From the NCBI RefSeq assembly GCF_002104995.1, contig NW_024468252.1, forward strand, positions 1,178,001 to 1,242,000: DNA of 64,000 bases. The letters are read 5' to 3'. This document shows, piece by piece, positions 1 to 64,000 of this stretch. The notes beneath the pieces were generated by a model. That model was not told where the DNA came from. It searched no databases and saw nothing but the letters and a program-made list of their open reading frames with translations. The stretch comes from Linderina pennispora. Taxonomy: Eukaryota > Kickxellomycota > Kickxellomycetes > Kickxellales > Kickxellaceae. Made by a program: the position numbers and the translations under genes. The first letter of the stretch is position 1. Each line of letters starts with the position of its first letter.

Positions 1-2740
1 CGGTATATTACTTGTTTCGCGTTAGCCTATGAGCTCGACCAGCCTACTGTTGCAGTCACAGATCTGACTCGGCGGAGCGGCGCAAAAACATGCTATATGA
101 CCCACCGGTGACACATCGGTAGCAGGCTCATCCAGTCCGCGAGGGGTTGCGGCCAAATTTTTATTCACTAGGGGTTTCGCTGGCGTCGGAGAAAAACGCC
201 TAGTGCAAGGGCTGGAAGACGGTGGAGAATCAGTTCGTTTGCACAAATCGGTTATTTTTCAGTTGGGCGTATTTGGGCAGCGCCCATCCTTCATGTCGTG
301 TAGCCATACGTGCCTGGTGGAATGAAGAGAATGCATGCTTTTAATACTTTGCAGCCTTGCGCGCCCACCGCATGCACCTGCCCGTGTAACACCACTCCCT
401 CAAGAACCCAATGCCCATCCTTGCAAGCCTTCAGAAAAGAGACAGGATCCGAGTGTCAGTCCTTATCGGCAATAGACTTGCTGCCTCATGTTTGTGTAAC
501 TGGGAAGCAGGTCGGTCGTTTCGTGTGGGAGTCGAGGAGCCTTGAGAAATAAGCAGATCCCCGGCCTGCGCCTATCCCGAGGCCAGACGGATCCGTCCAG
601 AGGCCCGCTATTTGTAGGGACGGATGCATGAAACTTGTGGCGAATAGCACTAGCAAGAGGTAGCTGAGGGAGTAGTGGGCGCAGTGCCATTATAGGCTGG
701 GCACCCGCCGGTGTCGGAGGTGCGACGGGGGAGGGCGGGGAGGGCCTCGCAGACAGACTGGGGAGCCGCTGGCCTGCTGCTGTGGTTTCAGCGGGCTCGG
801 CTTCGTGATTGAGCAATCCAGCGATGCCCTGCTCCCCCACCCCCTCTCGCGTCTCGGCCGTTGTTCATTTCTGGTTTGGCTAGTCAAATGCCACATCGCT
901 TCTTCCGCGGTGAAAATCGCCAATTCCCTTCTCTCCCTCTCCCTCTGACATGCAGGAGCAGCTCTTGCATCCCTGTTTGGCACAGGCCAGCAGCAGTGTG
1001 CAATTGCACACTAAGGGAGTGGAGGGTGGGCGCTGTTAATGTTAATAATGCGCACAGCGGTTTGTGAAACAAGGCTGTCTGGCGCAATGTACCTGGCATT
1101 GCACCAGCCAGGCGTGTTGCTTGAAAGCAGATGGTGCACCCAGGAGCGAATGAGGCGGCCACCACATGAACTATACCCTAAAGAGCAAGGTACGCCCCGG
1201 TTACACGCGGAGTGCTAAATAAACCGAAAAGAGGTGGCAGCGAGGGGGCTGGCAAACCAGTTGCTGATTAGCTAACAGCGCGATCTGCCACCTCTGCGTT
1301 CATGATAACGGCAGTGGTCCGTTGCGTTGCTGCTCTGATTTGCTGTGTGGTTCCGTATCCTCGAGCAGCAGCAGAAGGCGAATAGCGGAGGCCAAAGTCT
1401 GCCAGCTTTATGAAAAATCCTTCCAATCCGTTGAATCGGTGGAGACTGCTGCCACCCCTTCCGTAGTCGCTTCGCAATTGCTCGAATAGCGACCAGGCCT
1501 GTCCACCCCGACCGCCCGCCCTGGCCGCCCACCCTGACCGCCCAAGCGCAGCAACAAACGGAGGGCCCCTGTGTGTGTGTCTGGCATAGGGCCAGGTGAG
1601 CGCAGGCTAGCTGGAGCGTGTATGTGGGCGTGTATGTATGTGTTTGTGCGCGCGTGCGTGTGGAGGGGGCGATCGCAGACAGGTATGTGTCAACAACAGA
1701 TGCAGAGCGAAGAAAAAGGCATGCATTGCGTGCAAAATGGCGGTGGCTTCGTTTATTCTTGCCCATTTGTTTCTCTCTTGCATCCCACTATCCTTGTCGA
1801 GGCAGATGTGTCCAACAACAGAAATGATAGAATGTAAAAATGGACTATACACAAACGCAAGGTGCATTGCTTGGCGGTATTGCGCTATTTTCTCCATTGC
1901 TTTTTCCAGCAATTTGCCACTCGCCACAATACACATGCATCAATATGCGAACAAGCATAGCGAGCAGAGTGTCCTCGCCATCGTCTTGGCCCGTAACAAC
2001 CAAGGCATGAATCTGCGCTTCGACATAATCGAAGCAGAAAAAGCGCCAGCGACGCATCATCCACCGCTAGCGGGAAGAAAGGATGCATATCCTTGTCGGT
2101 TCATGGCTTAAATGTAAAGTCGCTTGCTTGACAGAAATAAAGAATTACAATAAAGCTGGGCCACCGCCTATTCCCGACCGCCTCCCCGCCTCCCAGGCGA
2201 TTGTCCCGACACCGCCAATGATAAGAAGGTCGTCTCTCGATCCATCTTGGCCGGCCCCAGCATAAAGACTGGCCAAGAATCGGAGGCAGAGGGGGAGGGC
2301 AGCCGGAATATATGAATAGATTCGCAGCGACGCAGCATCCCTACTTCCAGAACAACCCCGAGGGGCCCGCCCAAGTGCCGGTCGCCTGGCCCAGGCTCGC
2401 CGTGCTATTAACTGGCGACGCCTGCCCAGTGATCGGCCCGCAGTGTGCCTATTTGGGCAGATTAATATGATAATAGAAAAACTGGCTCTGATACGGACCG
2501 CTTCGCCTGTCGGTGTGTGATCAATCGCCCGCCTGTATAAAATTTTCATGCGCCTGTCCCAGCCGGGCAAGCTGCCGGTCGGGGGCAGGGATTGCGGACC
2601 CACCCCTCCGCATTTGCATTTATTTTTCTGCCGCGGCTGCAAGAAAAAATTCAGACCAGAGGGGGGGATTCTCGCCACCCTTGTTTCCGGGTGCTGACTG
2701 TATTTACGACCAACACATACACAAAATAAAAAACAAGGTA
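1..2740. other. Region without a supportable gene
   Basis: Open frames here are short, overlap on both strands and show no recognisable domain or sensible codon bias. Composition is mixed, with a GT-rich stretch near 1570-1672 and small AT-rich patches around 2100-2160 that contain AATAAA-like words. The window begins here, so parts may be 5' or 3' flank of a gene outside. I see no RNA gene. An unusual single-exon species-specific gene cannot be excluded. Confidence 0.5.
1569..1672. repeat. Imperfect GT/GTAT-rich simple repeat
   Basis: Alternating purine-pyrimidine sequence dominated by TG, TGTA and CGTG units, with interruptions. It is a typical degenerated microsatellite. No gene is associated with it. 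Confidence 0.6.
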
Positions 2741-2790
2741 CATTTGTGTTTTTAGAGAAACTAAAAGTGGACTCTTGTCCTGCTGCCCAG

Positions 2791-3388
2791 TATATAAGCA
2801 AACCCACGGCCCCCTTTAATTTCCATCCAAAATCTTTTTTCTCGCTTCTCTGCTTCCATTCTTACACAGCTATTCCTCGCTATTTTTCTCACACCTTCTC
2901 TCCCGCTTGTCTGGGCTCTAAAAAACAAAAGGACCGCTTTAGCTCGCCCTTCGCCCATTTCGTATTATTTTTATTTGACACCACTGCCCGTTATTTCTTA
3001 CTTATTAAAGAGCCTTTTCATATTACACCCATTTATATTTGTTGGTCCCGGCTTTGTCGTTATCACTTCTGACACCAGAAACAAACCACCTTGTTCTGGC
3101 ACCCAACATCCCCTTTTCGCTTCCTCCCACCACACACCCGCTTTTCTTCACCTTCTTTTCAAACTTGGCGTGTTGGAGTACATACCCCCCAATTAAGGCT
3201 TGAAGGCTGCAGATATACACGCCCTTTTCTCTCGCCCTTTTTTCTATACTTTGTCTCCACATATCTCTCTGTGGCCTCCCCCCTTTTCGCTCTCTCTCCA
3301 TTTACTCCGCATACTCAATAGACTGAACAATCGACTATACATACACCGCCTGCTACATCTCTTTACACATACTCTCACACATACATCC
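2791..3388 (+). promoter_or_regulatory. TATA-like box and long pyrimidine-rich leader of the Tcp11-family gene
   Basis: A TATATAA word lies at 2791-2797. From about 2810 to the start codon at 3389 the plus strand is strongly enriched in C and T, with many TTTCTC, CTCTCC and CACAC runs. Similar shorter CT-rich leaders precede other genes in this window (for example before 10932 and 60037). Because the TATA word is about 600 bases from the ATG, the real transcript start could be nearer the gene; 5' RNA ends would settle this. Confidence 0.4.
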
Positions 3389-6300
3389 ATGTCAGAGTCA
3401 TTCACAACACAAGGTAACGATTTCCTCTCCCCACACCGCAGCACAGCTGCCTCAGCATCCTCCACATCACTGGCCGACACTGCCAATACTGGCCGCATAA
3501 GCACTACCGCAGGCGCCGGCAGTACAGCTGCCGCTCCAGCAAGTAGAGGTGGCAGCGGCGGCAATGGTAGCAATGGCGCGCCTGGCATGACAGTCCGGCC
3601 AGCTACTGCTTCCCCGCAGTTTAACCTTGGCGGTGCAGGGGTCGGCATTTGACGTTGAAGAGGCCGAGCGGGCAGTAGCGCGACCTCAGGGTGAGGATGT
3701 CACTAATTCGGGATGCTGCCCAGTAGGTTCCCGGACAGCGGACTGCGACAAGGAGGCAGCGGCGGGAATTGTATCAGCAGCTGCTGCTGCAAGCGCTGGT
3801 CCAAGTGACAGCGGGGTGACAATCAGCACATCATCTGCATGCGAGAGCAGTCTGATGATTGGAGCGGCATCAGCGTTGGCGGGCGATTCCAAGTCAGTTG
3901 CAGCGAACGCTATTCCAACAGCATCAGGCGTGGTTGCGGGCATGCAGAGTCTGGTACACCACAGTGCGGCCACCCGTATATCACCAGGAGCCCTTGGCAT
4001 CTCGGGAAGATGGCTCGGATGTGGCGTCTGTGACAAGCGACTCGGCATCGGTGGCATCGTCGCCGCGATGCCGAGGTGTGAAGCGGCGCGGCTCCGATTC
4101 GTCGATCTTGCTTATGGCAGTAGACGAGGCCACTCAGTGCGCAAGAAAGATTTATCGCTCCGAGACCACCCACTCTGGGACTGGTGGCGAGCAGGCGAGC
4201 TCTCCGCCGTCCATGTCGGCAGTAGCCTAACAAGCGGCGGCGGAACTATGCGCCTGCGGCAGCCGGCTCTGCTGCGGGTGGGGCAGCTGGCTTCCCGCAA
4301 GCGCAGCAGCAGCACCCGGGCTGCGACTGGTGGGATTTACCGGTCCCGGGCTTCCGCACGCATCTCATCGGCCTCTGTCTTCTTCCACGTCTTCCTCCAC
4401 TCCCTCGTCTCCCCTCTTCATCTCATCTGACCCACGCGGGGGATCAGGATGCGATGATGGCATGTGCGGGCTCACGTGGCGCATGCTCTGCCGTCGGGCC
4501 GTCGGCATCCAGAGGCACAGCTACTGTCGTCAGCCGGGGCTCGGCCTCGGCCACAGCCACCGCCGGCGCTGGAAACAGCGGTTCGGCTCATGCCCCGTCC
4601 TCGTCCACATCATTTTCGCGTGTCTTCCCCATAGTCAGCCACGGCGGCGTCGCTGTTGCACAAGCCGTGCGGCAGCGCGGCGACCTTGTGGCGGCCTCGG
4701 TGCGGCACGGGTCTTCTGGGGGAACAAGGTCAATCCTTGTTCTCAACGCAGCCACTGGTGTTACCGGTGGCAACAGTTCTATTTCTGGGCAGGGCATCAG
4801 TGGCAGTGGCAGCAGCAACAAGTCCGCTGACACAAAGGAACACTGTTGTGGTGTTGGTGGGGCACAGGATGCAGTCTGTGCATCTGCCCCCAACATGGTT
4901 GCAGCTCTTTCGCCGTCTGCCCCCATCTCCCCCAGCACTCCCCCGTCGACTCAGCGGACACTCACCTATGCCACAAGGCCTTGCTCTGGAGCGCCTGGCA
5001 AGCGCCTGGCACTGGCACAGACCCTTGGCACATGTGCTGCCGAGTGTCAACCGGTACACTCTGCGAGAGCTCAAGATCCAAAACATCCTGCAAAACCCGC
5101 GGCTGCGGCACGAGGTGCTGTTTGAGCCCAAGCTCGAGTTCCGGCCAAACACCAGCGGCAACATGGCCGATACCAAGCACGTGGCGACACAGCAGTACTG
5201 GGCAGCCATCGAGAAGGGCATGAGCGGCTGGAACCCGAAGGCGCTTCACACCGGAGACTGCCGCATGTTGTGTGGGGCTGCAGATCTGTCGATGGTCCCG
5301 GTTCTGCTGGCAGAGATCCGCGAGATTCTGGCTGAGATGTCGGAGGATGCGCCAAACATGGCCATGGCCCGGTATGCGGTCGAGCTGCGGGAGCGGCTGG
5401 ACGACGAGCGCATCAGGCAGCAGATCGACAACAACGTGTTTGACCCAGAGCCTGTAGTTGAGTACCTGGCCCAGGTGATGCACAAGCTGGCGCGGCCCGA
5501 GCATTTTGCATCGATCGACAAGCTGATCGAGTACGCGCGCAGCGGGCGGTTTGCGCGGGCTCTGCGGAATGTCGTTTGATGTGCTGGAGGTGCTCAAGAT
5601 CGACATTGCCAACCGCAGCATCGAGATGTACCGCGAGTACATGCGGTCAACGGCGGTGGCATACGAGCGGTCGCATTTTGGCAACATGCTGCGGCGCAAC
5701 AGTGTGCCTATTGACGAGACGCGGGCGTGGTGGAAGAAGGAGTACGACGCGGCGCGTGCTCAGTTCCAGAGCCTTGACGATATCTTTTCGCATGTATTCC
5801 GGACCCTCGTGCTTGGGGGTGACCGGCCGGTGCCGAAGCTGATGCACATGGACGAGGCGCGCATCAACGGAATCCGGCGCGAGTACGAGCGCCTGGAGAT
5901 CGTGGGCTACCTGTTTATGGGCTTCACGCAGTTCATTCAGGCTGTCGGCCGAGCCACAGCATCAGCAGTCGGGCCATCGGACCAGCAGCAGCAGCCTGAG
6001 TTTAGGACCGAGAACGGGCGTGTTGACTTTGAGCGGCTGGGCAAGGAGTGTCTGAAGCTGGTCCCCGAGTGCTTTGTAGTCAACTGGAGTGACTCGATCG
6101 GGGACTCTACCGCTGGTGAGTGGCGGATGCCCGGTGGCGCGCGGGGCGAAGTCAGGGCCAGTGTGCTGGTGACGCAGCTGGTGAGTCTTGCTGGCCGTGT
6201 TCTGGGCCGCAAGATCCAGCCGGCCGAGGTGACTCAGCTATGGCGTGCTGTGCGCAGCGTGGTGCAGAGCGGCAGCCCGGTACGCGGGATTGTCGCGGGC

Positions 6301-6615
6301 CGCATTAGGAGTGCTGTTGAGATGCATCTGTCGTCCTTGGAGGTCAACAGCACCCGTTTCCGCGGCGATGCCTGGGAGGCGATGCCTGAGGACGCCAAGC
6401 TGATGCTGCGCCGGTCGATGCTGGGCTTCCTGGAGCCCGTGCTGTCGAGTCTGGCAATCAAAGTCCATGCAATCCGGGCGCACCACTGGCTCGTGTACAA
6501 GTCGTTCTACCAAGCTCTCATCAGTTCCAACTCACAGCTGGTCCAGCAGACAGTCACGGTCGCGAAGGCACCGTCCGCATCATCTGCTGCTGTTGCTCAG
6601 TCACAGGCGCTGTGA
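3389..6615 (+). CDS. Tcp11/Sok1-family protein (frame-broken in this assembly)
   Basis: Roughly 1,075 residues if the frame changes are resolved. The C-terminal half (about 4960-6615) carries a Tcp11 domain. It opens with the conserved stretch around VLPSVNRYTLRELKIQNIL, continues through a helical middle (WAAIEKGMSGWNP, LKIDIANRSIEMYREYMR) and ends at a clean TGA. Tcp11 proteins include yeast Sok1, linked to cAMP/PKA signalling; the biochemical role is not established. The N-terminal third is Ser/Ala/Gly/Thr-rich and probably disordered. The start is chosen because MSESFTTQGNDF follows the CT-rich leader and opens the first long frame. Reading frame passes 2 to 3 near 3640, changes again within 4.0-4.7 kb, and passes 3 to 1 at 5575-5577. 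The last is best explained by one extra T, because RALRNV in one frame runs straight into DVLEVLKID in the next. I consider it a real gene with sequence errors. Confidence 0.8.
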
Positions 6616-7196
6616 AGACCACCAGCCCACACATACCCACACATGCACACCTAGCCATCCACCCATCCACCCATCCACACACTACCTCTGGAGACTGGCG
6701 AGCCTGTCTCCGACCTTGTTTATTGCCTCCTTTTCACTTCACTTCGAGATACACTCAGTATTTTCTTAACCACCTTTCCATATTACCCTCTAATTTCTTC
6801 TCACTCACTCACAACCAAGTGCATATTAATTCCATTCCATTCCATCTGAAACCACCACCACAGCCATCGCCCACTCTACCACCAAGCCAGCGTATGATCG
6901 AAAGACTGCTGATTGCAGCCCCATGCCGCATCCCTTGCACGTGCCAGCGATGGAATCCATTTGTGCACCATATCTGGCCACGAGCAGGGTGTGGCCAGAT
7001 TTGCGCAGTAGTTCATGTGGGTCCGGAGGACCCATTCCGGACAGCGGCTTGGATACATGTGATTTGTTTATTTCCTTTAGCAATTAGCGTCATAGTGCCG
7101 TAGTGTTATTCGTCATTCATCGGTTCTAATTTTGGCGTGATTCGCAGAACGTCTCCCGCACACAGGCACATCGTATTCGGTGGCAAATAAAGCACA
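6616..7196. other. Intergenic spacer
   Basis: CACA-rich 3' flank of the Tcp11 gene, then CT-rich sequence with a short run of ATTCC units near 6829-6846. The segment upstream of 7197 is probably the cyclin C promoter. No gene is seen. Confidence 0.5.
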
Positions 7197-8785
7197 ATGA
7201 CAGCCAACTACTGGGAATCATCGCAATTGTGAGTATACCGCAGCCAGAACGGCAGCTACACTCGGGGCAGAGTCCTGCCAATACTCTAAAGTGACCGGTG
7301 GATATTGTTCGCTTACGGGCCGAAGGTGGAAAGGGGGCGGCAGAGGAAAACATGCTCACAATCGCACCTTTCTTTTGTAGCCAGCGGTTTATGCTGACGC
7401 GCTCGGAATTGGCGGATGCGGAGCGACTGCACTCTATGCGGCTGACTCGGCACGAGACTGTGTTTCTAAAGATATACTTTGCGGGAGGTACTGTTCCAAC
7501 AAGTTCTTTCGTTGCACTATTCCGTGTCTGCGAAAACTAGCCTGCAATTAATGCACGACGGGGGATGACATGGTGAGGGATGTGTTTGGTTTATTGTTTG
7601 TAGTGATTCAGAAGCTTGGCAAACGGCTGCGCATCCGGCAAGAGATTATCGCCACCGCTTTGGTTTACTTCAAGCGCTTCTATTTAAAGTATGTGTACAC
7701 AGCCTGAGCATCAGGGCTAGGGATCAGGGAGGCGGTAGTATCGTGGAAACCACTAGGGGATGGCATGGAGGGGTCTTGCATCAATTTGAACATGCGCGTT
7801 CGGCTATTTTCTGATAACTGGCCTTGGCTTCACTGTAGCAATACTTTTTACGACATCGATCCGTACCTGATGGCCGCTACGAGCGCATATCTCGCATGCA
7901 AGGTTGAGGAGAACCCGCATCACATAAAGTACATTTGCAACGAAACCAAGGCGGCGCTTGCAGGTAAGTCTCTGTTGGTGTGGGGCAGAGTGCAGCCGCA
8001 GCGGGGAGGGCATTGAAGCCCCACCATGCACTACATTCTAGCTGCAGACGAGCGCAGCATCTAAACTGGTTCCTTTCTGTGTAGATGTTTCGCCCGCCAT
8101 AAAGTTCCCCTACGACGTGGCTGACATTGCCGAGTGCGAGAGCTACTTGCTGGAAGAGATGAAGTTTTACCTCGTTGTCTACCACCCGTACCAGGTGCTG
8201 ATAGAGTAAGTGGTTTTTAGGTGGCAGCATTCGAAATGCATGGCGTCTGTTTGCTGTTCAGCCTGGGGGTAGTGCTAACACCTCGTTACCCAAGTATTAT
8301 CTGTAGCATAAACGAGCAGGCCAAGCTTCCTAAGCCATCGTTGCAAGCAGCATGGTAGGTCCTGTAGGGCATTGTGCAGTTAGCTCCCAATAGTAGCTGG
8401 CTGGTGTTGGAAACTATTAACCAAATGTTTGTGTTGCCTCTAGCAAAGAGAAAAGCGAAACAAATAGCGCTGCTGCTGAATGCCACCACTCCTATTTTAT
8501 GCTAGGTCGATTATCAACGACAGCTTCCGGACCGACGTTGCGCTGGTGTACCCACCCCATGTCATCGCGGTGGCAGCGCTGTTCCTGTCGCGGGTCGTCG
8601 ACCAGGGCACGCAGTCCGAGAGCGAGGCGCAGCAGTGGTTTGCCGATCTCAACGTCGATATGACCGATGTGTTGCAGGTAGTCAACGACCTACTGAGACT
8701 CTACGGGGTCTGGAACGAATATAAGGATGAGGCCATGCCTGAGGCCGTGGCCACCTATATTGCGGATCTAGCTGCTTCTGCATAA
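7197..8785 (+). CDS. SSN8: Cyclin C, Mediator kinase-module cyclin (7 exons)
   Basis: Partner of Cdk8 in the Mediator CDK module, controlling RNA polymerase II transcription in the nucleus. Exons: 7197-7228, 7381-7487, 7604-7688, 7839-7963, 8085-8205, 8307-8354, 8506-8785. All introns are GT-AG, phases agree throughout, and the product is 265 residues, normal for the family. It starts MTANYWESSQFQRFML, matching the N-terminal helix of cyclin C (NFWQSS in animals). The first cyclin box contains VIQKLGKRLRIRQEIIATA, VYFKRFY, DIDPYLMAATSAYLACKVEE; the second contains WSIINDSFRTDVALVYPPHVIAVAAL and QWFADLNVDM. The hallmark order and spacing leave little doubt. The first exon is only 32 nt. No frame error is needed in this gene, unlike several neighbours. 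Confidence 0.95.
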
Positions 8786-8930
8786 ATCAATACTAAACAA
8801 CAGGCATGGGCGCTTTGCATATCCCATATGCTGGAACCAGTGATCGACTGTGACAGAATAGCCCAGCGCACTGCCGCTCAAGGGCGCTTTTTCCAAAAGA
8901 ATGCTTTAACATTATACACCTCCCTCGTAC

Positions 8931-10450
8931 ATGGTGCAGACTAGTGGCTTCCCGGCAATCAATGCGATATTTCTGGCAGAGTTCCACCCGGAGCAAGGGC
9001 CTGTGGTAACGCTCTCAATTCCCGATGATGCAGTGGCTATGACCGAGCACAAGTCCTGTGCGCCGCTGCAGTCGGGCGGCGGCTTCGGGCGGCATGACGA
9101 CCACTCCCCCGACACAGTCGTTCCGTTCCACATGCACGAGGGGCCAGAGGTCATCGAGCTTTTGAAGCGGCCGAGCAACAGCCGCCCAGCGGTGGATAGC
9201 GACAAAATTGACTTCAACGCGATCCAGGCGTTGGTGATTCCAAAACTGACACTGTACGAGCGGCTGATAACGGTGAACACGGGGCGGCACAAGGTGATGG
9301 GGTATCCGATCGCAGTGGAAGGAAACTACCAGCGCAACGTGCTGATTTTCAACATGTGCTTCGCGTTCGATATTGGGGCGGATACGCGGAAGCTACGAAT
9401 TGGTGGTGAAGCGAATCGGCGGACTGCTGAAGGAGCTTGAGGTCAAGGGTGCGTTCATGAGCAACGTCGAGTGCAAGCAGGCGTTGCGTGGGATGATGAA
9501 CCAGCTGGTGAACAACCTCAACGATCATGGAGAGTGCCAGATCGACCTGGATTTCCAGGGCGTGTCGCAGACGGCGGTGCAGTCGCTTGCAATGTCTAGC
9601 ATCAGTATCAAGCTGTTCCCGGTGTACGATAACCCGAAGGAGATCCGGCCGTACCACGTGCCGGTAAAGACCATTGACATTGACATGGCAAAGCTGGAGC
9701 CTGCGCGCACAGTGTACAAGAACCAGGTGGGCGACGATATTCTGTGGGACCTGGTGCTGGACGAGGTCCTAATGCACCTGGACAACGTCAACCATGTGCG
9801 GAGGATAGCAAGGCTGACCGAGATTCCCGAGCCGACTGTCATTGCAGCACTGAAGCACCTCGAGTACTACGGGTGCATATCGCTGGTGGACATCTTCCAG
9901 TTCAGCAATGTGTACGAGACACAGCACCGCCTGCTAGAGTTCTACAGCGACGCATCACTACAGAAGGAGTGCTATCGGTATGTGACGCAGGATGGAAAGG
10001 CATCCGATGTGCCATTGGAGGAGCTAATCAAGCTGTATGCGACTATGCGCGAACGCGAGACTGGTTGCCGACTGGATTCTGAATTCAAACATCGACATTG
10101 AGCGGATCGACGTGCGGCGGCTTCTGATATTTGGCGTCATGCACCATATATTGCGGCGTGTGCACTGCTACCCGGTGCTGTGCATACCGCAGAATGCAGA
10201 TGATGCTGGTAGGGCGGTTGGAGAGCACGTGGAGGATGCTGCACAGCAGGTATCAGGTAATGCAGGTGGCAATTCGGCCAGAGGGGATCTGCCAGCCAAG
10301 ACAGAATCGTGCGAACTGAGCGACAGCCTCAAGGCGATGCTGGATGGGACGCACCACCTGGACGAGATCAGCGTGCTGGAGAACAAGGACATGGTGACTT
10401 TGCGCAGCATGCTGGATGGCCATGGCCACATCGAGTACGTTTATCTTTGA
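8931..10450 (+). CDS. NPR2: Npr2/NPRL2, SEACIT/GATOR1 subunit (two frame breaks)
   Basis: Npr2 with Npr3 and Iml1 forms the GAP complex that restrains TORC1 at the vacuole when amino acids are scarce. About 505 residues, compatible with fungal Npr2. The N-terminus has the longin-like FPAINAIFLAEFHPEQGP signature. The middle has FNMCFAFDIGADT followed, after a frame change, by YELVVKRIGGLLKELE. The C-terminal winged-helix region includes the conserved IDVRRLLIFGVMHHILRRVHCYPV. Frame passes 3 to 1 near 9402 and 1 to 2 near 10055. In both places removing one base restores uninterrupted family similarity, so these look like sequence errors. The start ATG at 8931 directly precedes the conserved N-terminus. 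The gene follows cyclin C by 145 bp on the same strand. No intron is needed. Confidence 0.9.
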
Positions 10451-10931
10451 CTTCAATGTAGAGAATACAATGGCTAAAATTGCTGCTGCTGGGGAGAAAT
10501 CCTGTCTGGCTTTCAGTACAGCGAGCCAGCGAATGCCCAAAACAAAAGGGCTGGATCTTGGTGTAGGGAGGGAGCTAGAGCCCTGTACCGAATGCTTTGT
10601 GTTGCGTGAAAGTTGTTTTGGTGTACAGCTACATTCAAAAAAGTGTCAACAGGCAGAGGAGCCCAGGATGTTGTTTACCTTTTGCTGCTAAGATTGCAGC
10701 TTGGGGCGAGGAGAATTTCTTGCAGGGCCAAACACCACCACCGCACCATGCACCTTTTCCGTATTCCTGCTTTCTATTCGCGACGCACGCAGCCGATCTC
10801 TCTCTGCTCTGCTATCTCCCTTCCACCCCTCACCACCTTGGTCCTCTTTTTTGGGCCGTCTCTTTGTCCCTCAGTCTGTTTATAACCTCTCGCAACCAGC
10901 AGACCACAGCAACGACGCGTCAGCGCGTGGC
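10451..10931 (+). promoter_or_regulatory. CT-rich promoter/leader of the CaaX protein gene
   Basis: From about 10760 the plus strand is pyrimidine-rich, with a TATAAC word at 10881-10886, about 50 bases before the proposed ATG at 10932. Upstream is the 3' flank of NPR2. No other gene is seen. Confidence 0.4.
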
Positions 10932-13493
10932 ATGGCGGACACACGCTACCAGGTAGAGTTGATAGCAACAGCATTCCATGCGGCATCCTCGATACTGAGC
11001 AATGGGCATGACGAAACAAAGCGATGATACTGCCTTTGGCTGTGTGCGTGAGCCACAAATGATCTGCAGCAAGCTTGTGTTGTTCCCTACTTGACATCAG
11101 CTGCAAGCTACTGTCCTGGAGCCGCGTGCAGAGCGCACTTGGCACAGTCTGTACGAAGCTCTGGTGGAGCCTGTCCTGGCTGCTCTCAAAGCCGGCTCGG
11201 ATCGAGGTTCACTAGCTGTGTTGAACGCAGCAGTAGCATTTAAAGCCTTATCCTCCCCCGCAGCTCCGGCTCTTGTACCCCCGCTCACGCTCTTCATTTT
11301 TATCTTCTCCACAGCCCATCCAGCGCAGTTCTGTGACCGAAGCCTCCCACCACCCACTCTTCACTATTGCACTTTTTTCTCTCTAATTTCCTCCTTAATT
11401 CACACCTTTTGCAATACCTCCTTTTTTTAGACCGCCTGCTCTATCGGCAGCCAGACCACTCGATCGCCACCCAGCCAGGCGTGGCAGACTACAGACGCTC
11501 GCAGACAACCCGAGCAGCTCCGCAGCCAGGTGCGCAAGTCGCGCAGTTTCAACAATCTAACAGCCACAGCTCACCGTGACATGGTCACAGGCAAGCACAC
11601 AAGGTACCGGTACCGCAGGTGCCGAGGACGCCGAGGACGCCCAGAACACCAAACTCGGCCAAGCCTGGCCACTCCCGGGCAAAATCGACGCAGACACGGG
11701 ACGTGGATGAGACAGCAAAGTATGGCAGCCACCGGATGCGTGCGCACAGACGGCGCACTGATGGCAGCACAATTGATAGTGAGACAAGCCCGATTCAGCG
11801 GCCACGGACGGCACATGGACCAGCATCGCCAGAGTTCTCAACATATAGTCAGTACCCGGACTTTGAGACTGTGACAAATCCGTTCGCCAAGAGCGATAAG
11901 ATCCCGCGCAAGCGAGTTCCCGCCAGGCCAGCAGTGCCACAGATGCAGCAGCAGGGACAGCAAGATGTGGATTCGACAATTAATGCAAGGTGGGCATGAG
12001 GGTGGGTCACGCTCAGCTGTGCCGACGGCTGGCAAGCGGATTATACCAATAGCAGCACTGTTGCGAGCGTGCCCGAGCGGCTGGCTGTCAAGCTCCAGGA
12101 TGTCGGTGCTTCCAAGTCGCTAAGGGTGAGGAAGGATTCGCAGGAAAATGTACCGGCACCGCTGCGCAGGCACGATCTGATTCCTCGACACTCTGAGCAC
12201 CCGGGGCTGTTTGCTCATATGAAGCCAGTGCAGCAGCCAGAAGTCGAGCCCGAAAAGACCAATGTTTTATCGGCGACCGTGATGCCAGGGAAGCCATTGG
12301 TACGGACAGACTCTCTACAGAGCTCAAAGTCTAATGGCTCACGCGCTACAGCTAAGTCGGCTTCCACAGGCGGACGCCAGAAGCCACGGCGAACCTCGCA
12401 TAGCACTGGCGCAGTGCGGGATCTAGGAACTAGTGGCCAAGCATCGCTGGCGCATTCACAGCAACCAGGAAGGCCATTCAGCGGACACGACCTAGGTTCA
12501 CGTATCCGGATCGATATGGACAAGGTCGAGGGACTTTACCAGCGTCAGAGCCAGATATTCGAGAAGGAAAAGGCACAGCGTGATGGCTCCTCGTCGGTCA
12601 GTGCCGGTGCCGGTAAGCCAAGCAGCAGAGCAGGCGTCAGGGAGCCGCTTCAGCCGCAGCACCCTCCATCGCCGATTAGTGACACCAGTAGTCCATCAAC
12701 AGTGCATGAGTCGCAGCAGGCGATGGGCCAGGATGATATCCGCGATGAGCGGATTCCGTTCCAGGATGTGCTGATTCCAATGGTGTTCAAGAAGCTATGC
12801 AAGGACCTGGAGGATCCCGGGTTCGAGATTGACGAGGAAGCGTACCGCAAGTTCAAGCTGTCAGAGCGCTGGTATGCACGCGAAGAGCGCAAACTACGCA
12901 AGAATCTTGGCGAGGCAAATAGCGGCGCCTCTATTGTGCAGACACCGCCATCTGTCTCGCCTGAGCCTGAGAAGCAGCTGCAAAATGTACCTGAGGCTGT
13001 GTCTGATGAGGAGGGGGCGGAGGAACAGCGGCCCTCTTTCGAAGCAGTAGCTCCAGCAGCACTACCACCAAGGCAGAAGCAGCAGCAGCAGCTATTCCCA
13101 GGGCGCAGGCGCACACCTAGCTTGCAGCACAGTGTCGCGGGTGACATCCAGGCAGTCATGCCGAGCGCACCCCCAATGGCTCACCATCCAGCACAAGGCA
13201 GGGGCATCCCCCGGGGCTACGAGTCACCCAACATGCCACCAAGAGTGTCGTCTGCTACAGCTGCGGCACATGCGTACCGATCGCCTCCTGCAGGCAGCAC
13301 TAAATTGATGCATGCTGGTGCCAGGCAAGACCCAGAGCAAATGTCCAGCAGGTTTAATCAGCTCGAGGTTCACGATCCACAGTCATACCCTCAGCGTACC
13401 CGCAGCTACTATAGCCATCAGCAGCAGCAGCAAACTGTCAGAGAGGAAAGGGCTAGCAAGACCGCCGGCTGCTGCGGATGCAACATTATGTAA
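10932..13493 (+). CDS. Uncharacterised Ser/Pro-rich protein with Cys-rich CaaX tail
   Basis: Proposed exons: 10932-10952 (seven codons, MADTRYQ), 11431-11989 and 12053-13493. Both introns are GT-AG (478 and 63 nt) and phase-consistent; the first ends in a CTTTTTTTAG acceptor. About 670 residues. One frame problem remains near 11600, where the frame moves from RKSRSFNNLTATAHRD to VPQVPRTPRTPRTP (two extra or one missing base). The body is low-complexity, Ser/Pro/Gln-rich and basic. Near 12530 a short helix IRIDMDKVEGLYQRQSQIFEKEKA occurs. Near 12760-12900 a conserved-looking helical block contains FKKLCKDLEDPGFEIDEEAY and WYAREERKLRKNL. The protein ends SKTAGCCGCNIM: the last four, CNIM, form a CaaX box with X=Met, favouring farnesylation, and the two preceding cysteines suit palmitoylation. 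Peripheral membrane attachment is therefore inferred. I do not recognise the family. Confidence 0.65.
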
Positions 13494-14106
13494 ACTCACA
13501 ATATACATACATCTCTACCATGTATTTTCCACCTGCCTGATCGAGCCGGCACTGCGCGAAATGCACACGTCGAGAATGGCTCTCGAGCCGGACTGCGAGT
13601 GGCTCTCGGCTCGACAAAAAGAAGCAAAAAATGCAAAATGCGCAGACGCCTGCAGAGTAATTTTTAAAGGCTTTACCTTTTGGCCATGCGAATGCTTGCT
13701 TCTGTTACTCCTTCTGCCATTGGCTTCTTCTGCATTGCGAATCCTTAGAGCCCCTACTTTCCTTATATCCCTTCCAAGCGACAGAACACGCAGCTAAACG
13801 GCTCATTGAGAACGCAGCGGTGTAGCAATTTCCAGCCCTGGCACAACTCCAGCTGTTTGTTTTGAAGGAGACAGGCACTGCATATACTCACACTGGTGGT
13901 ATCAACCGCATTACCACTTATAAACACGAGGTGCGTTACCCCTGCAGCCCTGCATTGCTGCTGTCAGTCACTTTTGCACCTCCGGCCGGATAGAAGCCCT
14001 CAGATCTGCACAAGCACTTGTGGCCAAGCGCCTCATCAAACTGTTGTGGACAAAAAGCTCAGACACCGACACGTACCGTAGGTAAAAGTAACAGCGAAGC
14101 CATATT
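13494..14106. other. Intergenic spacer
   Basis: Contains the 3' flank of the CaaX protein gene and the presumed promoter of the SEN1-like gene. A frame open from 13312 across the stop is a shadow. No gene or RNA is recognised. Confidence 0.5.
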
Positions 14107-17100
14107 ATGAGCAGCAGGATACCTACGTTGCCCGAAGTACTGGAGTCGTTGCAGCAGCGGCGGCAAAACGAGGCAGATCTAAATGTCGCCAATGTGTTTT
14201 TCAACCACGCGATGCAGTACCTGGTAAAGGGCGATGCGCGGTGCTGGTGGTGCACGCCTGAGACAACTGATATAGCCACCGAGACATTACATTTATTTTC
14301 TCTGGCGCAGCGATCTCCTGAGGTAAACGAGCTCATCCAGGCATCTGAGCAGCAGCTGACAAAATGCACGGCCTGCATCAGTGCGTACTACGATGCCAAG
14401 GTGCGGTTGCGGAAGCGGTACAACGCCATGTACAGCCCGGCTGCTGTTGACGTGTTTTTCGAGACACTGGGGAGATGGGATGCCCAGCGACTGGCGAGAG
14501 CGTTGGAGCAAACGTCGGTTAGGGACAGCGCTGCGGGATCAATAGTGCTGTACGATGTGTGCCGAGTCGAAGACAATCTGCTGTTTCATCCCCAGGTCGC
14601 TGCAGGGACAAACAAGTACATTCGGGAGGCATTGGCGGCGGGCGGGAATCTTAATCTTAGGCAACCGGCTGCAGCCAGGGTTCTTTATTCTGGCATTTTC
14701 TGGCGACGAGCAGGTGCGCAGATGGGCGTGGCGGACACTAAAGTTTGCCAATAACAAGAGCGCGGTGTTTGATGCACATTCAGTTATCCTTATGCTTTGC
14801 GGGGGTGTTCAGGATGCTGGCATTCCAGGCAGGACAGTCTGCATCCATACCCAGTAGCAAAGGAGCAGACCAAGGGGTTCAGTGATATCAAGTTTGTGTT
14901 TTCGGCTGATGAGGTCTGGCACAGTCTGCGGGTTGCGCTGGGGCGACTGTCGAAGGATAGCCGGGAGGTGCTGGCGAGGCGGACTAGGTGGGATTCCGGT
15001 GATTATCTGCAAACGCCTTTTGGACATTTCTGGGCCCGAGTTCCTTGACGCAGTGCGCTCATTTGCCGATATCCTGAGCGCGGCCGAGCCAAAAGTCGTG
15101 TGGCAGCCGGTGCGTAGCCATATGGGGTGTGCGCCGGTGGATTTTGCCCGGCTGATCGTGAACCACCCGCAGTTCAAGGCCAAGTTTACCTGATTCGCCG
15201 GTGGCGATGGCTGATCTGACCAACGACACGCTATCGCTGGCAAATCGGCGGCTACGTACGGTTATCGACTGGATTATTCCGTTCATTGGATCCCTGGACA
15301 TGCCCAGCGACCACCAGGCAGTAGAGGTTCTGCTGAGGGCGCTGTTTATGGAGCTGCCTGCGCTGCACGGCGTGCCATTAGCGTACCGGGCAGTCGCAGT
15401 ACACACAACGGTTGCCATTGTGAAGCATAGCTTTGAGTGGCCCGATGAGCGACGGTTCTTGGAGAGTGGTCAGTCGATAGTGGCGGATTTCGTGAGGGAT
15501 GCAGCTCCAACACTGCTAGACATCATACAGGGGCGGCATGAGCTGGCGAGCAGCGAGCTACTAGTAACAAGCGCGGATTCGTTTGTTGACATGATTCTCC
15601 GCGACGACATGCTACATACATTCCGGGCAGTCTCAAAGCACAGCGAAGTGGCCGGCGAGATCATAGTGTCTGGCGAAAGCTCTGGCGGGATGGAGGCGCC
15701 AGCTGTGTTACTTCATTACCCGGCTCTGTGGGATGGCGTGCTACGTGAGTTCCACAACACGGATATTGTGAAGAAGGCGATTTTCTCGACATCCTATATC
15801 ATGCTGTTTGACCCGTTGCCATCACATTTGGTGCGGGATGCTGCCTGGACCCTGGCGCACTACGTATAGGCGATTTGAGCACGAGCGGCAGGAGCTGTCG
15901 ACGATGCTGACCCAGCTGCTTCGGATGCTAGTGCGACTCGTTGCCGCACATCCGGTCCGAAGAGTGGGGGGAGTGGAAACATACCCTGCTGCCGTCACTT
16001 CTGAGGCACTTGATATCGCCGAATGAGCAGGTGCGTGTGCTGGCGATGCGGATTCTGCGCTGGTCGCCGACAGACGTGGTTGACGTTGATGATATGGATC
16101 CGGGGGGCGGTTTTACGTCGCAGTCGGTGCTGGACGATACCGAGTGCGATATGGCGTGCTACGAGCTGTACAAGCAGCACAGCAACTACTTTTTTACGGT
16201 CCTTGCTGAGATCTCCAACGACTGCACCATTCTGGTCAAGAATGAGCGGCCAGCATACTCGGCGAGCACAAATGTAGCGGTGCTTGTGCGGTCGTCTGGT
16301 GTCGTCGGTGAGCAATAAGCAGATGGCAGGCAACACGGAGGCTATGGCAAAGCTATTTTTTGCATTCTGCAACCTGCTGGCGTCGATTCTGCGCAATAGC
16401 TCGGAGGGCGGCGTGCTTTCGGAGAACGGGTCTGGGGTATACTCGTCATCGGTACTGCGAGTGTTTCAGACGCTGTATTATATGCTAAACACAGTCGAAT
16501 TTTCGACGATTGTACAGTTCACCAAGAAGAGCGCCAGCTTGAATGAGAACGAGGCGATGGACATGCTGTCGAAGTGTGTCTCGCAGATGCTGAACTACCT
16601 AGGCACTGAGGACACATTGGACGTATCGAGCGGCATTATCAAGACTCTGGGTATGATTGCCACCGGCCTGATGGCTACGCCGGGAACATCGATGCTGTAT
16701 CCGCTGGAGACTGTGGAGGCGCTGGTCAGCGGCAAGCACGGGCATCTGTCGCCTGATATGCGGCGGCTGCTGAGCACGATCACGAAGCAGTCGGTGTGGG
16801 AGCCACGGCCAATCGAGGCGTCGAGGGCACGGCCGGTTCAGATCATCTTTGATGATGAGGACATGCTGGCCGATCTCAGCAACTTCGATCTGTCGGATAT
16901 CGATGACGCGATGGAGCACGAGCCCATTCCGGTAGATCCAGAGCCAATTTCGGTGCCAGTGCAGCCTGGCAATCGACGTTACATCGTCAACACTTATGCC
17001 GAAACCGCAGAAGCCTTCACCGGCTGCTATGGGCGGGTTTGCAAAGGTTAAGGCCCAGGATCCTGGGGTGCAGCCGGCGGTCAACAGGCCGATGCACACA

Positions 17101-20100
17101 TCCGCTATGCATGTAGGCAAGGCACTGCTGCTATCTGCACCAAAGCAAACACAGCAGTCGCCGACGGATGGTGATGACGAGGTCAGGGTTGTGCAGTTGA
17201 CAGCGGCAGATGCGGCCACAGTACGGCGCAAGCAGTCGTCGATGGACGCCTGGCTGTCCAAAGTCCAAGGCGATGGGCAACTCGGGGACACTGACTGGGG
17301 GCAAGGCGACGCTAGCAAAGAAAGAGCCCAAGAAGAGCGGGGGCAAGGCAGGCGGCGGGCTGCTGAGCATGATGAAGAGCAGCTTTGCCAGTGAGCGCAA
17401 GAGCCTGATGCTCAGCAGCACCCGCAGTCGCCAGGCAGCGTCGGTAGTGCCGAAGCAGCACGTCAAGGCGCCGAGATCCATGTCCACGGTTCCAGTCAGC
17501 AAGTGGGACAGTCGGCGCAATATGGATGCGGAGGAAGAGGATGATGGTGCGCCCCTTGCCCGAGCTCGTTGTGCGCAATGCGTCCAAGGAAGCACTACAG
17601 GAGCTCGAGCTGGCCAAGTCACGCAAGGTGACAAGCTCTGGCAGCACCATGCAGTCCAGGAGCAGCAGCCATGTAGTGCCTGGCGACAGCGATACTGACA
17701 GCTCTGACGACGACAAGGACAATGAGGAGAGCGGCGGCCTGGCCGGGTTGCTGAAGATTCACCGCACACCCACCAAGGCACCGGAGCGTCGACCGATCAA
17801 GTTCATCTCACTGGTCGACGGCCTGGGAGTGTCTGGTGGCAGTGGCCGGCCTGGGTCGATATTCTTCGATGCGCAGGCGCGGCAGCGCGCTATTAGCGAG
17901 CAGGAGGCCAAGGAGCGGACTGACGCCGAGCATGAACAGCCTGCACAAGAAGCTGCTGGCGTGGAAATACGAAGATTCAGGGGATATGCCGCCGGATGCA
18001 CGCACGACGACATACAAAACAATCCCCGACACATTCACCGACTGCGACAGCTACGCAGGGGTGTTTGAGCCACTGCTGCTGCTCGAATGCTGGGCACAGT
18101 TCCAGCGGGCCAAGGAGGAGACGGCAGCGAGCGAGCCCAGCGAAGCCACCCTGCAGTCACGGATGTGCGTGGATGAGTTCCAGGACATTACGTTCGAGAT
18201 GGCCATTGCCGACATGGATGACGTGGCAGACCATGATGTGCTGGTGCTGACAGAGAGCATGTCGCGCGAGAAGCGCTACGCCAAGGGGATCACGGCCGTT
18301 GGTCTGAGCGGGCAGATCGGCAGGCAGGGTGACGCAGGCTCGACAGCCAACCCGGCGCTCCTCAACAGGCCCACGATTCTGGGCAAGGTGCAGAGCCGCG
18401 TGTTTGGCCGCGACAACGTGCAGGTCGTGGTGCGTGTGTTTATGCAGGGGGTGCGGCTGGCGCAGTTCCTCAACAAGCTCGTGCTCAAGTCGGTGTGGGT
18501 GTTCATTAAGCTCTACGGTCTGACACCCATGCATCGCGAATACGCGGCGCTGCGCTCTCTGCCATACCTGGACAGGCAGCTGGTGCAGGAGATTCTGGTC
18601 CCGCGGCCCGTCAGGCACCAGATGCTGGGCAAGCTGGACGTCGAAAAGTGCATGCGGATGCACGCGCTGAACCAGCCGCAGGCAGAGGCCGTTGTGGCGG
18701 CTGTGAACCGCAGCAACGGGTTTACGCTGATTCAGGGACCGCCAGGGACTGGAAAGACAAAGACCATCCTGGGGCTTGCGGGCGCGTTGATCTCGCAGGC
18801 AAAGAAGCAGCTGTCTGACGACTACAAGCCGTATACGCCCGCGGGACCCGATGCTGAAGCACCGCCGACGGCGAAGAAGAACAACAAGCTGCTGATCTGT
18901 GCGCCCAGCAATGCTGCAGTGGACGAAATCGTCAAGCGCCTAAAGCAAGGGATCCGTGACGATACCGGCAAGACGTTCTTCCCAAGTGTCGTGCGTGTCG
19001 GCATGTCTGACAGCGTCAGCAGCACTGTGCGCGACACCACACTGGACTTTTTGCTCGACAAGGCTCTGAACTCGTACGGAGGCGTCAATGGCACGAAGGG
19101 GACCGCTGGAGACGAGAATGACATAAGCGCAGCCCAAGACGCTCTGCTCACCTCCGTTTCTGGCCACCGCGGCAGCGACGGCAGGGTCGTTGATATGGCG
19201 GCTCGGGCCAAAGTCGCTCGTGCATCAGCCGTCGAGACCCAGCGGTCGCTGCGCAAACGGCTTGACGACGTCAACGTGAGGCGGCGCGAGCTGGATCAGC
19301 GCATGCAGACCATCGACCCGTCCAACATGGCCGAGATGCGCGAGTTCCGCCAGAAGTTTGGCAAGCTGAACGAGGAGAAGAAGCGTGTCTGCGCACAGCT
19401 GGACTCGGAGCGCGAGCGCGGGCGCGAGGCAGCGCGTACGATTGACTCAACCAAGCACAAGATCCGGCTGCAGATCCTGCAGACCACCGACATCCTGTGC
19501 TGCACGCTGAGCGGCTCTGGCCACGACATGATGGCCAGCATCCAGTGCTCCTTCGACACCTGTCATTATCGACGAGGCTGCGCAGAGCGTCGAGCTGGCG
19601 TGCCTGATCCCGCTCAAGTACGGCTGCCAGCGGTGCATTCCTGGTCGGAGATCCGAACCAGCTGCCACCGACGGTACTGTCGCAGGCTGCGATGCAGCAC
19701 ATGTACAACCAGAGCATGTTTGTCAGGATCCAGAAGAACAGCCCCGAGTCGGTCAATCTGCTCAGCATCCAGTACCGCATGCACCCCGAGATCTCGCGGT
19801 TCCCGTCCATGCTCTTCTACGACTCCAAGCTCAAGGACGGTCCTGGGATGGCTAAGAAGCAGACTGCGCCGTGGCACGCCAGCCGCTTCTTCCCGCCATT
19901 CTGCTTCTTCAATATCCGCGAGGGTAAGGAGGAGTCGGGCAAGTCGCACTCGGTGTTCAACATGGCCGAGGCGCGCGCTGCAGTGCAGCTTGGTGCAGCA
20001 CCTGTGCATCAGCTTCCCAAGCCTTCCGATGAAGCAGACGATTGGCGTCATCACGCCGTACAAGCAGCAGAAGAGCACGCTGGTGCGCCAATTCCAGAGC

Positions 20101-21436
20101 TGCTTCGGCCAGGCTGTCACCGACGCCATCGAGTTCAACACTGTCGATGGGTTCCAAGGCCAGGAGAAGGACATTATCATCTTCTCGTGTGTGCGTGCTG
20201 GTGGCTCGGGCGTCGGATTCCTGGCTGACGAGCGGCGCATGAACGTCGGGCTGACCCGTGCGCGCAAGTCGATGTTTGTGCTGGGTAATTCCGATCTGCT
20301 GGTGGTCAGTCCGCTGTGGAGGAAGCTGATTGACGACGCCAAGCAGCGCAGCCTGCTCTTGGACTGCAAGCTGCCACTGTTTGGCCGGTATCTTGGAAAT
20401 GCAGCCACCTGCGACAATCTGACCAGGGATCCCAAGGACGCAATGGATACTGCGGCTGATGGCGAAGGCGACCGGGCAGAATTCATCCTGGAGGCGTTTA
20501 ACGATTCCGAGCTGAAGCGCGCCAACGCAGCCGCAGCCACTCCAGCGGTTCCCGCAGTCAAACAGATAGCAGCCCAGCACAGATCATCACTCGAGCCCAG
20601 CTGCAGACAGGGAGACCAAGCCATCTGCGCTGGCGTCACTGGTAGCATCTGCAAAGCGCGATGCCAGCCAGCCCGTGGCTGGCCAAGCAGTTGCCTGCAA
20701 GCAGCAACGGCCGACAGCACCGGCGCCAATGCCTGCAGCGCGCCCGCAAGTGCACCCAGGCACCGGCGATAGCTATTCCTGTCGGCGGGCATCGCCCAGT
20801 TGCTCCACCGGCAGCCCAAGCGGCCTCCCCTGTCAGCTGCGACACGGGAGCGGCAGCGCTCCAGCCTGTTTATTCCCAAGAAGCGCGGCGGAGGGGCTCA
20901 CCGCCCCGGTGCACGCCCACCGCCCACGCAGCACGATGTGGTCCAGCCAATGTCGCCGCCAGTCCAGCCGCCTGCCGGCGCTCGTCCTATTATGAGTCCT
21001 CCTGCCGCATATTGAAGCCCGCGCCTTGTCGCCTCCAAAGCGGACTCCGCCACCTCCGCCGCCCAAGAAACAGCCGACTGTCATTACGGTTGCCGAGCGC
21101 GGAAATCCTAAGGGTAGGGAGCCAGGGAAGCCACAGAGAGGCCGTAGCAGGAGCCCGAGGCGGAGCCACAGCCGGAACAGAAGCAGGGAGCGGAGCAGAG
21201 ACAGGAGCCGCAGTGATCGCCACCACCATCGCAGCAGCAGCCGCGACAGCCGCAGCAGCCGCGACAGCCGGAAGGACAAGAAGCACAAGGATGGTACAAA
21301 GCATGGGAGCTCCAAGCGTCGCCGCAAGGGCGGGCTGTTCCGGCCTAGCATTTACGAGGAGGAGCCAGCGAGAAAGCGCTCGAAGGGCAGCGATAACAGC
21401 CGCGAGGATATGATTTCGGAAATGTTCTCAAGGTAG
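14107..21436 (+). CDS. SEN1: Sen1-type RNA/DNA helicase with RS-rich C-terminus (many frame breaks)
   Basis: About 2,440 residues if the frame is resolved. Sen1 is a nuclear superfamily-1B helicase acting in non-coding transcription termination and R-loop removal. The N-terminal Sen1 helical domain starts LPEVLESLQQRRQNEADLNV, with WWCTPET and ETLHLFSLA. The helicase core (about 18.4-20.4 kb) shows motif I GPPGTGKT at 18735-18758, CAPSNAAVDEIV, motif II DEAA at 19571-19582, motif III GDPNQLPPT near 19645-19672, QYRMHPEIS, DGFQGQEKD and motif VI GLTRARKSM. A linker of coiled-coil charge (RRRELDQRMQTIDPSNMAEM) sits between Ia and II, as in Sen1/Upf1 stalks. The C-terminus has SSLFIPKKRGGG, Pro-rich sequence, then an RS domain. 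At least fifteen frame changes occur (including near 14690, 15192, 15867, 16992, 17545, 17931, 19561, 19640, 19990, 20800, 21015), almost all stepping as if one base were extra. Conserved motifs continue in every new frame, so I call it a real gene rather than a pseudogene. Confidence 0.88.
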
Positions 21437-22204
21437 CCTTTTCATTTGACCATGCATATCATCATAGCGTGAAACGTGTTTGTTCGACGGTCTGCGGGAG
21501 GATGCTGTTGCATACTCCGATGCAGCCGTCCCTGGCGTCAGCATGGCAGCCGACTCTGTGGATAGTAAATCAAATGTCCAACGAGAGCCCTGCTCCAGGC
21601 TCCTCAGAGTTGAAGAGTTGTAGTCTTTGGCGCGCCGCATAGGTGGCTGCGTCAAAGGTATGATGTATCTATGGCAGCTCGCTTGCTGGCTGCCAATTCG
21701 GAATCGTTTGGGCTCGCTAGTCGTCGGCTCAGCTCCGTAGCAAGCCAAACAAACACAAGGATAGCCTATATTTCATATTGCAGCAGCACTATTAGGGATA
21801 TAGCACCAATACTGGCAGCGAGGACAGAAATCTGGAAGTCCAGGCAGAACATGGTTGTCAATGAGCGAAGTTGATGCAGACTCTTCATCCCTAGTGAGGT
21901 TTGTTGTTTCAAGGGCTCTTGGGAAAGACATAATAAAATCGCCATATACAGCTGCTAAAGGAAAAACAGCATGATGAAACAAGCACTCCGGTTCTATGTA
22001 ATAAGCAGTGCGCTGCTGCTAGTTCACCAGAATAGCGTGAAATGTTCCTTGATCGGTGATCCCAGTTCCGGGGACCAGCGCCATCCCCACAATGGAAGGT
22101 GGCTGCGCTAATAAGCATGGCATTCATAGTCATCAGCGAAAAAAGCGCGTACGTCATCACTCCACTTTTGTTCTTCAAGCCACCCTCTTTTCACCAACTA
22201 TACA
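21437..22204. other. Intergenic spacer
   Basis: 3' flank of the SEN1-like gene followed by the promoter of the geranylgeranyltransferase gene. Short frames on both strands lack any domain. Nothing else is recognised. Confidence 0.5.
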
Positions 22205-23205
22205 ATGACAGACACCAGCACTCTGCTAGTCGACAAGCATGTGCAGTACATCCAGAGCCTAGACAAAAAGCAAGACAGCCTCGAGTACTGGATGAGCGAG
22301 CACCTGCGCGTCAGCGGCATCTACTGGGGACTGGTAGCGCTGGAGCTAATGGGCCGCGCCCCAGCCTTCGACAAGGACGCAGTGGTCGCGTACGTCCTGA
22401 CGTGCCAGAACGCCGACGGGGGCTTCGGCGGCCACACCAGCCACGACTCGCACCTTCTGTACACAATGAGCGCAGTGCAAATCCTGGCCATGTACGATGC
22501 GCTGGACCAGATCTCCGCCGACAAGGTGGTGCAACTACGTTGTTGGGCTGCAGGACAAAGAGACCGGGGAGGTGAGCGGCGACAGGATGGGGCGAGAAGG
22601 ACACCCGGTTCGCGTTCATCTCGCTGGCAATCCTCAGCTTCTTCCAATGCCGTGGACAGGATAAAGGTGGGGCCGATTGTCGAGTACGTGAGCAGGTCGA
22701 TGAACTACGACGGCGGGTTTGGCAGTGGGCCCGGCGGCGAGTCGCATGCGGCCCAGGTGTTCACGTCGCTGGCGTGCCTGGCCATTGCTGGCCGGCTGGA
22801 TGTGGTTGATAGGGAGAGGACTGTCAAAGTGGCTGGCCGAGCGCCAGCTGAAGTGTGGCGGGCTGAACGGCCGCCCGCAGAAGCTCGAGGACGTCTGCTA
22901 CTCGTGGTGGGCCGATGTCGTCGCTCAAGATCCTGGGCAGGGTGGACTGGATCGACAAGGACAGGCTTGCCTGAGTTTATTCTGTCGGCGCAGGACCCCG
23001 ATAACGGCGGGATTGCCGACCGCCCGGGCGACGTCGCCGACGTCTACCACACGTGCTTTGGCATTGCCGGTCTGTCGCTGATTGGGTTCCAGGGATATGG
23101 ACTCGAGGATGTGGACCCTGTGTACTGCATGCCAGTCAAGGTCATTGAGCGCATGGGGCTACGATTACATGGAGGGGCCGCCTGCCCGTCGAGTGGAAGC
23201 AATGA
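22205..23205 (+). CDS. BET2: Rab geranylgeranyltransferase (type II) beta subunit (frame-broken)
   Basis: Catalytic beta subunit that, with Bet4 and the Rab escort protein, attaches geranylgeranyl groups to Rab/Ypt GTPases. About 330 residues, the normal family size. Prenyltransferase repeats are visible: [78 protein letters not shown]. The zinc ligands fit the family: Asp/Cys in LEDVCYSWW and His in [11 protein letters not shown]. The end region [15 protein letters not shown] is typical. Frame changes near 22535, 22580, 22655, 22830, 22920, 22972 and 23163 each behave as one extra base. I place the end at a TGA at 23203-23205 because a further shift gives a short tail and an AATAAA lies at 23243-23248. 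An alternative frame stays open to 23306. The gene converges on PKC1 with almost no spacer. Confidence 0.85.
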
Positions 23206-23344
23206 TGCTGGTTCACGATCGAGTGATTCTGCAAGAGTTATTAATAAAAAGTTTAGAACGGAAAAAGCAAGGGCAAGAGGAAGGAAGAAAAGAACATAGG
23301 AAATAGGCGGCTGGAACCCCCCGCCAGAGGCAGCGGGCAGCTTA

Positions 23345-26300
23345 TTAGCGAGTCCACTTCTCGGCCTTGCCCGCCCACGGCGAGACATAGTCAAAGTCGG
23401 AGAACTCCTTCTGGTCGTCGCCCTTGATGATGGTGTTGGACGGCGACAGGCCGGGCTTCTCGCTGGTGAACTCGGGGTCAAAGTTGGAGGTATCGTAGCG
23501 GTTGCGGATATCAGGTACATACAGCGGCGCAATGCGCTTGTTCAGCACGTCGTCCCAGTTGACGCCCTTGAAGAACGAGTGCTTCTTGATCTCCTCGGCG
23601 TCGGTCGGGCCCGAGCCCAGGCGCTTCGACGGCTCCTTCTCCAGCAGCGCCTGGCAGATGAACACCGAGTCGCGCGACATCTTGACCGGATACAGGATCT
23701 CGTCTTCGAGAATCGAGTCAAAGATCTCCTCCTCGTCCTCGCCGTGGAACGGCGACGTGCCCAGAATCATCTCGTAGATCAGCACCCCAAACGCCCACCA
23801 GTCGACCGCGCGGCCGTAGCGCTGCTCCAGCACAATCTCGGGCGCCATGAACTCGGGGGTGCCGCAGAAGGTCATTGTGGTCTGCCCGTAGCCCATGTTC
23901 TCCTTGCACAAGTCCCGTAGTCGGCAATCTTGATGTGGCCCTCGTGGTCCAGCATGATGTTGTCGAGCTTCAGGTCGCGGTAGATGATGTTTGCCTGGTG
24001 GAAGTACGCCAGCGCAAGCAGGATCTCGCACGCAAAGAACTTGGCCCGGCGCTCGCCGAAGCTGCCCAGCTTCTGCACGTGCATCATCAGGTCTCCTCCC
24101 GAGATGTACTCCATGGTGAAGAAGATCTGGTTCGGCGTCTGGAAGCACGAGTGCAGCCCGATCAGGAACGGGTGCCGCTCCTTGTTGGCAATCAGCAGCA
24201 CACGCTTCTCGGAGCGGGTGCTCTCAAACTCGTCGTTCTCGACAATAAACTCCTTCTTGAGCACCTTGATTGCATACAGCTTGCCGGTGGCCTTCTCCTC
24301 GGACAGCATGACCTTACCAAAGTTGCCCTTGCCAAGCACCTTCAGCAGCGAGAAGTCGCTGATGCCCACCGGGCGCTGCACCGCCTGCTGCTCGGCCTGC
24401 TGCGCCTGCTTGGGCGCCGGCTGCTTCTGCATGGCCATGCGGATCTGCTGCTTCTCGTCGCTGGAGATGTCAGCGCGCTGGACTGGGGGCTGGGCTTGAG
24501 GACGAGCCTGGAGCGCCGGCGGGACCGCGCCTTGCATATCATACATGTTCTGGCGGCCCTGGGGCTGCTGCGGCTGCTGCGAAATCGGCTGCTGGTACTG
24601 GGGAATGCGCTGCTGTTGCTGCTGCATCTGCTGCATCTGCTGCTGCTTCATCCGCTGCTGCATGTCTAGCTGCTGCTGCTGCCTGTTGCTGAGGCTGCGG
24701 GATCGGCTGCTGGTAGCGCTGGCTGCCATGCTGATCCAGCTGCTGCTGGTACTGTGACATACGCTGCTGGTGCTGTTGCTGCTGCAGCATCTGCTGCTGC
24801 TGCTGCTGCTGCTGCTGAGGAGACCCAGGGTTGCTAGCCTGGGTGCTGGTGATGATACTGCTGCGAAATATTCATCTGCTGCATCTGCTGCTGGTAGTAG
24901 CTCGGCGCCTGAGCAGCCGGACCACTGGGCTGCTTGGGCGGCACTGGTGGCGGCTGCTGGTTGCCAAAGTACGACGGCTTCGTCGGCGACTTGATCGGGA
25001 TGAACTCGCTGGATCCAGCCCGCTGATGGCTCGGCTGCGCAATATTGAGCTGCGCCGGGCGAGGACCCTGGCTGCCCGGCTGCTGGTGCTGGTGCTGGTG
25101 CTGGTGCTGCTGCGGGAGAGCAGGCACTGGCGGCACATTGGCCGACGGGCCCTGCATCTGCGCCAGCCTGCCCGTCAGCGCATCCACCGACTCGGCATCA
25201 TGGGCCTTCTTTGCAATGGTGTCGCGCTTGGCAACCAGCTTGGGCTTGGCCACAGCCTTGCCCTTCATCCGCTTGACCTCCTGCACCATCTCGCTGGCCC
25301 GCATCATGTCGAGACCACAGAAATGCGGCACACAGGCCATGCACCCCGAGTGACACGTCTGGCTACACTCGCCGCACTTGAGCGCACGGCGGCCAATGGT
25401 CAGCATCATACCGCAGTGACAGCACCAGTTGGCGCCAATGTTGGTCGTCTGCTCCCAGCGATGCGGGATCCGGTGCTTGATGATTTCAGTGGGATCCTCC
25501 TCGCCAGGCACAGGCCCCGACAGACAGTGCGTGACCACACGCGGCACACACTTTTCGTGGACAAACAGCTGGCAGTCGTCGCACTGCTGCCCAACGTCGT
25601 TGACAATGTGCTCGCTGCACACTGCGCACTTCATGATCGTGTATGTATGCAGCGGGTAGAAGTGGTGCCCGCACATCTCCGTGCAGGGGCCACGGCGCTT
25701 GCGCACGGCTGCCTTGCGCCCAAGCCTCGACTGCTGGCGGCGCTTGGGGGTCTCCTTGATAAAGTTGACCCACAGCTCAATCTGGCCCTGCGACTCGACA
25801 TCCCAGTTGCTCAGGACTCCCGGCCCGGCGTGGCTGCCAGGCATGCCAGGCGAGGCGCCAGGGAACTGCTGCTGGTGCGGCATTTGGGGGTAGCCGCCGC
25901 CCTGCTGCATCTGCCCGTATGGAGCCCCGCCGGGACTGGCGCCAGGCGCACTGCCCGCGCCACGGGCCACCTGGTCGGCAGTCGCCCAGCCCTCGGACGA
26001 CTCGGCAATGATCTCGCGCTTGCGGATATCCTCGTAGATATCAGACAGACGGATCCACAGCAGACCAACCAGATAGTCCTGGTCGCCACGCTCAAAGATG
26101 GACAGCTCGACCTCGGATGCCTTCTTGACGTCGACTTCAAAGTAGTGGTTGAACACACCTTCGCGCACAATAGGCGTCATGCCGCGGTTCTTGCCATCGA
26201 CCTTGACTACAATGAACTGCTGCGCAATGCGGGTATCGCCTGTGCGGATTGGCGCGCGCTTCACGTACATAGCGCGGTTAATGCGAAGCTGCAGCTTGCC

Positions 26301-27538
26301 CGTAATCGGACGCCGGATCGCAGGCTGGTGGATGAGACCACCTTGATCGTCCTCGTTCAGGGTGTCGTTGTCGTCATCGATGTAGTCAACGTACAGCGAC
26401 TGGTACATCTTGAGAGAGTACTCGAGCAGCCGGATGCGGTCCTCGGCTTCGCGCAGCATCTTCTCCGTGTCGACAATCTGGGCAATCTTGCCCTTGCTGC
26501 CGCGCCGGTAATCATCGCTGTACAGAGCCCGGATCCGGTTTGCGTTGTCGCGAATCTTGCGCTCGACCTCGAGCTTGTAGGCAATCTCGTGCACCTTGAG
26601 CGAGATCTTTTGGATAGACAGCGTCGATGTCTTGCGCAGGTCCAGCCGCGTCTGAATCATCGACTGCGGCCGCCCGCTTGACGAGCTGCGGGCCACCGAC
26701 CCGCCCGGTGAAAGGTCGCCGTCTGCCGATCCGCCGCCTACAATGCTCGCAGACAAAACGTCAGTTACAATGATACCTCATGCATATTGAGCCGCTTCGT
26801 GCAGAGCAGGCGATTGCTGCTCTCTCCGAAACGAGAGGGGGGGGAGGAAAGAGCATGCCTGAGCTCGCCCCTTTCACACTGCTCGCATTTTTCCAAAGAG
26901 TGACGAGGCCACATGTCACTGTGACAATAGTCCATGTTCACATGGGACCGGGCCATGAGCATGCGGAACTTGTCCCCTCTGCTCGCTGGCTCTTCAGCTG
27001 TCAAAAAGCGCAAAAGCTCCCCCACAGGGCCCAGTCTGAATACGTTACCTGCGGCGTGGAGGTTGCTGCGGTTCTGCTTCTTCTGAATGAGACGGTCGAG
27101 CTCGGCCTGAAGGAAGCTGACACGCCGCTCGGCATCCATTATCATGGTCTCGGCGTTCGCCCGCACTGCCGGATTCGCCAGCTGCGACATGAGCTGCTTG
27201 GTCTTGGTCAGCATGTTCTTCTCCTTCTGCAGCTTCTCCTGTGTCTGGCTGATAGCGGTGTCCAGGTCCTACAGCAAACGCGAATTGCGCCAGAGAGAGA
27301 TGGCCTCATGAATTCACACCCTGTCAAGCTGGCACTCCTCTGCAAGTATGGAAGGCCATTCTGTCTGCCCACAGGCGCGGGGAGGGAGAACAGCATCCTT
27401 CTGCGCACCCAGGCTGTCGGGGGCCAGCAGATTGCAGCCAGTCTGCGTAATAACTTCGCAGCAAAGAGGTGTCTGGTTTTGAAAAAGTCGGCGCGCGAAA
27501 CTTACCCCAGCGTGGCCTGACATACTGGACGCCTGCAT
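23345..27538 (-). CDS. PKC1: Protein kinase C (Pkc1) of the cell-wall integrity pathway
   Basis: AGC-family Ser/Thr kinase acting downstream of Rho1 and upstream of the cell-wall MAPK cascade. Exons on the minus strand: 27538-27506 ([11 protein letters not shown]), 27268-27049, then 26737-23345; introns are GT-AG and in phase. About 1,215 residues. Order: first HR1 ([15 protein letters not shown] to ELDRLIQKK), second HR1 ([22 protein letters not shown]), C2-like region ([16 protein letters not shown]), two C1 zinc fingers ([17 protein letters not shown] with [20 protein letters not shown] with [13 protein letters not shown]), a long Gln/Pro linker, then the kinase domain with [30 protein letters not shown] instead of DFG, and APEIV. 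The AGC tail has SNTIIKGDD and the hydrophobic motif FSDFDYV. Frame breaks occur in the polyQ linker (near 24800 and 24690) and just after DYG (near 23913, two extra or one missing base). Domain order matches fungal Pkc1 exactly. Confidence 0.93.
24590..24830 (-). repeat. CAG/CTG-rich polyglutamine tract inside PKC1
   Basis: On the plus strand this is a CTG/TGC-rich tract with an uninterrupted CTG run near 24791-24819. Read on the minus strand in the PKC1 frame it encodes polyglutamine with Met, His, Pro and Tyr interruptions, between the second C1 finger and the kinase domain. Two frame changes fall here, as expected for a repeat difficult to sequence. Confidence 0.85.
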
Positions 27539-27953
27539 GGTCGTAGTGGCTATTCCCTTTGGGTGGAGTAACAAGTATTGAAGGAAAGTGGAAACAAAGA
27601 GGAAACAAGCTTGAACTAAAAAAAACGGGAAATTTAAAAGCGAGCTGGAAAGAGGATGTTGTTTTGAGAAAATCGATGCTTGCTGCACGTCAGAAAGCGC
27701 AATAAAATTCTCAAAGTGATGGTATCATCCTGCAGTCTTTTTTTCCAGATTCGTTACACACACCCTCGCCTTTTTCGCGCCTGCTGCCAGAGCCAATAGC
27801 TGGGCGCCTGTCCAGACCTTTGCCTTCGCAAATGCCACTCTTGAGCACGGTGCTTGCCTGGCGAATCCTCAAACGGTGTTCTAGAAAGACATGTTAAAGC
27901 ACAGAAAATAAGACGGTCTATGTATAAAATTCGCTTTTTAAAAGTACTACAAA
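27539..27953. other. PKC1 promoter and TIM22 3' flank
   Basis: AT-richer sequence between two minus-strand genes. The stretch upstream of the PKC1 ATG contains runs of A on the plus strand, meaning a T-rich leader on the coding strand. No gene is seen. Confidence 0.5.
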
Positions 27954-28409
27954 CTAGTCATCCTTATGCATATACCAGTCGATTGCTGCCGAGAAGGCCG
28001 CAAAGCCCGCGCATCCAGCCGCCATGCCCTTCGGACCCGTCCTGGCTGCCAGCGTGCCGCCCGTCACGCATCCAGCCGCAATGCTGTTGTAGATGTCGTT
28101 GCGCGCCCGGTAGCTCTCGATCATGCACTCGGACCCCGAGTAGATGGCGGCCATTACTGCAAAGTTCTTGGCTGACGAGTAGCTCTTGGCACCCATGTCC
28201 TTGAACACCTGTTTGATCTGCTGTTTTGTTGTTGCCGATGTGTCTACTGGCGACGAGAACTCGATTCCAGACAGAACCAGCCCGAACACCGCTCCGATAC
28301 CGAAACCGGCGATACCGCTGAACCCGGCTTTGAATGCACACGAATCGGTTACCTTGGCCGCCGCCGCCCGCTCGTCCATTGACGGTGTCCGTGTGAAGGG
28401 GTTGTCCAT
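27954..28409 (-). CDS. TIM22: Tim22, carrier translocase core subunit
   Basis: Channel-forming subunit of the TIM22 complex, which inserts metabolite carriers into the mitochondrial inner membrane. 151 residues from MDNPFTRTPSMDERAAA, a little shorter than many fungal Tim22 proteins. Four hydrophobic segments are visible: around CAFKAGFSGIAGFGIGAVFGLV, SYSSAKNFAVMAAIYSGSECM, NSIAAGCVTGGTLAARTGPKG and AAGCAGFAAFSAAIDWYM. The family signature of the Tim17/22/23 fold, YSGSECMIESYRARNDIYN then GCVTGGTLAAR..G, is intact. The start is the first Met giving the expected soluble N-terminus; upstream in-frame Mets exist but add unrelated sequence. No intron and no frame break. It is separated from PKC1 by 415 bp on the same strand. 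Confidence 0.93.
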   Translation of the reverse strand: MDNPFTRTPSMDERAAAAKVTDSCAFKAGFSGIAGFGIGAVFGLVLSGIEFSSPVDTSATTKQQIKQVFKDMGAKSYSSAKNFAVMAAIYSGSECMIESYRARNDIYNSIAAGCVTGGTLAARTGPKGMAAGCAGFAAFSAAIDWYMHKDD

Positions 28410-29621
28410 TGTGCGAATTAGGGTGTATGAAGGGAACGGTACAGAGGAGCTGTCTTGAAAAGCAATGAGCCAAGCGCGCCGAAAAACTAAAAGCGGATCG
28501 CTGCGAGATATGCTCACAGTAACAAAAAAAAAAGCATATTGGCAAGGATCCGAGTGTGCCTTTTTACTAACCCACCGATCGGGTGATGGATTACGAGATC
28601 GATGATCATGATCATCGCTTTTTATCGTGTGCCAGATCGCAATCGATTTATCCACATGAAGCCAGCGACGATCCTGCTATTGTCGCTCGTTCCGAGCATC
28701 GCATATGACAGCATCCTTGATCCACGCGCGCTCCGGCTGGGAAGATGCGCACCTGCCTTTGCAGAACCGCTCGCCACTGCCGTTGGGGATAAAGAGGGAC
28801 AGAAAGGCGGTTCGGAGGCAAGCTCATGTCCGGGAATCGAGGATCGAGCGAGCTGGGCTGCTGCCCAAGATAAAAACCATTACCCTGCTGCTCTCTGCGC
28901 GCAGACCAACCACTACACACAGACCAAATGGACATAGCTCACCTGACAGTGGGTGGTACATGTACTGTCGCCCTATCTCTTTCGGCACAAAGATACACTG
29001 TGTTGAGTGCGAATGGTGCCAAAAGCATCCATTGACTCCACCAAGCAGTCATGGAATAGGCTGGCGCATGTGAAAAACACAAGGGGAGCGAAACAGCTCA
29101 TGCTAAACCGTCCGGAGTTCATTAGGCCAACCCCAGTCCAAGGGTAGCTTCCCTTGACACCGCCCCGCCGCCCCCTCCCCAACTCTCCACCGACCGGCGC
29201 ACAGATCGCCCGAGATTGCTTCTGCTCGCAAGAGGATGTGGCCGGATGATGGCTTTGGGCGGACTCTGATTCGATAATAAGCCCAGCACACACGAGCAGA
29301 AACGGCGGATTGCTTGTTCATTCTGGCTGCTTTCAGATGTCCGCCAGAGCAGCACCCAGCAGTCTTTGCCTGGGGAAAAAATTGCGGTCAGAGTCAGATG
29401 AGGGCCAGCAGAAGTGAATCCATCCGCACGTGGATGCACACGCCGCCGCAACCTCTACCGCCTATAAGACGCTAGTGTACGCGGGGTAGATAACCGCTTA
29501 AAGGGCAGCAGTAGCACATACCGCACCTCCCCTTCCTTCGCCTTCCTAGCAATACTTTTTTTACCACTACCTGTACCTTATCTACTTTTTTACACACCCA
29601 GCGGCACATCATCAAATCACA
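28410..29621. other. Divergent intergenic region between TIM22 and GUT2
   Basis: Presumed bidirectional promoter region. It contains an 18-nt perfect palindrome at 28600-28617 built of GATC/ATGATC words. Close to GUT2 there is a CT-rich leader (29520-29600). No domain-bearing frame is present. Confidence 0.5.
28600..28617. promoter_or_regulatory. 18-nt perfect palindrome
   Basis: The sequence CGATGATCATGATCATCG reads identically on both strands and sits in a GATC-dense patch. It could be a dimeric transcription-factor site between two mitochondrial genes, but no factor is known to me for it and chance is possible. Confidence 0.3.
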
Positions 29622-31964
29622 ATGTGGCGCCAGCACACCGCAAGGCAAGTAGCAAAGTTCGGAGCCGCCACTGCAGCGACGGCCGGCGTGGCGTACGCGG
29701 GCTACGCGTACTACCAGCGCAAGACTGGCCGCACACCCACGGTCGCCAGCCTGTATCCGCAATCCCTGATCAACTACGCCGACCCCCTGCAGACGCCGAC
29801 CCCGCCGGGTAAGCGGCCACACGCCTTCTGGACGCCGCCCAAGCGCCAGGACATGATCAACGACCTCAAGGGCCTGCAGCGGGACGGCACCGACACCAAG
29901 ACAGCGAGCGAAAAGGAATTTGATCTGCTTGTGATCGGCGGCGGAGCCACGGGTGCGGGCTGCACCCTGGATGCAGCCACACGTGGGCTGAAGGTGGCCA
30001 TGGTCGAGCGTGACGATTTCGCAGCCGGCACATCGAGCAAATCCACCAAGCTGGTGCATGGCGGCGTGCGTTACCTGCAGAAGGCCATTATGGGGCTCGA
30101 CTATGAGCAGTGGAAGATGGTGCGCGAGGCCCTGCACGAGCGCAAGACGTTCCTGAACATTGCGCCGTATCTGAGCCACGAGCTGCCGATTCTGCTGCCG
30201 GTCTACACATGGTGGCAGCTGCCGTACTTCTGGATCGGCTGCAAGATGTACGATCTCCTGGCGGGCAAGCAGGGCATCTCGACCAGCTACATCATGGGCC
30301 GCGGCAAGACCCTCGAGAGCTTCCCGATGCTTCGCTCCGAGGGCCTAGTTGGCTCGCTGGTGTACTTTGACGGCCAGCACAACGATGCCCGCATGAACGC
30401 CGCACTGGCTGTCACTGCCGCCGCCCACGGCGCCGTGGTTGCCAACCATGTCGAGGTCACATCGCTGATCAAGGGCCCCAACGAGGAGGGGAAGGAGGTC
30501 GTCAAGGGCGCCATGCTGCGCGACAATGAGACCGGAGAGGAGTGGTCCGTGCGGGCCAAGGGCGTGATCAATGCCACCGGTCCCTTCTCTGACGCCATTC
30601 TGAAGATGGACGAGCCGCAGATGGCCGACATTGTCGCGCCCAGCTCCGGTGTGCACCTGGTGCTGCCGTCGTACTTTAGCCCCAAGAACATGGGCATGCT
30701 GGATCCGGCGACCACCGACGGTCGCGTCGTGTTCTTTTTGCCCTGGGAGGGCGGCGTCGTTGCCGGTACTACCGACACGCTGTGCAATGTCGAGGCCGAC
30801 CCGAAGCCCTCGGAGAAGGAGATCGAGTGGATCCTTTCCGAGATCCGCCGCTTCCTGTCGCCCGACGTCAAGATCCGCCGCGGCGATGTCCTGTCGGCAT
30901 GGTCGGGAATCCGCCCGCTGGTGCGTGACCCCAAGGCCCAGAACACCAAGGACCTGGTGCGCAACCACATGATCCACACCTCCGACTCTGGCCTGATCAC
31001 GATTGCCGGTGGCAAGTGGACCACATACCGCGAGATGGCCAAGGAGACCATCGACCAGGCCATCGACGCGTTCAAGCTCCAGCCGCTGCGCGACTGCCAG
31101 ACCGAGTCAGTCCGTCTGATCGGCTCGCACGCCTGGTCCGACACCATGTTTCATCAAGCTGGTGCAGAACTTTGGCGTCGACCTGGAAGTCGCCAAGCAT
31201 CTGTCTCACAACTACGGTGACCGCGCCTGGGCCGTCTGTGCCATGGCCGACCGCACCAGCGAGCAGTACCCGTCTGTCGGCAACCGCCTGCATCCCGCTC
31301 TACCCGTTCATTGACGCCGAAGGTCCGCTACGCCGTACAGTACGAGTACGCCCTGTCTGCCGTCGACGTGATTGCGCGCCGCCTGCGCCTTGCGTTCCTC
31401 GATGCCCAGGCCGCCCGCGACTCTCTGCCCAAGGTCATTGACATCATGGCTGGCGAGCTGCACTGGGACGACAAGCGCAAGAAGGCTGAGCACCGCAAGG
31501 CACTCGAGTACCTGACCACCATGGGTCTGCCTGACTCGATCCTGGACGAGCCTGCCAACGTCGCCAGCGACAAGAAGGGTTATCTGAACATTAAGACCAC
31601 TGGCGATTTGAACTTCCTTGATGCCGCTTCGTACTATCGTCGCGGCGTGTTCTCGGCCGAGGAGATTGGTGCCTTCCTGTCTGCCTTTGCTGAGTTTGAT
31701 GTCCATGGCGACGGTCATATTGAGGTCAAGGATATCAAGCCGCTGTTTGACTCAATCAAGGTACCGCTTCCCCAGGGCGACATTGACGAGTACCTGAGGG
31801 CTGCCAACGTCGATTACTCGAGCCCGGCAAACACCATCGAGTTTGAGCAGATCTTTGACGTGCTGGGTCAGATCAAGGAGGCCATCAACTCCAAGGGCCG
31901 TGCTCCCACTGGCGAGCTCAAGCTCAACCAGATCCCGACCCACCGCAGCGGCGGTGGTGTCTAA
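29622..31964 (+). CDS. GUT2: Mitochondrial FAD-dependent glycerol-3-phosphate dehydrogenase with EF-hand tail
   Basis: Oxidises glycerol-3-phosphate to dihydroxyacetone phosphate at the outer face of the inner mitochondrial membrane, passing electrons to ubiquinone. About 780 residues. The N-terminus MWRQHTARQVAKFG is basic, followed by a hydrophobic stretch (GAATAATAGVAYAGYAYYQ), as in mitochondrial GPDs. The FAD-binding Rossmann motif is DLLVIGGGATGAGCTLDAATRG, followed by the family hallmarks SSKSTKLVHGGVRYL, INATGPF, VHLVLPSYF and GGKWTTYREMA. The C-terminus has an EF-hand loop DVHGDGHIEVKDI near 31700 and a degenerate second one. Frame breaks near 31151, 31297 and 31321 each behave as one extra base (in TTT, CCC and AA), because the conserved GPD C-terminal domain continues across them. 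No intron is needed. A CT-rich leader precedes the start. Confidence 0.93.
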
Positions 31965-32254
31965 CCATATTGAGATTATTCTTTTTTCGTTCATTAGCTT
32001 CGTTTCATTTTCGTCAATTTATACAGCTACTTGGTTAGACTATTGATGGGATGCGTGCCTACTGGCGACGTGATATCAACTGACAACAAAAATAGCTCCA
32101 GCACTGAGTCAATGGAGACATCGAGGCGGAGACATGGTCACACCAACCACAGCTTGCTGCCCTGGTTTCCTTGTCGCACAAGATCTATGCTCACTGCGAA
32201 ACCTTCAGGAAGGCCAACGCGCGGTGCTCGTAGTGTCTCATTATCAAAATTGAC
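31965..32254. other. GUT2 3' flank
   Basis: T-rich sequence right after the stop is the probable poly(A) region. Nothing else is recognised. Confidence 0.5.
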
Positions 32255-32760
32255 ATGCCTGCACAGCTTTGGTGTCCCATGCCATAGCATAAACTGGTCC
32301 TTCTGTTTTCCAGGGCTGCATGTCGGTCTGTCATGACAATATATGCAGTTATTGAGGCCTCAACTCTGTTGGTACATTTAAACACTGACTTTCTCACGGC
32401 TGGAAAAAACGAAACATGGGGCGTCGGCCAGGTTCACCTGTCATATCCGTATCGGCCTTGGCCTCGCGTGATAAATCCTTGACCCAGCGCAAAAATCCAC
32501 GGAACCCCTTAATGTTTCGGTACACCTCGGGGCTCGATGGCAGCGGCCGGTTTCCAAACGCGCGCAGAGTGGCAGGCGAACGCCTGGGTCTGGCCACTGG
32601 CACCACCGGCGCTATCGGCGCCACAGACGCCAGTGTCGCCGTGTCCCAGCCACTATCATCGTGTGCTGTTGATATTCTCTCAAGGTTCATCGTATGCGAA
32701 TGAAGGAAAGCCTGCATGGTCAGCTTCAGGAAAAGAGGTAAGCAAAATAAGGAATTTTGG
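32255..32760. repeat. Direct duplication, unit 1
   Basis: This stretch resembles 33590-34080 in the same orientation. Shared words include CCAGGGCT(G/A)CATGTCGGTCTGTCATGA and the long block around CACCTCGGGGCTCGATGG. Divergence is low inside the small ORF and higher outside it. Offset between copies is about 1.33 kb. Confidence 0.85.
32394..32690 (-). CDS. Small uncharacterised protein, copy 1 of a tandem pair
   Basis: 98 residues if started at MNLERISTAHDD; the open frame extends upstream to 32855 and an exon could join there. The core block SPATLRAFGNRPLPSSPEVY followed by RNIKGFRGFLRWVKDLSREA is nearly identical in the second copy. It carries an insertion relative to copy 2 (ASVAPIAPV). 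No signal peptide or membrane segment within the core, and I do not recognise a family. Conservation of frame between the two diverged copies, with changes that mostly spare the protein, argues that it codes. An upstream minus-strand frame at 32939-33223 could be its first exon. Confidence 0.5.
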   Translation of the reverse strand: MNLERISTAHDDSGWDTATLASVAPIAPVVPVARPRRSPATLRAFGNRPLPSSPEVYRNIKGFRGFLRWVKDLSREAKADTDMTGEPGRRPMFRFFQP

Positions 32761-32938
32761 TAATAAGGTGAAGAACAGAGGAAAAAGCGTGTGGCGTCCC
32801 TATCCTGTATCCCGACAACACTCTGTGCTTTTCTGCTTTTGGCCAGAGTGATCATCAGTGGCGATCACTAGTAATGCTGCTGATGTCGTGGATATTCATT
32901 TCCAAGGCTGCTGGAGGCACTCAGTTGTTTCAAAGAGT

Positions 32939-33223
32939 TTATTGTCTTTCGTTGGTATCCAACCAAAGTGGCATAAAGGTGGCCATTTCAGATAGTCTCG
33001 TTGCCAGAGATTCATCCCTTTTCCTCTCTTTTTTAATAATGGTTGATAGCCACTTCAATTTTTTGTCAGCCGATGGCTCCCGTGTCGATGGTAGGCTGGG
33101 AGACTGAGCAGGTACGGAGATGCGTTGCGTGAGTACAGGCAGCTTTGGTTTTTGGGTTAGCCTAGCGCTCCTGCGAAGCGACCCTGGCTGAATACGCCCA
33201 CAGCTGTTGTTGCTGCGCATCAT
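32939..33223 (-). CDS. Small basic open frame between the duplicated units (possible upstream exon)
   Basis: 94 residues beginning MMRSNNSCGRIQPGSLRRSARL, rich in Arg, Lys and Ser. It lies upstream of copy 1 on the same strand, so it may be a separate gene or a 5' exon. No domain is recognised. Low confidence that it is coding. Confidence 0.25.
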   Translation of the reverse strand: MMRSNNSCGRIQPGSLRRSARLTQKPKLPVLTQRISVPAQSPSLPSTREPSADKKLKWLSTIIKKERKRDESLATRLSEMATFMPLWLDTNERQ

Positions 33224-33589
33224 TTTACAAAAGAGAACAAATGAAGAATTGCAAAAAATGAAATAGAGTAGGCTGAGTGGGAAATGACTGGCTGCTCATT
33301 GAAACCTGTGCAGCTCATCGCCTAACCTTGTTCCATATTAACAAGCAGCCTAAACCAGGGGAACCATATCTGGCTCTTGAGCCAATGCAAGAAATGCGGT
33401 AACATGCCGCAGCCCTCCATGGCCTGGCTGTGTGTGTGGGGTCTTTCGCGATCTATCAATGCTAGCATATGCACAGGTATGCTCTTCTACCCTAAATCTT
33501 ATAGGCCATTTGTATTGCATCCTGCTTTGGAAAGTACATTTGTGAACACATGTGGTACGTCTCGTGGTGTCCATGTATTATCGATGATG

Positions 33590-34080
33590 TCATATCTGCA
33601 TGGCGTTGGTGTCCCATGCCGCAGCATAAATTGGCCCTTCTTTTTTCCAGGGCTACATGTCGGTCTGTCATGATAAGGTATATACAGATATTGAGGTTCT
33701 CAACTCTGTTGATACATATAAACACCAACTTCTTCACTGGTGGAAAAAACCAAACACTGTACGTCGGCTAGGGTTACCTGACATATCCGTATCGGCCTTG
33801 GCCTCGCGTGACAAATCCTTGAGCCACCGTAAGAACTCGCGGAACCCTTTTATGTTCCGGTACACCTCGGGGCTCGATGGCAGCGGCCGGTTTCCAAACG
33901 CGCGCAGAGTGGCAGGCGAACGCCTGGGTCTGGCCACCGGCACCAGTGTCGCTGCATCCCAGTCATCATCGTCGTGCGCTGTTGATATTCTGTCAAGCTC
34001 CATCATATGCAAGTGAGGGAAAATGTACAGGGTAGGTTTCAGGAAAGAGATAAACAGAGTAAGGAGTTTTGGAAACAAGG
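33590..34080. repeat. Direct duplication, unit 2
   Basis: Second copy of the segment at 32255-32760, same orientation. The best-preserved part covers the small minus-strand ORF; the flanks show scattered substitutions and small indels. Confidence 0.85.
33734..34006 (-). CDS. Small uncharacterised protein, copy 2 of a tandem pair
   Basis: 90 residues from MMELDRISTAHDDDDWDAAT; the open frame extends upstream to 34123 with a hydrophobic, Phe/Leu-rich extension (MWLNHLPFFSSLLFTLF) that could be a spurious read-through or a membrane segment. The core SPEVYRNIKGFREFLRWLKD is shared with copy 1. Differences from copy 1 are mainly conservative (R/E, V/L, T/S). The function is unknown. It is probably a lineage-specific gene that duplicated locally. 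Confidence 0.5.
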   Translation of the reverse strand: MMELDRISTAHDDDDWDAATLVPVARPRRSPATLRAFGNRPLPSSPEVYRNIKGFREFLRWLKDLSREAKADTDMSGNPSRRTVFGFFHQ

Positions 34081-34123
34081 TGAAGAGTAGGGAGGAAAAA
34101 AAAGGGAGGTGGTTGAGCCACAA

Positions 34124-35241
34124 GCCTGCACATGCGCTTGCTTATCTACTCTCTGTTCGTCGCCCATGCGGCTGCATGTTGGTCGGAACACCAGCCCACT
34201 TCTTTTTCTAGCATTCTTGCTGCTCATATAAAGAATGCCATGCTCTCTTCCGTGCTCGGCACAAGGTCAGACGACAGAAACAACTCCAACAACCGACAAG
34301 AGCAGGGGCGGGCGCGGGTTGGATTGGCATCATGCACCTCGATGCGTCTTTTACGTCGCCGTTCCGACTGTGGATGCACTTCGCACCAGTGGTGCAGCAT
34401 GAAAACCTGATTACATGCTGGCCTTGCCAATTTCCCACCACTTATCCGCCACACTCAGACTCTGGTTGTGCCGGGCCAATAAGACAATGTGTATGTCGGA
34501 TGCCACACCACCGGCGGAGCCTCGATCAGTGGTAGTGGCAAGTGCGGTGACGATGCTGAGAAGTGGGACTGACATCAACTATTAATGGTGTCAGACTACT
34601 ATGAGCCACTGAGGACGCTGCTCACGGATCATTCCCAGCATGGCTCCATATATGTACCCTGAATGGGATCCATCTGCGCAATAATGCGCTGAGGCAAAAA
34701 GTACGTCATTGATTATGTATTCCACGAAGATGCTATGTATTGCATGGTGGGGAATGAAAGTAGTGCTATCTGATGCATCCAGCGTTCAATCCACAGGAGC
34801 ACTGTTGCCAGGCGCAGCTGGAGGTACGGCTGGTATTGTGCCACTACCGAGGGCTGCTATTGGGAGGAGGATCGAGATCTGAGCTCGGCATTCGGCAAAG
34901 AGAGCGTCTGACGCAGATTTTCATGCTATCCGCAGTGCATTAATACTCTTCCTTGGCAAGCCCCTGAAGGCCTTGGCAAGTCGAAGGGATGGGCACAGCG
35001 AGGGAATTCCGCAAAAGTATCAACCGCGCACATCGTTTTTGCGCCATCGCCACTGGCCATGACGTTTTTGCTAAACCCGTGAGTTGTAAGATAAGCCCAG
35101 GTGGCTGCATAAAAAGCGCGCGCCGGCCTTGTTCTATCGAGCAGGTTCCACAGCAAACTCGACACATTATCCTCTTCTCACCCCCTCATCCCGGTTTTAA
35201 GCGCCTATTGTTACTACTTCATACACACAAATTCCTAGCAA
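34124..35241. other. Intergenic region
   Basis: No supportable gene. The last 100 bases before 35242 are CT-rich and resemble the leaders of other genes here, so they are the likely promoter of the lyase gene. Confidence 0.5.
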
Positions 35242-36900
35242 ATGACTTCACTAAGCGGCGCGCAGGTTCTGGCAAAGGCGTTGAAGCAGCAGGGCGTCGA
35301 GGTGGTGTTTGGCATTGTCGGAATTCCGGTTGTCGAAGTGGCCGATGCCATCCAGGCCGAAGGCATAAGGTTCATCGCCTTCCGCAACGAGCAGTCATGC
35401 AGCTACGCAGCCTCCGCCTGGGGCTTCCTGAACCAGAAGCCGGGCGTCTGCCTAGTCGTGTCGGGCCCGGGTGTTGTGCATGCGCTGGCTGGCGTTGTCA
35501 ACTCGCAGGTCAACACGTGGCCGCTGGTGTTGATCGGCGGATCCTGCGAGACGATGCTTGAGGGCGCCGGTGCCTTCCAGGAGTGCCTGCAGGTGGAGAT
35601 GTGCCGGCCATACACAAAGTACTCGGCCCGCCCGCCCACGATCGCTCAGATCCCGTCGACTGTCGAGCGCGCTTTCCGGTATGCGGTCACGGGACGGCCG
35701 GCAGCTACGTATGTTGATCTGCCTGCTGATTTCATCCAAGGCACAGCTGAGGAGGCTGCTGTGGTGCGTGTGCGCCAGGTTACGCCGACGTTTGCACAGG
35801 CTGATCCAGCGGATGTGCAGAGGGCAGCGGAGATTCTGGCTGAGGCCAAGAGCCCGCTGATCGTGGTTGGCAAGGGCGCGGCATATGCGCGTGCTGAGGC
35901 TGAGATCCGGGCTCTGGTCGACAAATACCAGGCGCCATTCCTGCCGACTCCCATGGGCAAGGGAGTGGTCCCAGATGCGCACCCGAGGAATGTGTCTAGC
36001 GCGCGCTCCCTGGCCCTGAAGGGAGCCGATGTTGTGATTTTGCTGGGCGCACGGCTGAACTGGATCCTGCATTTCGGACGGCGGTTCAACGAAAACACCA
36101 AAATCATCCAAGTAGACATTAGCCCCGAGGAGATGGGTGTCAACGTGCCAGTTGAGGTCGGACTCCAGGGCCATCTGCCGCTAGTAGTCAAGCAACTTAC
36201 TGATGCGCTGCAGGGGCCGTTTGTGGCTGATCCCGAATCTAGCGAGTTTGTTCGTTCGCTGACAGAGACCACGCGGCGCAACGGCGAAAAGCAGGAGGCC
36301 AAGTACCATAGCGATGCGTCGCCAATGACGTACCACCGGGCATTCTACGAGATCAAGCAGAAGCTGCCCAGCGACGTGGTCCTGGTGAGCGAGGGCGCCA
36401 ACACAATGGATATTGCCCGCACCGTGTATGATTTCCAGGAGCCGCGGCGCCGCCTGGACTGCGCGACCTTTGCCAACATGGGCGTGGGCATGGGCTTCGC
36501 CATTGCCGCACAATTGCACTACCCGGAGCAGCGCGTGGTGGCCATTGTCGGCGACTCGGCGTTTGGCTTCAGCGCCATGGAGCTGGAGACCGCCGTGCGC
36601 TCGCGGCTGCCGCTGGTTGTCATTGTGATCAACAATAATGGCATCTATTTTGGCCTCGACCAGGACGAATACGACGAGCTCGAGAAGAAGGGCTTGCTGC
36701 CGTGCACGGCGCTGACGCCCGATGTGCGCTATGAGATGATTGCCGAGGCTGTTGGCGCCAGGGGCGTGCTGGTCAAAACGCCTGAGGACCTGGGCAAGGC
36801 TGTCGAGCAGGCGCTAGAGTCGGATGGCCTGACGCTGATTAACTGCCTGATCAACCCGGGCGGCTACCAGAAGCTGCAGTTTGCGTGGATGGGCAAATAA
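35242..36900 (+). CDS. Thiamine-diphosphate enzyme, 2-hydroxyacyl-CoA lyase / oxalyl-CoA decarboxylase type
   Basis: 552 residues, intronless and intact. The N-terminus SGAQVLAKALKQQGVEVVFGIVGIPVVEVA with catalytic Glu in FRNEQSCSYAASAWG is characteristic of the HACL1/OXC branch of ThDP enzymes. VCLVVSGPGVVHALAGV, GAFQECLQVEMCRPYTKYSARP and the central FLPTPMGKGVVPDAHP fit the same branch. The cofactor motif is GDSAFGFSAMELETAVRS..NNNGIYFG (GDS...NN). HACL enzymes cleave 2-hydroxyacyl-CoA to formyl-CoA and an aldehyde in peroxisomal alpha-oxidation; OXC decarboxylates oxalyl-CoA. The sequence alone does not decide between the two. The C-terminus ends QFAWMGK, not a standard PTS1 peroxisomal signal. 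The start MTSLSGAQ follows a CT-rich leader, and a T-run follows the stop. Confidence 0.9.
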   Translation: MTSLSGAQVLAKALKQQGVEVVFGIVGIPVVEVADAIQAEGIRFIAFRNEQSCSYAASAWGFLNQKPGVCLVVSGPGVVHALAGVVNSQVNTWPLVLIGGSCETMLEGAGAFQECLQVEMCRPYTKYSARPPTIAQIPSTVERAFRYAVTGRPAATYVDLPADFIQGTAEEAAVVRVRQVTPTFAQADPADVQRAAEILAEAKSPLIVVGKGAAYARAEAEIRALVDKYQAPFLPTPMGKGVVPDAHPRNVSSARSLALKGADVVILLGARLNWILHFGRRFNENTKIIQVDISPEEMGVNVPVEVGLQGHLPLVVKQLTDALQGPFVADPESSEFVRSLTETTRRNGEKQEAKYHSDASPMTYHRAFYEIKQKLPSDVVLVSEGANTMDIARTVYDFQEPRRRLDCATFANMGVGMGFAIAAQLHYPEQRVVAIVGDSAFGFSAMELETAVRSRLPLVVIVINNNGIYFGLDQDEYDELEKKGLLPCTALTPDVRYEMIAEAVGARGVLVKTPEDLGKAVEQALESDGLTLINCLINPGGYQKLQFAWMGK

Positions 36901-38678
36901 AGTTTTTTTTTTTCTCTAAACTATCTTTATCTTTACTTCTTCACATCTTTACCTATATATAAGATTTTATAGTCTAAAAAGTGTCCAGTCGTCCTCTGGA
37001 ACCATTTTATTAGTTAAAAGATAAAACTCTTTTAACCTTCAGCACGAGTTTGGGTGACTTGCTCCGTAAACTCCTTTTTGATCTTGTGCGGCATCTGACC
37101 TCATCGGTGAAATCAGGGTGACAAGTTGTTATTGTAGTGGTCACAGGTCTTCACTAGATATCTCCATTGATTCAGCGCAAGAGCTGCTCTCATTGTCGGT
37201 CGGCCTGATAACTTCCATAGCATCATCATGGTGGTCATCACCGGCTGCGCAACGCTCTTAGGATATTTATTTATGAGCACCTATTGAATAAGGCCATATA
37301 GCTCTTCTAGCGGCCATGCAATATTTGTACACCTGCACAGAAGCTCCGCCAGGTAGTTGCCTCTAGGCACCCTGATCTCAGTGTGCTCACCTCACCGATG
37401 CTTGCAATCTACAATAAGCTGGTACCAGTCCTTAATGCCTATGATGCCAAGGCAAATCCACTTAAGCATCTGCGTGCATACATTCGCCTATGCCAACTTA
37501 TCGACGTGCCAACCCATGCTGACTAGCAGCCGAGCTTGCATTGCAAGCAGAGTAATTCTAGTATTCAACAACCTAGTTCTGACAGACAGCCACAATGGCC
37601 ACACTAAGAAAGTGCCAGCTATCCCCACTAATGGCTGGAATCGCCATACAACCGTTGACCTTCGTCTTGCTGTTGACATATCGCCATAGATACACTTAGT
37701 GGGCTTTCACCGCGGCTGCACTCCCAACATGGGACTATGGCTTGCCTTGACGGGTTCGTAGAGAACAGTTCTTCCTCTCTTCCTTTCCACTATTAGACTA
37801 GATAAAATTGTAATAGCGTTTGTCCTCATGTGCGGTTTTCTCTGTGGGTTTGTGGATACGCCGCGGAATACGACTACACCTCTGCCAGAATTCAATGCAA
37901 TCTTGCTAGAGTTGGGCATTGTTTGGAAACCCCTTTTTAGCAGATGTGGGGATCCCACGCAGTGTGGTAGTGTCAATGGTGGCATACCTTGCTTCTTCTC
38001 GCTATTGATACACCTGTGATATGTGGAATCCTCAAGTCCGTACAGCGGAGCTAACCGAATCTTGTTTAGCTTCAGTAAGATCGCATCATGGTGTGATACA
38101 GATACATCTCTGTCCCATGGCATATCTGTAAACAACAGAACAAACTATACATGAGGGTGAGGTATTCCAAATTCAATTACCAAACGAATGATAAAGCAGA
38201 AATATCGTCGATGTTCCCGCTGGCACTATACTCTTAACACCTGTACCACCACCGCCGCTCTACCCACTGCTACTGTTCAACAGATCCAGCACTCATATTG
38301 ACCACGGCTCTCATTCCTCAACGCTCTTGTCTAATCAGCCACGAAATAAAAATAATCGAAGCTGCCACTGCCCTCAGCATCGGTAGTCAATGCACATAGG
38401 TGGTATTACACGTGACCTGATTTTCGTCAATGCTCTCTAATTTGCACCTGACCAGCATTAAATTTTCCATTCCTTCATTTCTGTCAAACTCTCCCCGTTT
38501 AAACCCCGGACATGTGAAAATGTCTCTTCAATCCGTCACCGAAGAAACTCCCCGACGCTTTATTCACTTTCCTCTCCTTCCCAGCTTTTCTCCACCAACA
38601 GTCGATTCCGTCAGTATTTTATTGTAATTTTATTTTACACTTGAGCTACTCTATCCTTCATTACTCTACTCTGTACTA
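36901..38678. other. Gene-poor AT-richer intergenic region
   Basis: Starts with a run of T after the lyase stop, the likely 3' processing region. The remainder has degenerate short frames on both strands; the longest, on the minus strand at 37707-38135, has no recognised domain. It could contain decayed mobile-element or gene debris, but I cannot identify any. The last 200 bases are CT-rich, as expected for the promoter of the next gene. Confidence 0.5.
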
Positions 38679-40053
38679 ATGGCGAACAGCATGAAGCAGC
38701 AGTCCCTGCCAGGTCATTCTGAGACCAGGGCAGTAGTTGCGCTGGCAGGGTCGCTACTGCTTCCTATTCCGTTCCTCACCACGCTCAATCGGTGTAAGTT
38801 TTCGTGGCTACGCTTTGACCATTGGAGGGCGCAGAGTGACTATGTTCTATGCCGCTAACATCACACCCATTGTTTTTATCCGCTTTTTTGTAGATTCGCT
38901 GCAGTATCCTCTGGATCGACTGCACTACGTATTGTTTCAATGCCTGTTTTTCTCGGTGCTGCCGTTCATTATTCGGACTGTTGGCGAGCAGCCGGATTTC
39001 ACGCAAAAGTTTCAGGTCGCAAACAAGCCAAAGAAGGCAGAGGAAAAGGCTACCACTGACGCAGCAATAGTCACCATGCCAAAGACCCGTGCTGGTGGAA
39101 AGTCGCACCCATATATTGCAAAGTGCGCCGAGCTCGAAAAGACGTTCATGGACATGGCCAGACAAGGCGAGTCCGGCGGCGACAGCCCGTGGGAGACGCT
39201 TGCGTCACAGGGCGCGCCGTACCACATCACGGTGCAGGGCCACCGGGACCGGCCCTTCTGCTTCCGCATCACCTTCTTCTCACCCACGCTGCCCGGCACT
39301 GCCTTCGACCTGCTCTCGGACGTCCTGCGGCGTCCCGACTGGGATGAGATGACTGAGGCAACGCGGGTTGTCGAGAAGCTGAATGGGGCCGACAGTATCC
39401 ACTATCTGAAGATGAAGGGCGTGTGGCCGACGGCCGCGCGCGACTCGCTGCTGGTGGCTCATCTGGCGTCAATTCCGGTGGGTGCTGGCGAGAAGCCCGA
39501 GTTTGGCTACCTGAATGCCACACAAAGTATTGTGGATGACCGTGTCCCAGAGCGCACGGCCGACGGGATTGTGCGCATGGAGGCAGCGATTGCCGGCCAG
39601 CTGGTGACGCTGGCATCCAAGCAGGACCGGGATAGGTTTGGACTACAAGGAGAGCACTGGAGCAAGGTTGTACAGCTGGCCGACGGCGATCTGAAGGGCT
39701 GGATTCCAAAGAGCGTGATCAAGTTCATTGCCACCCAGGCCATGCCCCGATCGCTGGCCAAGGTCAACAAACAGCTCGCTATCCTGCCACCGGTGCTCGA
39801 CTCGCAGCTAATCCGCAGCATCACTGAACCAGCCAAGGCCAGCAACAGCGACAGTGCCATGCAGATCAGCAGCAAGGGCAATGCGCCGCCGGCTGTTGCT
39901 GTGTCGCAGCGGAATGCGGGCAGCACTGTGGTCAAGAGCCGCAGAAGCGTGGTGGCATGGATCAAGCTGATCCTGCGGTATGCTGGGCCGGCGATTATTG
40001 CGTCGATCACGTCGCTGGTTTTCAACATCCTGTGGAGCCGCCGCCGGAGGTAA
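38679..40053 (+). CDS. Membrane-anchored START-domain (lipid-transfer) protein
   Basis: Exons 38679-38793 and 38894-40053 with a 100-nt GT-AG intron in phase; 424 residues. N-terminal hydrophobic segments (VVALAGSLLLPIPFLTTL and LFQCLFFSVLPFIIRTVG) suggest two membrane passes or a hairpin. A soluble domain from about residue 135 to 345 has START-like features: SPWETLASQGAPYHITVQ, FFSPTLPGTAFDLLSDVLRR, RPDWDEM, HYLKMKGVWPTAARDSLL, DGIVRMEAAIAGQLV and a final helix IKFIATQAMPRSLAKVNKQ. The C-terminus is a further hydrophobic helix (AGPAIIASITSLVFNIL) followed by [11 protein letters not shown] domains bind sterols or phospholipids; the dual membrane anchoring suggests an organelle contact-site or ER role, which is inference. 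The first exon starts MANSMKQQSLPG. Confidence 0.75.
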
Positions 40054-40466
40054 ATGTTCTTACATAGCATTTGTGACAGCATGGTAATAGACGCCATATC
40101 TCGTTATGACAATCCGCCCGGACGGCCTATCTAGCTGACAAAGGCACGGGCTGCTTCTAGATCCTACCGCATTTTTCCAGAGGTCTCCACCAGTCTCGAG
40201 ACAACTGTAGACTCATGCGCGGCTTGTGATTGGTGGACCATACTTGATTTGTCAAAAGTCCGCCAGTGTTCTTCGCGAGCCTCGAATTTGTCAGTCTCAC
40301 GTCACCTGCGGCAGGGCGACGAGTCGGGCATATAAGCCCTTGGGCCTGGACGAGAGCCCAGATCTCCTAGCATCCCAAATTTGCTTTATTATTTCCAACA
40401 ACCGCAACAAACCCTAGTGGCATACATAGCCAGCCTTTTACTTTTTTCGTTACATTTTCACACAAC
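40054..40466 (+). promoter_or_regulatory. Promoter of the BAG-domain gene
   Basis: An ATATAAG word lies at about 40330-40336, 130 bases before the ATG. TTC/GAA words near 40270-40290 are not in canonical heat-shock-element spacing. CT-rich bases precede the start codon. Confidence 0.4.
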
Positions 40467-42320
40467 ATGCAGTTCTTCTTGGATGATTCCGGCACTCCCA
40501 TCCGCCTTGTGCCCGCCGGTGCCCAGCGCCCGGCCCGGCGATTTGACGCTCCCCCGTCGCCGCCGATCCCGCCCTCGCGCGCCGTCCCCGGCTACCCGTA
40601 CATCCGGCTGAGCAACGACGACGACCTGAGCGACAACTACCCCTTCGACGCCTTCCAGGACCTGCGCTCAGCCTTTGCCTCACCCTCCCTGCGCTCCATG
40701 CAGACCCGCATGGACTACGTGCAGCAGCAGCGAGCGCGCGCTCATCTGCAGCGGCAACTGCTTGAACGCCAGATGCACGACCAGGAGATGCGCGAACGCG
40801 AATTGCGCGAGTACCAGTATAGGTTGGAGCTGGAGAGGAGGAAGCGTGCAAGAATTGCCGCGCAGCAGGCAAGGCAGGCGTATTTGGAGAGGCTGCAAGA
40901 GGAGGAAAAGCAGAGGCAGCTGGAGCAGCAGAAAAAGGCGGAACTGGCGGAGCGCAAAAGGCGCCAGACCAGCACGTCTGATGGCGAAGGGGCTTTCTAC
41001 CCGCCGTTCCACTTCTTCGACCATATTCTGGACAGCCAGCTAAAGTCGCGTGATGACCTTGAGCGCAGGCGTGCGCAGAAATCGGCTCTAGCCGATCTCC
41101 TGAACGCATATTTCGGTATCGAGTCTAAGGAGGAGCCAATGGCCGCCAAGCCGCCTTCGCAGAGCCCTGATCCGCAGAAGCACGAATCGGTCGAGGGTGT
41201 CCGCCCAGAGCCTACCACGGCTGATGCATCTCCCAACGACGCCAAGGGTGAAGAGGCTGAGCAGCCGTTCCCGCTCCTCAAGCCCGGCGAGACAAACCCT
41301 TCCGTGCTCGACAGCGTGCTGCGCGTTGTCCATGACCGGCTGGGCGAGATCGCTGCAGATGAGGCAAAATCAACCGACGATGATATCAAGGTTGATGCCG
41401 TTGACGAGTTCAAAGCAGCAAAGCCCGACGACGGTGTAGTGCAGGTCGAGGAGCCCGTCGATTACAAGACGCTGGCATCAACCCTGCGCAACCGCGTCAA
41501 CAACCTCGAGGACGACGACATCTTCGTGCCCATCAGCCCGCTGCTCGGATTCAGCGACGATGTATCGGACGTTGGCGGGCCAGTAGCAGAAGAGGAGCCG
41601 CAAAAGCCAGCTGAAAAGAGAGCTAAGGAGGCCCCCCATGTTGTCGAGCCCAAGAAGCGGCAGAGCCCAGAGCCCATGCAGGTCGACGGGGATGAACCCT
41701 CTGACAGCGAGTTCTCGCGCATGCTAGATAACTGCAAGCGCCAGTTGTGCGACATGCAGGAGGCTACAGCCAAACCTGACTGCGAGGCCGCACGCCGCCG
41801 TCGCCGTCGCCGTCACCGTCGGCACCACCACAAAACACGCCAATCGAAGGATATTGCCGAGCCCGTCGAGTCCGAGGAGGACAAGCAGCGGCGTGCTGTG
41901 CGCACAATTGAGGACTACATACTGGGTGAGCGCAGCAAGAGACAGGCACAGGAGGTGGTCGCGTCTCTGCGCGCACTTCGCGACATTGAGAAGGAGGTTG
42001 ACAAGGCGCGCATCGACTACAACCGCCGCCTGCATAACACGCAGCTGTCGTTTGTGGCCGACAAGGATGGCAGCCTGAAATTGGCGCACAACAAGACCAA
42101 TTTTGTCTTCCACGAGTATCAGGAAGTGCTGGAGCGCCAGCTGCTGAAGCTTGATGAGGTGCCGAGCTTTGGTGATGAGACTGTAAGGCATAAGCGCAAG
42201 GCCATTGTGCGCAAGATCCAGGCTATTCTGGATGCCCTGGACCAGTTTGCTCTGGACCAGGAGTCGGAGCTCAGCGAGGCTGGCGCCATGGCTGATATGT
42301 CGAGCAACAGCGATTTCTAA
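40467..42320 (+). CDS. BAG-domain Hsp70 co-chaperone with long charged coiled coil
   Basis: 617 residues, intronless, intact. The C-terminal 130 residues look like a BAG domain: helices around RTIEDYILGERSKRQAQEVV, LRALRDIEKEVDKARIDYNR, HNKTNFVFHEYQEVLERQLLKLDEV and VRHKRKAIVRKIQAILDALDQF. BAG domains bind the Hsp70 ATPase domain and promote nucleotide release. The N-terminal part starts MQFFLDDSGTPIRLVPAG, then residues about 75-170 form a long charged coiled coil (YVQQQRARAHLQRQLLERQMHD onward, rich in Arg, Glu, Gln). The middle (about 210-430) is acidic and disordered, with a short EEPVDYKTLASTLRNRVNNLEDDDIFVP motif. Near residue 450 a RRRRRRHRRHHHK tract could act as a nuclear signal. Convergent with the repeat-protein gene downstream. 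Confidence 0.8.
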   Translation: MQFFLDDSGTPIRLVPAGAQRPARRFDAPPSPPIPPSRAVPGYPYIRLSNDDDLSDNYPFDAFQDLRSAFASPSLRSMQTRMDYVQQQRARAHLQRQLLERQMHDQEMRERELREYQYRLELERRKRARIAAQQARQAYLERLQEEEKQRQLEQQKKAELAERKRRQTSTSDGEGAFYPPFHFFDHILDSQLKSRDDLERRRAQKSALADLLNAYFGIESKEEPMAAKPPSQSPDPQKHESVEGVRPEPTTADASPNDAKGEEAEQPFPLLKPGETNPSVLDSVLRVVHDRLGEIAADEAKSTDDDIKVDAVDEFKAAKPDDGVVQVEEPVDYKTLASTLRNRVNNLEDDDIFVPISPLLGFSDDVSDVGGPVAEEEPQKPAEKRAKEAPHVVEPKKRQSPEPMQVDGDEPSDSEFSRMLDNCKRQLCDMQEATAKPDCEAARRRRRRRHRRHHHKTRQSKDIAEPVESEEDKQRRAVRTIEDYILGERSKRQAQEVVASLRALRDIEKEVDKARIDYNRRLHNTQLSFVADKDGSLKLAHNKTNFVFHEYQEVLERQLLKLDEVPSFGDETVRHKRKAIVRKIQAILDALDQFALDQESELSEAGAMADMSSNSDF

Positions 42321-42363
42321 AACATTCACATTAGTTCTCCTTAATTTTGAAACTAGACTTACA

Positions 42364-42460
42364 GTGCTCGCGATGCCAGCTCGGCTAGTCAGTAAGGTTT
42401 AGACAGTCGATAATGTGACAGGAGAACCTTACTGACTGGCTGAGCTTGCAACGCGAGTGC
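42364..42460. repeat. Imperfect inverted repeat (two 36-nt arms, 25-nt loop)
   Basis: The left arm 42364-42399 is complementary to the right arm 42425-42460, with AAGGTT/AACCTT at the inner ends and about seven mismatches over 36 pairs. It lies in the 287-bp space between the stops of two convergent genes. A transcript from either strand would fold into a long hairpin. It could be a remnant miniature transposon or an RNA structure. Confidence 0.8.
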
Positions 42461-42606
42461 CACACGCTTAGTATTGTCAAACAAGTATTGATCGGTACTC
42501 AATATGCTACACATTGGGGATATTGAAAATTTGGAGATTTTGGTATATTGAGGATGAAAGGAAAACAGTACAGGAGACTGGTCTAAATTGAAAGAGGCTT
42601 TGCTGT

Positions 42607-44046
42607 TTAGTAGTGAGGAGCGTTAGCCTGGTAGGCAGGGGCAGGGGCAGGGTGCTGCTCGTAGCTGGGCTTCTCCTCATGGTGCTCTTCAGGCTTCTCC
42701 TCGTGGTGCTCCTCAGGCTTGTTCCCAGGAGCCGGAGCCGGAGCCGGGGCAGGGTGCTGCTCGTAGTTGGGTTTCTCCTCATGGTGCTCTTCCGGCTTCT
42801 CCTCGTGATGCTCCTCATGATGTTCCTCGGGCTTCTCCTCGTGGTGCTCCTCATGGTGCTCCTCATGGTGCTCCTCAGGCTTCTCCTCGTGGTGCTCCTC
42901 GGGCTTGTTTCCAGGAGCCGGACCTGGCGCAGGGTGCTGCTCGTAGTTGGGCTTCTCCTCATGGTGCTCTTCCGGCTTCTCCTCGTGGTGCTCCTCATGA
43001 TGCTCCTCGGGCTTCTCCTCGGGCTTGTTCTCATGGTGCTCCTCGGGCTTGTTTCCAGGAGCCGGACCTGGCGCAGGATGCTGCTCGTAGCTGGGCTTCT
43101 CCTCGTGATGCTCTTCCGGCTTCTCCTCATGGTGCTCCTCGGGCTTGTTCTCATGGTGCTCCTCCGGCTTGTTTCCAGGGCGGGTGCAGGAGCGGGAGCG
43201 GGAGCGGGAGCCGGAGCAGGCTTAGCCTCATATGCGGGGGCAGGGGCAGGGGGAGCGCACTTGGCATTCCCCTCATGCTCAGGCTTGTTCTCAGGAGCGG
43301 GAGCGGGAGCAGGAGCAGGGTGCTGCTCGTAGTTGGGCTTCTCCTCGTGGTGCTCCTCAGGCTTGTTTCCCAGGCGCAGGGGCAGGGGCAGGGGCAGGAG
43401 CCGGATGAACCTCATAGGCAGGCTTCTCCTCATGATGCTCCTCAGGCTTGTGCTCAGGAGCTGGAGCTGGAGCCGGAGCTGGAGCGGGGGCGGGGGCGGG
43501 GGCAGGAGCCGGGGCCGGGGCGGGATGCTGCTCATAGTTGGGCTTCTCCTCGTGATGCTCCTCAGGCTTGTTTCCAGGGGCGGGGGCAGGAGCGGGGGCC
43601 GGAGCCGGATGAGCCTCATAGGCAGGCTTCTCCTCATGGTGCTCCTCAGGCTTGTTCTCGGGAACCGGAGCTGGAGCGGGGGCAGGAGCGGGGGCAGGAG
43701 CAGGAGCCGGGGCTGGGGCGGGATGCTGCTCGTAGTTGGGCTTCTCCTCGTGATGCTCCTCAGGCTTGTTCTCCGGGATGTGCTCAGGCGCAGGCGCAGG
43801 CGCAGGCACTGGCTTCGCTTCATATCCCTGCGGGTGCTCCGCATACGGCTTGTTCTCCGGCTGCTCATGGTAGGGCGCCGGCACCGCCTGGTAGGGCGCC
43901 GGCACTGCCTGATAGGCAGCTGGCACTGGCGCAACGCTCTGGATAGGCGCGACAGCATGGAAGATAGGCGCCGGGCGGGCCTCGTAATAGGCACCCTCAA
44001 CCGAGGCAAGGGCGACAAGAGCAATAAGTGCTGCGGTAGTCTTCAT
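42607..44046 (-). CDS. Secreted Pro/Ala/His/Glu-rich tandem-repeat protein
   Basis: About 480 residues. MKTTAALIALVALASVEG is a clear signal peptide, followed by a Tyr/Pro/Ala region with AYQAVPAPYQAVPAPY. The rest alternates two repeat types: acidic/histidine units such as NKPEEHHEEKPNYEQHPA, and Pro-Ala rods (PA)n of variable length, with some Pro-Gly. One island, PEHEGNAKCAPPAP, contains the only Cys. It ends PAPAYQANAPHY. Frame changes occur near 43372 and 43185, inside repeats, and the repeat phase resumes after each. Extended PA spacers and His/Glu clusters suggest a wall-spanning or extracellular protein with metal or calcium affinity, an inference only. Long frames on the opposite strand and in other minus frames are by-products of the repeat composition. 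I do not know a family. Confidence 0.8.
42640..43850. repeat. Tandem repeat array encoding HHEEKP and (PA)n units
   Basis: On the plus strand, CTCCTCATGGTGCTCCTC-like units alternate with GGGGCAGGAGC-like GC-rich units. Unit order varies, with local copies of CATGGTGCTCCTC repeated two to four times in a row. The array lies inside the secreted repeat protein and is expected to vary in length between strains. Confidence 0.9.
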
Positions 44047-46092
44047 CGTAAATAATTTGCTATCGTCAACGATTGAAAGAAGGGGAAATGCTTGCGTCGG
44101 GGGATGTGAAGGAGATGTTGTCGTTAAAAGACTATGTGGGATGTTGATGCCAGGCAGTTCGAGCTCGTTATATAGCTGGTGTTGAAGGTGTGCTGGTGTG
44201 TTTTCTGTTTTGTTGCGCGAGGAGGTTGTTTTTTCTTTGCACCATGGCCCTATGTTTTTCTTGTATACTGAAAGCAACATTTTTGGGCTCATCATACAAT
44301 GTAGCAAATTTGGGCAAAAAGGACAATATGTATTAAAGCCTCGCAAGGTTTTCGGGACACACACAGCCATTTGAAACTTTACCGTTTCATTGTCGATGTG
44401 GAAATCGTACAATTGCAGCCCGTTTATGAAAACAGAAAAACAAACCAGCCAAGTGAGAGTGGCCCAAACGTGCTTCACAGTGAGACACTTGCCACGGTCC
44501 ACTCTACGAAAAAAACGGCGGTCCCTATATTCAGTGAGGAAAAATGAACAGTAACATGAGAATTGCTCAGCTTGCTATATCCGTCCCCTGATACACACTA
44601 TATCACCAAATGTAAGGAATCTGGCGCCTGTTTCGCTCGCTCCCTCTCCTGATGGTCTAGCAGACAGGGGGTGCTCCCACGGCTTCCCGAGCGAACAATT
44701 AGGTACTAGCCCAGGTGCTATTTATAGAGAACAGCGCAACTGACGTGATTAGCGTCAAATTTAGCCTGCAGGCAAGAAATTGCATATCAGAAAAATGGTG
44801 AAAGGCATTATTGCTGAGGGCTTCACAGAGCAATAACAGGCATGCGGGTCTGAGCCACATGCACAAAACCCAGTGCCAGCAAACCAAAAAGCACTGAGAA
44901 AACAGGTTACCGCCACACTACGATGAAAGTAGGCGTCAGTTGCATGTACGTAATTACAAGCAGATTTAATAAAGATCATGCACAGGAAAAATCGCAGCAT
45001 GAGAATACAGAGCCAAGACCACACGTTATCTCTGCCCGTAAATCCAGCCACCAACGTTTCCAGTTCACGCTACATACCAAAAAACCGCCTGTAGCCAAGT
45101 CCTTTTTTTTCCCATTAATCATCACCAGCTCCAGGCACTTTCGTGCTTCATTCCCCTGTTCTTTTGTCAACTAGTTGCGACCTTAAAAATCCATATAGTT
45201 TTGGCAATCATCCCCCTCGTTGGTTTCGGCCTCAGCAAGCCTGGACTACTGAAGCTACCATTGCCAGGCAGGGAGCCCCCTGATGCATGCACATAGCCAG
45301 CAAGCGATACGAATCTTGTCTAGTCATTTTCGCGGCAGCACATGGAACACATGATTGGCGTGTCAAAGTATGTTGCAGAGATGGGTCATAGGTATGCTGC
45401 ATATGTGGCCGTTTTTGTATTCTTGGGGATGTATACCTTGCATTCAACACAGTTGTAATCTGTACACAGTATTATTTCATTGATTTTTATTGAAAACCTT
45501 TATCTATATCATATGTGGATACTAGAGTAACCACGGTGCCTATAGCTATAAGATTTCGCGTAGCATAGCTGTGTCGACTGTTATGTACTTTGCCCCACCC
45601 AAGCGTGTGGGGGCTGCGTTGTACATTGATGCATCTAGCTCGCCAAGGCACCATTTCGGTCTGATGGTATGCCATGTGTGTGATGCTCGTGATGTACGAA
45701 CGAAATGGGCCACTCTGAACAGTCCATGTGTATTACTAGCATGGCACATATGTAATGTCATCAAACTGGTCCGGCACCATCGTAAACTAGGCGCGCCAGG
45801 ATACTATGTAGGACCCGTATGTTTGGATGCTGAAAGGTGCAATATCATAAATACAGCCTTCCTAATAACGTAAATTACATTCAAAGAGAGCCTCTTGTTA
45901 ACAAATCCCTAAAAAGAGGAGCTAAAGAGCCATGATGACGACTCCGCTGCCACTGCCGCCGATGCGACCATTCAGCCGATGGGCGAGTAGTTCAATTTTT
46001 CGCGGGACGCTAGGTTCTCTGCGATCGATCGTGTCTACGCTTACTTTTATTCACAATGTGCAGATTTTACCAAGGAATACCTTGTTTCGTAA
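44047..46092. other. Intergenic region
   Basis: Promoter of the secreted repeat protein (minus strand) near 44050-44250. Beyond that, short frames without domain on both strands, including a plus-strand frame at 45571-45873 that I cannot place. AT-rich patches occur around 45480-45560 and 45840-45920. No RNA gene or mobile element is recognised. Confidence 0.5.
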
Positions 46093-46563
46093 CTACCGTT
46101 TCCTACGCTTCACCAGTGTATCCAAAAATGCCGCACTGCGCTTCTGCTTCTTCTTGGGCACCTGCTTTGGCGTACTATCACTCGGCTTCGCTACAATACT
46201 TGACCGACTTTCCTCCTCCTCCTCCTCCTCCACAACCTTTTTGGGCTCATTTGGTTTTTCACTAACCAGGCCTTTGGTTAGTTTGCGCTTGAGCTTGAGT
46301 TCCTCGGCAGACAGAATGCCGGTAGCGGACTGGGCGGCCAACATTTCCTTGTGCGAGAGGAATTTGGCGCCGACACCGAGGCGCGCTGGGCGGCCGTGGA
46401 AGATTTCGCGGGCCTTGGGTGTGGCGGTGGAATCGGAGTCCGAGTCGGAGTCGCCGAGCCAGGAGCTGATCAAGGTGGAGGCGGAATTGGCGGATGCGCG
46501 CAGCTGTGCCTCGATCTCCTGGACCTGCTGCTGCTTCTCCTTGTCCTGCTTAGACTTGGCCAT
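46093..46563 (-). CDS. Small charged nuclear-type protein of unknown function
   Basis: 156 residues from MAKSKQDKEKQQQVQEIEAQ. An N-terminal basic helix leads to SASTLISSWLGDSDSDSDS, then FHGRPARLGVGAKFLSHKEML, an ELKLKRKLTKGL helix, a Glu run, and a basic tail ending PKKKQKRSAAFLDTLVKRRKR. The layout (SSWLG motif, central GRPARLGVGAKF block, Lys/Arg-rich C-terminus) resembles a small family of fungal proteins of unknown function, possibly DUF3245; this is recollection only. The basic tail suggests nuclear or nucleolar location. The start is the Met that removes an unrelated upstream extension. It is 210 bp from the end of the PWWP-like gene on the same strand. Confidence 0.65.
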   Translation of the reverse strand: MAKSKQDKEKQQQVQEIEAQLRASANSASTLISSWLGDSDSDSDSTATPKAREIFHGRPARLGVGAKFLSHKEMLAAQSATGILSAEELKLKRKLTKGLVSEKPNEPKKVVEEEEEEESRSSIVAKPSDSTPKQVPKKKQKRSAAFLDTLVKRRKR

Positions 46564-46773
46564 GGCGAAAATAGTATGTGTGGTTTGGATACATGCAGAG
46601 TACGAAGGAGTACTTCCGGGATCACAAAGGAGCATCTCAAGTGGCATGGTGAGAAAGCGGGTAAAATTATGGTCAAATAGGATAATTACAAAATCAGCGG
46701 ATCAGAATTTTCGCCAGGAGGTGAAGCGCCCTCCATGCAAACAAAGAGAGAAGCTGTTCTCCGAAAGAAAGAC

Positions 46774-48058
46774 TCAATGCACTTTCCTGCGCTTATGACC
46801 AAAGCGCGTCGAAGCGCCCGAGTTTGGCGGCCACTCGTTGCCACTGCCCTCCCAGATGTCCCTTGCAGCATTGCGCACCAGCACGCGGCAGGCACGGAAT
46901 TCGCGCTGCATTTTCTCCAGCTCACCCAAGGCCTTCTTGATTTCATCCATGACCTCGCGGGACTGTGTGTCGTCAGCCAGTACCGGCAGGTCAACGGGTA
47001 CGGGGCTCGGGCGACGCATCTGGCGCTTGGTAGACAGCGGCGGGCGGCCGCGGCGGCCGGTACGCGCCGGCTTTGGGGTCTGCTCCGGTGTGGCCGGCGT
47101 GGCCGGCGTGGCCGGCGTGGCCGGCGTGGCTGGAGTGGCCGGGGTTGAGGGCGACGGCTCCTTGGTTGGCGGCGTGGTGGGCATGAGCTGCGGCTCGCTC
47201 GAGCAGCTGCCGGTCGATACCAGCGTGACCGAGTCGGAGTCAGCGTGCGGCGATGATGGCGGGGTCTTGGCTGGCGATAAAGCGAATGGCAGCTGGAGGG
47301 TTTCGGTGCCTGTTTGCCAGAGCTTCCACTTGAATTTGCTATGCACGTGGCCGGTCTTCAGATACGACAGGGCGCTTTTGATTGCTCGGTCCTTCAGGAA
47401 CGCTGGCGTCGTCGAGGCAAATTCGGTGAACGGCGCCTGGGCGGTATCGAAGACCCGCAGCTCCTGCTCACGAACTGTGGAACTACATGTTTTTTTGGGT
47501 TTAGAAAGGTATGCGAAATCGCGCATGGAAAAAAACAGTGCATAATCACTTTTTGCAAATAGGGAGGGGTGGGTAAGTAACACCTAGAAGTCGGGGCACG
47601 ATCCACCCCTCCCGGGGATTGGTCTGACGAATGAACGGGGGAAAGCTCTGGGCTTCCTAACCACCACCAGCCTAGCTTTTAGCAAAAATTGCTCCTGGAC
47701 AGCTTGAGAGAAAAAGCGCATTTGTTCTTACTTACTATTTGTTGTCTTCAAAGTACTTGACCAGGTATTCGGCGGCACTCAGGGATAGGCAGCCCATGCT
47801 TGCGTCAATTTCGTCTGTGGGAACGATCTATAATGGATTGTTGGTTGAGAGGGTATGTGACCGGGAAGGGGAGATATGCTGAGTGCTAATGCACAGATGT
47901 AACAAGGGGAGGGCGATAGTCATCAGCCCGGGGAGGGTATCTGCCAAGCTTACCATTGCCGGCCACCAGTACTTGGCAGTGTTGTCAAGCGGGTCCACGA
48001 AGACCACGTCGCGACCGCGCCATTTGAGAGACTGTACGGGCTCTGGCATGCCAACCAT
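46774..48058 (-). CDS. PWWP/Tudor-like chromatin protein with TPA repeats and basic tail
   Basis: Exons on the minus strand: 48058-47954, 47827-47736, 47482-46774; introns are GT-AG and in phase; 301 residues. The first two exons plus the start of the third build a compact beta domain: WRGRDVVFVDPLDNTAKYWWPAM, then VPTDEIDASMGCL, then LVKYFEDNKYSTVREQELRVF. A domain-length block starting with VVFVDP..WWPAMIVP, with an aromatic YFED strand, looks like a PWWP or Tudor reader, followed by helices (AFLKDRAIKSALSYLKTGHV). A TPATPATPA tract, AT-hook-like RTGRRGRPPL, a coiled coil (VMDEIKKALGELEKMQREFRAC) and a terminal GHKRRKVH suggest nuclear DNA or chromatin binding. The precise family is uncertain. 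Confidence 0.65.
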
Positions 48059-48520
48059 TACGTGAGATTTTTGTGCAGAGTCGTTGATATGAAGGCGTGA
48101 ATAAAAAATTGTGTTTCCAGAGAGCAGTTTTGTAGAAAGAATGGTATATAGAAAATAACGAGGGGAAAATGCTTCAGGGAAGGAAGAAGAGGAGAAACGG
48201 GTGGGGAGGCGTGTTGAGCGAAGCGGAGAACCTCTTCCTTTTTCTTAACGCATCAATGTGACGTTTTTTTCAAACTGCTATTTTTTTCTCCAAGCTTTTC
48301 TGCCATGAGAACTGATAGAAACGGCGGGCCACAGTAGTTTACCATAGCAGGGACACTGGGACGATTCCAATGACAGCAGCCGGCGCTGATCACACACCTC
48401 CGGGAAAACCGCACCCACAAAAGCGCACAAGAGTCGGTCAGGAGCATAGCCCCTTTCTTTTCACGTTCCTTGAGCAATACATCCCACTCCCAATTAATCC
48501 TGTTTCTTTTCCTCACGCAA
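48059..48520. other. Divergent promoter region
   Basis: Lies between the PWWP-like gene (-) and the ABC ATPase gene (+). It has T-rich runs around 48240-48295 and a CT-rich segment before 48521. No gene is seen. Confidence 0.5.
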
Positions 48521-49207
48521 ATGGCATCAACCTACGGCGCAATCAGCAGCGACAGCATGGTGCTGCAGGTCAAAGAGCTGACCAAGCGCAAAGACACCGG
48601 CGACCACCTCTTCTACGACGTGACGTTCTCGCTCCACCCGGGCGACACGCTGGCGGTCCGCGGGCCCAGCGGCGTGGGCAAAACCACACTCCTGCGGTGC
48701 CTGGCGCAGCTCACGCCCTATGACGCAGGCGTCTGCACATTAATGACACCCAAGCCGACGACTCCGCAGGACCTGGGGGTCCCGCAGTGGCGCGCCTCGG
48801 TCATGTATGTGCCGCAGCGCCCGGCGCAGCTGCCCGGCACGCCGCTGGAGTTCTTCGATCAGGTGACAGGGTTCCGCGCGCAGCAGGGCCGCGCCCACTA
48901 TGATCCGGTGGAGATCGCCGAGGACTGGGGGGTTAGCGATGAGCTGTGGCACAAGAAATGGCCCGAGCTGTCGGGCGGCGAGCAGCAGAGGGTTGCATTG
49001 GCTGTGGCGCTGGCCTGTGACCCCAAGGTGCTTTTGCTGGACGAGCCCACCAGCGCGCTGGACCCGGCCACGACCTTGATGGTTGAGCAGGCGTTGGCCG
49101 GCCGCACGTGCGTGTGGATCACCCATGACGACGCCCAGGAGAAGCGCATTGCTACAAAGTCGCTGACCATCCACGCCGATGCCACGTACTCCATAACCGA
49201 GCACTGA
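48521..49207 (+). CDS. Stand-alone ABC ATPase of the FetA/STAR1 type
   Basis: 228 residues, one complete nucleotide-binding domain and nothing else: Walker A GPSGVGKTT, Q-loop YVPQRPAQLPGTP, signature LSGGEQQRVALA, Walker B KVLLLDEPTSALD and the H-loop WITHDD. No membrane segment. The compact form, with QRPAQLPGTP in the Q-loop and the EE/D arrangement in the C-terminal half, resembles bacterial FetA (YbbL) and plant STAR1, which pair with a separate membrane protein. Fungal proteins of this class are little studied; the substrate is unknown. The partner is not in this window. Codon use matches neighbouring genes. The start is the first Met in the frame with the expected N-terminal strand, and the gene is 87 bp from the next gene on the same strand. 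Confidence 0.85.
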   Translation: MASTYGAISSDSMVLQVKELTKRKDTGDHLFYDVTFSLHPGDTLAVRGPSGVGKTTLLRCLAQLTPYDAGVCTLMTPKPTTPQDLGVPQWRASVMYVPQRPAQLPGTPLEFFDQVTGFRAQQGRAHYDPVEIAEDWGVSDELWHKKWPELSGGEQQRVALAVALACDPKVLLLDEPTSALDPATTLMVEQALAGRTCVWITHDDAQEKRIATKSLTIHADATYSITEH

Positions 49208-49294
49208 GGAACACTGGCGAGAGGACAGAGCAGAAAAAACCGACAGTTAGCTTCTCTTCGCCCAAGCTCCTTTTCACATTAATCTCATTATCAC

Positions 49295-49852
49295 ATGACT
49301 GAACGAGAATTTAACGCACGGTTCGTCTCCGAGGACACTCTGTCGGAGGCCAAGAAAGAGCGGGAAGAGGCCTGGCGCGAAGCCTACAAAACCGAGCCCG
49401 TACCAGAGCCTTCCTACGACCCGCGCACGCTTTACGAGCGCCTGCAGGAACAGAAGCGCAAAAAAGAAGACGAGTTTATGGAATCCCACCGCCTTAGCAA
49501 GCAGATCAGGCTTTTGGACCAGGACGAGACCGAGTTCCTCGAAGCCATCGACGACCAGGAGCACGAGAAAAACATGGCCAAACGCCGCAGAGACATGCTG
49601 GAAGCCGCTGAATTCCAGCGCATGGTCGCTGAGAAACGCACCAAGGATGTGCCAAAGAAATCCACAGCGAAGCGGCCTGTGGCCAAGTCGCTTGTGAGCA
49701 GAATTGCCGTGGTTGTCAAGGAAGTCAAGGCAGAGCCCAAAGAACCCAGACCAGAGCCAAAAGTTGTTCCCAAAGAGCCCAGTGGCCAGGAAAACCCGCT
49801 GAGTGTGCTAGCCTCATATCCGAGCGACAGTGAAACTGAATCCGAAGAGTGA
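49295..49852 (+). CDS. FAM192A/NIP30-family nuclear protein
   Basis: 185 residues. The N-terminal NIP30 domain is unmistakable: RFVSEDTLSEAKKEREEAW, PSYDPRTLYERLQEQKRKKEDEF and IRLLDQDETEFLEAIDDQE. The animal member (FAM192A/PIP30) binds the proteasome activator PA28-gamma; the fungal role is not known. The middle has KNMAKRRRDMLEAAEFQRMV; the C-terminal part is a Lys/Glu/Pro-rich disordered tail, ending PSDSETESEE, a likely CK2-type acidic end, as in the animal protein. Intact and intronless. Confidence 0.88.
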   Translation: MTEREFNARFVSEDTLSEAKKEREEAWREAYKTEPVPEPSYDPRTLYERLQEQKRKKEDEFMESHRLSKQIRLLDQDETEFLEAIDDQEHEKNMAKRRRDMLEAAEFQRMVAEKRTKDVPKKSTAKRPVAKSLVSRIAVVVKEVKAEPKEPRPEPKVVPKEPSGQENPLSVLASYPSDSETESEE

Positions 49853-50071
49853 TCAGGTAGTGTTAATGTTCTCTTTTTCTCATCTCAGCAGTGATACACA
49901 CTCGTGACCAGCAAAGATCTACGATGGAAGAGAAAACTCGAAAAAAAAAAAAAAGTTATTTATACGCCTTTCTTCACGGAGCAGTATTGCCCAGTCCCTC
50001 CATGCCTGACGAAAGCACAGACAAAGCTTGCTTTCTTCTCATTTTCGTGTTCCTATAATTCATAGCTCAGC

Positions 50072-51760
50072 ATGCCGAGCGCGATACTTTTCCAGCAGCT
50101 TTTCATCGATATGCTAGTGGCCGAGCTGCTAACGCCAGCACCGTCTGGGAGCACCTGCACCGACGCAACCCAGCCGCTGCGCTCCCTACAGCCTTTCGCT
50201 GGCGTCTGCCGCACATGGCGCGCGCGCTCCCACCACCTGCACAAGACGCTCTCTATAAGCATCCGCAAGCCGACATCTTTGCAGCGCTCGCAGCACCTCT
50301 TCCATGTGGCCAGCACTGCGCCGGGGTCATCTACGGGGTGTTACCGGCGCGGCACGTGCAAGGGCGTACCAACCTGCATCTCGTAAACCACCCGCACACG
50401 ATGTGGCTGGAGATTGACGCCGATGTCGGCCCAACAATGGCCATGCGTGTACTTCAGGAGATTGGGTTCCAAGGCCGCATGTGGGAGGTGAGAACACTGA
50501 AGTGCTATGTGCATCACTCAGTGGGTGGCCAGTATACGTGGAGCCGCAATCAGACGAGCCGCGCCGAGCAGTTGTTTGAAACCGTGAAAAGGCAGCTGCC
50601 GGAGCCCCAGCGAGTCGAATATCAGTCGGCAGGTCCAAATAGCGACATCTTCCCGAATCTACAACGGCTTCCGCAAGGTAATGATGGAACCGGCGCTGAC
50701 GGCGCTGACATTGGATATCAACGGACGATTGCACGACTTTGCAATGCTGCCCCTTACGACCGCCGCAACGCTCAGGTCGTTGGTCCTGAATAACATCACC
50801 CTGAGTGGTTTCCTGGAATGCATTCGTGGAGACCACGCACGCGCACCGTCGGACGCGCACACTGCCAGTGGCGGTATTTGCAGAGCTTGAGTGCCTGGAT
50901 ATCCACTTGATTCATGTAAGCAGCCCAGGTGGACCAGCACTGCAGAGACTCGACAGGCTGCTGCGGTTCCCGAAGCTCCAAAAACTCTCCGCTCGACCCA
51001 GCCATTGGTCGGGCCGTATCGCTTTTGCCGGCCTTCCACGCGTCGCCTCTGCATACTCTGAGGTTACTCAACACCGACGCGTCGCTCTTGCCATTCGACC
51101 AGCGCGATTTCCCCAGGCTCTGCTCTCTGGATGTCGCCCTGCGGTACCTGCCGAGTCATGAATTGCACACGCTGGAAGGTTTGCCGCAGGCGCTTCTCGC
51201 GCATTCGAATCTGCGGATATTTGAGGTTTTCCTGCTGACATTGATTTCCGAAGTACCCCAAGCTGTTTGGCCTGCATGTTTCTGGAGCACCTTGAAGCTC
51301 AGCGCGACAGTCGCGTCTGATGCAGCCACGGAAATTGTTGGCCAGCTGCCATTCTTGAAGACATTGGCGTACCAGATAGATGCTGGCCGCAGCGGCCGGC
51401 GGCTAGCCCGGCGGGAGGTAGTTGAAATGGTTGCAGGGGGGCTTGGGAGTACGCCATTGAATATGCGGCTGCAAAAGCTGGGCGTGGTGGCAGTGTGCTA
51501 TGCGAGGGAGTGTGCCTGACACGTGCTTTGCGGAGGCGGCGGAGGTGCTAAGATTGGCAGCGCGCGTGCCATCGCTGTTGTGCTTGGAGATGGGCCATGG
51601 GCGCGTGTTCGAGTCGCTAAAGGTCCTGCGGGATGCGCTCGGCGATCCGGTGCTGGCGCGGTCCGCTGGGCATTTGCAGCATCTAGGAGATCAAGAGCAT
51701 CTGTGTATAAGGGCTGGCAACCATTATTCTCTGGAATATACTTTTTCCTATCAGCGGTGA
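50072..51760 (+). CDS. F-box/leucine-rich-repeat-like protein (frame-broken)
   Basis: About 560 residues after resolving frame changes near 50330, 50680, 50860, 51020 and 51510, most behaving as extra bases. The N-terminus MPSAILFQQLFIDMLVAELL with LQPFAGVCRTWRARSHHL is F-box-like. The following body has leucine-rich repeat spacing: LTALTLDINGRLHDFAMLPL, LRSLVLNNITLSGFLECI, ELECLDIHLIHVSS, LHTLRLLNTDASLLPF, LCSLDVALRYLPSHELHTL, LRIFEVFLL, LLCLEMGHGRVFESLKVL. Such F-box/LRR-like proteins are expanded in some Kickxellomycotina (recollection). A role as substrate adaptor of an SCF ubiquitin ligase is inference. Confidence 0.6.
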
Positions 51761-51997
51761 TGACATCACGCTCTCTATTGTACCTGCTTAACGTATAGCT
51801 TTTTGCTGGAGTTTTCAGCCTATTCAAAAAGTGAGTGGATAAGGGGCGGGTTCCCGCGCCACTGCTTGCTTTTTCCTTAGGTGCGTATTAAGACCCATTG
51901 AAAAAACAGGCCGATCGCACGCCTCGCGTTTCTTATCTCCTGTTATCATTTTCCTTCACTCTTTCTCTCGTTAACAGCCATTCATACACTAGTGAGA

Positions 51998-52944
51998 ATG
52001 TCCCTGTCGCCCTCCGGATCCCGCAAGGTCATTGATCCCGACACGTACTTTGACCAGAACTCGCCGCCATCGAACCTGGAGTGGGCGCACTCTGCGGTGA
52101 GTGCGTTTGTCAGCAGCCAGTCCGCCTCACCAGCCGATCGTGCTAGTGACGAGCGGCGGCACGACCGTGCCCCTGGAGAACAACACAGTGCGGTTCGTAG
52201 ACAACTTCAGCCTGGGTACGCGCGGCAGCAGCTCGGCTGAGCAATTTCTGGCGGCCGGCTACGCGGTGATATTCCTGTACCGCGACAAGTCGCTGCAGCC
52301 GTTCCACCGGCACTACCCGCGTGGGCTTTTGTCCTACCTGGAGCCCGACGGCACCGGCAACGTGCAGATCCAGGCAAAGTACCGGGATTCGGTAATCCGC
52401 GACCTGCATTTACTGCAAAAGTACTCTGGCACCAAGCTGCTGATGGTAGATTTCACGACGCTGTCGGACTATTTGTTTCTGCTGCGCGCAATCTCGCAGA
52501 TTCTGGCTCCGCTGGGCTCGGCGGCGATGTTTTATTTGGCGGCGGCAGTCAGCGATTTCTTCATTCCGTCGCACAGTATGTCGGAGCACAAGATTCAGTC
52601 GCGCGACGGCGACCTGACCCTGCGGCATGAACCAGGTGCCCAAGTTCCTGGCACCGCTGGTCAGCACCTGGGCGCCCCGGTGCTTCACAGTGTCGTTCAA
52701 GCTGGAGACCGACCCCGAGCTGCTTGTGCCCAAGGCGCAATATGCACTCAACAAGTACGGCCACCAGATTGTCATTGCCAATATGCTACATTCGCGCAAG
52801 TGGCAGGTGTGGTTTATCACCAGGGAGTCGGACCAGCCGTATGAGATCCGGATCCCCAAGGAAGAGGCCGAAAAGGGCCGCGACATCGAGCAGGACGTGG
52901 TGGTGGAGCTGGCAAAGCGGCATCGCGTCTTTATGGCAGCTTGA
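51998..52944 (+). CDS. CAB2: Phosphopantothenoylcysteine synthetase (two frame breaks)
   Basis: Second step of coenzyme A synthesis from phosphopantothenate, joining cysteine; a cytosolic enzyme. About 315 residues, typical of eukaryotic PPCS. The family core is seen: [84 protein letters not shown] and [20 protein letters not shown]. Frame passes 2 to 3 near 52120 and 3 to 1 near 52627, each consistent with one extra base because the conserved core continues. Start [18 protein letters not shown] at 51998 follows a CT-rich leader. Confidence 0.9.
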
Positions 52945-53905
52945 TTTCAATATGGGCTGTTGCCAAGATCAAGTTTGTTGTTAATAAATCATCCCCTGTT
53001 CCTTTTCTTCTCCAGCCAAAAACCATTGCTCTTCAAAGAGGCTGTTCCTGATGCTACTGCCAGCAGGGCGCAGGTTCCGCAAAAACAAAAAAGCAAAGAG
53101 ATGGTGGAAAAATAACAGTAGCACGCTCGACATTCCATTCAAAACTCGAGCTGCTCTCTTGGTAGCCTATTTCCAAGAGAATGTGTCTCTGCGGCTTCTC
53201 TTGGCAACTCACCAGATATGCTAGCCATCCGGGGGGATCAGCGAGAATGTTTTATTTGGTAGCTTTTTGCTGGATAGCAAGCAGCCCAGCCCTACTGCGG
53301 CATCGTCGTACTATTTTCCCAGCAAAAAAGCCCGTGTCTACTAAAGTGCGCGCTGAAACTTTCTTGTCGCAGCCTAAAAATACATGTTTCTCCACATACA
53401 CACTGCGCCAGGGACGGGCCGCAGATGGAGTTTCTGGATGGTATTTCCAGCACATTTGGCCCAGTGCCCGATCCTGTTTTTAGCGTACATCTCTCCCCCG
53501 CACACATGGGGGAGGCACGTATGTTTTTTCTCCAGAGCACTCATATTTAGCATCAAGACATTTTCAATACGGGGCTTTGCAGGTGGTGACATTCCCTCGC
53601 ATTTGCTTCATATACTTTGGCTTACTCCCGCGGTGCACTCTTCAAAAACCTATTTCGACTTTGTCACTTCAATTTTTTTTCCTCCTTGAGCATCCACTAG
53701 CATTCTCTTTCCAATTTTGTTGTTCCTGTATTGCAAGGGGTGGACGGAATATTTCCTTTAGACTACACCCTGACCAAATTTCATTCTCTGGAGCTATTTT
53801 TTTGATCACACGCGTCTCACAAAGAAACTAGAACCATTTCATTAACGGGTAATTGAATCCGTGAGCTTTCAACAAAACAAGCATCCTTTCTTTGCTAAGG
53901 CAAAA
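52945..53905. other. Intergenic region
   Basis: 3' flank of the synthetase (AATAAA near 52982) and a CT/T-rich promoter for the secreted acidic protein (53640-53900). Short frames between 53180 and 53690 show no domain. Confidence 0.5.
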
Positions 53906-56900
53906 ATGACACGCACTAGCATCTCTGCTCTAGCTGTTGCGTGGTTCCTGGCGGCAAGTCAGGTCAGCGCTGGGCCAATTGCCCCTCCTGGTAAGTGGAC
54001 ATTTTCAGTTAGCACCTGCAAGCAACATATCCCATGATGCATCTAAAATACATCTGTGTTTTTCTAGTCGATACCAACCCGACAAATAGCGAGCTTGCCA
54101 GTCTTGGCGGCCTCCTGCAGGCACTCGGTGCTGGAGTCATCGGCAACGGAGCCTTGATATACCCGACAGGCCCGTCTTCGCACCAGCGTGCAGAGGCTGA
54201 GGTCATGGCGATCGGACTCAGCCACGCGCATCTTCAAGAAAGTCAAGTCGGCCATCAAGGACGGCGGGCTGAACGACGAGGACGGGGGCGACGGCGACGA
54301 CAACCACAAGTCGCTGACGTACCTGGTGAAGCCAGCCTTGATTTTCCACCGCGAGGAGATCCCGCCACCGAACCCACTAGCCGGCAACGTGATGCCATTA
54401 CCGGGCGGCGCACTGTTGTATACACCGACGCCAACGGCCTCGGGAGCAGCAGGCGACTGGCGCCACTGGCGAATATCAAGGCGGCGTACGGGAATCTGTT
54501 TGCGGCGTCGCCGTACACTCCTTCGTATACGCTGAACCAGCCGCACGCGGCGGTGATCGTCGAGGAGATCACGGATATGCTGAGTTTGAAGAGCTCGCTG
54601 CAGCGGCTCGAGGATGAAGGCGAGGATGTCAATGACAGCGACGAAGAAGACGAGGACGAGTACGGGAGGAAGCGTCGTGGAAGGAAGTCCGTCGAGGTGG
54701 TTATGCTCTGAAACCATCGAGTCGACCACACCGGTGATCAATCCGTTCACGCGGCCTGACTTCCCGTTCGGTCTGATGACGCCGCCGACGGCCGCCGCCA
54801 CACCCGCGCCATCCAAAGAAGGGCAAGAAGAAGGAAGGGGAGTCGGAGGGCGACGAGGATGTCTCGGTTACGCACAAGGCCGATCGCAAGACCATCAGAA
54901 GGACCGTCAATATCAAGACCACGTCGACGGTGCCGGCATCCACGCCACTCAGCGCCTCGGTCGGCAAGGACGGCAGCATCACCTATTGTCGGAAACATTC
55001 CCACCCCGTCCTCCTCCACCCCCGACCCCAATGCTGCCACAACCATTGTTGTGCCGGGCTCTGCGGCCCACATTCGGCGCGTCTTCCTCGAGTGCCTCGC
55101 CTGCTTCATCCTCATCGGCTGCCCCCGCCAGCAGCTCGTCTCACGAGCCCGAGTCGCACGAGCCCGAGTCGCACGAGTCAGGCAAGGGCGAGGGCATGCG
55201 TGAGGATGTCGCGCGTGTTGCCCAGGCCCATTCTACCAGCTCGGCCAAGCCGGATATTGGTGATGTCGCTGTGGGTGGCAACCGCCGGGTGGCCACTGAT
55301 TTCGATCCATTGATGGCTGCAGCTTCTGTCCGAGTCGACTGCCTCTGCCCAGTTGCCCAAGTCATCAGCCAGCCCGGATACATCCGCAACCGCCCAATCT
55401 GTCCGAAGTCATCGGCCAGCCTAGGCCACCACCTGCGAACCGCCTCTGTCCGAGTCAGCGGCAGACAGCACCAGCGCATCGGCGCAGGGGACCAAACGCC
55501 GCAAGATGCACGTGGTGCGTGTCTATCAGGTGAAGAAGAAGAGCGCTGGGTCCTCCGTCGGTCTCTGCTGAGACGAGCAAGGCCGAATTGCGCAAGCGCG
55601 ATGAGGGCATGGACAAGGCCGACTTCACCATCACCATGCCAAACCGGTCTGCAGCAGCCCTGGGCGCCGACGAGTACCAGCCAACAAACGGAGTTCACCA
55701 GAAGGTGCGTGCGGCTGAGGACTCGGAGTCTGATGAAGAGGAGGATGCTGAGGAGGACGTTAGATCGACCGAGAGGCCCGATGTCGATATTGAAGGCACC
55801 GAGTCCAAGAACGAGATCGCGGAGACTATGTCTGCAATCAGGTCGATTCTCTCGCTGATCTCCATGCAGACCTCCACTGCTGCTCCACAGACCTCCACGA
55901 CAGTCCCGCAGGCTGCTCTCCTTGAACGCTCAGTCGTCATCGATGACTATTGTTGCTGATGACCTGAGCTCGGCCTCTCTTGAGTCCACTTTGGCTGCCT
56001 CTGCTGAGTCCACCTCGGTCGTTTCTGCTGAGTCCACCTCGGCCGTTTCTGCTCAGTCCTCTTCGGCTGCCTCTGCTTCAGTCCTCTTCAGCTGCCTCTG
56101 CTGAGTCTTCCTCGGTTATCTCTGTTGAATCCACCTCTGGCAGTCTCTGCCGAGTCTTCATCGGCCGTGTCTGCTGAGTTCTCTACCGCTAGCGTGCAGC
56201 CTTCGTCTGCCAGTGACGAGACATCAACCCAGTTGATTGAGATCGACGGAGTTCAGCGACGGCTTCAGCGACGGCTTCACCGATGGCGCCAGCGATGAGG
56301 AAATTATCAAGGAGGAGCGTGACGAGAAGGGCGAAGAGGAAGATGAGGAGAAGGACGAGGAGAAGGATGAGGAGAAAGAGAAAGACGAGGAGAAGGAGGA
56401 GGAGAGGAGAAGGAGAAGGAGAAGGAGAAGGAGAAGGAGAAGGAGAAGGACTCAGACAAGGAGTCCGACAACGGAGTCCGACAAGGATTCTGACAAGGAT
56501 TCTGACTCGGAGGACGAAGACAGTGCAAGCAAGAAGGAGAGCAAGGAGGACGATTCGGGCTCCGACAGCGACTCTGACACTGACGACAAGGCGTCCAAGA
56601 AATCACAAGACAGCGATGATGAGTCCACGGCCGTGCATGGCGACAAGGACGACGCTGAGCAGGGTCGAGCACAAGGACGACGATGACTCGCACGTCATGC
56701 GTGCAGTCCAGCGCCTGGCAGCTGCCGGCCTCAAGCAGGCCGAGCGCGCAGTCAAGGAGCTCGAGCTTGATATGGCTACCGATAGTCCTGGCTGCCGAGA
56801 TCTTCACCATCCCGGGCGTCCACGTCGTCACTCGCACCATGGACGATCTTGATGAAGAGGAGATCATGGGCTTCTCCACCACATCGATTCTCGGCGCCCA

Positions 56901-58107
56901 GCAGGACCTCACCCTGGCTCCCACCCATGCTCCGCTGTCGTCTCGTGTCTCCATGACCGCCAACAAGCGCGGCTTGGTCCTAGAGGCTGGCATGGCCAGC
57001 GGCAAGGAGCGCGAGGAGGCCGACAAGGACGAGGACGCTGATGATGACAAGGATGCCGACGATGATAAGGACAATGACAATGACAAGGCCGATGGCAAAG
57101 AGAAGGAGGACGACGACGACGATGACAAGGATGAGGAAGATGACAGCGACAACAACGATGAGGGCGACAAGGAGAGCGATGCCCCCGACACCTCCTCCCA
57201 GCCAGCCTTGCCCAAGGCCAGCGCCGACGACCGTGATGAGGCGGACTCGCCAAAGAGCAACGACTCTGACGACGAGGACGAGAAGAGCCCGGCCAGCTCC
57301 AAGGGCAGCAAGTCCCCCGAGGGCGACTCCGACTCGGACGACGAGGAGGCTGACGGCGATATTCAGTCCGACGCTCCCTCAGGTGCCACCGGCAGCAGGG
57401 CGAACAAGAAGTCCATGAGCATCGATGACGAGGCTGCCGAGTCCGAGGCTGCCAAGAAGGCCGAAGCCGAGGCTGCTGCCGAGTCCAGCCAGCAGGCTGT
57501 CGAGGTTATTATCACCCAGATCGAGACTGTCACCGAGATCAATGCATCGGCTATGTGGAGCGACAGCGACTTTGAGCGCAATGCTGCTACTGATGCGTTT
57601 TCCGACGACTTCAGCGATGTCGGCAACCTTGGTGAATCGGATGGCGCTGTGGCTTCCGATGATGCCGTGGCCGATGCTACACACACAGCCGCATCCATCG
57701 AGTCTGCCAGTCCGACCGTTGACCTCAACTCCGACGCTGAGGGCATGGATCTTGTGACCCAGCTTGTCCATGAGGCTTCTGATGCCAAGTCTGACGTAAA
57801 CGAGGCCCCGAGTATCGTTGTCCTGGCGTCCATTGACGAGGAGTATGAAGAGGAGTTCTTCAGCGATGCCAGCGTGCGTACCCCGTCATCGCAGCACTCG
57901 GCTGAAAGTGATGCGACCGAGTTTGATGTCCCGCATGTCATGCGGAACTCGGCCGAGAAGATCAGGGGAGTTGACAAGGATGCCACGCCCGAGAAGGACG
58001 AGAGCGGTATCCGGGGTATCGAGCCGATTCCCGATGTCAGTGCCATCAAGGAGAATCAGAACCGCGCCATGAACATTGGTTTGGGAAACCTCCACCGCCA
58101 TGTTTAA
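53906..58107 (+). CDS. Giant secreted, highly acidic Ser/Asp/Glu-rich protein (frame-broken)
   Basis: Exon 1 53906-53990 encodes a signal peptide (MTRTSISALAVAWFLAASQVSAG); a 77-nt GT-AG intron joins exon 2 from 54068 in phase. About 1,370 residues once frame changes (near 54200, 54440, 54720, 55000 and several between 55400 and 56800) are resolved. The N-terminal part has RIFKKVKSAIKDGGLNDEDGG and LTYLVKPALIFHREEIPPPN, then YTPSYTLNQPHAAVIVEEITDM. A basic/acidic linker leads to Ser-rich repeats of the type SAESTS/SAESSS (about 55970-56210), a long (D/E)(K)n array (56280-56660), a globular-looking interlude (RAVQRLAAAGLKQAERAVKE, IPGVHVVTRTMDDLDEEEIMGFSTTS), another extreme Asp/Lys array (about 57010-57190), and a Ser/Ala/Asp-rich end closing NRAMNIGLGNLHRHV. 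I do not recognise the family. Repeats and acidity suggest a wall or extracellular calcium-binding role, an inference. Confidence 0.7.
55970..56215 (+). repeat. Ser-rich degenerate repeats (SAESTS/SAESSS units)
   Basis: GCTGAGTCC-centred units of about 24-30 nt repeat at least seven times (CTCTGCTGAGTCCACCTCGG type), encoding Ser-Ala-Glu-Ser/Thr stretches in the acidic secreted protein. Frame slips among copies suggest assembly error in the repeat. Confidence 0.75.
56300..56460 (+). repeat. GAGAAGGA purine-rich array
   Basis: Almost uninterrupted purine sequence made of GAGGAGAAGGA/AGAAGGAGA units, encoding Glu/Lys/Asp runs. It has strong strand asymmetry and could form triplex DNA. The repeat may be misassembled. 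Confidence 0.8.
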
Positions 58108-59939
58108 GCGCATTTTCTGCCAATCTCTAACCAACCACCACCCCTGACTTTGCTCTTGACGACCAAGCCAAACCTGTGCATTACCTTTCTTTTGCAAGCC
58201 CCTCTCCAACCACACACCCCTCACCACTGCATTACGACCTTCCCCTTTTTGCACCACTCCCTCAAGTTCCCGCTTACCAACCTTGCCCTGTGCTGCACGG
58301 GCGTCTTTGCTGCATCTGCATCTGCATCTGCATTCTGTTTGACACTCTCAAACCAGGGTGTTGCTCATTGTCAAGCATGTCCAATAACGACCACTTCATT
58401 TCATATTGACACACTCCCATTTCTGGTCCAGAAATGCTTTCTTTTTCATTTACTTCTTTTCTGCTATCATACGAATAACAAAGCTTATAATATTACTGTG
58501 GACTATAGTACATGTGTGGCTACGTGCCAGGACTTCAGATGTCATATACTGGTGGCATGTTGTAGCCAATAATCTTGTTGCTACGCTTGCCCGGTATCCG
58601 TCCGCCGCCATTTTCAATCTGCGCATGCGGGATAGCGAGCGACCCAGTGATAATTGCGATAATTGCATAGAGGACCTTCATTATCATTGAGAGGAAAAGA
58701 TATTCTGAACAACGTGTGCTATGGACTCTACTCCCTTAGCTGTCCCTTATATCTGCCTAGGCAAAGGTGGTCAGACGCCAGAGGTTGGGGGAGGAGGAAC
58801 TGGGACTAGATAGACACAATTTAATTGCACCTGGAATGCCTCAATTGAATAGAGATTTTCAACAAAAATTAATACACGCAATAGAACCCGCTTCATCGGG
58901 GGGTTCGAAAATGTACGACTTATAGGCAATTGCGTCCCTAATTGCACGAATAGGACAGATTCACGGGGCATTCCCACTTGTTGGGAAAGCAAACTCGCGC
59001 CAACCGACGCTGCGGACCAAACAGAGGAGGGGCGCTGGTCATTGGCATGCTCTGGTATTATGCATACACGCATGGCCAAGCCGCCTAATCCCCACAGATC
59101 CCAGGTCTGCTCGTCACTAACCCCTTTGAATTTGATGTCCACATAACAGCAGTGATATGCAGACTAACATAGCATTGCTGCAGCTTGATGGCAATGGTCC
59201 GTGTGCTGAGCGGAATTTTTGCAGCATGCACTGGCTCCGTGGACAGTACGAGGCACTGAATTTCAGTCAATCAAGATTCAAGCTTGGGGTGGTTTCAGCT
59301 TACCGAACTTGGATTATGAACTACTGTGTGAGTGCTAGCTTCTCGGCATTCGCGAAAGACCGTGGTCTATTGTGGATCCCACCATGGTTGCCCAGGTCAC
59401 TGCAATGTGACTATCTTCAGGGCTGCATACCAGGGTACGACCGAAGGCCGATGCAGCCACAGAGGTCCCGTGGCAGTGAAAAGCGGGTGGTTTGGACACA
59501 GTTGAGGAGGCATATAGTATGGCTCCAAGAACCCCCATGTGCCATGCTTATTGCTAGAATGGGCCATCCACATAAAATAGGAGGATAATAGCTTGTGCGA
59601 TGGTGTGAAATGTCTTTTTGCGCAATAACGGGTATAAGGACATTTACCATTGGTGCATAGGGCAACTCAGCAGACGTGGCACAGTGGCACAATGTGCGAA
59701 TGCACAATATATCTGGATTCCGCTGTTCTGCGGACTTTGCGTTGGCGTATTCACCATCGCCATGGCGGCAGTAGCCCAGTCATGGCCGGCCATACGTCCT
59801 TAAGATAAAGCGCTGTAGTCTTATTGACCTAATTGCAACATCGCCAAAAGGCCATTCTGCTAACATATTCAAAGTACGTGCGGCAGGGATGTACTATATT
59901 TAAGGATACCCTTTCAATACACCTGGGATCGACGACGAG
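58108..59939. other. Intergenic region with no supportable gene
   Basis: CT-rich 3' flank of the acidic protein gene, then mixed sequence. A minus-strand frame at 58771-59142 (VDIKFKG...WDLWGLGGLAMRV) and a plus-strand frame at 59157-59588 are of moderate length but without a family I recognise. They may be decayed genes. Confidence 0.45.
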
Positions 59940-59946
59940 TATAAAA
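59940..59946 (+). promoter_or_regulatory. TATA box of peptide-precursor gene 1
   Basis: TATAAAA lies 97 bases upstream of the ATG at 60037, followed by a CT-rich leader. The second peptide gene has the same word at almost the same distance (93 bases), supporting both. Confidence 0.7.
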
Positions 59947-60036
59947 CACCAGTGACCTGGTCAGGGCGTCCACCCAATTATCGGTTCAACACCAACTTCC
60001 TCTTGCAATCCCTACCTCCCTGACGCCATCAATACA

Positions 60037-60273
60037 ATGAAGTATTACATTCCTCTCCTTGCCTGTGCCGCCATTAGCGCTGCTGCACCAGCTCCTCAGA
60101 TTGAAAATGGCGGAGACTGGCTGAGACGCTCGCCTGAGAAGCGCCAGATTGAAAACAGTGGCGACTGGTTGAAGCGCCAGATCGAGAACGCCAACTGGGA
60201 ATGGCTAAAGCGCCAGATCGAGAACAGTGGCGATTGGCTGAAGCGTGATAGCCCTGTTCACCAGGAAAAGTAG
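60037..60273 (+). CDS. Secreted precursor of KR-delimited repeat peptides (QIENSGDWL type)
   Basis: 78 residues. A signal peptide MKYYIPLLACAAISAAAPAP is followed by four copies of a Gln-Ile-Glu-Asn unit, QIENGGDWL, QIENSGDWL, QIENANWEWL and QIENSGDWL, each bounded by dibasic RR or KR sites (the first after a short SPEKR spacer), and a final DSPVHQEK. This is the layout of Kex2-processed precursors: cleavage after KR would free short peptides with N-terminal Gln (able to cyclise to pyroglutamate) and a conserved Trp-Leu end (basic residues then trimmed by a Kex1-type carboxypeptidase). Alpha-factor pheromones and Kex2-processed repeat peptides of fungi share this design. The mature sequence matches none I know. 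Strong TATA box, short leader, intronless. Confidence 0.8.
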   Translation: MKYYIPLLACAAISAAAPAPQIENGGDWLRRSPEKRQIENSGDWLKRQIENANWEWLKRQIENSGDWLKRDSPVHQEK

Positions 60274-61398
60274 GTTGGCTCTACTACTCCAAACTCTCTG
60301 ATAGCTGCTGGTCTGGAGCAACCATATCCCTAATCAAAGCTCAACATTCCTTTAGTGTGACCATACCATTTTTAAGCGAATAAATATGTTACTTGTAATC
60401 GAATGGTAAAAGTTCAACATGTACCCTGGCACATCCCATGCATGCACATCTATGTTGGTCAGTTCCCAAAATTCCTACTCTTGGATGGATATTGCAACAC
60501 ACCTTTCCTGCTTCCAGCGATGTAGCCTGGGAGCTGTGTTGTAAACATGTTCGAGAAGGATCGGCGCAGATTGAGATTCCATGGTTCCTTCCAGATGGCC
60601 CCAGAGCCGATTCCTGTTAGACACAGGAACTTTGCAGGTTTGTGCTACATAATGTCACCAAGTAATTCGTGAGAAGATGTGCCCACGAACTGTGGACTGA
60701 ACCAGCAACTGGTTCCAAGCAGGATCCCAGTGTCACCTTTGCTTGCCAGCAAAGTCTTGGGGGCAGAGTGCGGCACAAAATCAGTTCAATGTGGGTCCTC
60801 TGCAATCCGTTGCACAAATCGCTGAAATCTACATACATAGCGAAACATCTGACATAAACCAGCATGGCAGCATAGGTGAGACACGGAGCCTGAGCCGATT
60901 TATACTCAAATCCACTTTACCCTTGCATATTCCCCATTTTACAGCAGGTGGCTATACAAACACTGCGGAACTTGAAGGTTGGTTTGGTGCCCAGCGTTTG
61001 TAGAATGCGATGGCTTCTTGCAAATCTCTCGAACTTTCTGCCTACTTAGGCACCCATGGTCACATAAATGCATGTCAAGTATGGACTCGCAGGCCAGTGC
61101 AGCCAGGTGATCTTGCTGCATTACTAAGCAGGTGGATCGCACATGGCTGAAGCTGGTAATTGGCACAGGCTCGGGAGCCGTTTATGTACTGTTATTGTCA
61201 ACGCTTGCTATGCCCGCCAATAGGATATGCAATGCTGGTGAGCGGATGAGATGCTTGTGGGCAATCGAAAAATGATACTCCTACCGACTCGGTGGCAAGG
61301 CTTCAAAGACCACTCCTGCTCGCTGTTCCAATGCAGATGCTGCCGAGTGCTGTTTATGTGCGGGGAATCGCTTCAACAATCCTGGAGTTCGCAGCGGG
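60274..61398. other. Spacer between the two peptide genes
   Basis: No third complete precursor is visible here, although short words resemble the flanks of both genes. The homology between the two genes includes GTTGG directly after the TAG stop, so the duplication extends slightly beyond the coding region. Frames at 60743-61003 are not supported. Confidence 0.5.
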
Positions 61399-61405
61399 TA
61401 TAAAA
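61399..61405 (+). promoter_or_regulatory. TATA box of peptide-precursor gene 2
   Basis: TATAAAA, 93 bases before the ATG at 61492, with a CT-rich leader between. Position and sequence mirror the first peptide gene. Confidence 0.7.
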
Positions 61406-61491
61406 ACCCAAAGGAGAATGGCCAGGCTGCCAGCTGTTCCTCTCATTCTACCACAGCCACTTCTCTCCTGCTTTTTGCTAACACGTCAGTA

Positions 61492-61683
61492 ATGAAGTAT
61501 TCCATTCCTCTGCTTGCCCTCATTGCGCTTTGCGCTGCTGCTCCTGCTCCACAGGTTATCAACAATGTCGACAAGCTGAAGCGTGATAGTAACGACAACA
61601 ACCCTTGGGACAGGCGTCAGCTTAATGGTGGCAACTTGTTGGCGCACGATGTCAATAACAATAATCCTTGGGACAGGCGCTAG
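61492..61683 (+). CDS. Secreted precursor with NNNPWDRR units, paralogue of the preceding peptide gene
   Basis: 63 residues. The signal peptide MKYSIPLLALIALCAAAPAP is nearly identical at the start to that of the gene at 60037 (both begin MKY[YS]IPLLA and end AAPAPQ). The rest is QVINNVDKLKR, DSNDNNPWDRR, QLNGGNLLAHDVNNNNPWDRR, ending in the stop. Two near-repeats (NDNNPWDRR and VNNNNPWDRR) and KR/RR sites again fit proteolytic release of short peptides ending Pro-Trp-Asp before the basic pair. The body no longer resembles that of gene 1 except for a Trp near the end of the unit and dibasic borders. Function unknown; peptide signal or pheromone is plausible, antimicrobial peptide is the alternative. 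Confidence 0.7.
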   Translation: MKYSIPLLALIALCAAAPAPQVINNVDKLKRDSNDNNPWDRRQLNGGNLLAHDVNNNNPWDRR

Positions 61684-61981
61684 GTTGGATGCAGCAACAC
61701 CTAGATTGGTGCGTGGGGCTCCTGTTCGCCAGAACTAGCACAGGTCTGGCTTTCGGCATACATAATAGCTGCCGGCTAGGAAGAGTGCGCCCCTAGTGGC
61801 CATTTTATACCTGGATACATGGGTGCTAATCTACATATGCCGCGATTCTTATATCCAAGGCCATTGCTCAATAGCCTCCTGCTACATCCTCTTCCAACAT
61901 CCTTTCGTATCTTCTCCAGCCAACTAGGCAACAGAGGCTTTTCGTAAATAAACAATTATTTCATTTGCAAGCGAAACAAGT

Positions 61982-63310
61982 TTACTGAAGGTACTCCTTG
62001 TTCATCTCACGACCGATCAGCATCCGGCGGATCTCGCTAGTTCCAGCACCAATCTCATAGAGCTTGGCGTCGCGCAGGATGCGGCCAGTCGGGTAGTCAT
62101 TAATGTAGCCGTTTCCACCAAGGCACTGGATGGCATCCAGAGCCACCTCGGTAGCACGCTCGGCGCTGTACAGAATGACGCCTGCGCAGTCCTTGTTGCT
62201 GGACTTGCCGCTATCACAAGCACGTGCAACCGCATAGACGTACGAGCGCGAGGCATTCAGCTTCGTGTACATGTCGGCCAGTTTGCCTTGCATGAGCTCG
62301 AAGGTTCCAATGGGCTTGCCAAACTGGTGGCGCTCATGGACGTACTGGGCAGTAACATCAAGCGCGTTCTGCATAAGGCCGAGAGGACCACCAGACAGGA
62401 CAAGGCGCTCGTAGTCGAGGCCAGACATGAGGACATAGACGCCGCGGTCAACCTCGCCGAGGACGTTCTCGGCAGGCACCTCGCAGTCCTCGAAGACGAG
62501 CTCGCAGGTGTTTGAGCCACGCATGCCCAGCTTGTCGAGCTTCTGGTGGGTGCTGAATCCCTTGAAGCCCTTCTCGACAATGAACGCGGTGATCTTGCCC
62601 TTCTCCATGTCGGTCTTGGCGTAGACAACCAGGGTGTCGGCGTCCGGACCGTTGGTGATCCACATCTTGTTGCCGTTGAGGATGTATCTGTCGCCCTTCT
62701 TGTCGGCGCGCAGCTTCATCGACACGACATCGGAGCCGGATCCCGGCTCAGACATGGCAAGGGCGCCGATGTGGTCGCCAGAGATCAGCTTGGGGAGGTA
62801 CTTTTGGCGCTGTGCTTCAGTGCCGTTGCGGTAGATCTGGTTGACACACAGGTTCGAGTGCGCGCCGTAGCTGAGAGCGACGGAGCCCGAGGCCCGCGAG
62901 ATTTCCTCCATGGCGACGGTGTGCATGAGGTAGCCCATGTTGACGCCGCCGTACTCCTCGGGGATGGTCATGCCCAGGAGTCCCATGTCGCCAAACTTCT
63001 TCCACATGTCCATGGGGAAGGCGTTGTCCTTGTCGATTTGCTGGGCGCGCTCGGCGAGCTCGCGCTGCGCAAATCCGTGCACAGCCTCGCGGAACTCCTC
63101 CTGCTCCTCGGACAGACCGGCGATGGCAGCGTTGTAGGTGCTGAGACGAGACGCTTGCGAGACCGACCCCTAGGGAGCTGTGTGGTTTAGACGACGCCTG
63201 GCTGGAGGGCATTTCCGTGCAGTAGTGGAATTTCACAAAAGACAACTTACCAGAGCGCGCACACTGCTGGTGCTCGGGCGGGCAAACTTGGCGAAGGCGT
63301 GGCGAAGCAT
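61982..63310 (-). CDS. IVD: Isovaleryl-CoA dehydrogenase, mitochondrial
   Basis: FAD enzyme of leucine catabolism, converting isovaleryl-CoA to 3-methylcrotonyl-CoA in the matrix. Exons 63310-63251 and 63169-61982, with an 81-nt GT-AG intron in phase; 415 residues. The first exon ([20 protein letters not shown]) is a basic mitochondrial presequence. The core carries [28 protein letters not shown] (truncated here to the family-typical order), [34 protein letters not shown] and the IVD-specific [16 protein letters not shown], whose Glu is the catalytic base. [13 protein letters not shown] and [14 protein letters not shown] close the family pattern. Intact. Confidence 0.96.
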
Positions 63311-63461
63311 GGTTGTATTGTGGATAATTGATGGAGGAAAAGGGAGGGGGTGAGAAACAGGCATCGCCCAGCTGTGCACGAGACCCGAGGAATTTATACC
63401 TGGGCGGAGGACGCGCATGCAAATCGGCTTTCTCACGGTTGTCTTATCTCGTGAACCAGCC

Positions 63462-64000
63462 TCACGCGAAGAACAGGTCGGCTTGAGCGCTCCTTGACGA
63501 GTTCTCCAGGCGCTTGGTCTCTCTGTCAAACTGCCTCCACGCCTTGCCGGCGCCGAGCTTCATGCGGGTAATAAGGTTGACTGCGCACCCCCTCGTCAGA
63601 TTAGCGCTCATCGGCTCCTTGGTGCTCATTTCGCCACCGTCACCGTCGCTGATCTTTAGCTTCTCGCCCAACACTCTCGTCACATCCTCGACGCTGGTCT
63701 GCTGCAGCCTCCCGGGTCCTGGCCTGTATCCCTCGGCCGAGCGCTTGACGGCTGCCGGCACCCGGACACCCATGCGCTCGAGCATATTTATCTGGTTGAT
63801 GGTCGGCGGCTTGTTGCGCCAGAGCGCGCTCCACCTCACGATGCCCAGCTCGTAGTGCTTCAGGTTCATGGTCAGATACGTGTCTACGCCACGGATTGCG
63901 TACTCGAGCGTATCAGCCTTCATCTTGATGGCGGTTTCGGGCGTATAAAACTCCTTCCCACCCCTGCTGCCAGTCTTGATGGTCGCGCGGGTCGACGCAC
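63462..64000 (-). CDS. C-terminal part of a helicase-like protein (runs off the right edge)
   Basis: The frame continues past 64000 on the minus strand. The visible C-terminal about 178 residues begin near RATIKTGSRGGKEFYTPETA and include TLEYAIRGVDTYL, VRWSALWRNKPPTINQINML and ERMGVRVPAAV, then a polar linker, GCAVNLITRMKLGAGKAWRQFD and the end SSRSAQADLFFA. The WR..P.. .Q...L motif near the end of an alpha-helical C-terminus resembles mitochondrial DEAD/DEAH-like helicases of the Irc3 type, but the helicase core itself lies outside the window, so this is a weak call. The gene is tail-to-head with IVD on the same strand. Confidence 0.45.
   Translation of the reverse strand, partial: ASTRATIKTGSRGGKEFYTPETAIKMKADTLEYAIRGVDTYLTMNLKHYELGIVRWSALWRNKPPTINQINMLERMGVRVPAAVKRSAEGYRPGPGRLQQTSVEDVTRVLGEKLKISDGDGGEMSTKEPMSANLTRGCAVNLITRMKLGAGKAWRQFDRETKRLENSSRSAQADLFFA

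Follow-up and report, generated by a model that had tools for sequence, protein, structure and literature searches.

Probable Kex2-processed repeat peptide precursors in the early-diverging fungus Linderina pennispora

In the yeast alpha-factor precursor, a dipeptide spacer stands between KR and each peptide unit. A broader class, the Kex2-processed repeat proteins (KEPs), was defined in a survey of 250 fungal proteomes (Le Marquer et al., 2019; PMC6339444), and a later one counted 7878 KEPs in 1461 strains, including 185 from 16 strains of Zoopagomycota (Umemura, 2020; PMC7329392). As given in the main texts of these surveys, a KEP has a signal peptide and three or more tandem repeats, each 8 residues or longer, between KR, KK, RK or RR (PMC7329392), units of 9–24 residues are the most abundant length class in Dikarya (PMC6339444) and the precursors of ustiloxin-type RiPPs are KEPs (PMC7329392).

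Here we describe a precursor gene (gene A) in a 64,000-nucleotide stretch of DNA, hereafter the window, from Linderina pennispora (Kickxellomycotina, Kickxellales). The taxonomy database places the Kickxellales in the phylum Kickxellomycota; presumably the Zoopagomycota of the KEP surveys include them. An initial annotation of the window had called the precursor unreported-looking. That label calls for caution, as the class to which the precursor would belong is named and surveyed, also in Zoopagomycota. Linderina is unnamed in the main texts of PMC6339444 and PMC7329392, and the QIEN unit did not come up in passages of either. The gene A protein may already be within the supplementary tables of these surveys.

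Architecture and predicted processing of gene A

From N- to C-terminus, the gene A protein reads MKYYIPLLACAAISAAAPAP, QIENGGDWL-RR, SPE-KR, QIENSGDWL-KR, QIENANWEWL-KR, QIENSGDWL-KR and DSPVHQEK (Table 1), and the initial annotation was right both in its coordinates and in describing a leader followed by four QIEN units parted by RR or KR. When the repeat criterion of Umemura (2020) is applied as written, without the published scoring script, gene A has four units of 9–10 residues with RR, KR, KR and KR. The leader is hydrophobic, both by sequence and by a hydropathy filter, and is a probable signal peptide. Frames of the window were also filtered with a crude script for a hydrophobic leader, dibasic-bounded pieces and similar pairs of pieces, which is not SignalP and which misses the paralogue gene B. 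A leader and at least three dibasic-bounded pieces were present in 13 frames, of which gene A alone also had two or more similar piece pairs, which argues that its pattern is beyond chance. The context of its TATAAA element, ACGAGTATAAA, recurs 5' of the paralogues C and D of a neighbouring inverted repeat, at −170 there.

Table 1. Coordinates of the precursor genes and associated features (window positions unless a contig or locus is given; C157 is the window's own contig)
Feature	Position	Strand	Basis or content
Gene A, probable KEP-type precursor with four QIEN..WL units (78 aa, single unbroken frame)	60037..60273	+	sequence; 97% identical second copy on contig C155; constraint
Gene A hydrophobic leader + APAP (residues 1-20), probable signal peptide and dipeptidyl-aminopeptidase-type spacer	60037..60096	+	sequence, hydropathy filter
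Gene A unit 1, QIENGGDWL + RR (residues 21-31)	60097..60129	+	sequence
Gene A unit 2, QIENSGDWL + KR (residues 37-47)	60145..60177	+	sequence
Gene A unit 3, QIENANWEWL + KR (residues 48-59)	60178..60213	+	sequence
Gene A unit 4, QIENSGDWL + KR (residues 60-70)	60214..60246	+	sequence
TATA-box-like TATAAA, starting 97 bases 5' of the gene A ATG	59940..59945	+	motif match only
AATAAA, possible polyadenylation signal of gene A, starting 106 bases past the stop	60379..60384	+	motif only
Gene B, tandem paralogue of gene A (63 aa)	61492..61683	+	E 1.8e-7 with gene A as query, 1.6e-6 reciprocally; also on C155
TATA-box-like element of gene B, starting 93 bases 5' of the ATG	61399..61404	+	motif only
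Inverted-repeat arms, outside the window	L011:1344-6387 and inverted copy C157:1275861-1280904		OPT, arrestin-like and KEP genes

If gene A is processed as its layout suggests, the precursor would enter the secretory pathway through its leader, Kex2 would cut past the KR and RR pairs, a Kex1-type carboxypeptidase would trim the basic residues and a Ste13-type aminopeptidase would remove APAP ahead of unit 1. The N-terminal glutamine would then probably cyclise to pyroglutamate, and the secreted products would be short, acidic, linear peptides of the form QIENxxxWL, 9–10 residues long. For QIENSGDWL, the computed [M+H]+ is 1061.490, and 1044.463 in the pyroglutamate form.

Homologues of two of these enzymes are encoded in the genome. 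A Kex2, for which the initial annotation had suggested looking, is represented by a single Kex2-type convertase locus with a P-domain (P_proprotein, C1:1883985, E 2.3e-26). A frame adjoining the P-domain frame carries GGTSAAAPLAAG in what, read by eye, is the catalytic part, and the P-domain frame, likewise read by eye, ends in a hydrophobic stretch and a basic tail. We take GGTSAAAPLAAG to resemble the active-site serine motif of subtilases. A Ste13-like dipeptidyl aminopeptidase is represented by a 958-aa open frame at C1:1517052 with a complete DPPIV_N match. A search of the literature for work linking Linderina with Kex2 found none.

Since ustiloxin-type RiPP precursors are themselves KEPs (PMC7329392, main text) and each QIEN unit holds at least one tryptophan, the precursor might instead give rise to a further modified, RiPP-like toxin or defence peptide, cross-linked at tryptophan, for example. 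This is very unlikely in our view. UstYa (DUF3328) had no match in the genome at E <= 1, which is consistent with a linear product; the negative is weak, because none of the 14 control genomes matched either, these being well-known prokaryotes as far as named, with no fungal control, in a search that reads exon by exon. C157:1241462-1289560 holds 102 frames of 120 codons or more; among 20 of these picked for Pfam, an M20 peptidase and a zinc dehydrogenase were recognised but no peptide-modifying oxidase.

Paralogues, a congeneric relative and constraint on the coding sequence

Six-frame searches of the genome revealed four related genes within 39 kb of C157, namely A (starting at 1238037), B (1239492), C (1255457-1255768, minus strand) and D (1276479-1276790, plus strand). 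All four are also present, in unchanged order and orientation, on contig C155 (71,855 bases), which is collinear with C157 in blocks 92–98% identical, mostly about 97%. Given this collinearity, C155 is probably, and most simply, the other haplotype, with a segmental duplication as the alternative.

Gene B has a leader similar to that of gene A (MKYSIPLLA..AAAPAPQ), dibasic sites and the cores QVINNVDKL, DSNDNNPWD and QLNGGNLLAHDVNNNNPWD; on C155, RH replaces one of its RR pairs. Its cores are asparagine-rich, of an NNPWD type, unlike the QIEN units of gene A. On either contig the coding sequence of gene C is the same as that of gene D, and the 103-residue protein that both encode carries five QIEN/QVEN units, of which two end in TR and KH, not KR. 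Between the contigs nine residues of C/D differ, touching units 1 and 4: on C155, unit 1 has a V to A change and unit 4 reads QAESVSEHRL. Such altered units and sites in C/D and gene B indicate that not every unit or site is needed.

Two further searches added no members. An extra match of the C/D protein at C1:1927586-1927687 was taken as chance (E 0.07, internal stop), and a genome-wide codon pattern for dibasic-QIEN, which lacked CGC and CGT and so misses most true units, gave 35 matches against 27 in the reversed control. Pfam assigned genes A and B to no family at E <= 1, and gave only unrelated sub-threshold matches for C/D and their L. macrospora relative (P0001, below); a search of a plasmid collection had no match, which is uninformative for a fungus. 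Farther along C157, at 1292312-1292569, lies a small frame, rich in glycine and secreted-looking, with four cysteines close to its C-terminal end and without recognisable kinship to the KEP family.

Beyond the genome, a search of 5.8 billion proteins retrieved, apart from the proteins of the window itself, a single relative, the 109-aa hypothetical protein FBU59_001166 of L. macrospora (P0001), 58% identical to C/D over 84%. It has a similar leader, four clear units and one degenerate unit, and carries KR at the sites where C/D have TR and KH. Its QVENASEQWL is identical to that of C/D and its QIENGGWEWL is one residue off (QIENG(S/G)WEWL), whereas its remaining units and its spacers are less alike and its last unit forms the end of the protein, without KR. 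No relative outside Linderina was found at E <= 10 in this search, which needs shared 5-residue words; the search did not recover C/D either, which shows that the collection lacks short unannotated frames.

The initial annotation had suggested looking for homologues in related genomes, and had reasoned that loss of the KR-delimited units in close relatives amid conserved flanks would count against a precursor. A multi-unit precursor does exist in the congener, closest to C/D and not to gene A. Over two consecutive units, 22 of 23 residues agree between FBU59_001166 and C/D, against 4 of 11 in the next spacer, which runs contrary to the pattern of loss, for the paralogue only. The more general claim, that an early-diverging fungus has a multi-copy precursor of the Kex2 type, was borne out by the identity of the host, by this congeneric homologue and by the encoded Kex2- and Ste13-type proteases.

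The coding sequences bear signs of constraint. Within gene A, the two identical QIENSGDWLKR units differ at five codons, all five synonymously, and over the conserved ends in every pair among nine units there are 86 silent against 37 replacement codon differences, although in most C/D unit pairs replacement changes outnumber silent ones. Between C157 and C155, differences affect 4 of 237 coding sites in gene A and 4 of 192 in gene B, compared with 115 of 2515 sites in the flanks, counted outside genes A and B and the acyl-CoA dehydrogenase frame; the lower coding divergence gave p = 0.019 for gene A alone and p = 0.004 when pooled with gene B (one-sided Fisher test). The amino-acid changes in gene A are R30K, which keeps the dibasic site, and D71N in the tail, with none in the unit cores. 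Rough dN/dS values between the contigs, each based on few changes, were about 0.24 for gene A, 0.09 for gene B, 0.49 for C/D and 0.21 for one OPT gene lying partly in the same repeat as C/D; the acyl-CoA dehydrogenase gene had no replacement changes.

A short ORF such as this might in principle be a chance or low-complexity non-coding repeat that mimics a precursor. The silent-only differences between identical units, the occurrence of related precursors of three kinds, alike in their leaders, and the congeneric homologue in L. macrospora make this exceedingly improbable, and the persistence of the frames in paralogues and in a second species refutes it as far as sequence can. The KEP-type family of Linderina is real and constrained. 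Gene A itself very probably encodes a KEP that is processed as such, a reading that draws on its architecture, the four genes on both contigs, the L. macrospora relative, the silent-only unit differences, the lower coding divergence and the Kex2 and Ste13 homologues. Counted against it were the altered sites and units, the replacement-rich C/D pairs and the lack of a detected relative outside Linderina, of a dipeptide spacer and of a detected Ste2 or Ste3.

The C/D genes bear on the direction in which the peptides act. Their dN/dS, higher than that of the OPT gene, the differences between contigs in two of their five units and the restriction of the family to the genus, as far as searched, would suit antimicrobial peptides or host-directed effectors acting outward and not as self-signals. 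We consider this quite unlikely, given that the peptides are very short and that the unit cores of gene A are unchanged between contigs. The predicted QIEN/QVEN peptides are also small and acidic, with a computed charge of about −1.2 to −2.2, which speaks against a cationic membrane-active peptide.

The inverted repeat holding genes C and D

An inverted repeat harbours genes C and D in its arms, which measure 5,044 bases each, are 99.76% identical and enclose a spacer of 19,473 bases. The arms are nearly identical within a contig, and the same arm differs by about 2–5% between contigs (500-column blocks, indels aside), a pattern that gene conversion would produce. On the view that C155 is the other haplotype, the repeat is older than the separation of the haplotypes, and its two arms have since become homogenised, in the manner of gene conversion. 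Just outside the arm, where the two OPT frames have their 5' ends, identity falls to about 60%.

In and between the arms, Pfam recognised an OPT transporter, an arrestin, a SAM decarboxylase, a mitochondrial carrier, COG2 and F-box/LRR. Of the remaining frames examined, four drew no match and one drew a sub-threshold match only. The arrestin-like gene matches DL89DRAFT_256608 (100% over 65% of the query); the five proteins listed for this query, from the 8000 most word-sharing candidates and with the query's first third unmatched, include none from L. macrospora. Because the OPT and arrestin genes share the repeat arm with the C/D precursor, re-import of the peptides by the linked transporter was considered. 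The OPT family is large here, with 46 matched pieces spread over many loci, so the linkage may be chance and was given no weight. An inverted repeat with a spacer recalls yeast-type inversion cassettes. A mating-type inversion locus at the 5-kb repeat found no support, there being no HMG-box match there and the spacer having the same orientation on both contigs.

Other features of this region were noted in passing. The arrestin frame is split in one C157 arm (1276912-1278832) and the OPT frame in one C155 arm (19488-21427), with single-base length differences between arms that may be assembly error or decay of one copy. A 144-base tandem repeat lies inside a 1073-codon open frame without Pfam match (L012:3876-5180), and alignment offsets suggest that C157 is longer there than C155 by about 720 bases (five units).

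Receptor searches, possible role and comparison with known systems

The peptides could be sexual pheromones of the alpha-factor type, sensed by a Ste2-class GPCR. The precursor design and the processing enzymes are as in alpha-factor, several family members would release slightly different products, and a linear product is expected from the missing UstYa match. The receptor searches lend this no support. The genome gave a single Ste2 match, below threshold (21.7 bits against a cut-off of 27.2), at C208:36275-36667, and this candidate proved to be an amino-acid transporter (Aa_trans 212.8 bits, 8.7e-63); there was no genome match for Ste3. Both negatives are weak, since for both receptors, as for UstYa, 0 of the 14 control genomes matched and exons are read one at a time. 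The transporter frame, through its sub-threshold match to the Pfam STE2 model, is a trap for receptor searches in its own right. We found no literature on Ste2-type receptors in Zoopagomycota, and in PMC10386755 pheromones figure only in the reference list.

The genomic setting likewise offers little to a mating role of this kind. Among 32 HMG-box matches in the genome, one is on C157, about 1 Mb from gene A, and none is on C155, so a connection with a mating-type locus is not apparent. The four genes occur on both haplotype-like contigs, and thus no mating-type-limited presence is seen either. We therefore regard alpha-factor-type pheromones as unlikely. Of the alpha-factor likeness claimed by the initial annotation, the architecture and probable processing stand, whereas a pheromone role through an alpha-factor-type receptor is so far unsupported, and the Ste2-like GPCR it had suggested seeking did not come to light in the search.

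Our preferred reading is a wider one, of which the pheromone is a special case: the gene A products are most likely secreted signalling peptides, linear and acidic and perhaps capped by pyroglutamate. That they serve as signals at all is, we think, somewhat more likely than not. The signal would most likely be intraspecific, whether developmental, mating or self-sensing, and its receptor would not be a recognisable Ste2 or Ste3. A more specific and speculative proposal, which we put forward as a doubtful one, is that genus-specific, duplicated linear peptides (QIENxxxWL from A and C/D, NNPWD-type from B) serve as mating or density signals through a non-Ste2/Ste3 receptor, with two of the genes kept identical by gene conversion between the inverted-repeat arms. 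If true, it would mean a peptide pheromone system in Kickxellomycotina. To the initial annotation the present analysis adds a four-gene family, a congeneric relative, constraint on gene A, two processing enzymes and a homogenised inverted repeat, and the exact predicted peptides and masses, together with the paralogues and the congeneric relative, make the question of a signal directly testable.

Compared with known systems, gene A has the same layout as the precursors of ustiloxin-type RiPPs, but the L. pennispora genome gave no UstYa/DUF3328 match. Like the yeast alpha-factor precursor, it carries tandem peptides predicted to be excised by Kex2, in a genome with a Ste13-like enzyme. It differs in having no long pro-region and no Pfam MF_alpha or MF_alpha_N match, in the lack of a detected Ste2 and in the absence of the XA/XP dipeptide spacer: units 2–4 start with Q right after KR, although APAP stands ahead of unit 1 and SP opens the short piece past the first RR. 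The QIEN peptide sequence itself is presumably unrelated to alpha-factor. Its family is seen here only in Linderina, whereas KEPs of Zoopagomycota are known as a group, and it is with KEPs that gene A shares a leader, near-identical units bounded by KR or RR and the 9–24-residue unit class.
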